Made by a program: the position numbers and the translations under genes | Shown here: positions 1 through 36,136 of the stretch, one piece after another | How the letters are laid out: every line of letters starts with the position of its first letter | How positions within the stretch are numbered: the stretch's first letter is position 1 | Source: an uncultured Planctomycetaceae bacterium | Lineage (GTDB): Bacteria > Planctomycetota > Planctomycetia > Planctomycetales > Planctomycetaceae | Direction: 5' to 3' | DNA: 36,136 nt | Assembly (NCBI GenBank): GCA_937916515.1 | Contig: CALFSX010000026.1 | Coordinates: 1 to 36,136 of the forward strand | Notes under the pieces: model-generated | What the model was told of the DNA's origin: nothing | Seen by the model: the letters and a program-made list of their open reading frames with translations, nothing else | Databases searched by the model: none

Positions 1-1391
1 ATTTCAGACGCCATTGGCAACAACAAAGAATGGCTTCCCGGACACGCTGCTAGCTGTGGCAACCAGTGACGAACGTAGCTGCCGTCCCGGTCGTAGTCCT
101 GAGACTGCTTGATGGTGTTGAACCAACGAAAGCCGCGGGCGTCGTTTCCAACACCGGCGTTGTAGTTCCAGTTGCCGTAGTTGCTGCATGGGTCGTAATC
201 AATGAGTCGCGATTCAAACCATTCGGCCCCCATCCGCCAATCGATGCCGAGATTCCTGGTCAGAAAGCTAGCGACGTTTTGGCGGCCACGATTCGACATC
301 CAACCGGTGAGCTGCAGTTCACGCATGTTGGCATCGATCAGTGGATACCCTGTCGTACCACTCGTCCAACGTGCAAAGAGCTCGCTGTCCCGAGACCACG
401 GCAGTTCGGTTCCGCGGAGCCCGCCAACTCGAAACAGATTCGCTCCGTGTTTTTCTGCCATCAAAGCAAAGTAGTCTCGCCACAGGAGTTCAAAGATCAG
501 CCAGTACGTCGAATCGTTACGAATGCGTTGTTCTTCGTACCGTTTCACCTCCGAATAAATCTGTCGGGCAGACACGCAACCAAGAGCCAGCCACGGCGAA
601 AACTTAGACGAATAATCTGGTCCCAGCATGCCGTTGCGAGTTTCTTTGTAGCGTCGCAGGTGGTCACGATCCCAAACGTATTCCTGCACACGATTGAGCG
701 CTTCGGACTCGCCGCCGATGAAGTTCAACACGGCTCGCGAGTCGGCCGAAATCGTTTCATACTGAAGCAAGTCGATGTCTTTCACCGACAGAGTTTGCCT
801 GGGGGGGTGGCATCCTGATCGCTGTCCCAATTCTGCTAACACATCCACAGGCACGGGCAATGGTTCACGAACGTCCGTCGTCCTTTCTACCTTGCAACGG
901 AACTGAGTGAAGACTTCCGGGGCTTCGTGTGGCTCAAACGGCAGATCTTCGAAATTCAGCATTGTGTTGGGGGACGACACCTCCACACGACATGAAATTG
1001 CTTCGACTGCCGAACGCACCAGTGTTTCGACGTCAGATTCTTCTGTTCCGATTTCGTGATGAAAATAGACACTGCTGTTCGGCGCGTCGTGACACAGTTG
1101 AGGCAAAATCACTTCCGGATATCCAACGTGCAACTGCAGAGTCAGCCCAAATGCTGCGACGCGGTGTTGAAGACTCTCCACCGATTCCGCCAGAAAGCGT
1201 CGTCGGATGGGACTGACGCGTTCGAAACCAAAACGTGTCTGACCGAAGTGTCGTGGGTCGACGACGTAAACCAGCAGTAGCTCCTCACTACGTTCAGCCG
1301 CTGCGTCGATCGCCCTGCAGAGTGGCCGATGATCATGGAGTCGCAGATCTTTACGAAACCAGACGACGTGTTTTGGCATTGGATTTTTCAT
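1..1391 (-). CDS. CRY-DASH type cryptochrome/DNA photolyase (3' end outside window)
   Basis: A flavoprotein of the photolyase/cryptochrome superfamily. The DASH branch repairs cyclobutane pyrimidine dimers, mainly in single-stranded DNA, using FAD and a folate antenna. Reading the minus strand from ATG 1391 gives 463 residues without a stop. The N-terminus has the Rossmann-like opening VVWFRKDLRLHDHRPL. The FAD domain carries WRDYFALMAEKHG, LIDANMRELQLTGWMSNRGR, and DPCSNYGNWNYNAGVGND followed by FRWFNTIKQSQDYDRDGSYV, which are strongly CRY-DASH-like. Only the extreme C-terminus is missing. In-frame ATGs at 1433 and 1379 are alternatives; 1391 starts 12 bases before the conserved core and has no clear Shine-Dalgarno. 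It lies 52 bases after coxD on the same strand, so it may be read from the respiratory transcript. The family call is firm; the exact start is not. Confidence 0.93.
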   Translation of the reverse strand, partial: MKNPMPKHVVWFRKDLRLHDHRPLCRAIDAAAERSEELLLVYVVDPRHFGQTRFGFERVSPIRRRFLAESVESLQHRVAAFGLTLQLHVGYPEVILPQLCHDAPNSSVYFHHEIGTEESDVETLVRSAVEAISCRVEVSSPNTMLNFEDLPFEPHEAPEVFTQFRCKVERTTDVREPLPVPVDVLAELGQRSGCHPPRQTLSVKDIDLLQYETISADSRAVLNFIGGESEALNRVQEYVWDRDHLRRYKETRNGMLGPDYSSKFSPWLALGCVSARQIYSEVKRYEEQRIRNDSTYWLIFELLWRDYFALMAEKHGANLFRVGGLRGTELPWSRDSELFARWTSGTTGYPLIDANMRELQLTGWMSNRGRQNVASFLTRNLGIDWRMGAEWFESRLIDYDPCSNYGNWNYNAGVGNDARGFRWFNTIKQSQDYDRDGSYVRHWLPQLAACPGSHSLLLPMASE

Positions 1392-1443
1392 ACGCTCGTT
1401 GAACAGACCCTGACCCGACCATGTCGGGACCATGTCGACACAG

Positions 1444-1830
1444 TTACGGTGCAGCTTCGGAGGCGGGTATTTGTGGCAACCCTGCAGCTTGCACTTGTGG
1501 TTCAGATTGATGAACGTCGGCCAGTGTGACTCCCAGAAACAGTACAACAACGCCAACGGAGAAGAGCAGGAGAAGTGAGTTGGTTGGCTTGTCGTACCGC
1601 AGATGCATGAAGTACGCCGCGACCAGAAACGCTTTGACTCCAGCAATTCCAAGCGCGATCCAAACATCGAATCGGCCGACGGGCCATGTCGACGCGGACA
1701 CTGTCAGCGCGGTTAGTCCGAGCAATGCGACAAAGATCGAAATCAATTGTTGTGGCGAACTGACGTGCGAATGAATCTGTTCGTCCGCTGGCAGTGATGA
1801 GTTGTTCATGCGTATCTGCCTGTCATCCAA
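1444..1830 (-). CDS. coxD: Cytochrome c oxidase subunit IV (prokaryotic Cox4 family)
   Basis: Small integral membrane subunit of the haem-copper oxidase. The 128 residues contain three predicted membrane helices at about 27-48, 55-80 and 84-105. The second helix ends in AAYFMHLRYD, which is the hallmark of the prokaryotic subunit IV family. The role of this subunit is structural or assembly-related and it carries no metal ligands. The start overlaps the end of coxC by 8 bases, which implies translational coupling. It is the last cox gene of the minus-strand cluster and ends with TAA, 52 bases before the photolyase start. Confidence 0.9.
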   Translation of the reverse strand: MDDRQIRMNNSSLPADEQIHSHVSSPQQLISIFVALLGLTALTVSASTWPVGRFDVWIALGIAGVKAFLVAAYFMHLRYDKPTNSLLLLFSVGVVVLFLGVTLADVHQSEPQVQAAGLPQIPASEAAP

Positions 1831-2497
1831 TCAGGTATAGCAGCGGAAACAGAAAGATCCAAACCAAGTCGACCAGGTGCCAGTACAGGCCAACCGTGTC
1901 AACGGGCGTGAAATAATTTGGCCCAAAGTCGCCTCGCAAAGATCGCATCAGCACCCAGCCGATCGCAGCGATTCCAGCAACGATATGAATGGCGTGCAGC
2001 CCGGTCATCGCAAAATAAATACTAAAAAAAGTGCCAGCTCGATCAAAACCACCCACGCTCGCAGCGTCTCCGGAAGAATACTGCGAGGCCCACAAATGAC
2101 CTTCGTGCCACTTGTGTGAGTACTCGACACCTTTGATACCAAGAAACACGATCGCGGCAAAGATGGTCAGGCTCAGGCAGATAACCAATCCCCGTTGCTG
2201 CCCCAACTGGCTGCATCGAACGGCCCACGCCATTGTCAAACTGCTAAACAACAGGATGACGGTGTTGATTGCTCCCAAACGCGTGTCCAGCAACTGAGCC
2301 GAATTCATAAAGACCTCCGGATGCAGCGTGCGGAACACAGCGTACGCGACAAACAACCCGCCAAAGAACAGCACTTCGGTGACCAAAAACAGCCACATCC
2401 CCAATTTGCTGGCGGCGTACTGTTGTTCGGCGGTTTCGAAATGATGAGCTCGAAAACGCGACGGTGCTTGAGTGGCTGATGAGGCTTCGGCAATCAT
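1823..2497 (-). CDS. coxC: Cytochrome c oxidase subunit III
   Basis: Membrane subunit of the aa3-type oxidase that packs against subunit I and stabilises it during turnover. The protein is 224 residues with five predicted helices, the usual form for short bacterial subunit III. Recognisable stretches are [20 protein letters not shown] near residue 31, [12 protein letters not shown]-like sequence in the fourth helix (here [13 protein letters not shown]), and a C-terminal [18 protein letters not shown]. The start codon overlaps the coxA stop as ATGA, so the two are coupled. It sits between coxA and coxD, the standard order. Confidence 0.95.
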
Positions 2498-4212
2498 GCT
2501 TTGACCTCCGAAGGCTTTTGTGAAGAAGTTATCCCAGCCGGTCTGCGTTCGTAGTTGCCTGATGTTTCGTTCAGCACGAATCCTTCCAGATCGTACGGAT
2601 CAGTGACCTTGGGCGTATCTTCGAAGTTGTGGACTGGAGGCGGAGATGTCGTTTCCCATTCCATTGTTGCCACGCCCCATGGGTTCGGCGGGGCCTTCCG
2701 GCCACGAAACAGCGAATGCACCAGCACCGCAGCACAGATTACTAAACCGACGCCCAACACGAACGCTCCCAGAGTCGACACAACATGCAGCCCCTGAAAT
2801 TCCGGCTTATAGTTGTAGTAGCGACGGGCCATACCTTTGGTGCCCAGCAGGAACTGAGGAAAGAACGTCCAGTTGAAGCCGACAAAGATGCCGAGACACG
2901 ACATTCGTCCCCAGAACTCGTTGTACATTTTGCCAAACATTTTCGGCCACCAGTAGAACAATCCACCAATAAACGCCATCAGTGTTCCGCCCATCATCAC
3001 ATAGTGAAAATGAGCCACGACGAAATAGGTGTCATGCAAATGAACGTCGGTGGCGAGAGCTCCCAGAAACAGGCCGGTGAGTCCTCCGAAGGCAAACAGC
3101 ACGATGAATGACAACGCAAAGCACATCGGTGTTGTTAGCGAGATGGAGCCTTTATACAGCGTCGCCAGCCAGTTGAAAATTTTGATACCGGACGGAATCG
3201 AAACACTGAATGTTAACGCACTGAAGATCACGGCCGCCATGGCTGATTCGCTCGTGAACATATGGTGTCCCCAGACGAGGAACCCCAGCAGAGCAATGGC
3301 GACGCTGCTGTAGCAAAGAAAGCGATAGCCGAAAATTCGCGTCCGGCTGAACGTGGAAATTAATTCGCTGATGATTCCCATCGCCGGCAGAATCATAATG
3401 TACACGGCGGGGTGCGAATAGAACCAGAAGAAGTGCTGGTACAAAACAGGGTCGCCGCCTAAAGCCGGGTCGAAAATTCCGATGCCCGCGACGCGTTCCG
3501 CAATCAGCAACATTAACGTGATGCCGAGCACTGGCGTTGCCAGCACCTGAATGATGGCGGTTGCGTACAGCGACCACAGAAACAAAGGCATGCGAAACCA
3601 AGTCATGCCTTTCGGACGCATCGTATGCACAGTGGCGATAAAATTGATGCCCGTAAAGATAGAACTGAAGCCGAGAATGAAGACTCCCATGGTCGCACTA
3701 ATCACGCTGGAATTCGTTGTTGTGCTGTACGGCGTGTAGAAAGTCCAGCCCGTATCAAGCCCGTTCAATCCCATCGCAGCCACCAGAAAAACGGCTCCGA
3801 AGACCCACAGATAGAGACTGGCGAGGTTCATCCGAGGAAACGCAACATCTTTCGCTCCGATCATCAGTGGCAACACGAAATTTCCCAGGGCGGCAGGGAT
3901 GCTGGGAATGATGAACAGAAAAGTCATGATCGCGCCGTGCAGCGTGAACATGTGATTGTAGGTGTCGGCATCCATGATCGTGGGGCCCGGCGTCAACAAT
4001 TCGGTCCGCACCAGCAGCGCCATCACACCGCCCATCAGAAACGATGTCAGGATGCCGATCAGGTACATCACACCGATACGTTTGTGATCGAGTGTGAACA
4101 ACCACGAGCGGATACCGCGTTCGGCCGTCAGATAGCTCAGGGGCTGCTCTGTTGTCGATCGAGGGCTGATGAATTGCGGCAGCCGATGTTTAGGTTCGGT
4201 AGTAGTCGACAT
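2494..4212 (-). CDS. coxA: Cytochrome c oxidase subunit I, A2 type
   Basis: Catalytic subunit that reduces oxygen to water at a haem a3-CuB centre and pumps protons. The 572-residue, 12-helix protein has His92 (haem a), His267-x3-Tyr271 (CuB and the cross-linked Tyr), His316 and His317 (CuB), and His401 and His403 (haem a3 and haem a). The helix VI motif is YSHPAVY, with Tyr265-Ser266. The D-channel glutamate of the A1 type (HPEVY) is therefore absent, and the Tyr-Ser pair marks the A2 subfamily known from caa3 oxidases of Rhodothermus and Thermus. It is coupled to coxC by an ATGA overlap and lies 129 bases after coxB. Confidence 0.97.
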
Positions 4213-4341
4213 TTTTGGGTTCTCTGCCGATCGTACTCGGCAAGGTAATGATGGAGGTTTTGGTGTCTACGGCGTCCGGTCGCTGGAGCTGACGTGAAAC
4301 GCGTCCGCGACAGCGCGCCACCGGTGGACGCTGGGTCGAGG
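4213..4341 (-). promoter_or_regulatory. coxB-coxA spacer with candidate RNA hairpins
   Basis: This is the only sizeable gap inside the cox genes. It can fold as TGCCGA(4224-4229)/TCGGCA(4236-4241) just before the coxA start, and as GCGTCC(4301-4306)/GGACGC(4326-4331). The second stem encloses the self-complementary CCACCGGTGG (4318-4327). Neither stem is followed by a T-run on the transcribed strand, so a full terminator is not supported. RNA processing or attenuation that sets the subunit II to subunit I ratio is possible but purely inferred. Confidence 0.3.
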
Positions 4342-5313
4342 TCACTCCTTCAGAGTCTTGATGTACTCAATAATCGCAGCGATCTCTTCATCCTTGAGCT
4401 GCCCCTGATAGGTGGGCATCACCTTTCGATATCCGGCTCGTGCTTTCGCCTGTGGCTCCAATATCGATTCGCGGATGTAGTTTCCGTCGACGCTGATTGC
4501 TTCGCCTGTGTCCAGAACTGCCTGCTGGCCGAACAACTTGTAGAAGCTGGGGCCGACCATCTGACTGCCGTCGACGGAATGGCACTGCGCACAACCTCGC
4601 CGCTTGTACAAAGCTTTTCCCGCGTCCGCAGGAGACATTGTTTCCAGAAAGTTCGACGCCTTTTCCAGCCATGCTTCGAACTCGCCCGATGGATGAACGA
4701 CGACATCGCTGTACATATCTGAATGTTTGGTTCCGCAATACTCCGCACAGAACAGGTCGAACGTTCCGGTCTGCGTCGCCTCGAATGCCAACGTTGTGTA
4801 GCGACCGGGAATGACATCTCGTTTCACGCGAAAAGCGGGAATGAACACACTGTGGATCACGTCATCCGACGACATGGTGAGTTTGATGGGCTGGTCGACA
4901 GGAATGTGGAGAGCGTCATCGATGTATCCATTGGGATATTGAAAACTCCAGACCCACTTTTTCCCGACCACGTGAATTTCGTAGGCATCGTCCACTTCCG
5001 CTGCCATACCCATGAATGTTCCAAAGCCAGCCACAAAGATCACGATCAATAACATGAATGGAATGACGCTCCACGCGATTTCCAAAACGGTGCTGTGGTG
5101 AATTTCACGCTGCGCCGGAACGCCAGGCTGACGACGATAGCGAACGACAAACCAAACGAGAGCTCCGACGATTCCAATGAAGAAGATCATCGAGATCCAC
5201 AGGATTAAGCTGAACACTCCGTCGACTTCGCCCGCCACAGTCGAACTCTGACTCGGCAGCCACACGCTGCCGGTCGATTCTGCAAAGATGAGATATTGGT
5301 TGAGCGTATTCAT
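4342..5313 (-). CDS. coxB: Cytochrome c oxidase subunit II with fused cytochrome c (caa3-like)
   Basis: Electron-entry subunit that carries CuA and, in this fused form, its own haem c. The 323 residues comprise two helices (about 32-58 and 75-101), then a periplasmic cupredoxin domain with CuA ligands His154, Cys189, Glu191, Cys193, His197 and Met200 (CAEYCGTKHSDM). A C-terminal cytochrome c domain follows, with CAQCH at 241-245 and a likely axial Met in YRKVMPTYQG. The fusion, together with the A2-type subunit I, defines a caa3-like oxidase. No cleavable signal is obvious; the start ATG at 5313 gives a short leader before helix 1. It is 49 bases after the Sco gene. Confidence 0.96.
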   Translation of the reverse strand: MNTLNQYLIFAESTGSVWLPSQSSTVAGEVDGVFSLILWISMIFFIGIVGALVWFVVRYRRQPGVPAQREIHHSTVLEIAWSVIPFMLLIVIFVAGFGTFMGMAAEVDDAYEIHVVGKKWVWSFQYPNGYIDDALHIPVDQPIKLTMSSDDVIHSVFIPAFRVKRDVIPGRYTTLAFEATQTGTFDLFCAEYCGTKHSDMYSDVVVHPSGEFEAWLEKASNFLETMSPADAGKALYKRRGCAQCHSVDGSQMVGPSFYKLFGQQAVLDTGEAISVDGNYIRESILEPQAKARAGYRKVMPTYQGQLKDEEIAAIIEYIKTLKE

Positions 5314-5362
5314 CGTTTCTTGATTGCAGTCCGCACGGAATCCTGCTGGTTATAGACACGGT

Positions 5363-6172
5363 CTATTGAGTGACCGGTCTTCCCGACGCGAATCGGTAGC
5401 GAAAGATTAAAGTCGTCAGCACAACGATCGTGGTGATTGCGCCGAATCGCATGAGTGTCCAGGCGGCCGGTGCATATTTGCCGGTTGAACTGTCGTAGCG
5501 AAAGCAAAACAGCAACAGCTGATCCAGCGGTGAACCGATCTTTCCGGCGGACGCTTCGGCTATCGACAGCCGCACAGTTTCCGGATCGAACTGTACTCCG
5601 TATAGATACCGCGAAATCACACCGTCCGGCATGCACACGATAGCGGCCGCGGTGTGCGAGAACTCACGCTGCTTCGGCAGAAATTTGTAGCGAAAGCCGG
5701 CGGCATCAGTGGCCGCAGCGATCGATGTTGGCGATCCCGTCAGAAACGTCCAGCCGCTCGCTGAGTCGGCTCGACCATACGCCGTGACATGGTTTTGCTT
5801 CGAAATCGCCGCTTGCTGAGTTGTTTCGAGCGGGTCGATACTGATCGAAACGACCTGAAATTCCTTCCCGGCCGTCCACTGCAGTTGTCGCAATGCTTCC
5901 ACCAGGCCGTTCAGTTGAAGTTTGCACAGCAGCGGGCAGCTGGCGTAGTTGAATGTCAGAATGACGGGCCGATCACTGGCGAATAACTGTCCCAGGCGAA
6001 CTGCCGTCCCCCCGGAATCTGTAAACATTGCCTCGAGCGGAAGCTTCTTTCCAGATCGATCGTCAATGCCCACATCTTTGATGCCGAGCGGCGTGTTTCG
6101 CAGCATCTGCGCGTTCGCGTCATGTAATGAAAGACAACACATCGCGAGGACAATACATGTTAATCGACTCAT
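5363..6172 (-). CDS. SCO1/SenC-type copper chaperone
   Basis: Thioredoxin-fold protein that delivers copper to, or reduces, the CuA site of cytochrome c oxidase subunit II. The 269 residues start with a signal peptide (MSRLTCIVLAMCCLSL, predicted cleavage near 21). The copper-binding Cys79-x3-Cys83 is seen in YASCPLLCK, with the conserved distal His173 in REFSHTAA. A C-terminal helix (about 241-262) would anchor the domain at the outer face of the membrane. It lies directly upstream of coxB, its expected client, and its start overlaps the preceding small gene as ATGA. It ends in TAG. Confidence 0.94.
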   Translation of the reverse strand: MSRLTCIVLAMCCLSLHDANAQMLRNTPLGIKDVGIDDRSGKKLPLEAMFTDSGGTAVRLGQLFASDRPVILTFNYASCPLLCKLQLNGLVEALRQLQWTAGKEFQVVSISIDPLETTQQAAISKQNHVTAYGRADSASGWTFLTGSPTSIAAATDAAGFRYKFLPKQREFSHTAAAIVCMPDGVISRYLYGVQFDPETVRLSIAEASAGKIGSPLDQLLLFCFRYDSSTGKYAPAAWTLMRFGAITTIVVLTTLIFRYRFASGRPVTQ

Positions 6173-6516
6173 GATGAGGGCTCCCGCCTGACTTCCGTGT
6201 CGGCTTTCTCGTCAGCTTCCGTTTCGCCAGCGAGTTCCCGAGCCGTCAGTTCAATCGCGAGATCGATGGGAATGGCGACGACGTCATTTTGTCGGTCGAG
6301 CCATCCATAGCTATTAATCTTCGACCGTTGTTCCGCCATTAACGAAGCCGAAGAGGCGGCGGTTGATGTGCCTGATTCTTTCTGCTCAGCGGCTTGAAAA
6401 TTGAGATACAAAACTTGAAGTGCGACGATCATCGCAAACGTACCGATCGCCGCGACCAGTCCGGCGGTGACCAGGGCCGGGGTATCAAGTCCGTCGGTTG
6501 GTTCGTGTGAATTCAT
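6169..6516 (-). CDS. Small single-helix membrane protein of the ACIII/Cox locus, unrecognised
   Basis: This 115-residue protein matches no family I recognise. It has a short polar N-terminus, one hydrophobic helix at about 15-41 (ALVTAGLVAAIGTFAMIVAL), and a hydrophilic tail of roughly 70 residues rich in Ala, Ser and Glu that ends in an acidic stretch (ETEADEKADTEV). The stop overlaps the Sco start by 4 bases (ATGA), so the two are translated together. It follows actF by 79 bases. Position and topology suggest an accessory subunit or assembly factor for ACIII or the oxidase. No metal-binding motif is visible. Confidence 0.75.
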   Translation of the reverse strand: MNSHEPTDGLDTPALVTAGLVAAIGTFAMIVALQVLYLNFQAAEQKESGTSTAASSASLMAEQRSKINSYGWLDRQNDVVAIPIDLAIELTARELAGETEADEKADTEVRREPSS

Positions 6517-6595
6517 GTTGTATTGCCTGCTTGACGTTATCTGAATGCCATCGCCTTGCTTCGGTGTAAACTCATGCAGCCTTTTGATCTAACCG

Positions 6596-7831
6596 TTAGG
6601 CAACGTGATGGCTAACGGCTTCCGGAAGTCTTGGATCGGCAGCCGGAATGAGTTTCTCGCCCTTGGCAAACCAACCTGCCACGACCGCTGTGAAGCTGAC
6701 GGCGAACATGGCGCCGAGTATTTCCATGGAACCTAAAATCGGCGACTCGTTGAACTGGGGATAAACCAGCCAATACAAGTCCAGCCAGTGCATTATCAAG
6801 AGAAGCGACGACACCGCGATCACAACGTTGGTGTTACGTTTCGCTACACGCGGCATGAGAACCACGAAAGGAACAAAGAAATGGCCGAACATCAGCACCA
6901 TCGTGACTGCATCCCAGCCGTGTGCCTGACGGTGCTTGAGCCAGATGGTTTCCTCAGGAATGTTCGCGTACCAGATCAGCAGGTACTGTGAGAACGCGAT
7001 GTATGCCCAAAAGCAGTTAAAGCCGTACATCATCTTGGTGATGTCGTGAAGATGCTCTGCGGTGACAAGACTTTGATACCGCCCCGACTTCACCCAGACT
7101 GCTGCAACAATCGAGAGTACTGCGAGTGCTGCCGTCATACCTCCCGAGAACACATAGATTCCGTAAATGGTGCTGAACCAGTGAGGATCCAGTGACATCA
7201 GCCAGTCAAAAGAGGCAAATGTCGTCGTGAGCGCCAAGAAGATCAAAATCGGAGCGCTGCGACGTTCCATCTTCAGCGTGAGACTCTTGTCGCCGGTGCG
7301 ATCCTGGCGCTGAGAAGTTTTCAACATCCACACGCCTGCAGAGACCCATACCATTGCATACACGAGAAAACGAATCGAGAAGAAGGGAGCGTTCAGGAAA
7401 GCGTGTTTGCCTTCAAGAATTTCGTCGCCAGCAACGTAGCTCGGGTCATTCCAGGAAAACAGATTGCCATGTCCGCTGAGCAGGGCAATTAACACCGGAA
7501 TCAAAAGAATCACCGGCCCCACGATGCTGGCTCCGGTTACCTCCGCTACTCGCCGCAAAGTGACGCTCCAGCCCGACCGTGTGATGTGCTGAATACCCAC
7601 GAAGAACATCGCACCGAGGCATATACTTAAGACGAACCAGACGTTCAGAAGCCAAGCGAACCCCAGTTGCCTGCCGCCGTCGTTAAGTCCAATCCCGACT
7701 GCCAGCATCCCTACAAATGTGGCCGCGACCATCGTAAACAGGACCAAATAGAGGTTCGTTCGTTCACTGCTTTTGACGTGAGACGCCGCTTTATCAGATT
7801 TTGCTGTCAGATTTGTTGTTGGTGCCGACAT
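6596..7831 (-). CDS. actF: ACIII subunit ActF (quinol:cytochrome c oxidoreductase membrane subunit)
   Basis: Integral membrane subunit of alternative complex III, related to NrfD/PsrC-type proteins and to ActC. The 411-residue sequence is almost all hydrophobic, with about ten helices. It begins after a soluble leader of about 28 residues. Stretches such as WYANIPEETIWLKHR and MYGFNCFWAYIAFSQYLLIW are typical of ActF. In known ACIII structures ActF sits beside ActC in the membrane and may take part in proton movement. It follows actDE by 97 bases in the usual ACIII order. Confidence 0.9.
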   Translation of the reverse strand: MSAPTTNLTAKSDKAASHVKSSERTNLYLVLFTMVAATFVGMLAVGIGLNDGGRQLGFAWLLNVWFVLSICLGAMFFVGIQHITRSGWSVTLRRVAEVTGASIVGPVILLIPVLIALLSGHGNLFSWNDPSYVAGDEILEGKHAFLNAPFFSIRFLVYAMVWVSAGVWMLKTSQRQDRTGDKSLTLKMERRSAPILIFLALTTTFASFDWLMSLDPHWFSTIYGIYVFSGGMTAALAVLSIVAAVWVKSGRYQSLVTAEHLHDITKMMYGFNCFWAYIAFSQYLLIWYANIPEETIWLKHRQAHGWDAVTMVLMFGHFFVPFVVLMPRVAKRNTNVVIAVSSLLLIMHWLDLYWLVYPQFNESPILGSMEILGAMFAVSFTAVVAGWFAKGEKLIPAADPRLPEAVSHHVA

Positions 7832-7928
7832 GTTTAGATCATTTTCTGTTGCCTGGCTTTTCGCCTGGACTTCGAGAGAATCAACGGCTCAGAAAGAACC
7901 AGCCGCGGTAAATTAAGCCAGCGATATA

Positions 7929-9287
7929 TCAGTTCAGTTCACGCATGTTGGGCAGCACATCGGCTGGCACTTCGTCGGCTGTTGCCGTTCTGGTTTTTTG
8001 CAAAGCTCGCAGATACGAAATAATGGCCCAGCGATCGCGGACCGGAATCTGTGACGCATAGCCCGGCATCTTCCGAACGCCGTTAGCAATCGTGTTGTAC
8101 AACTGCCCGACCGGTTGTTCCCGAATGGGTTCTGCATGCAGAGATGTCGGCTTCACCCACGTTCCCTGTTCCAGTTCCAACGCTCGCAATGTTACAAGTC
8201 CGTCGCCATCGCCTCCGATACCGTGGCAGGTCGCACAGAAGATTTCATATCGCTGCTGGCCGCGACGAATCAAACTCTCATCGACTGGCACGGGGAACTC
8301 CGTCACCCACTTTGGCACGTTTTTGGGTTGCTCGTCTTTTATCGAGGCGACACCATTGGCTGTTAGCGTGCCGGTCAAAAACGTGACATTGCCTTCGCTG
8401 TCGCCTGACACACTTCCAGCCGCTTCCTGTTCCTGAATCCCGCGATAAAACGCCGAGTCATCGCGAAGATCACCTTGAGCGATCGTGCCAGCCATCTGTG
8501 GTCTCATCGATCGCCCGTCCGCGAACAGCGAGTTCGTGGTCTGAGCCTTGAACTTCGGCTGATGATCCATGTCAGAAATGAACGACAGCCGAGGCAGGGT
8601 GGAGGTTGTCGATCGTGCTTTGGCAATCAGAACCGGTGGAATCAGAGCCAGTACGCTCAGGACGATCGCAACCAGCACGAACGGTCGCGGCAGCTTGGAT
8701 TCACGCGAGTCGATCACGGGGACCGATTCGATGCGAACACTTCTGGCATCCTGCAACAGCGTTTTCGTTTTCTCTGTTTGGAACTTTGCATCCGCTTCGT
8801 CGACGCAGATGAAAAACCGATCGTTGGTGGCACGAGCGAACGCTGGAATTCGAAAGAGTCGATTCGCGGGTCGCGGCAATCCGCCCAGAGCGATCGCGCC
8901 ACCGAACACTGCGAAGGCGGCCAATAGAATGGCAAGTTCAAACGCGACCGGTAGACTCGGCAGGAACGAGAACATTGGTTTGCCGCTAATGATGAACGGA
9001 TAGTCGACCGCATTCATCCACCAGGCCATCCACAGCCCGCCGGTTAGGCCAATGATCGCTCCGGCCAGAGCTCCCCACGGCAACAGCGAGCCCTTTGCGT
9101 TCAGAACTTTGTCAATACCGTGAATCGGATGCGGCGAATACACCTCCAGATTTTGGTAACCCTGTCGTCGCAGCAACTTCGCAGCGGAAACCACGTCAGC
9201 GGCCGAACGAAATTCAGCAAGCAGGCCACCGACTTCGATTTCGGATTCTGCAGGAGCAACGGGTTGTGTAGGTGTGATTGTGGACAT
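7929..9287 (-). CDS. actDE: Fused ActD-ActE: DUF3341 membrane domain plus monohaem cytochrome c
   Basis: A single 452-residue reading frame combines two ACIII subunits that are normally separate. Residues about 18-185 are a DUF3341 (ActD) domain: GLLAEFRSAADVVSAAKLLR, the YSPHPIHGID motif, and two helices near 70-90 and 112-135. A third helix at about 200-222 is followed by an ActE-like linker (FADGRSMRPQMAGTIAQGDL) and a cytochrome c domain with FCATCHGIGGDGDG and the likely axial Met in VRKMPGYASQIP. There is no stop, start or frame change between the halves. ActE is usually a lipoprotein; here the third helix would anchor the haem domain instead. Confidence 0.93.
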   Translation of the reverse strand: MSTITPTQPVAPAESEIEVGGLLAEFRSAADVVSAAKLLRRQGYQNLEVYSPHPIHGIDKVLNAKGSLLPWGALAGAIIGLTGGLWMAWWMNAVDYPFIISGKPMFSFLPSLPVAFELAILLAAFAVFGGAIALGGLPRPANRLFRIPAFARATNDRFFICVDEADAKFQTEKTKTLLQDARSVRIESVPVIDSRESKLPRPFVLVAIVLSVLALIPPVLIAKARSTTSTLPRLSFISDMDHQPKFKAQTTNSLFADGRSMRPQMAGTIAQGDLRDDSAFYRGIQEQEAAGSVSGDSEGNVTFLTGTLTANGVASIKDEQPKNVPKWVTEFPVPVDESLIRRGQQRYEIFCATCHGIGGDGDGLVTLRALELEQGTWVKPTSLHAEPIREQPVGQLYNTIANGVRKMPGYASQIPVRDRWAIISYLRALQKTRTATADEVPADVLPNMRELN

Positions 9288-9355
9288 GATGTCTTTAGGC
9301 AGTTAACGAAATGTTGGAACCAATTTTTGCAATTTGGCAAAACTGTGACGGTCAA

Positions 9356-9374
9356 CTCGGTGGGGACCACCAAG
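9356..9374 (-). repeat. Intergenic palindrome, copy A (between actC and actDE)
   Basis: On the transcribed strand the sequence is CTTGGTGGTCCCCACCGAG, an 8-bp stem with a 3-base TCC loop. It matches the element at 10900-10918 at all but one base. That change turns a C-G pair into a U-G wobble on the transcribed strand but into an A-C mismatch on the other. The flanking bases AGCTA and TTC are also shared, so the repeat unit is longer than the stem. No T-run follows. Confidence 0.75.
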
Positions 9375-9413
9375 CTAATTCGGGAGTACGAACGCACCAT
9401 TCAGTGAACCGCT

Positions 9414-10817
9414 TCAGTGTCCTCCACTTTCAGGCAACACCGACTTCACTTCGGCCATGGCAACCATGGGCAGAAACCGGCAGAACAGCAGGAACAGCGT
9501 GAAGAACAAGCCAAAGCTTCCGACGAACATCAGTACGTCAATCAAAGACGGTGTGAAATAGCCCCACGACGAAGGCAGGAAATCACGGCTTAACGACGTG
9601 ACGGTGATGACAAACCTTTCGAACCACATGCCCACGTTGACCAGCACGCAAATGACGACCATCGCCCATGGAGTCGTGCGAACAGCTTTGAACCAAAACA
9701 ACTGAGGAGCCAGCACATTGCAGCTGACCATCGTCCAATAGGCCCAAGCGTAAGGTCCGAGAGCTCGGTTGATGAACGCGAACTGTTCGTACTTGTTCCC
9801 TCCGTACCAGGCGATGAAGAATTCTGTGGCGTACGCGTATCCGACCATCATGCCGGTCGCCAACACAATTTTACAAATGTTTTCAAGATGCCTTAGCGTC
9901 ACCAGATTCTTCAGTCCGAAGAATTGCCGAGCAGGAACCATGAGCGTGATGACCATTGCGAAACCACTGAACACTGCTCCCGCCACGAAGTACGGCGGAA
10001 AAATCGTGGTGTGCCAACCGGGAACCTGCGACACCGCAAAGTCGAAACTTACAATGGTGTGGACACTCAACACCAGCGGCGTTGCCAGAGCCGCCAGCAG
10101 AAGGTAAGCCTTCTCAAACAGTCGCCATTGTTTTGACGAACCTGTCCAGCCCAGCGACGCAATTCCATAGGCGATCTTTCGAATTCGCGTTGTGGCCCGA
10201 TCACGCAGCGTTGCTAAATCCGGAAGCATTCCAAGATACCAAAACATCGCAGAAACAGTTGCGTACGCCGTAACGGCGAAAACGTCCCAAAGCAGCGGGC
10301 TGCGAAAGTTTGGCCACATCGCCAGTGAGTTCGGCAGCGGTGCCAGCCAGTACACAAACCACACGCGACCGATGTGGATCGCTGGGAAAATACCGGCACA
10401 CATGACCGCAAAAATCGTCATCGCCTCAGCAAAGCGATTGATACTCGTACGCCAATCCTGGCGGAACAGGAACAGAATCGCGGAAATGAGAGTCCCGGCA
10501 TGCCCGATCCCCACCCAAAACACGAAGTTGACAATCGGCCAGCCCCAGGCAACCGGCGAGTTATTTCCCCAGACACCAATACCCGTTGCAATGAGGTATC
10601 CAATCAGAGCAAACAGCATCACGGTCAGGCTGGTCGAAATGGCGAACGCAATTTTCCACGCTCGAGGTGCATGCTGACGCTCGGCCAGAGACGCGACTTG
10701 TTCGGTGATTGAACTTAGCGAGTTCTCTCCGCCCATGAGCGGTGGACGGACCGCTGGATCGATCACAGTGTTGTCAAATTCGTTAAGAGTGGCGGTTGCC
10801 ATAACGTTAATTTTCAA
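9414..10817 (-). CDS. actC: ACIII subunit ActC (NrfD/PsrC-like quinol-binding membrane subunit)
   Basis: Integral membrane subunit of ACIII that holds the quinol site and passes electrons to the iron-sulfur part of ActB. The 467-residue protein has about ten helices after a soluble N-terminus of around 55 residues. Typical stretches include [41 protein letters not shown], and [21 protein letters not shown], with the conserved helix pattern of PsrC/NrfD proteins. It lies 113 bases after actB with two palindromes in the gap. ATG 10817 is the first start, and an ATG five codons later (10802) is an alternative. Confidence 0.94.
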
Positions 10818-10845
10818 AGTGTGGTGCTGCTGTTATCTAACGTGG

Positions 10846-10864
10846 CACGGCGGTCTCCGCCGTG
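10846..10864 (-). repeat. Intergenic palindrome CACGGCGG/CCGCCGTG between actB and actC
   Basis: A perfect 8-bp inverted repeat with a 3-base loop (CACGGCGGTCTCCGCCGTG), 28 bases from the actC start. It lies 35 bases from the second palindrome at 10900-10918. The pair fills most of the 113-base actB-actC spacer. A processing site or an RNA-stabilising hairpin is possible. There is no T-run, so it is not a canonical terminator. Confidence 0.7.
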
Positions 10865-10899
10865 ATGTTTTGCTCGATGGGTCTTGCCGTGATGGCCTA

Positions 10900-10918
10900 C
10901 TCGGTGGGGACCACCGAG
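10900..10918 (-). repeat. Intergenic palindrome, copy B (between actB and actC)
   Basis: A perfect stem CTCGGTGG/CCACCGAG around a 3-base loop. It is the best-formed of three related copies in this window; the others are at 9356-9374 and 20197-20214. It starts 12 bases beyond the actB stop on the transcribed strand. Confidence 0.78.
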
Positions 10919-10930
10919 CTACATTCAGGA

Positions 10931-14014
<3,084 letters not shown>

Positions 14015-14077
14015 TTGATGTTAGTTCGTTAAGAACGGGATTTTTAATCGAGGTCATGCGATGCCGCAGTTCCAGGG

Positions 14078-14761
14078 CTAGTAATGGCACGTTGAGCAAT
14101 TCTGATTCGCTTTTATATTCCAGTGGTCTTTTACAATCTCGCCGATTTCGCTGGCAGGCTTCGGCGGAACCCACTCCATGTTGGTAACCGTCTCCGACGG
14201 TCGCAGATGCGGCGTAGGGTTGCGGTGACATTCGAGGCACGTCGCCATGCTGAGAGTCTTCACCTGAGACACGACGTCAGTCTGGTCGATTCGCCCGTGA
14301 CAGGACACGCATGAGACGCCGCGTGTGACGTGAGCTGAGTGATTAAACTTCACGAAGTCGGGTAAATCGTGAACTCGCTTCCAGCGCACCGGAGTATCGT
14401 TGGCCCAGCTCTTGTGGATTTCCGACAGCTTCGAACTGCCGGCGTGAACAGCGGTTAACGCAACACCACCATTACCATCCGCGGGGCTGTGGCAGTTGAT
14501 ACAGGTTTGTGTCGGTGGAATTGCCGCGTGAGCAGTCTCTTCGACTGTGTTGTGGCAGTAGCGGCAGTCCATCTTCAGTTGGCCTGCATGTAGTTTGTGA
14601 CTGAACGGAACGGGTTGCTCAGGCGCGTAGCCGATATGTGTCGTCTCAGGAGCAATGCCCGCCATCAGCACAATCGCTCCGTACCCGATCACGATCGGCG
14701 TTCCGATCAGCAAACATCTTGCCAGCCGGTTGACCCATGTTGGAAATTGAAAATCGTTCAT
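14078..14761 (-). CDS. actA: ACIII subunit ActA (membrane-anchored pentahaem cytochrome c)
   Basis: Multihaem cytochrome that passes electrons from ActB towards ActE or an outside acceptor. The 227 residues hold a helix at about 17-36 that anchors the protein. Five CxxCH motifs follow at 66-70, 87-91, 151-155, 175-179 and 222-226, the number known for ActA. Extra His residues (HKLH, HSAH) are candidate axial ligands. The fifth motif, CSTCHY, lies at the very C-terminus, one residue before the TAG stop. It is the first gene of the ACIII block. A good Shine-Dalgarno precedes the start. Confidence 0.95.
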   Translation of the reverse strand: MNDFQFPTWVNRLARCLLIGTPIVIGYGAIVLMAGIAPETTHIGYAPEQPVPFSHKLHAGQLKMDCRYCHNTVEETAHAAIPPTQTCINCHSPADGNGGVALTAVHAGSSKLSEIHKSWANDTPVRWKRVHDLPDFVKFNHSAHVTRGVSCVSCHGRIDQTDVVSQVKTLSMATCLECHRNPTPHLRPSETVTNMEWVPPKPASEIGEIVKDHWNIKANQNCSTCHY

Positions 14762-14771
14762 TGCATGTCTA

Positions 14772-14778
14772 CCTTCCT
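14772..14778 (-). promoter_or_regulatory. Ribosome binding site of actA
   Basis: On the minus strand AGGAAGG lies 10 bases before ATG 14761. It is one of the few strong Shine-Dalgarno matches in the window, and it supports this start for the first gene of the ACIII block. Confidence 0.6.
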
Positions 14779-14955
14779 GTACTCATTTCATAGAACGATC
14801 AACCTCGCGTTCAACGCATCTTTCACTTGACATTCATCCGCGGCGAAAACACTTCTCGTGCCCAAGACTTTGGAAAGAGTTGGTTAATACTGGTCAGGTT
14901 TGATCAACACGAATTGTGGAGCAGCGGGCTCAGCAGCGGGGCATTCAGTCTAATA

Positions 14956-14978
14956 TGACGGCGCTGACAGCGCCGTCA
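14956..14978. repeat. Perfect 10-bp hairpin between sdhB and actA
   Basis: TGACGGCGCT (14956-14965) and AGCGCCGTCA (14969-14978) are exact inverted repeats around a 3-base loop. On the minus strand it lies about 125 bases past the sdhB stop. There is no T-run on that strand, so it is either a rho-dependent or processing signal or a dispersed palindrome of the type seen near the act genes. Confidence 0.65.
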
Positions 14979-15066
14979 GTCTCAACGTCGGACAGGATTT
15001 CGACCTGTGTTTGTATTAGATATAGATCAGGTAAGCGTGAAGGTTATGGAACCACGCGAATCTGAC

Positions 15067-15079
15067 AGGCTGGAAGCCT
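15067..15079 (-). repeat. Short hairpin AGGCT/AGCCT just past sdhB
   Basis: A 5-bp stem with a 3-base loop, 24 bases beyond the sdhB stop. It is too weak, and lacks the T-run, for a confident terminator call. It is noted because it directly follows the tandem TAG-TAA stops of sdhB. Confidence 0.35.
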
Positions 15080-15103
15080 ATCCCACGCCGTTTGGGCCTG
15101 TTA

Positions 15104-15852
15104 CTACGTATCAGATGTGGCCACGGAACGAAGATACTCGCGATTCATCTGAGCGATCACGCTTACGCTGATATTCTTCGGGCAGACGGCTTCGCATTCG
15201 CCGTGGTTCGAACAACTTCCGAACATTTCTGCATCCATTTGAGCGATCATCTTCTGCACGCGGGCGCGGCGTTCCGGATCGCCTTGCGGCAGCGTCGCGA
15301 GGTGAGTCACCTTGGCAGCAACGAACAGTGATGCAGAAGCGTTCGAGCAGGCAGCGACACACGCGCCGCAACCGATACAGGCAGCGGAATCCATTGCCTG
15401 TTCAGCAACAGCCTTGGCAATGGGAATCGCATTCGCATCCGGCGCACTGCCGGTGTTGGCCGATACAAAGCCACCGGCCTGCTGAATTCGGTCAAACGCG
15501 CTGCGGTCGACAATCAGATCTTTCGTGATCGGAAACGCCTTCGCTCGATACGGCTCAATCCAGATTTCACTGCCGTCTTCGAAGCTTCGCATGTACGTCT
15601 GACAGGTTGTCGCACCCCATTCGGGACCGTGGGGCACGCCGTTGATGACCAGCGAACAAGTGCCGCAAATGCCTTCACGACAATCGTGCTCGAAGGCAAC
15701 TTCCGGTTCTCCTCCACCTGTCAATTGCATGTTGACTTGATCGAGCATCTCCAGAAAGGACATCTCGGGAGTGATACCGTCGATCTCGCGAGTCTCGAAG
15801 TTGCCGCTGTCGGAATTGGAAGGCTGTCGCCAGATGTGAAGCGTGAATTTCA

Positions 15853-15853
<1 letters not shown>
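15104..15853 (-). CDS. sdhB: Succinate dehydrogenase/fumarate reductase iron-sulfur subunit
   Basis: Carries electrons from the flavin of SdhA to the quinone site through three iron-sulfur clusters. The 249 residues contain the plant-type [2Fe-2S] ligands Cys58, Cys63, Cys66 and Cys84. The two ferredoxin-type groups are CIGCGACVAAC (159-169) and CSNHGECEAVCP (214-224), which together hold the [4Fe-4S] and [3Fe-4S] clusters. The length and the CGAC motif fit the class that pairs with a single cytochrome b558 subunit. The start overlaps the sdhA stop (TAATG). The gene ends with TAG directly followed by TAA. Confidence 0.96.
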
Positions 15854-17762
<1,909 letters not shown>

Positions 17763-17766
<4 letters not shown>

Positions 17767-18557
17767 CGTCGATCGTCCTTTAAAGTTTGTTCGGCAACCG
17801 TCACGCTAAGTTCGTCAGGCGATGCTGAGTCTCCACCCGGGGCTTCGATTGCCGATGAAGCTTCACCGGCAGTGACTTCGTCCACCGCCACCAGCCCAGT
17901 GACTACCGAAAGTGGCACCGCCAGAAATCCCGCGATGATCACGGCCGCAAGCACGGGCGACGCCTTTCTAAGTGACGACTGATGCCCTTCCTTCGCGAGC
18001 CCCAGCGTTTGTAGCGCACTTGAGATCGCGTGTTTCAGATGCACGGACAGCCCCAGCATTCCAACGACGTAAACCATCACGATAAACGGGTTGGAAAACC
18101 CGGCAACGACCATTGCGTACACATCGTGACGACCTTCCGCATCAGTTTGCTTGTAAGCGTCCGGCAGAATGAGCCCGCCGGTAAAATGCAGCAGGTGAAA
18201 GATCACGAACGCCAACACGAGCAGCCCTGTCATCATCATCGATCTGGAAGCGCGGGTTGTTCGTCGATATGTCGTTTTCGCGTAGCGGCGGTCCCGCTGA
18301 CTGCGATTGCGAACACTCTGACGCACGGTCATCGCAATGTGCAGCACGATCAGACTCAACAGACCCAGTCGCGCTGTCCACAGAACTGCCGCCGACGACT
18401 TCAACAACACGGCGTACTGATTCAGAGCATCGGATCCCGCAAAAATTTGCAGATTGCCGCCCATGTGAACCAGCAAAAAGCCAACCAGAGCCAACCCGGT
18501 TGCTCCGGCGACGACTTTCTGGCCAACAGTGGAGTCGAGAAGTTTTATGAGCTTCAT
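17763..18557 (-). CDS. sdhC: Succinate dehydrogenase cytochrome b558 subunit
   Basis: Single membrane anchor that binds haem b and holds the quinone site, as in B. subtilis-type complexes that use menaquinone. From ATG 18557 the protein is 264 residues with five predicted helices. The N-terminus [20 protein letters not shown] and the [16 protein letters not shown] segment, with a haem-ligand His, are typical. Further candidate haem or quinone His residues lie in [20 protein letters not shown], and SVHLKHAIS. The open frame extends to 18635, but those 26 extra residues precede the conserved start and are probably not translated. The tail after residue 220 is low in complexity and acidic. Confidence 0.92.
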
Positions 18558-18863
18558 GGTTGCGATGCAAAGTTTAGGTGCGAGGAAGTAGCAGGCAATC
18601 TCTCGGTTGAAGACAACCGACATCCGCGATACCACTTAACGAACTTTTCGAAACGGTTCATGTTCGTGGCGACGACGCGACATCGTTGAAGACGGTTTGT
18701 TCACTTGACGAAGCACAAGGAAAAAGTTTCTGTCGTCTCAGGGCTGACAATTCTGTTTCTTATGATTCGTGCAGTTCGGAGTCAGGTCTCCGGATTGGTC
18801 GTCAGGTCAAATGCCGCGACTACAAACGGTTGCAGCCAGATTCTGCGATAGAAAGGCACGACT
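18558..18863. other. Divergent spacer between sdhC and the sigma factor gene
   Basis: These 306 bases should hold the start signals for the leftward respiratory operon and the rightward sigma gene. I see TTGACG near 18703 and CTGACA near 18744 on the plus strand, but no convincing -10 box at the right spacing for either. No palindrome or gene is supported here. Confidence 0.4.
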
Positions 18864-19853
18864 GTGAAATCGGCATCGACAACTCGAGAGCGAAATCGTT
18901 CACTGGCCACTTCTGACAAGGACCGCGTTGCGGTAACGCCCCGCTTAGAAGACGCAAAGTCGGAGAAGATCGATCGCGTCCAGCAAATGCTGAAACACGA
19001 AGTGAGCTTCATCTACTGCGCTGAGTTCGACGAGCCGGATGCAGCCAAACGAATCGCGGACCCGCGGCTCGCCGCAAGCACCATGAGCGCTGGCCGTTTG
19101 AAGACGCCCGGGGATGTTCCGCCACATCTGGCTCATCTTTGGAAGATCGCCCTGCTGAAGCCTGAACAGGAATACCAGCTTTTCCGGCGCATGAACTTCC
19201 TGAAGTTTCGAGCGAACTCCGGGCGCTGTCGGCTGAACCCCGATCGACCGAATGTTCGCGTGATGGATCGCATCGAAAAGGACCTTGAAGACTCACGTCA
19301 GATTCGCGACCACATCATTCAGGCCAATCTGCGGCTCGTCGTTTCAATCGCTCGCAGGTTCGTAACCGACGTCACCAGCCTGGACGAACTCATCAGCGAC
19401 GGCAACCTCATCCTGATGAAGGCCGTTGATCGCTTTGACTACAGTCGAGGATTTCGATTTAGCACCTATGCGACTCATGCCGTGCAGCGAGAGTTCTATC
19501 GAAACTACAAGAACGGACGGCGACGTCGGATCACGGAAATCGCAACCGATCCGGCGATTTTGTTTGGTTCCGTTGTCGCGTCCGATGATCAGCAGCAGAG
19601 GAACGACATGGAGGTTGTCGAGCGCCTTAAAAAGCTGATGCAGGATACGTTAAGTCCTCGCGAGCAAAATATTCTGGATTTGCGACTTGGGCTGAACGCA
19701 GACGACGGAGGGCAGACGCTTCGAGAGGTCGGTGAGAAACTGAATATCAGCAAAGAACGCGTTCGCCAGTTGCAGACCCGGGCCATCGAGCAGGTTCGTG
19801 AGCTGGCTCTGCACGCCCCCGGCGACCATCGGCCACCATCGAATCTGCTGTGA
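18864..19853 (+). CDS. RNA polymerase sigma-70 family factor, planctomycete-type
   Basis: Directs RNA polymerase to a promoter set. The 329 residues have a long N-terminal part, a region-1.2-like stretch (EQEYQLFRRMNFLKFRAN, from 101), region 2 at about 144-222 (NLRLVVSIARRF, ELISDGNLILMKAVDRFDYS, FRFSTYATHAVQREFYRN), and region 4 at about 252-316 with the helix-turn-helix TLREVGEKLNISKERVRQLQ. Region 3 is short. The two tryptophans that melt the -10 element in housekeeping factors are replaced by His-Ala in YATHAVQR. The start is GTG, preceded by GAAAGG. A relative is encoded at 34092-34952. The target genes cannot be read from this window. Confidence 0.93.
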   Translation: MKSASTTRERNRSLATSDKDRVAVTPRLEDAKSEKIDRVQQMLKHEVSFIYCAEFDEPDAAKRIADPRLAASTMSAGRLKTPGDVPPHLAHLWKIALLKPEQEYQLFRRMNFLKFRANSGRCRLNPDRPNVRVMDRIEKDLEDSRQIRDHIIQANLRLVVSIARRFVTDVTSLDELISDGNLILMKAVDRFDYSRGFRFSTYATHAVQREFYRNYKNGRRRRITEIATDPAILFGSVVASDDQQQRNDMEVVERLKKLMQDTLSPREQNILDLRLGLNADDGGQTLREVGEKLNISKERVRQLQTRAIEQVRELALHAPGDHRPPSNLL

Positions 19854-19959
19854 CCGGCCGGACAGACTGAGATCTGTGTCTAAGAAGTAACAAATGAGCG
19901 AGCATCTCATTCATTTTTCGCAAAGTTGTCTGCAGCCCAAATCTACTCAGGTCACCGCC

Positions 19960-20151
19960 ATGTTCAATCTTTTCCGAAAAGACCCACTTCAGCGATTAAA
20001 CAAAGAATACGCCCGTTGCCTCGAACAGGCTCGAGATCTTCAGCGTAAAGGCGACATACAAGGCTTCGCGGCGATGTCCGCACAGGCGGAAGAGTTGCTG
20101 AAGCAGCTCGACGAGATCGAGCAGCCTGATGCAACCCATTCGGAAACGTAG
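19960..20151 (+). CDS. Small DUF6435-like protein
   Basis: A 63-residue hydrophilic protein that starts MFNLFRKDPLQRLNKEY and is predicted to be almost wholly alpha-helical (LNKEYARCLEQARDLQRKGD, then AAMSAQAEELLKQLDEIE). The opening and the RKGDIQGFAAMSAQAEEL segment match the DUF6435 family as I remember it; its function is unknown. The frame is open from 19894, but the family start is ATG 19960. It lies about 106 bases after the sigma gene on the same strand and may share its transcript. It ends with TAG. Confidence 0.72.
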   Translation: MFNLFRKDPLQRLNKEYARCLEQARDLQRKGDIQGFAAMSAQAEELLKQLDEIEQPDATHSET

Positions 20152-20517
20152 CTCCGATCGAGCTTTTAGCAAGGCGATCCACGCAGTGATCAGCAGCTCG
20201 GTAAGACCACCAAGTTACGTTGAAAAGACGACCTCACCGAAAACGTCTGATCCCTGCTGCCGTCGTCGATTTTCTATTTCTCAGCATTAGCCGATGCGAA
20301 TGCGTGGCAGCCCATGTTTCAGTGTGCCTCAATCGAAGGCGACGCAACTCAGCCCAACCTGTCGACGCAACAACGCTTTTGCTTTTTTCAAGGTCAGAGC
20401 ATCATTTAATTGGCCGTTTCGAGAACACGATCTACAAACTCGCATCGATCGAAATCAAGCGTGTTCCAAACACAAACGCAAAATCAAACTTAAACACACA
20501 CCAGGAAATCGAAGACC
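20152..20517 (+). other. Spacer before the fasciclin gene (366 bases)
   Basis: Apart from the palindrome at 20197-20214 no feature is supported. Long open frames here have no family resemblance and run into the fasciclin gene in another frame. The last 60 bases are rich in A and probably form the untranslated leader, with AGGAAA about 12 bases before ATG 20518 as a modest ribosome binding site. Confidence 0.4.
20197..20214. repeat. Intergenic palindrome, copy C (degenerate)
   Basis: CTCGGTAAGACCACCAAG keeps the outer 6-bp stem of the repeat seen at 9356 and 10900. As in copy A, the G-to-A change gives a U-G wobble when read on the minus strand. The bases after it (AGTTACGTT) resemble the AGCTACATT flank of copy B. 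The inner GG/CC pairs are lost. Confidence 0.5.
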
Positions 20518-21498
20518 ATGAACAAGCTCATCGCTCTCACCACTGTTGCAATGCTTGCAGCGACAGCCAATGCCGGACAAAAATGCAACGGCTCAGCTAT
20601 TATCAGCAGCAAACCCTGCCAGCAACAGACGCACGTCGCCTACATTACAACAGTCCAACCAGTGGTCGGTCACCCCGCCACGAAGGCAGACATCGTTGAC
20701 ACAGCAGTAGCGGCAGGTTCGTTTAAGACATTGGTCGCTGCAGTTCAGGCGGCTGGTCTGGTTGACACTCTCAAGGGAGCAGGTCCTTTCACCGTGTTCG
20801 CTCCAACTGACGAAGCATTCGCAAAGCTACCCAAGGGTACTGTCGAAAGCCTGTTGAAGCCGGAAAACAAGGCCAAGCTTCAGGCCATACTTACCTATCA
20901 CGTGGTCGCCGGCAAAGTAAGTGCTGCCGACGTCGTAAAATTGACCGGTGCTAAGACCGTACAAGGTCAGCAGATCGACATCAAAGTCGCGGATGGCAAA
21001 GTAATGGTCGACGGTGCTAACGTTGCTAAGACTGATATCGAAACCAGCAACGGCGTGATTCACGTCATCGACAGCGTTATTCTGCCAGCCGACAAAGACA
21101 TTGTTGACACAGCTGTCGGAGCAGGCTCGTTCAACACACTCGTTGCTGCCGTTAAGGCCGCCGGTCTTGTAGACACACTGAAAGGTGAAGGACCATTCAC
21201 CGTGTTTGCTCCAACAGACGAAGCGTTCGCGAAGTTGCCAGAAGGTACCGTGTCTAATCTGCTCAAGCCTGAAAACAAGGACCAGCTCGTCGCGATTCTG
21301 ACCTACCACGTTGTGGCAGGGAAAGTTCTGGCCAGCGACGTTGTCAAGATTTCTTCTGCCAAAACTGTCAACGGCAAGTCCGCCGCCGTCAAAGTCAGCG
21401 ACGCCGGCGTCATGATCGACGGCGCCAACGTTGTGGCGACCGACATCGAAACCAGCAATGGCGTGATCCACGTAATTGACAGCGTCATCCTTCCATAG
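20518..21498 (+). CDS. Secreted protein with two fasciclin (FAS1) domains
   Basis: An exported protein of 326 residues. A signal peptide ([19 protein letters not shown]) is followed by a short linker with two cysteines ([13 protein letters not shown]) and then two complete FAS1 domains, at about 58-190 and 194-326. Each has the conserved [15 protein letters not shown] and [11 protein letters not shown], and ends with [16 protein letters not shown]1 domains act in adhesion or in binding matrix and sugars; the ligand here is unknown. The two domains are alike over most of their length, which points to an internal duplication. No membrane anchor or sorting signal is visible. A strong terminator follows, so the gene is probably a single unit. 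Confidence 0.94.
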
Positions 21499-21526
21499 TC
21501 GTCACTGGCCCGCGACGACTGTGCTC

Positions 21527-21559
21527 GGGCGACCGGAGTTATTCCGGTCGCCCCTTTTT
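21527..21559 (+). terminator. Rho-independent terminator of the fasciclin gene
   Basis: A perfect 10-bp GC-rich stem, GGGCGACCGG (21527-21536) and CCGGTCGCCC (21544-21553), with a 7-base loop and then CTTTTT. It sits 29 bases past the stop codon. It is the clearest intrinsic terminator in the window and separates the fasciclin gene from folE. Confidence 0.93.
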
Positions 21560-21605
21560 ACGACCAGATATTAGCGCCTTCCCACGCGAAATCGAAAGAA
21601 ACATT

Positions 21606-22271
21606 ATGTCCATTGCTTTCCCTGAAACCATCTCCAATGACACCGAAGTCGACTACCAGTGTGTGAACATCAACGCGAAATTGCCCAATCAAAAGCGAGT
21701 GTCACACCCCTTCGAGGTTGACCTTGAATCGATAAAAGACGCTGTCCGGACGATCTTGCAAGCCGTCGGAGAAGATCCCGACCGCGATGGCCTGCTGGAT
21801 ACACCTCGCCGAGTCGCGAAGATGTACGCTGAAATGTTTGGCGGACTGCACCTTGATCCGGGTCGCCATCTGGACGTGACATTCGAAGAAAACTATGACG
21901 AGATCGTATTGGTCCGCGACATTGAGTTTACCAGCATGTGCGAACATCATCTGTTGCCGTTTCGGGGCGTCGCTCATGTAGCCTACATTCCCAACGGTCG
22001 CGTGACGGGCCTCAGCAAACTAGCTCGTGTCGTCGAAGAAGTGTCCCGGCGACCGCAGGTGCAGGAGCGGATGACTCAGACGGTGGCCGATTTGATCGAA
22101 GAACGACTCGGCAGCAGCGCTGTGGGAGTAATCGTGAAGGCGGAACACTCGTGCATGTCCATTCGCGGAATTCGTAAACCGGGCAGCATGACAGTCACGA
22201 GTTCCATGCGAGGCAGCTTCCGCAAAGACCCGGCCAGTCGGGCGGAACTGATGTCGTTGATCAATCAATAA
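21606..22271 (+). CDS. folE: GTP cyclohydrolase I
   Basis: Converts GTP to 7,8-dihydroneopterin triphosphate, the first step to folate, tetrahydropterins and the 7-deazapurine queuosine. The 221 residues include [31 protein letters not shown], and [10 protein letters not shown]. The expected zinc ligands are Cys112, His115 and Cys183. The tail [11 protein letters not shown] is also typical. It begins after the fasciclin terminator and is followed by a tetrahydropterin synthase gene. The product of FolE is that enzyme's substrate, so the pair forms a two-step path. A weak GAAAG lies before the start. Confidence 0.97.
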
Positions 22272-22283
22272 TCTGAAGTGGAT

Positions 22284-22347
22284 CGTAGGGCCGGTTCCTA
22301 CCGGCCGCTCCGATGAAACGCATTGTCCGGTGGGAACCGGCCCTACG
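22284..22347 (+). repeat. 64-base inverted repeat between folE and queD
   Basis: Two 21-base arms, 22284-22304 and 22327-22347, are exact complements except for one position that still gives a G-U pair on the plus strand. The arms begin CGTAGGGCCGGTTCC and end GGAACCGGCCCTACG around a 22-base loop. The element lies 12 bases past the folE stop, and its right arm touches the GAAGG (22347-22351) that serves queD. It may be a miniature mobile or REP-like element, and as RNA it could hide the queD ribosome site or end folE transcription. No T-run follows. Confidence 0.85.
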
Positions 22348-22357
22348 AAGGCATACC

Positions 22358-22846
22358 ATGATCATTCAAAAGCAATACAAGTTCTACGCGGCTCATCGCA
22401 ACGAAACGCTTCGGGACAAGTGCAGTAATCTGCATGGTCATCGCTACGGCGTGAAATGCCACTTCGAAGTCGAACGAGACGGCGACATCAGCACGCTGTT
22501 CGGTGACTTCGATTCAAAGGTCGAACCGTGGCTGAAGCAACACTACGACCATGGCATGTTGATCAATCGACATGATTCTCTGTACGAATCGCTGCAGATC
22601 CACATGGATCGCACGGGCGAATCACTTCGATTAAACGTCTTCGACGGCCCGACCAGCGTCGAAAATCTCTGCCACAAACTGTTCACCGAAATCACGCAAA
22701 TGGGATTTCGCCTCGCAAGGCTCGAAGTTCAGGAAACGGACACTTCCGTGGTCAGCTACACGCGAGAAGACTGGGTCGCCGATAATCGCTACTTCGGAAA
22801 GCAGTCGCCGGCGACAGTCAGCTCGGAGCCATTTTCAACCGTATGA
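22358..22846 (+). CDS. queD: 6-pyruvoyl-tetrahydropterin synthase / 6-carboxy-tetrahydropterin synthase family
   Basis: Acts on dihydroneopterin triphosphate to give 6-pyruvoyl- or 6-carboxy-tetrahydropterin. The 162-residue protein has zinc ligands His13 (FYAAHRN), His26 and His28 (LHGHRY), and the catalytic Cys22 (DKCSNLHGH). Asp64-His65 lies in HYDHGMLIN, and the C-terminal Glu is in VQETDTSVVSY. The open frame begins at 22313, but its first 15 codons come from the inverted repeat arm. ATG 22358, after GAAGG, opens the conserved MIIQKQYKFYAAH. No queC, queE or queF is in view, so the choice between a queuosine and a biopterin-type role stays open. The next gene starts 6 bases after its stop. 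Confidence 0.9.
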   Translation: MIIQKQYKFYAAHRNETLRDKCSNLHGHRYGVKCHFEVERDGDISTLFGDFDSKVEPWLKQHYDHGMLINRHDSLYESLQIHMDRTGESLRLNVFDGPTSVENLCHKLFTEITQMGFRLARLEVQETDTSVVSYTREDWVADNRYFGKQSPATVSSEPFSTV

Positions 22847-22852
22847 CTTCTG

Positions 22853-23026
22853 ATGCCACGCGTGAGACCATCGAAAATTTGCCCCGTCTGCGAACGACCG
22901 TTTTTGTGGCGTAAGAAGTGGAACCTCGTCTGGGATTCCGTACGCTACTGCAGCGAACGCTGCCGCCGCTCTCGCGGGCCCAGCGCGGCTACGAAAACTG
23001 ACGGAAGTGAGACGAAGCATGTCTGA
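22853..23026 (+). CDS. DUF2256 zinc-ribbon protein
   Basis: A 57-residue basic protein with two cysteine pairs, [15 protein letters not shown] and [10 protein letters not shown], in the pattern CxxC-x(n)-CxxxC that defines the DUF2256 family and probably binds one zinc. Its function is unknown. From memory, family members often lie next to cryptochrome/photolyase genes in bacteria; here a CRY-DASH is about 21 kb away. The gene begins 6 bases after queD, and its last 8 bases overlap the start of the deaminase gene, so all three are translated from one message. Confidence 0.85.
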
Positions 23027-23466
23027 TGAAGACTTCATGCGGACGGCCATCGAACTCGGTCGCAAAAATCTGCAGCATCCATTCGGCGCCATCATCGTGG
23101 ATCGCCGCAAGCAGGATGTGATTGCGGAAGGAGTGTATCAGGCCGGCAGCCATCCACTGTTTCATGGCGAAATTGTGGCAATCAACAACGCAGTCGAGAC
23201 TGGCTGATGTCGACTGGTCCTCGTTGACGCTGTTCACAACAGCCGAACCATGTCCCATGTGCATGAGCGCCATCCTCTGGTGCGGCTTTCATTCAGTGGT
23301 TTTCGGCACATCCATTCCAACGTTGACCGATCTTGGCTGGAATCAAATCAGCATCCGAGCGAGCGAAGTCGTTCAGCGTTCGCACCGTCCACAAACTGCT
23401 GTTGTCGGAGGCGTGCTGGAGAGTCAGTGCGATCAGCTTTTCCACAGTGCTCGCAAAGCAACGTGA
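23019..23466 (+). pseudogene. Cytidine/guanine deaminase-like protein, split by a frameshift
   Basis: A zinc deaminase of the CMP/dCMP type in two frames. From ATG 23019 the first 62 residues hold PFGAIIVDRR and the zinc-binding HGE (FHGEIVAINN). They end at TGA 23205-23207. The frame one base further on continues without a gap as LADVDWSSLTLFTTAEPCPMCMSAILW, with the second zinc motif PCPMC, to TGA 23464-23466. Each half has one of the two motifs, so neither can work alone. A one-base insertion (or two-base loss) near 23195-23204 explains it. A reading error in the sequence is equally possible. The exact substrate (guanine, cytosine or a nucleotide) cannot be told from the motifs. Confidence 0.82.
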
Positions 23467-23571
23467 AGCTCGATTTAGGCACCGCCGTTCCGACAGAGAA
23501 ACGACAATTGAAAAGCGAGGCCAAAGACTTCCGAGAGCTGCAAGATTGGGCTGGAGCAAAGTCCGTACGAT

Positions 23572-24444
23572 TTGCCTTCATCGTTCTTCCTGCTGTCCAT
23601 GGGACAGGGCGATCCCTGTTTGCGATTTGACGGGCCAAACCACCTGCGTCTTGCACTTAACACTCAGGACGGGCCTGTTGCTGTAACTTTGAAGCATCGT
23701 GGCGACGAAATTCAGGCGGACCTCGTCGGCGACGGACAAAGCTGGATCGCCGATCATCTTTCGGAACTGATCGGCCTGCAATATCCGCCTCCGCGATTCG
23801 AAGTGCCTCGACGGCTTCGAGAAATCGCCCATCGTTTTCAGGGCATGAGAATCCCTCGGCTGCCATGCATCAGCGCTCGGTTGGTACAGATCATTCTGCA
23901 GCAACTGGTCAGTTTCCGCGATGCGTGTCACGGATGGCGGCAGCTTGTGCATCGCTTCGGTCAGCCAGTACCGGGACACGAGGATCTATGGTTTCCGCCC
24001 GGGCCGGATATTTTGCGAAGACCAGTTTCGCATCAGTTTGTCGAATGCGGAATTTTACCGCAGCACGGTCGTCGAATTGTGGAAGCGATGCGGCATTCAT
24101 CAAAAATCGAAGCTTGCTGGAATGCAGGTCGCGACCCAGAATCGCTGGAATGCACGTGCGAACTGATGCTGCGAATTCCGGGCATCGGCGAGTGGAGCAT
24201 CGGCTTTCTCCGCGGCGCTGGACTTGGTGATCCAGACGCGGTAGTCCTCGGCGACTACAGCCATCCGAAGCACGTTAGTTACTTCTTTACTGGAAACACC
24301 ACGGCCGAAGACAAAGAAATGCTGCGACTGCTGGAGCCATATCGGCCTCACCGATTCTACGTACTCGCGTTGCTACTCAAAGGAAGTCCGCCTGCACCGC
24401 GCCAAGGGACCAGGCGTCGGAGTATTCGAGGGCGATTTCGCTGA
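23572..24444 (+). CDS. AlkA-like HhH-GPD DNA glycosylase
   Basis: Probable DNA-3-methyladenine glycosylase II type enzyme that removes alkylated bases. The 290 residues carry the helix-hairpin-helix ELMLRIPGIGEWSIGFL, followed by GLGDPDAVVLGDYSHPKH, whose Asp in LGDY aligns with the catalytic Asp of AlkA. EPYRPHRFYVLALLLKG is the typical end of the domain. The N-terminal part (SMGQGDPCLRF) resembles the AlkA beta domain. The start is uncertain: TTG 23572 is the first start codon after an upstream TGA, and ATG 23599 is the next. It lies 105 bases after the broken deaminase. The C-terminal tail of about 15 residues is basic. Confidence 0.82.
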   Translation: MPSSFFLLSMGQGDPCLRFDGPNHLRLALNTQDGPVAVTLKHRGDEIQADLVGDGQSWIADHLSELIGLQYPPPRFEVPRRLREIAHRFQGMRIPRLPCISARLVQIILQQLVSFRDACHGWRQLVHRFGQPVPGHEDLWFPPGPDILRRPVSHQFVECGILPQHGRRIVEAMRHSSKIEACWNAGRDPESLECTCELMLRIPGIGEWSIGFLRGAGLGDPDAVVLGDYSHPKHVSYFFTGNTTAEDKEMLRLLEPYRPHRFYVLALLLKGSPPAPRQGTRRRSIRGRFR

Positions 24445-24810
24445 TGAACTCACGCAGAGGTTATGGTTTCAACCAAAGAAAAACGACGGTGTGGCCGTCC
24501 ATCGAAAGGTCGAAGTGACTCCGGCCCGAAGAATCAATGGTCGGCTTTAGCAGCGGCTAAACGGAATGCCGCTTGCCCATTCGCTCGTATTCGGCTCGGT
24601 GCCTTTTTATGAATCTGGTCAGAAATCGAGCTTCACAGTTGGCGGTTTGTCGAACCTGCCTGCGATCGAGTGGACAGAGATTTCGAGCAACTGACCAATT
24701 TCAAGCGAGTGTTGCACGGGGGCAACATTTGCCTTGGAAGCCTGGGCGAACTGGTGCAGTCAGCCAACCTGAGCGGCAGTCCGGCGATCTGTCTAACTTG
24801 GACTTTTTGA
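24445..24810 (+). other. Spacer with a gene-like fragment lacking a start
   Basis: The first 160 bases show nothing. From about 24612 to 24810 one frame is open and looks coding by composition, with stretches such as EIELHSWRFVEPACDRVDRD and FEQLTNFKRVLHGGN. It ends at TGA 24808-24810, directly against ATG 24811 and in the same frame. There is no ATG in it; GTG near 24673 would give about 45 residues. It could be a remnant of an upstream gene, a small coupled ORF, or the lost N-terminus of the next gene. I do not recognise it. Confidence 0.35.
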
Positions 24811-26568
24811 ATGAAGTATGCCCTTTGCATTACAGGTGTTCTGGCTGGCTTGGCGTTAGCATGTCCCGTGCTTGTGCTTGTGGTGGTGGCATACTACTTG
24901 CCGACTGTGCCCGGGGGGGTGATCCTCACGATCGCTCCAACCGTGTTCGTCTATCTGGCTGGAACCGCAGCGGTTCGCCGGATGCTTCCCATCGCTTCGG
25001 CTTTCAAGGCGACCGCAGTTAGTTTCGGGCTAATGCTTGGGCTTGGGTGGCTTGTTATGCAACCGTTTCGTAGCAATCCGTTCAAGGAATATGCGTCAGA
25101 CCGCCAGCCTGACGTCGTAGCCGATCGCGCGATCGAATTGAGCGGACGTGTCCGCATCGAGGCGGCGGATTCCCGAAATGATCCCCATTGCGGATATCAC
25201 TGCTTGGCTCTCCTCGATTTGCCCGAGGTTGAAAGTGTGACGATGGTGACATCCGGACGCCGCAAGGAGCCCGGTCTGCAACAATCTGCTGCCTACGTTT
25301 TAGAGTCTGCTGAAGACAGTCCCGCTGCCGGTTTGTTTCCGAATAATTCTGGACAGATCGTCCGGGAGTTTCGTCCGTTGGGCTGGGATTTCGGAAGACT
25401 GAAGGTGACTGCGGCGGCCAAAGCTGTGGAAGCCGATTGGGCTTTGCGACTGGCGGGGCGTTCCCGATTGCGAAAGACTGATCCGGTTCCGTCCGACGTG
25501 GCGGATTGGGGCATCGAAATTGACCAACGAAGGGAAGGTGCAAACTCCACGATTCGCCGCGTTACCGTTTGCGATTCGACTGGGGAGGTACGATTTCGTA
25601 AGAGCTACCTGGAACGTCATGTGCCGGCTGCCATGTTTTACTTCGGGTTCGAAGCCTTCACCGGCGGCGGAACGATTTCCGGAGCTTCCTTCCATATCGG
25701 CCGACAAGGCCTGCATGCCGGCGAAAGATCTCTGCATCTGAAATCGGAACTATTGGGCGCCATCAATTTTCGGGTTTCACAATGTGATGCGACATTCATC
25801 ACGCGACTGCGATCTGCTGCCGAGCAAGCCCTGGACGCACCTGAAGCTTCTGACGTCCAGCTCGATCTGGCTCGCCGGTACCTTGGGCTGTTCTACTTTG
25901 ATGCGAAAGAGCAGGACTATGAATTGATTGCAGGAATCGTGTCTGACAACCGTGTCGAAGGCATCGACGAGCAGCTTATGAATGTCTTCTCAAAGAAGAA
26001 GACGCCGAAGGCAGTGCGAAACGCGCATGCCGAACGAATCGCAATGAACCATACTTCGGCTGAACTCAGACTGTGGTTGGCCGAAAGCCTGACTGCATTA
26101 CCATCGGGTACTTTTGCTGCCCCGACGGCGGCCCACCTGAAGATCTGGACTTCGCCTGAAATCTATCGGGATGCGGGGGCATTCTTTTCCAGAACCGCTG
26201 ATCTTGGAGCGACGCAAGCACTTTCGATGCTTAACGCAGCTCTTGATACCGCGATCACAATCCCCAGTTGGTCCGAGCGTCGACCTTTGGTTGGTGGAAT
26301 TCGTGAGGCATTCGTTCGACTCGGGCCATCGGCTTTGAGCGCCGCAACGCGTGTGCGTGAGCTGTTTCTGCTTCGTCCTTCACCTCTCATGAACAACTCC
26401 GGTGAGGCTGATGAATGGCGATTCGCCCTCGCTCGAATGGGAGTCGAGGAAAAGGATCTGCCGTTTTTTCCCAATCAGTCGATCAGCACAGCTCAACGCA
26501 TCTCTCGCAAGGTCGCCCAAAATCTTCACCGATATGAACAGGAACTCGTTGCGGATTCAGGAACATGA
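24811..26568 (+). CDS. Unrecognised 585-residue protein with N-terminal membrane helices
   Basis: No family is recognised. The first 85 residues form three hydrophobic segments (about 4-27, 34-54 and 62-84). The remaining 500 residues are hydrophilic, presumably one soluble region facing one side of the membrane. Residues about 95-345 are predicted mixed sheet and contain a conserved-looking HCGYHCLALLDLPEVESV. The rest is mainly helical, with repeated Leu- and Ala-rich helices that could be a scaffold (for example ATQALSMLNAALDTAITIPS). There are no catalytic or nucleotide-binding motifs. Its stop overlaps the next gene's start (ATGA), so the two form a pair. Confidence 0.75.
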   Translation: MKYALCITGVLAGLALACPVLVLVVVAYYLPTVPGGVILTIAPTVFVYLAGTAAVRRMLPIASAFKATAVSFGLMLGLGWLVMQPFRSNPFKEYASDRQPDVVADRAIELSGRVRIEAADSRNDPHCGYHCLALLDLPEVESVTMVTSGRRKEPGLQQSAAYVLESAEDSPAAGLFPNNSGQIVREFRPLGWDFGRLKVTAAAKAVEADWALRLAGRSRLRKTDPVPSDVADWGIEIDQRREGANSTIRRVTVCDSTGEVRFRKSYLERHVPAAMFYFGFEAFTGGGTISGASFHIGRQGLHAGERSLHLKSELLGAINFRVSQCDATFITRLRSAAEQALDAPEASDVQLDLARRYLGLFYFDAKEQDYELIAGIVSDNRVEGIDEQLMNVFSKKKTPKAVRNAHAERIAMNHTSAELRLWLAESLTALPSGTFAAPTAAHLKIWTSPEIYRDAGAFFSRTADLGATQALSMLNAALDTAITIPSWSERRPLVGGIREAFVRLGPSALSAATRVRELFLLRPSPLMNNSGEADEWRFALARMGVEEKDLPFFPNQSISTAQRISRKVAQNLHRYEQELVADSGT

Positions 26569-27071
26569 TTGAAACGATATGGACTCACGTTTTTGGGTAT
26601 GGCGTCTTCATTGGCCTGATTTACGGCATCTGGAAATGCAATGCCCGACGTTGGACGCGTCTGGCCCATATTTGCGGGGCCGCCGACACGTCTGATTTTG
26701 ACACGTCAGACTGCGATAGCAAGCGTATGCAGACCGTCATCCTCACCGGGGGCGACGTGGGATGGAATTAGTACAAGGGCATCGTAACCGTCGTGTTGAC
26801 GAGAGACGGCATTTTGTTCCAGCTCAGGTTGCCATTCTCTATCTTCCATCCGCCGCTTCTGATCCCATTTTGCGACATTCAGGTTTCGCCCAAGCGCTGG
26901 TACTTGTTTGGTAAGTCGTTCCAGTTGACCCTGACTGGCGTGAATGACGTGCGGATAATTATTCACGCTGATTTGATTGCCTGGATTGAGCAGCAAGCAA
27001 GCTGGTCGTTGAATTCGCGACAGAAAATCGGGGCGCTCAAGATTATCAAGATCGAAATCCTGAAGTGCTGA
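26565..27071 (+). pseudogene. Small membrane protein gene interrupted by an in-frame TAG
   Basis: The frame from ATG 26565 encodes 68 residues, with a helix at about 8-24 (FGYGVFIGLIYGIW), then TAG at 26769-26771. It goes on in the same frame for 99 more codons to TGA 27069-27071. The part after TAG (YKGIVTVVLTRDGILFQLRL, then FHPPLLIPFCDIQVSP) resembles a family of planctomycete membrane-linked proteins of unknown function that read 'GLYLS...HPPLFIPW'. The segment before TAG fits the start of the same family. A single nonsense change is the simplest reading. ATG 26793 is an alternative start for the second part. The ATGA overlap ties the gene to the 585-residue protein. Confidence 0.65.
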
Positions 27072-27239
27072 TCTGACGCCCTGTCTCATGGCGACAGAAA
27101 CACGGATGAACCACAGCCGTCTCAACAAGACGTCAGTGCTGTTCGGCAGGAATTGCATCATTGTCGCCGATTCAGGACAATTGCAATTCCGTTTTTGAGC
27201 CCATCCGTCAGTGGGGCAATCTGCGCGGATAACTGTGCG

Positions 27240-27692
27240 TCAGTTTGTGTACCTTGCGATGACGTCAGCTCGATTGAGTAATTCGACGAGCGACGGATTG
27301 ACGGGAACACCTTTAGACGTTTGTCCTGACAGGACTTCGTCGCTGGTCAACCAACTTACGTCCCTGTTGAGCTCAACCATCCCGCGACTCGCCTTTCCGT
27401 ACAGGTCTGCGATGTAGAACTCCACCACAAAGAAAGTTTCGTCGTCTGCTGCTTCTACCGGCACGTCAAGGTGCAGCCGAGCCTGACTGGAAACGATGTA
27501 ATCCTTCCCACGGCGTAAGTCCAGAACCCAGGCGATCTCACGATCAAGACATTCTCGGAAGGATTCGTCGTCGAGGCGTTCTGCCGTCACGAAGTCAAAG
27601 TATTGACGACGTGAGTCCCAATGGGCCAGCCAGAGATGCTCCAGCTGTTCAGGGTGCCTTAACAGGGCGACTGATCCCGTGAAATGATTCAT
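27240..27692 (-). CDS. Nudix-like protein with a degenerate Nudix box
   Basis: A 150-residue soluble protein. The layout suggests a Nudix fold: an N-terminal strand (HFTGSVALLRH), a segment DDESFRECLDREIAWVLDLR where the Nudix box REuxEExGu would lie, and later strands DETFFVVEFYIADLYG and SWLTSDEVL. The REI of the box is present, but the metal-binding EE pair is replaced by Trp-Val, so hydrolase activity is unlikely. The similarity is weak and the call is an inference. It stands alone on the minus strand in a region of broken genes. The ATG at 27692 is the only sensible start. Confidence 0.5.
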   Translation of the reverse strand: MNHFTGSVALLRHPEQLEHLWLAHWDSRRQYFDFVTAERLDDESFRECLDREIAWVLDLRRGKDYIVSSQARLHLDVPVEAADDETFFVVEFYIADLYGKASRGMVELNRDVSWLTSDEVLSGQTSKGVPVNPSLVELLNRADVIARYTN

Positions 27693-27889
27693 GTGTCTTC
27701 CGTCTTGATTGGCAACTGAGCTATTTCATCAGTCGGTATGTGAGAACAAGCACCAGTATTCCTTGCGCTGTTCGTGCTTCAGGTCTTATCCCATTTTTGT
27801 AGACACAAGTTTTTGGTAGGCGTTCGTTGAGAATTCTACGGCCAACGATTTATGAGCAGGTGCAGACAACATCGCGGTCGCCAGTCAAA

Positions 27890-28057
27890 TCAAAACCGCG
27901 AGTCCGATGTCTTGAATCGTTGATGTCGTTCTTCATACATTTTGAACTGCGCCTGCCCGAAATTCGCGACCAGCAGATGACGCACAACCTGTACAAACCA
28001 GGTCAGCCCCGCCATGAAGAGGGTGGCAACGATATGAGCCATCGTAATTAACTTCAT
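27890..28057 (-). pseudogene. N-terminal stub of a small membrane protein
   Basis: A 55-residue frame starts MKLITMAHIVATLFMAGLTW and goes on FVQVVRHLLVANFGQ, YEERHQRFKT, SDSRF. The pattern 'LTGLIWFVQIVHYPLF...YE..H..RT' is the beginning of a family of four-helix membrane proteins of about 150 residues. Here the frame ends where the second helix should begin. The following bases hold a piece in another frame (LATAMLSAPAHKS) that could be a leftover of helix 2, again blocked by a stop. I read it as a decayed gene. A genuine single-helix small protein is less likely. Confidence 0.5.
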
Positions 28058-28144
28058 TGGCTACGCTTTTTGAAATAACGTGGTTGTCGTTGACTTAGAT
28101 CCCCTAACAAACCCGCCTGAGACGCGGCACCGTTGCAATTCCAT

Positions 28145-29188
28145 TCACGACAAGACCGAAGAGCATGTTGCAGTGCCTGATGGAACTTCGCAACTCTGAG
28201 GGAATGCAGCAAGTGCGACATAGTCTGGCCGATCGGCTGCAGAGTCGTGCCGGAACCCCGCCAATACTTGTCCGTTATGCAGCAGGAAAGCACCTGGCAT
28301 TCGAAAACCGTTGCCATTGAGTGCTCCGATACCGTGGCCGGCTAGTGCCGCCTTCATGCCGCGAAACCAGACTTTCGGTCCGAACAGTTGCCTGAAGGAA
28401 CCGATTCGCAACCCAAAGTATTCCTACAGTTGACCAGTGGCGTCACGGAAGCAATGCACGTCTTCAAGACCGTATTTCTTCAGCAGGTCGACGGGTTCTT
28501 CTGCTCCCATGTGAATCAGGGCAATGCGAGTTCCCTTCGCTTCGATCTGTTCTCGCAATTCTGAAAGATCGCCAAGCGTTTCGCGGCAGAAAGTACACCC
28601 GGAATGCCTCAGCAGTACTACAAGCGTTGGCTGGCTTCGTGACAGCTCGCTCAAGCTTGCTCCCCGTTGGCTGATGAAGCGTTGGAAGGGATCGAGTTTT
28701 AAGCGTACAGGCGGCACCACCAGCAAATCTGACTGCGATTGATTTGCCACGGCAGCATTCCACAGGATCAAAGCAAAGGGAACCCACCAAATCAAATCGT
28801 TGGTTAGGATGGTCCAGCCCATGGATAAAGGAAAGCTCCCGGAGGTCACGGCACCGACAAATCCGATTGGACCAAACACTTTTCCGAGCAATCCGACGAG
28901 AACAATCGGCCAGTGTCGGTAGGGATTTGTTGCGGCGATCGCATAACCGATACCGTAGACGCCGACGATCATGCCGACGCACTGCCAAAGTTGCGGGTAG
29001 GACGGCAATGGATCAAATCCAGCCCATCGGAATATCGTCAGCGGGGTAAGAATGGCAAACGCACCCCACAACAGGTTGTAAGCCGCTGCGGCCAACAGTA
29101 CATTCCGCATCCAGTGTGGAACGGAATGCGATGTGGCTCCAGCGTTTTTTAAGTCCTCAATTCGTGTTGGTTCGACCGCCATAATCAT
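28145..29188 (-). pseudogene. Membrane/thioredoxin-like fusion gene, copy 1, interrupted by an in-frame TAG
   Basis: Paralogue of the gene at 33092-34063. From ATG 29188 the product has four helices (about 27-140: NVLLAAAAYNLLWGAFAIL and onward), then a thioredoxin-like domain with RHSGCTFCRETLGDL. It meets TAG at 28424-28426, codon 255, and then continues in the same frame for 92 codons (EYFGLRIGSFRQLFG, GNGFRMPGAFLLHNG, GFRHDSAADRPDYV). At the TAG the intact paralogue has Tyr238 (GRLYRQFGL against GQL*EYFGL), so TAC/TAT to TAG is the likely change. The frame is open upstream to 29512, but that part has no counterpart in the paralogue and probably is not translated. Confidence 0.8.
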
Positions 29189-29870
29189 TGTTTTTCCCGT
29201 GCCATGCCGTGCCGTGGTTGCTGCTGGTGCCGCTGCACCTTTTTCACTCAGATGACCTGTTGTAGGCGAGAATGAGCATCTGGCGACCTGACAAGACTCA
29301 GGGCAGTCCCTCAATGCGCTGCGTTCAGGGCGTGACTGGGGTTGATGGACCGCTGAGTTCTCCGGAAGCGGTTTAAAAAGCGTTGAGAATGTCACTTCGC
29401 GGCCGCCGGCGTCAGTCGTAGCCCCGCTGCGAATCGGAGTTTCTTCGTGCAGACCCAAGTTTAGCGGCCGTTGCTCGGGGCCTTGAAAGTGCTTCACAAG
29501 TTGCCAAAACACGCTGGTCGCTTCACGTTCCGGGCCTAGAACCTAGCGTCGCGGGCTGTAAGAGGAATTCTTACAACTGCACGAGTATACGAAAATTCGA
29601 TAGGCGACCTCTGGCGGGCGACGTGTGTATTCCGGTGGATCTGCTCGACGCGACTTCTGGTTCCATAACAGCCTAAGTTTGCGTCGCATGGAAAGAACGA
29701 ACACTCCTGCGGCGAGCGGTACGGTTGGTTCTCGTAATGACTTTCGGGAATATGGCTGTTTTCGTGAGCGTGCAAATATAACGCGATAAGCTCCCGGTCG
29801 GCATCACTTTGGCTGAACTGCTGTCCAAAAGAAACAAAACTGTGCACCAATAGTCCTTGGGGGCAGCTTG
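29189..29870. other. Long spacer without supported genes (682 bases)
   Basis: The minus frame stays open from 29512 to 29189 (MFWQLVKHFQGPEQRPLNLG and onward) but has biased composition and no family I can name. The stretch 29536-29870 has open frames only in the wrong phase. No tRNA, hairpin terminator or insertion-sequence end was found. Degenerate mobile DNA is possible but not shown. Confidence 0.4.
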
Positions 29871-30890
29871 ATGTCTGATTCGTCCAGTAATTCGTCTCCT
29901 GAGATGGCGATCGTCGGAGCAGGTATGGCCGGACTCGCTTGTGCTGCTCAACTTCGTGCGGCTGGGGTTTCAGTGAGCGTCTTCGACAAAGGCCGCAGGC
30001 CCGGTGGTCGCATGTCGACTCGAGCCGTTGACGACAGATTGTCATTCGATCACGGTTGTCAGTACTTTTCCGCGAACGATCCGATTTTTGAGAGACAAGT
30101 GCAATTGTGGATCGACGCGGGAGTTGCGTCCGTATGGAGTGGCAATGTGGCTGATCTTGAAGACGGGCGAATCACTCGAAAGCAAACTGCACGTGCTCGT
30201 TACGTCGGCGTCCCGGAAATGGCTTCTGTCTGCTCACACCTTGCCACAAAAGTTGACGTCCGCGGCGGTGTTGACGTCAATGAAGCACAGCGAATGGATA
30301 ACAAGTGGAATCTTCTCAACGACAAGGGAACGCCCCTCGGACAATTTGACGCAGTCATTGTGGCAACTCCGCCAGCGCAGGCAGAGAAATTAATATCGCG
30401 TTCGTCCTATCTTTTAGCCGTTGTGCAAAGCGTAAAAATGTCGTCGTGCTGGACGGTTATGCTGGCTTTTCAAAAACGCGTTGGATGCTCTTTTGAAGCA
30501 GCTGTCGTTCATAACTCTCCATTGTCGTGGATTGCTCGAAACGGCAGCAAGACAGGCAGAATCAATACGACAGATTGCTGGGTAGGACAGGCACGTGCAG
30601 CATGGTCAGCGCAGCGTCTTGAAGCATCACGAGACGAAATTGCGGCGGAACTTGCTGACGAATTCTGCAAAGCAGTCGGCATTTCCGCAAAGCCCAATTA
30701 CCTCGCAGGTCACCGTTGGAAATACGCAATCCCAAGTACGCCTCTTGATAAACAGTGCTTGTTTGATGACACGCTGAACGTCGGTCTGTGCGGCGACTGG
30801 TGCCTTGGCAATCGCGTCGAAGCTGCGTGGCTAAGTGGTACGGCCGCCGCGGATCGTGTGTTATCGCGAGTTGCAAAGACGGCTGGCTGA
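29871..30890 (+). CDS. Renalase-like FAD/NAD(P)-dependent oxidoreductase (COG3380 type)
   Basis: A flavoprotein of the amine-oxidase fold. The 339 residues open with the dinucleotide-binding MAIVGAGMAGLACAAQLRAA (12-31) and the FDKGRRPGGRMSTR motif (38-52) of the renalase-like group. A mid-segment DHGCQYFSANDP and a C-terminal FAD-contact stretch GLCGDWCLGNRVEAAWLSG follow. Bacterial members oxidise off-pathway dihydronicotinamide isomers or have unknown substrates; the reaction here is not certain. ATG 29871 after GGGGG is preferred to the TTG one codon earlier. In other bacteria such genes often sit near photolyase and DUF2256 genes. It is transcribed towards the convergent DUF454 gene. Confidence 0.87.
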   Translation: MSDSSSNSSPEMAIVGAGMAGLACAAQLRAAGVSVSVFDKGRRPGGRMSTRAVDDRLSFDHGCQYFSANDPIFERQVQLWIDAGVASVWSGNVADLEDGRITRKQTARARYVGVPEMASVCSHLATKVDVRGGVDVNEAQRMDNKWNLLNDKGTPLGQFDAVIVATPPAQAEKLISRSSYLLAVVQSVKMSSCWTVMLAFQKRVGCSFEAAVVHNSPLSWIARNGSKTGRINTTDCWVGQARAAWSAQRLEASRDEIAAELADEFCKAVGISAKPNYLAGHRWKYAIPSTPLDKQCLFDDTLNVGLCGDWCLGNRVEAAWLSGTAAADRVLSRVAKTAG

Positions 30891-30910
30891 CCGTAGCAAG
30901 CGGCGTAACT

Positions 30911-31390
30911 TTAATCACGTGGCTCTGGCAGTTTTACGATCACCACGATGCCAATGCCTGCAGCGACAGAGACAATCAGCGACGGAACGAGAGAAAATTG
31001 CGTGACGTACACAGAAAGGCCAATCGCAAGAAAGACAAAAGAAATCGCCTTCGCCTTAACTGCGCGGCGAACTCCGCCTTTGACGTGCCAGTCGACAAGT
31101 ATGGGGCCGAACAGTTTTGATTTAATCAAGCGTTCGTTGAGTCGTGGATACGACCGCACGAGAAAGTAGCTCGTCAGCAACAGGAATGGTGTTGTCGGCA
31201 GGCCCGGCAGAATCACCCCAGCCATGGCCAGGACAAAGAACCCACCGGCCAATAACAGATAAAGCATACGACGCAACCCAGTCACCGATTGTGTCGTTGT
31301 CATCACGCTGGATTGATGCACGTCGAGTCGCCGTGATGAGTACCAATGCGATCGCTCAACGTTTCGCTGTTTTGTCTGGACGGTCTTCAT
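30911..31390 (-). CDS. DUF454 (YbaN-like) inner-membrane protein
   Basis: A small membrane protein of unknown function. The family signature is clear: AGVILPGLPTTPFLLLTSYF followed by VRSYPRLNERLIKSKLFGP and the downstream helices SFVFLAIGLSVYVTQF and SLIVSVAAGIGIVVI. The 159-residue frame starts at 31390, where ATG overlaps the mqo stop (TGATG), which favours coupling. An in-frame ATG at 31303 would give 130 residues, closer to the usual family length. It ends 20 bases from the convergent renalase-like gene, with no terminator visible between them. Confidence 0.85.
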   Translation of the reverse strand: MKTVQTKQRNVERSHWYSSRRLDVHQSSVMTTTQSVTGLRRMLYLLLAGGFFVLAMAGVILPGLPTTPFLLLTSYFLVRSYPRLNERLIKSKLFGPILVDWHVKGGVRRAVKAKAISFVFLAIGLSVYVTQFSLVPSLIVSVAAGIGIVVIVKLPEPRD

Positions 31391-32886
31391 CAGCCACGGG
31401 GTTTCAATTTAAGGGTTTCGTCACAACGTGCGTGGATATCTCGAAACTCCTGAATCGAAGAAGGAGACAACAGGTCCAGCTTATAAGTCGGAAACATGCT
31501 GCCAAGCGTTTTGGCGGATTCGGGGTGCTCAAGAACGTTGGGAAGACAGTCCTGAATCACTTGAAGCATCAATGCGACGGACACGGAGGCGCCGGGGGAA
31601 GCGCCGAGGAGCGCGGCAATGGTCTTTTCTTTGTTCGTGACGATCTCCGTACCGTAATGAACGATCCCGGCCTCACCGTCCGTACGCTTTATCGCCTGAA
31701 CGCGAATTCCTGCATCCATCAATCGCCAGTCTTTCCGGTCGGCTTCGGGATAGAATGTGCGGAGTAATTGCATCCGGCTTTCCATGCTCTGAAGCCCCTG
31801 CTGAATCAGGTATTTCACCAGCGGCAGGTTATAGGCTCCGACCTTCAACAGTGACGCAATGTTGTCAGGACGGACTGAAAACGGCAGATCGGTCAGGCGT
31901 CCCGTTTTTTTCAGGAAGCGAGTCGTCCACGCAGCAAATGGGCCGAATAGCAGAGCCTTTGTGCCGTCGATCACCCGCGTGTCCAGATGAGGTACCGCCA
32001 TCGTCGGCGCTTCGCCCTGCGCCTGGCCATACACCTTGGCCTGATGCTGAGCCACGATTTTCGGATTGTCGCAAACCAACCACTGGCCACCGATCGGAAA
32101 TCCACCGAATCCTTTGCTTTCAGGAATCCCCGATTTCTGCAGCAACGGCAGACTTCCGCCACCGGCACCGATGAAAACGAAGTCTGCCGAGGTCTCTAGA
32201 ACTTCATTCCGGCGAAGGTCCTTCACTTGAACCGTCCAACCGTTTGCTTTCTTTTGGATTCCGATGACTCGATGACTTACGGCGACTGCACAATTGGGCT
32301 GATCGGCGAGCCAGTTCATAAGTTTCCGCGACACAGATCCAAAGTTCACATCCGTGCCGTCGCCCATGCGCGTCGCAGCGATCGGTTCATCGTCTCGCCC
32401 ATTAATCAGCAGAGGCGCCCAGTTTTGCACTTCTGCCCGATCTGTCGAGAATTGCATTCTGTCAAAGAAGTGATGAGCCGACATGGCGGCGTGTCGGTCT
32501 CGCAGGAATTCGACCGGTGGTTGGCCTCGAACGAAACTCAAGTGCGGAACTGGGCGTATGAAATCCTGCGGGGAATCGATCATTCCTTCCGAAACAGCGA
32601 AAGCCCAGAATTGTCGCGACTTTTCAAACTGGTCATAAATGGCTATCGCGTTAGACACGTCGATATCGCCGTTCTCGTCTCGGTCCGGCGTGTAGCTAAG
32701 TTCGCAGATGCCGGCATGACCGGTCCCGGCGTTGTTCCATGCGTTCGAGCTCTCCTGTGCAAGCTCTTCAGAAACCTCGTAAACCTGAAGCTTCAGTTCA
32801 GGCCGCAGGCATTTCAGCATCGCGCCCAGATTGGCCGACATGATGCCGCTACCGATCAGAATGATGTCGGTTCTATTGCTGCGCAT
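31390..32886 (-). CDS. mqo: Malate:quinone oxidoreductase
   Basis: Peripheral membrane flavoenzyme that oxidises malate to oxaloacetate and hands the electrons to quinone, bypassing soluble malate dehydrogenase. The 498 residues match the family length. They begin DIILIGSGIMSANLGAMLK (FAD fold) and contain QESSNAWNNAGTGHAGICEL, GFGGFPIGGQWLVC, FGPFAAWTTRFLKK, and the C-terminal LLGASPGASVSVALML. The enzyme would supply the same quinone pool that ACIII drains. It is coupled at its end with the DUF454 gene (TGATG). The 205 bases before it hold no clear promoter. Confidence 0.97.
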   Translation of the reverse strand: MRSNRTDIILIGSGIMSANLGAMLKCLRPELKLQVYEVSEELAQESSNAWNNAGTGHAGICELSYTPDRDENGDIDVSNAIAIYDQFEKSRQFWAFAVSEGMIDSPQDFIRPVPHLSFVRGQPPVEFLRDRHAAMSAHHFFDRMQFSTDRAEVQNWAPLLINGRDDEPIAATRMGDGTDVNFGSVSRKLMNWLADQPNCAVAVSHRVIGIQKKANGWTVQVKDLRRNEVLETSADFVFIGAGGGSLPLLQKSGIPESKGFGGFPIGGQWLVCDNPKIVAQHQAKVYGQAQGEAPTMAVPHLDTRVIDGTKALLFGPFAAWTTRFLKKTGRLTDLPFSVRPDNIASLLKVGAYNLPLVKYLIQQGLQSMESRMQLLRTFYPEADRKDWRLMDAGIRVQAIKRTDGEAGIVHYGTEIVTNKEKTIAALLGASPGASVSVALMLQVIQDCLPNVLEHPESAKTLGSMFPTYKLDLLSPSSIQEFRDIHARCDETLKLKPRG

Positions 32887-33091
32887 GGACTACTGCCTTT
32901 CCTGAACGGGCCCTATCAACGAAGGTCGCGAGTCTTCAAATGAAGGAAATTCTCCGACGGCCCTTTATAGACCGCTCATCGCGGTTTTAAAGCCGTGCCA
33001 AATTCGTTGCGAACCGCACAAACATCGATCGGGGCGACTGGCGCATTCCACAAATACGAACCGTGAAGAGTGGCGATTGCGTTTTGCAATG

Positions 33092-34063
33092 CTAAGCAAG
33101 GGCTGGCTGCTGCTTCCGCCGAACCTGTTGTGCTAACGAGACATAGTCGGGCCGGTCGCTCGCGTGATCGTGCCTGAAGCCTCCCAGAATCTGCCCACGG
33201 TGGTAAAGGTAGACGCCCGGCATCTGAAAACTGTTTCCACTCACAGCACCTCGACCATGGCCATTTAAGACACCAGCGATGAATCCGCGAATCCAGACTC
33301 GCAGACCGAACAATTGCGAGAAACCTCCAAGATCAAGTCCGAACTGCCTGTACAACCGACCTTCCGGATCTGAAAACCGAGGCACATCCTGCAGGCCGTA
33401 TTGTTTGAAAAATCTGTCGTCTTCTTCAGATGCTCCGCCCAGGTGTACAATGACAATTCCAGTTCCTGTCTCTTCAATCTGCTTGCGCTGTTTTGAAATG
33501 TCAGACAGAGCTTCTCGACAGAATGTACATCCGGCGTGACGCAAAAACAGTACGAGTTGTGGTGATTCATTCGCCAGATCATTTAGATATTGGCTCGTGT
33601 TTGCTTCGATGTCACGCAACGGATCGTCAGCTTCCGGCATTACGTAAGCCGACCCGGCGGCGTGATAAGAAAGCACAGCCCGCCAGAGGATGATTCCGAA
33701 CGGAATGCACCAGATCAGGTCGTTTGTTAAAACGATCCACCCCATCCGTGCCGGCAAGGAACCTTCCACGAACGCGACAAGAAACCCAGCGGCGACGGCT
33801 GCTTTTCCCAGCAGGCCGACAACTGTGATTGCCCAGTGACGGTACGGATCATAAGACGCGATGACGTATCCCACACCGTAAACGCCAACCGCAATTCCGA
33901 TGCACTGCCAAAGCTGTGAAGCAACAGGTGTCGTTGTAATATCAGCGAAGGTCAGCAAAGAGCCCGGCGAAAGCACGCACAGAAGTCCCCACAACAGGTT
34001 ATACACACCGGCCGCGAAGAGCGTCCTCTTCATCCATGGCTGAGCATCGTAATAATTATTCAT
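33092..34063 (-). CDS. Membrane/thioredoxin-like fusion protein, copy 2 (intact)
   Basis: A 323-residue fusion. Residues about 12-130 form four membrane helices (TLFAAGVYNLLWGLLCVL; LWQCIGIAVGVYGVGYVIA; two more) of a type seen alone in other bacteria. Residues about 150-318 are a thioredoxin-like domain of the AhpC/TSA-related kind with Cys179-Thr-Phe-Cys182 (RHAGCTFCREAL) and a C-terminal MPGVYLYHRGQILGGFRHD. A membrane-bound thiol reductase or peroxidase is a fair guess; substrate unknown. The frame opens at 34144, but that start lies inside the sigma gene. ATG 34063 fits the first helix. The gene begins 28 bases after the sigma gene and is probably cotranscribed with it. It ends in TAG. 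Confidence 0.85.
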   Translation of the reverse strand: MNNYYDAQPWMKRTLFAAGVYNLLWGLLCVLSPGSLLTFADITTTPVASQLWQCIGIAVGVYGVGYVIASYDPYRHWAITVVGLLGKAAVAAGFLVAFVEGSLPARMGWIVLTNDLIWCIPFGIILWRAVLSYHAAGSAYVMPEADDPLRDIEANTSQYLNDLANESPQLVLFLRHAGCTFCREALSDISKQRKQIEETGTGIVIVHLGGASEEDDRFFKQYGLQDVPRFSDPEGRLYRQFGLDLGGFSQLFGLRVWIRGFIAGVLNGHGRGAVSGNSFQMPGVYLYHRGQILGGFRHDHASDRPDYVSLAQQVRRKQQPALA

Positions 34064-34091
34064 TGGTGAACCTCGAACACGCAGTTGAAAA

Positions 34092-34952
34092 CTACGTTGC
34101 AAAAATGGATTCGAACGGCTGCGCGACTTCCGCCAGTTTCTCAAGGGCGGACAATTGCAATTGGCGGACCCGTTCCTTGCTCAATCCCAGCTGGGCAGCA
34201 AGTTCCCTCAGCGTGCTGGTTTGTTCCGATTCGTTTAAGCCGAATCGGGAGCGAATGATGATTCGTTCGCGTTCGTCCAGCACATCATCCAGTCGCTCCA
34301 TCACGGCTTCAGCAGCTATCAGGACGTCGGCAGCCGACGGACCGGTGTTAGCTGACGAATCAGCCGCAATCGCATCAACAGAGTCGCTCGCCAGCCTTTC
34401 GCGCGCCCGTCGTCTTGATGCCCGTTCAATGAAACGGTACAGGTGCCGTTGTACGGCGTGGGTGGCATAAGTGCTGAAGCGATAGCCTCTCGCAAAGTCG
34501 AATTTGTCGATGGCATTCAGCAGAATTCCATTGGCTTCGCTGACGTACTCATCAAAGTCATCTGTTCCTGAGGAAAACTTTCGAGCGATCGACATCACAA
34601 GTCGCATGTTTGCACGAGCGATGTCTTCGCGTGTTTCCTGCGCTCCCTGCAGCAGACGCTCAATTTCCTTAATCACTTTTCGGGGGCGTTTCCCTGCAAG
34701 AGTAGACTGCAGAGCGTTTGCTCGAAAGCGAAGGAAGTTGAGCCGTTTAAACAGGAACTGCTCTCCTTCGAAAGTCAGTATTCGACTTTCTTCGATGGCC
34801 TGTATGAACGTTGTCGCGGCTTCACTTCTGTCAACCGGCCCGGACCGCCCCTCTTCGGCAGCATAAAGTTCGATATCCATTGCTTCGAAGTCAAGTTCCG
34901 TGGTGGAGTCGAAAGCTTCGTTCGGGATAAACTTGATTTCTGGTTCATTCAA
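34092..34952 (-). CDS. RNA polymerase sigma-70 family factor, second planctomycete-type copy
   Basis: A relative of the factor at 18864-19853. The 286 residues have a shorter N-terminus, then a shared stretch FKRLNFLRFRANAL, region 2 at about 104-185 (ANMRLVMSIARKF, EANGILLNAIDKFDFARG, FSTYATHAVQRHLYRF), and region 4 at about 218-276 (DERERIIIRSRFGL, TLRELAAQLGLSKERVRQLQ). Again the region 2.3 tryptophans are replaced (THAVQR) and region 3 is minimal. It heads a probable two-gene unit with the membrane/thioredoxin-like protein. An oxidative or envelope stress role would fit that partner but is inferred. It ends with TAG. Confidence 0.92.
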   Translation of the reverse strand: MNEPEIKFIPNEAFDSTTELDFEAMDIELYAAEEGRSGPVDRSEAATTFIQAIEESRILTFEGEQFLFKRLNFLRFRANALQSTLAGKRPRKVIKEIERLLQGAQETREDIARANMRLVMSIARKFSSGTDDFDEYVSEANGILLNAIDKFDFARGYRFSTYATHAVQRHLYRFIERASRRRARERLASDSVDAIAADSSANTGPSAADVLIAAEAVMERLDDVLDERERIIIRSRFGLNESEQTSTLRELAAQLGLSKERVRQLQLSALEKLAEVAQPFESIFAT

Positions 34953-35310
34953 GCAACTTTGCCTTCCACAAACATCCGGGGCTGTAGTTTTTCAGGTCGT
35001 GGACCGACGAGAATAAGCGACATCCAAAGAAACCTTATGCAGTATAGCAGAACACGAGAATCAAATTTGAACGGCAGGTTCGGCATTATTCGATAAACAC
35101 AAATTCTTCAGTATTACGCTGCGATGCCCTGCCGTTGCACGATGAAGGGTTGCTTTTTGCGGCGAACGCCGTTCATGGAGGGCAATTGATTGTGCGGCAC
35201 GTGTGGCCATCTGCCAGCCGTGGTCTAGAAAATCACAACTTGATACGATGCTCCAGCGCCGCTGCGGATGCTCTGTTGACGAACTCATATGTCTCTAGAA
35301 TGAAGCTGTT
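34953..35310. other. Divergent spacer between the sigma and SOUL genes (358 bases)
   Basis: The only promoter-like element is TATACT on the minus strand (35041-35046), about 90 bases before the sigma start, with a poor TTCAAA -35 match 19 bases further upstream. A 75-codon minus frame at 35061-35288 resembles nothing. No promoter is evident for the SOUL gene. Confidence 0.35.
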
Positions 35311-35904
35311 ATGGGTGCAAACAAAATGGCATATGTTCTTGCGGCTGGCGGGTTAGCGATCCTTTTGTATCTCGGCTGGTCACTAACGTCCAGAAACGCT
35401 TACGAGACAGCTGCTTATGACGTGATCATGTCCGACGGGGCGTTCGAAGTGCGCGAGTATCCGGATCTGATGATGGCCACGACGATAATGAAATCTTCAA
35501 ATGGTAACGACGGTAGTTTAAACCGATTGTTCTCCTACATAAGCGGGGCCAATGAGAACAATCAAAAAGTCTCGATGACAACGCCTGTCTTTATGGATGC
35601 GGAATCGGAAGATCATCCGGGCCAGATGGGATTCGTCGTACCTGCGTCCGTTGTTGCTGACGGAGCACCGATGCCGTCTGACGTAAATGTTGAATTGCGG
35701 AGTCGGGAAGCCGGGCGGTTTGCTGTGATTCGTTTCAGTGGTCGGCTCGATGTTTCGACCAGACGCTAGGCTGAACAACGTTTGAAGCAATGGATGTCAG
35801 AGCACGAATTTACTTCTTCCGGCGAGGCCGAGTCCGCTGGCTACGATCCTCCGTGGACTCCGGGTCCTTTTCGCCGTAACGAAGTACTTGTGCGACTTCA
35901 ATGA
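35311..35904 (+). pseudogene. SOUL haem-binding family gene interrupted by an in-frame TAG
   Basis: Membrane-anchored SOUL/HBP domain protein. From ATG 35311: one helix at about 6-24, then YETAAYDVIMSDGAFEVREY, VSMTTPVFMDAE, MGFVVPASV, and FAVIRFSGRLDVSTRR. TAG follows at 35767-35769 (codon 153). The frame continues for 44 codons as AEQRLKQWMSEHEFTSSGEA, AGYDPPWTPGPFRRNEVLVR, and then TGA 35902-35904. The second part is the standard C-terminal end of SOUL proteins (AGYDPPWTPGPLRRNEV), so the native product is about 197 residues. Without it the last strand and helix of the fold are lost. SOUL proteins bind haem or tetrapyrroles; the role in bacteria is unclear. Confidence 0.88.
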
Positions 35905-36136
35905 CTGATCATCGAGACCGCAGCGAGCGCGGGCAATTGCGGAAGTTTCGGGCAAGCGAATTGCGGCTGACTAGAAATCGACGATTCTCTTTGCCCATGG
36001 AGCATGTCTAGTTCCCGATCTGAATCGCACAGGATCCAACACTGCTACATCCGCCGTGACTCTAGCCCGGATATCTCACGGCTCGAATTCACAAAACCGC
36101 CTTGCTTTGCGTAAGTCATTTGGACGAATCACTTAC
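35905..36136. other. Window end, no supported gene
   Basis: These 232 bases contain no open frame with family resemblance and no clear hairpin. A gene beginning beyond the edge cannot be excluded. Confidence 0.4.

Follow-up and report, generated by a model that had tools for sequence, protein, structure and literature searches.

Three genes within 10 kb of one planctomycete contig are each cut by a single in-frame TAG, raising the question of whether this codon is decoded as an amino acid at these sites or simply ends translation in genes that are otherwise whole. The window (the whole stretch of DNA analyzed here, 36136 bases) is an entire contig (C26); the draft genome to which it belongs totals 8.33 Mb, has 343 contigs and is 99.3% complete. 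Its host is a Fuerstiella-like planctomycete; the best named match of gene 2 is a Fuerstiella MAG (JAQWLN010000101.1), and G004, a genome of the same genus, consists of one contig of 8.92 Mb.

Three frames, each with one TAG

The features discussed below are as follows.

24811..26568 (+): partner gene of gene 1, intact, 585 aa; the pair occurs in G003 and twice in G004 (L236, L240, L241)
26565..27071 (+): gene 1, small protein matching no family; a frame of 168 codons, cut at codon 69
26769..26771 (+): the TAG that cuts gene 1; three close homologues have Ser here, and two distant ones have Asn and Lys (homologue alignment)
28145..29188 (-): gene 2, N-terminal hydrophobic part (by eye) and a SelL-related, AhpC/TSA-like redox domain (NCBIfam); a frame of 347 codons, cut at codon 255
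28424..28426 (-): the TAG that cuts gene 2, inside the redox domain; all 18 homologue rows have Tyr
33092..34144 (-): a paralogue of gene 2 (49% identity), intact and itself ending in TAG (homologue search and sequence)
35311..35904 (+): gene 3, SOUL haem-binding family protein (PF04832, 8.3e-38); a frame of 197 codons, cut at codon 153
35767..35769 (+): the TAG that cuts gene 3; homologues vary at this position (D, S, E, A, Q, K, V)

Each of the three frames contains exactly one in-frame TAG and stays open beyond it, closing at TGA, and no other lesion was seen in any of them. The closest homologues align through each TAG in one stretch, with a sense codon at the site and without a frameshift, so the part downstream is genuinely coding and reaching it requires no frameshift. 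The initial annotation had described three genes each cut by a single TAG without a frameshift, and both the frames as read and the alignments that cross the sites bear this out. When the readthrough products were aligned with intact homologues, as it had proposed, every row covering a site had a sense residue there (5 rows for gene 1, 18 for gene 2 and 16 for gene 3); homologues stopping at the same place, which would have spoken against its account, were absent among these rows.

Homologues of the three genes

Residues 173-327 of gene 2 match the SelL-related redox protein family (NCBIfam NF040769) at 121.5 bits against a cut-off of 120, and its matches to AhpC/TSA models fall under their cut-offs. 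The gene aligns over residues 1-347 at 83% identity with a gene on contig C80 of G007, where the gene order is that of the window (fasciclin, folE, queD, the 27240 gene, gene 2, the 29868 gene and the DUF454 gene). This common order identifies the G007 gene, which is intact, as the orthologue of gene 2 in place. Identities to G007 of the syntenic neighbors are 67% for the 29868 gene, 78% for the 27240 gene, 83% for queD, 86% for folE and 89% for the fasciclin gene. Gene 2 and its orthologue share 218 of 254 residues before the stop and 68 of 87 after it, and the same tendency toward lower conservation after the stop is found with the other three relatives compared. The residue at the TAG is Tyr in all 18 covering rows (from 29 loci given to the alignment), and a wider survey found Tyr in 47 of 48 matches and Phe in one. 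Two full-length paralogues of gene 2 are present in the same genome.

Five other homologue matches to gene 2 carry an in-frame TGA, three of them at the first Cys of a CxxC motif; in L331 the stop lies outside the alignment, and L327 could not be aligned. The three are distant homologues (in G055, G037 and G013; 24%, 26% and 21% identical) whose TGA coincides precisely with the first CxxC cysteine of gene 2, and they have Tyr where gene 2 has its TAG. The TGA therefore sits at another place and is another stop codon, and it gives no support to decoding of TAG; taken with the tRNA-Sec of the window's genome, it looks like ordinary selenocysteine use.

Gene 3 aligns over residues 1-197 at 72-74% with two G007 genes and was found in 17 of 58 genomes, its own included; in G002, as in the window, it adjoins the 34092 sigma gene and the 33092 gene. 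Among the 18 loci given to its alignment, 16 rows cover the TAG (two of them the same gene), with Asp in 4, Ser in 4, Glu in 3, Ala in 2 and Gln, Lys and Val in 1 each.

Gene 1 lies directly downstream of its partner gene, with a 4-base overlap, and neither gene matched any family in Pfam or NCBIfam. Residues 1-146 of its 168 align at 67% with a G004 gene. Ser occupies the site of the TAG in the three close homologues (67%, 59% and 56% identical), and Asn and Lys occupy it in the two distant ones (31%). Five of the 58 genomes, its own included, contain gene 1, two of them as weak matches, and the syntenic G007 stretch has no match to either gene of the pair. The window thus holds at 24811-27071 a two-gene cassette without family matches that occurs twice in G004 and was not found in the syntenic stretch of G007.

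Decoding of TAG

A general reassignment of TAG to an amino acid could in principle explain three frames that remain open and homologous after this codon, but several findings argue against it. Two release factors are encoded, both with GGQ, one carrying the tripeptide PET and the other SPF, which we take to mark the RF1 and RF2 types. TAG is the commonest stop of 335 ORFs of at least 300 aa in a mechanical ORF list covering 810 kb, a sample of about 10% of the genome (TAG 126, TAA 108, TGA 101); in 1.4 Mb of G004 the order differs (TGA 228, TAG 169, TAA 169). The window sequence confirms that seven neighboring genes end in TAG, as the initial annotation had stated. Furthermore, the residues replaced differ between the three sites (Ser in gene 1, Tyr in gene 2, variable in gene 3), so no single decoding of TAG fits them all. 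With an RF1-type gene kept, TAG the commonest terminator and no one residue suited to every site, we reject general recoding, against which the initial annotation had rightly argued, and consider reassignment exceedingly improbable. The case serves mainly as a warning that an open frame after TAG, even three times in 10 kb, does not amount to evidence for recoding when the residues differ and RF1 and normal TAG use are retained.

More restricted forms of decoding fared no better. A suppressor tRNA, the option for which the initial annotation had suggested a genome search, was not found: none of 57 tRNA-family matches, all read with ARAGORN, has a CUA anticodon. Since the first look had scored only 150 of 310 candidates, a search for a CUA-loop-plus-T-arm pattern was added; it gave 15 matches, 2 of them tRNAs (Glu and Arg) and none with CUA, compared with 58 matches in a reversed control. 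A suppressor tRNA was accordingly rejected, as was pyrrolysine insertion, because the two matches to PylS reached at best 26 bits against a cut-off of 178 and no CUA tRNA was found. The three genes resemble known cases of pyrrolysine or selenocysteine insertion and amber-suppressor codes in having an in-frame stop within a gene. They differ from the pyrrolysine and amber-suppressor systems in that this genome has neither a PylS match over the cut-off nor a CUA tRNA, and from selenocysteine insertion in that the sole tRNA-Sec has the anticodon TCA and the TAG of gene 2 is at a Tyr position later in the domain than the CxxC motif.

Constraint and the frequency of interrupted genes

The initial annotation had hinted that three stops all of the TAG type might carry meaning. 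Given the codon usage of 810 kb and transition weights of 1, 2 or 4, a random nonsense change produces TAG in 39-42% of cases, so that three TAGs are expected with a probability of 0.059-0.076 and three stops of any one kind with a probability of 0.120-0.124. The uniformity is not clearly beyond chance (about 6-8% for TAG), and a gene elsewhere in the genome is cut by TAA; the hint is therefore unsupported.

Ratios of dN/dS could be compared for those pairs in which the parts before and after the TAG were both measurable, the remaining comparisons having saturated synonymous sites before the TAG, after it or on both sides. The values before and after the stop were 0.103 and 0.114 for gene 2 against G007, 0.193 and 0.150 for gene 1 against G004, and 0.136 and 0.116 as well as 0.165 and 0.157 for gene 3 against the two G007 genes; for gene 3 against G002 they were 0.106 and 0.289, the latter from the 43 codons after the stop. 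Constraint is thus similar on both sides of each TAG, suggesting that the lesions are young. On these ratios, a lesion would be too young, or a base call too recently wrong, for relaxation to show, and readthrough would look identical.

How ordinary such interruptions are was surveyed with the ORFs of relatives, which matched 171 loci without overlap, 185 kb in all, within the 810 kb sampled from the genome itself; the window contains 21 of these loci, amounting to 15.6 kb. After removal of artefacts, 3 of the 21 loci in the window (genes 1, 2 and 3) and 1 of the 150 outside it were interrupted, a local excess that is post hoc, as the window was picked for it and homologues of the three genes were fetched on purpose. 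The sole case outside is a response-regulator-like gene cut in its receiver domain by an in-frame TAA at C62:113949 (-) (joined loci L194-L199). In G004, 1 of 190 loci was credibly interrupted, by a TAG in a gene 34% identical to its query, presumably a planctomycete cytochrome-type protein from its motif. Among pieces of G002, G003, G006 and G007, 1 of 40 loci was interrupted, namely the G002 homologue of the 27240-27692 gene of the window, which is cut by an in-frame TGA (L237, 13660-14019). A survey with the genome's own paralogues had small coverage (131 bins of 300 bases) and recovered the TAA case in C62 as well as gene 2; scanning for in-frame stops by codon usage was useless, missing the three known cases, and a sulfatase-family survey in the genus, giving best-scoring rows only, has no bearing on pseudogene rates.

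Several candidate interruptions were discarded. Rows at C297 56037/56496, C62 56790/56889, G4g 139316 and L231 494-899 lie opposite a longer ORF and look like antisense artefacts; C26 22516-22633, 28343-28826 and 33371-33728 each fall inside a gene that the window carries on the other strand, and the query behind G4x240 10442/10598 was an ORF antisense to gene 1. The TGA at C26 24808 and the stop in the L231 queD match are upstream of likely start codons, G4x240 1099 shortly precedes a frame of 232 codons, C133 29247 falls where a domain match ends, and C38 65099 is missing from the best single alignment. The TAG in L037 is the ordinary end of that gene, and the one in the 33092 match is the 33092 gene's own stop.

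Origin of the interruptions

In our judgment the three stops probably arose by nonsense substitutions, recent and independent of one another, in genes that this Fuerstiella-like planctomycete can do without. We infer that the organism truly carries these changes and makes no useful full-length protein from the three genes. Translation would terminate at UAG via RF1, each gene yielding a truncated product only: gene 1 would lose more than half its length and gene 2 about half its redox domain, and in gene 3 the SOUL domain would be cut short from codon 153 (of 197). The lesions would be younger than the split from the sister species. Comparison among genomes suggests that the genes are dispensable or redundant, genes 1 and 3 being patchily distributed and gene 2 backed by paralogues. 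Different residues at the three sites are as expected of unrelated mutations, and the TAA-cut gene in this genome, the TAG-cut gene in G004 and the TGA-cut gene in G002 indicate that such lesions occur in the genus. Young bacterial pseudogenes of the nonsense type are an already known kind, with which the three genes have several features in common, namely one in-frame stop each, dispensability, no other damage, intact homologues and an alignable downstream part; in these sequence features no difference was found. Counting against nonsense substitutions are the local excess of 3 of 21 loci compared with 1 of 150, though post hoc, and the unrelaxed dN/dS after the stop, which is equally expected of readthrough or a base error. 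Of the options offered by the initial annotation (nonsense mutation, suppressor or sequence error), nonsense is thus the best reading, the suppressor tRNA was not found, and sequence error remains the main rival.

Alternatively, at least one of the three TAGs may be a base error of the draft assembly, the genes being intact in the organism. We regard this as unlikely, but with enough in its favor to be taken seriously: the draft is in 343 contigs, the contig that forms the window has only 36136 bases, each stop is followed by little change in constraint, and the genes show no other lesion. It applies above all to gene 3, whose stop lies 367 bases from the contig end. However, few random coding substitutions make stops, so three such errors would imply many missense errors nearby, whereas gene 2 is as similar to its G007 orthologue (83%) as the syntenic neighbors are to theirs (67-89%), with low dN/dS and no frameshifts in any of the three genes. 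It is also possible that UAG is read through at a useful level at the three sites, so that near-cognate tRNAs, or a suppressor that escaped the search, would allow a little full-length protein to be made, an idea taken from Belinky et al. 2021 (PMC7918605). According to that paper, in-frame stops in bacterial genes are widespread, often with low dN/dS, so the constraint retained here, about as strong downstream as upstream, follows a known pattern. The likeness lies in the low dN/dS around an in-frame stop; to limit artefacts, that study focused on stops common to at least two species, whereas no homologue row shares a stop with the three genes, and hence nothing about these stops is conserved. 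Nor do the sites show marks of programmed readthrough, there being no stop common to the covering rows and no common context, since the flanking codons differ, as does the base after the stop (T, G and G). With no CUA tRNA found, an RF1-type gene present and no positive sign at any site, we consider readthrough improbable. That the genes are still used, with leaky UAG termination supplying redox, haem-binding and membrane-type proteins of full length in low amounts that perhaps depend on conditions, as a transient way to lower expression, strikes us as quite improbable. Were readthrough shown, these genes would offer a test in nature of whether in-frame stops serve as short-lived control of expression.

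Selenocysteine and tRNA-like features

A tRNA-Sec with anticodon TCA was found at L103 392-484, and the genome probably makes selenoproteins. Candidate selenoproteins with UxxC motifs were also noted in G055, G037 and G013 (L328 around 674-198 (-), L329 and L330). Closely spaced tRNA genes form three clusters, with 8, 5 and 7 members (L090, L096 and L097 in C260, C297 and C235); many of these genes score low, and the clusters duplicate normal isoacceptors and recall the tRNA arrays of mobile elements. In C335, a stretch resembling the 3' half of a tRNA, with T arm and acceptor end (L324, around 1501-1573), was not called a tRNA by ARAGORN and is perhaps an attachment-site remnant.
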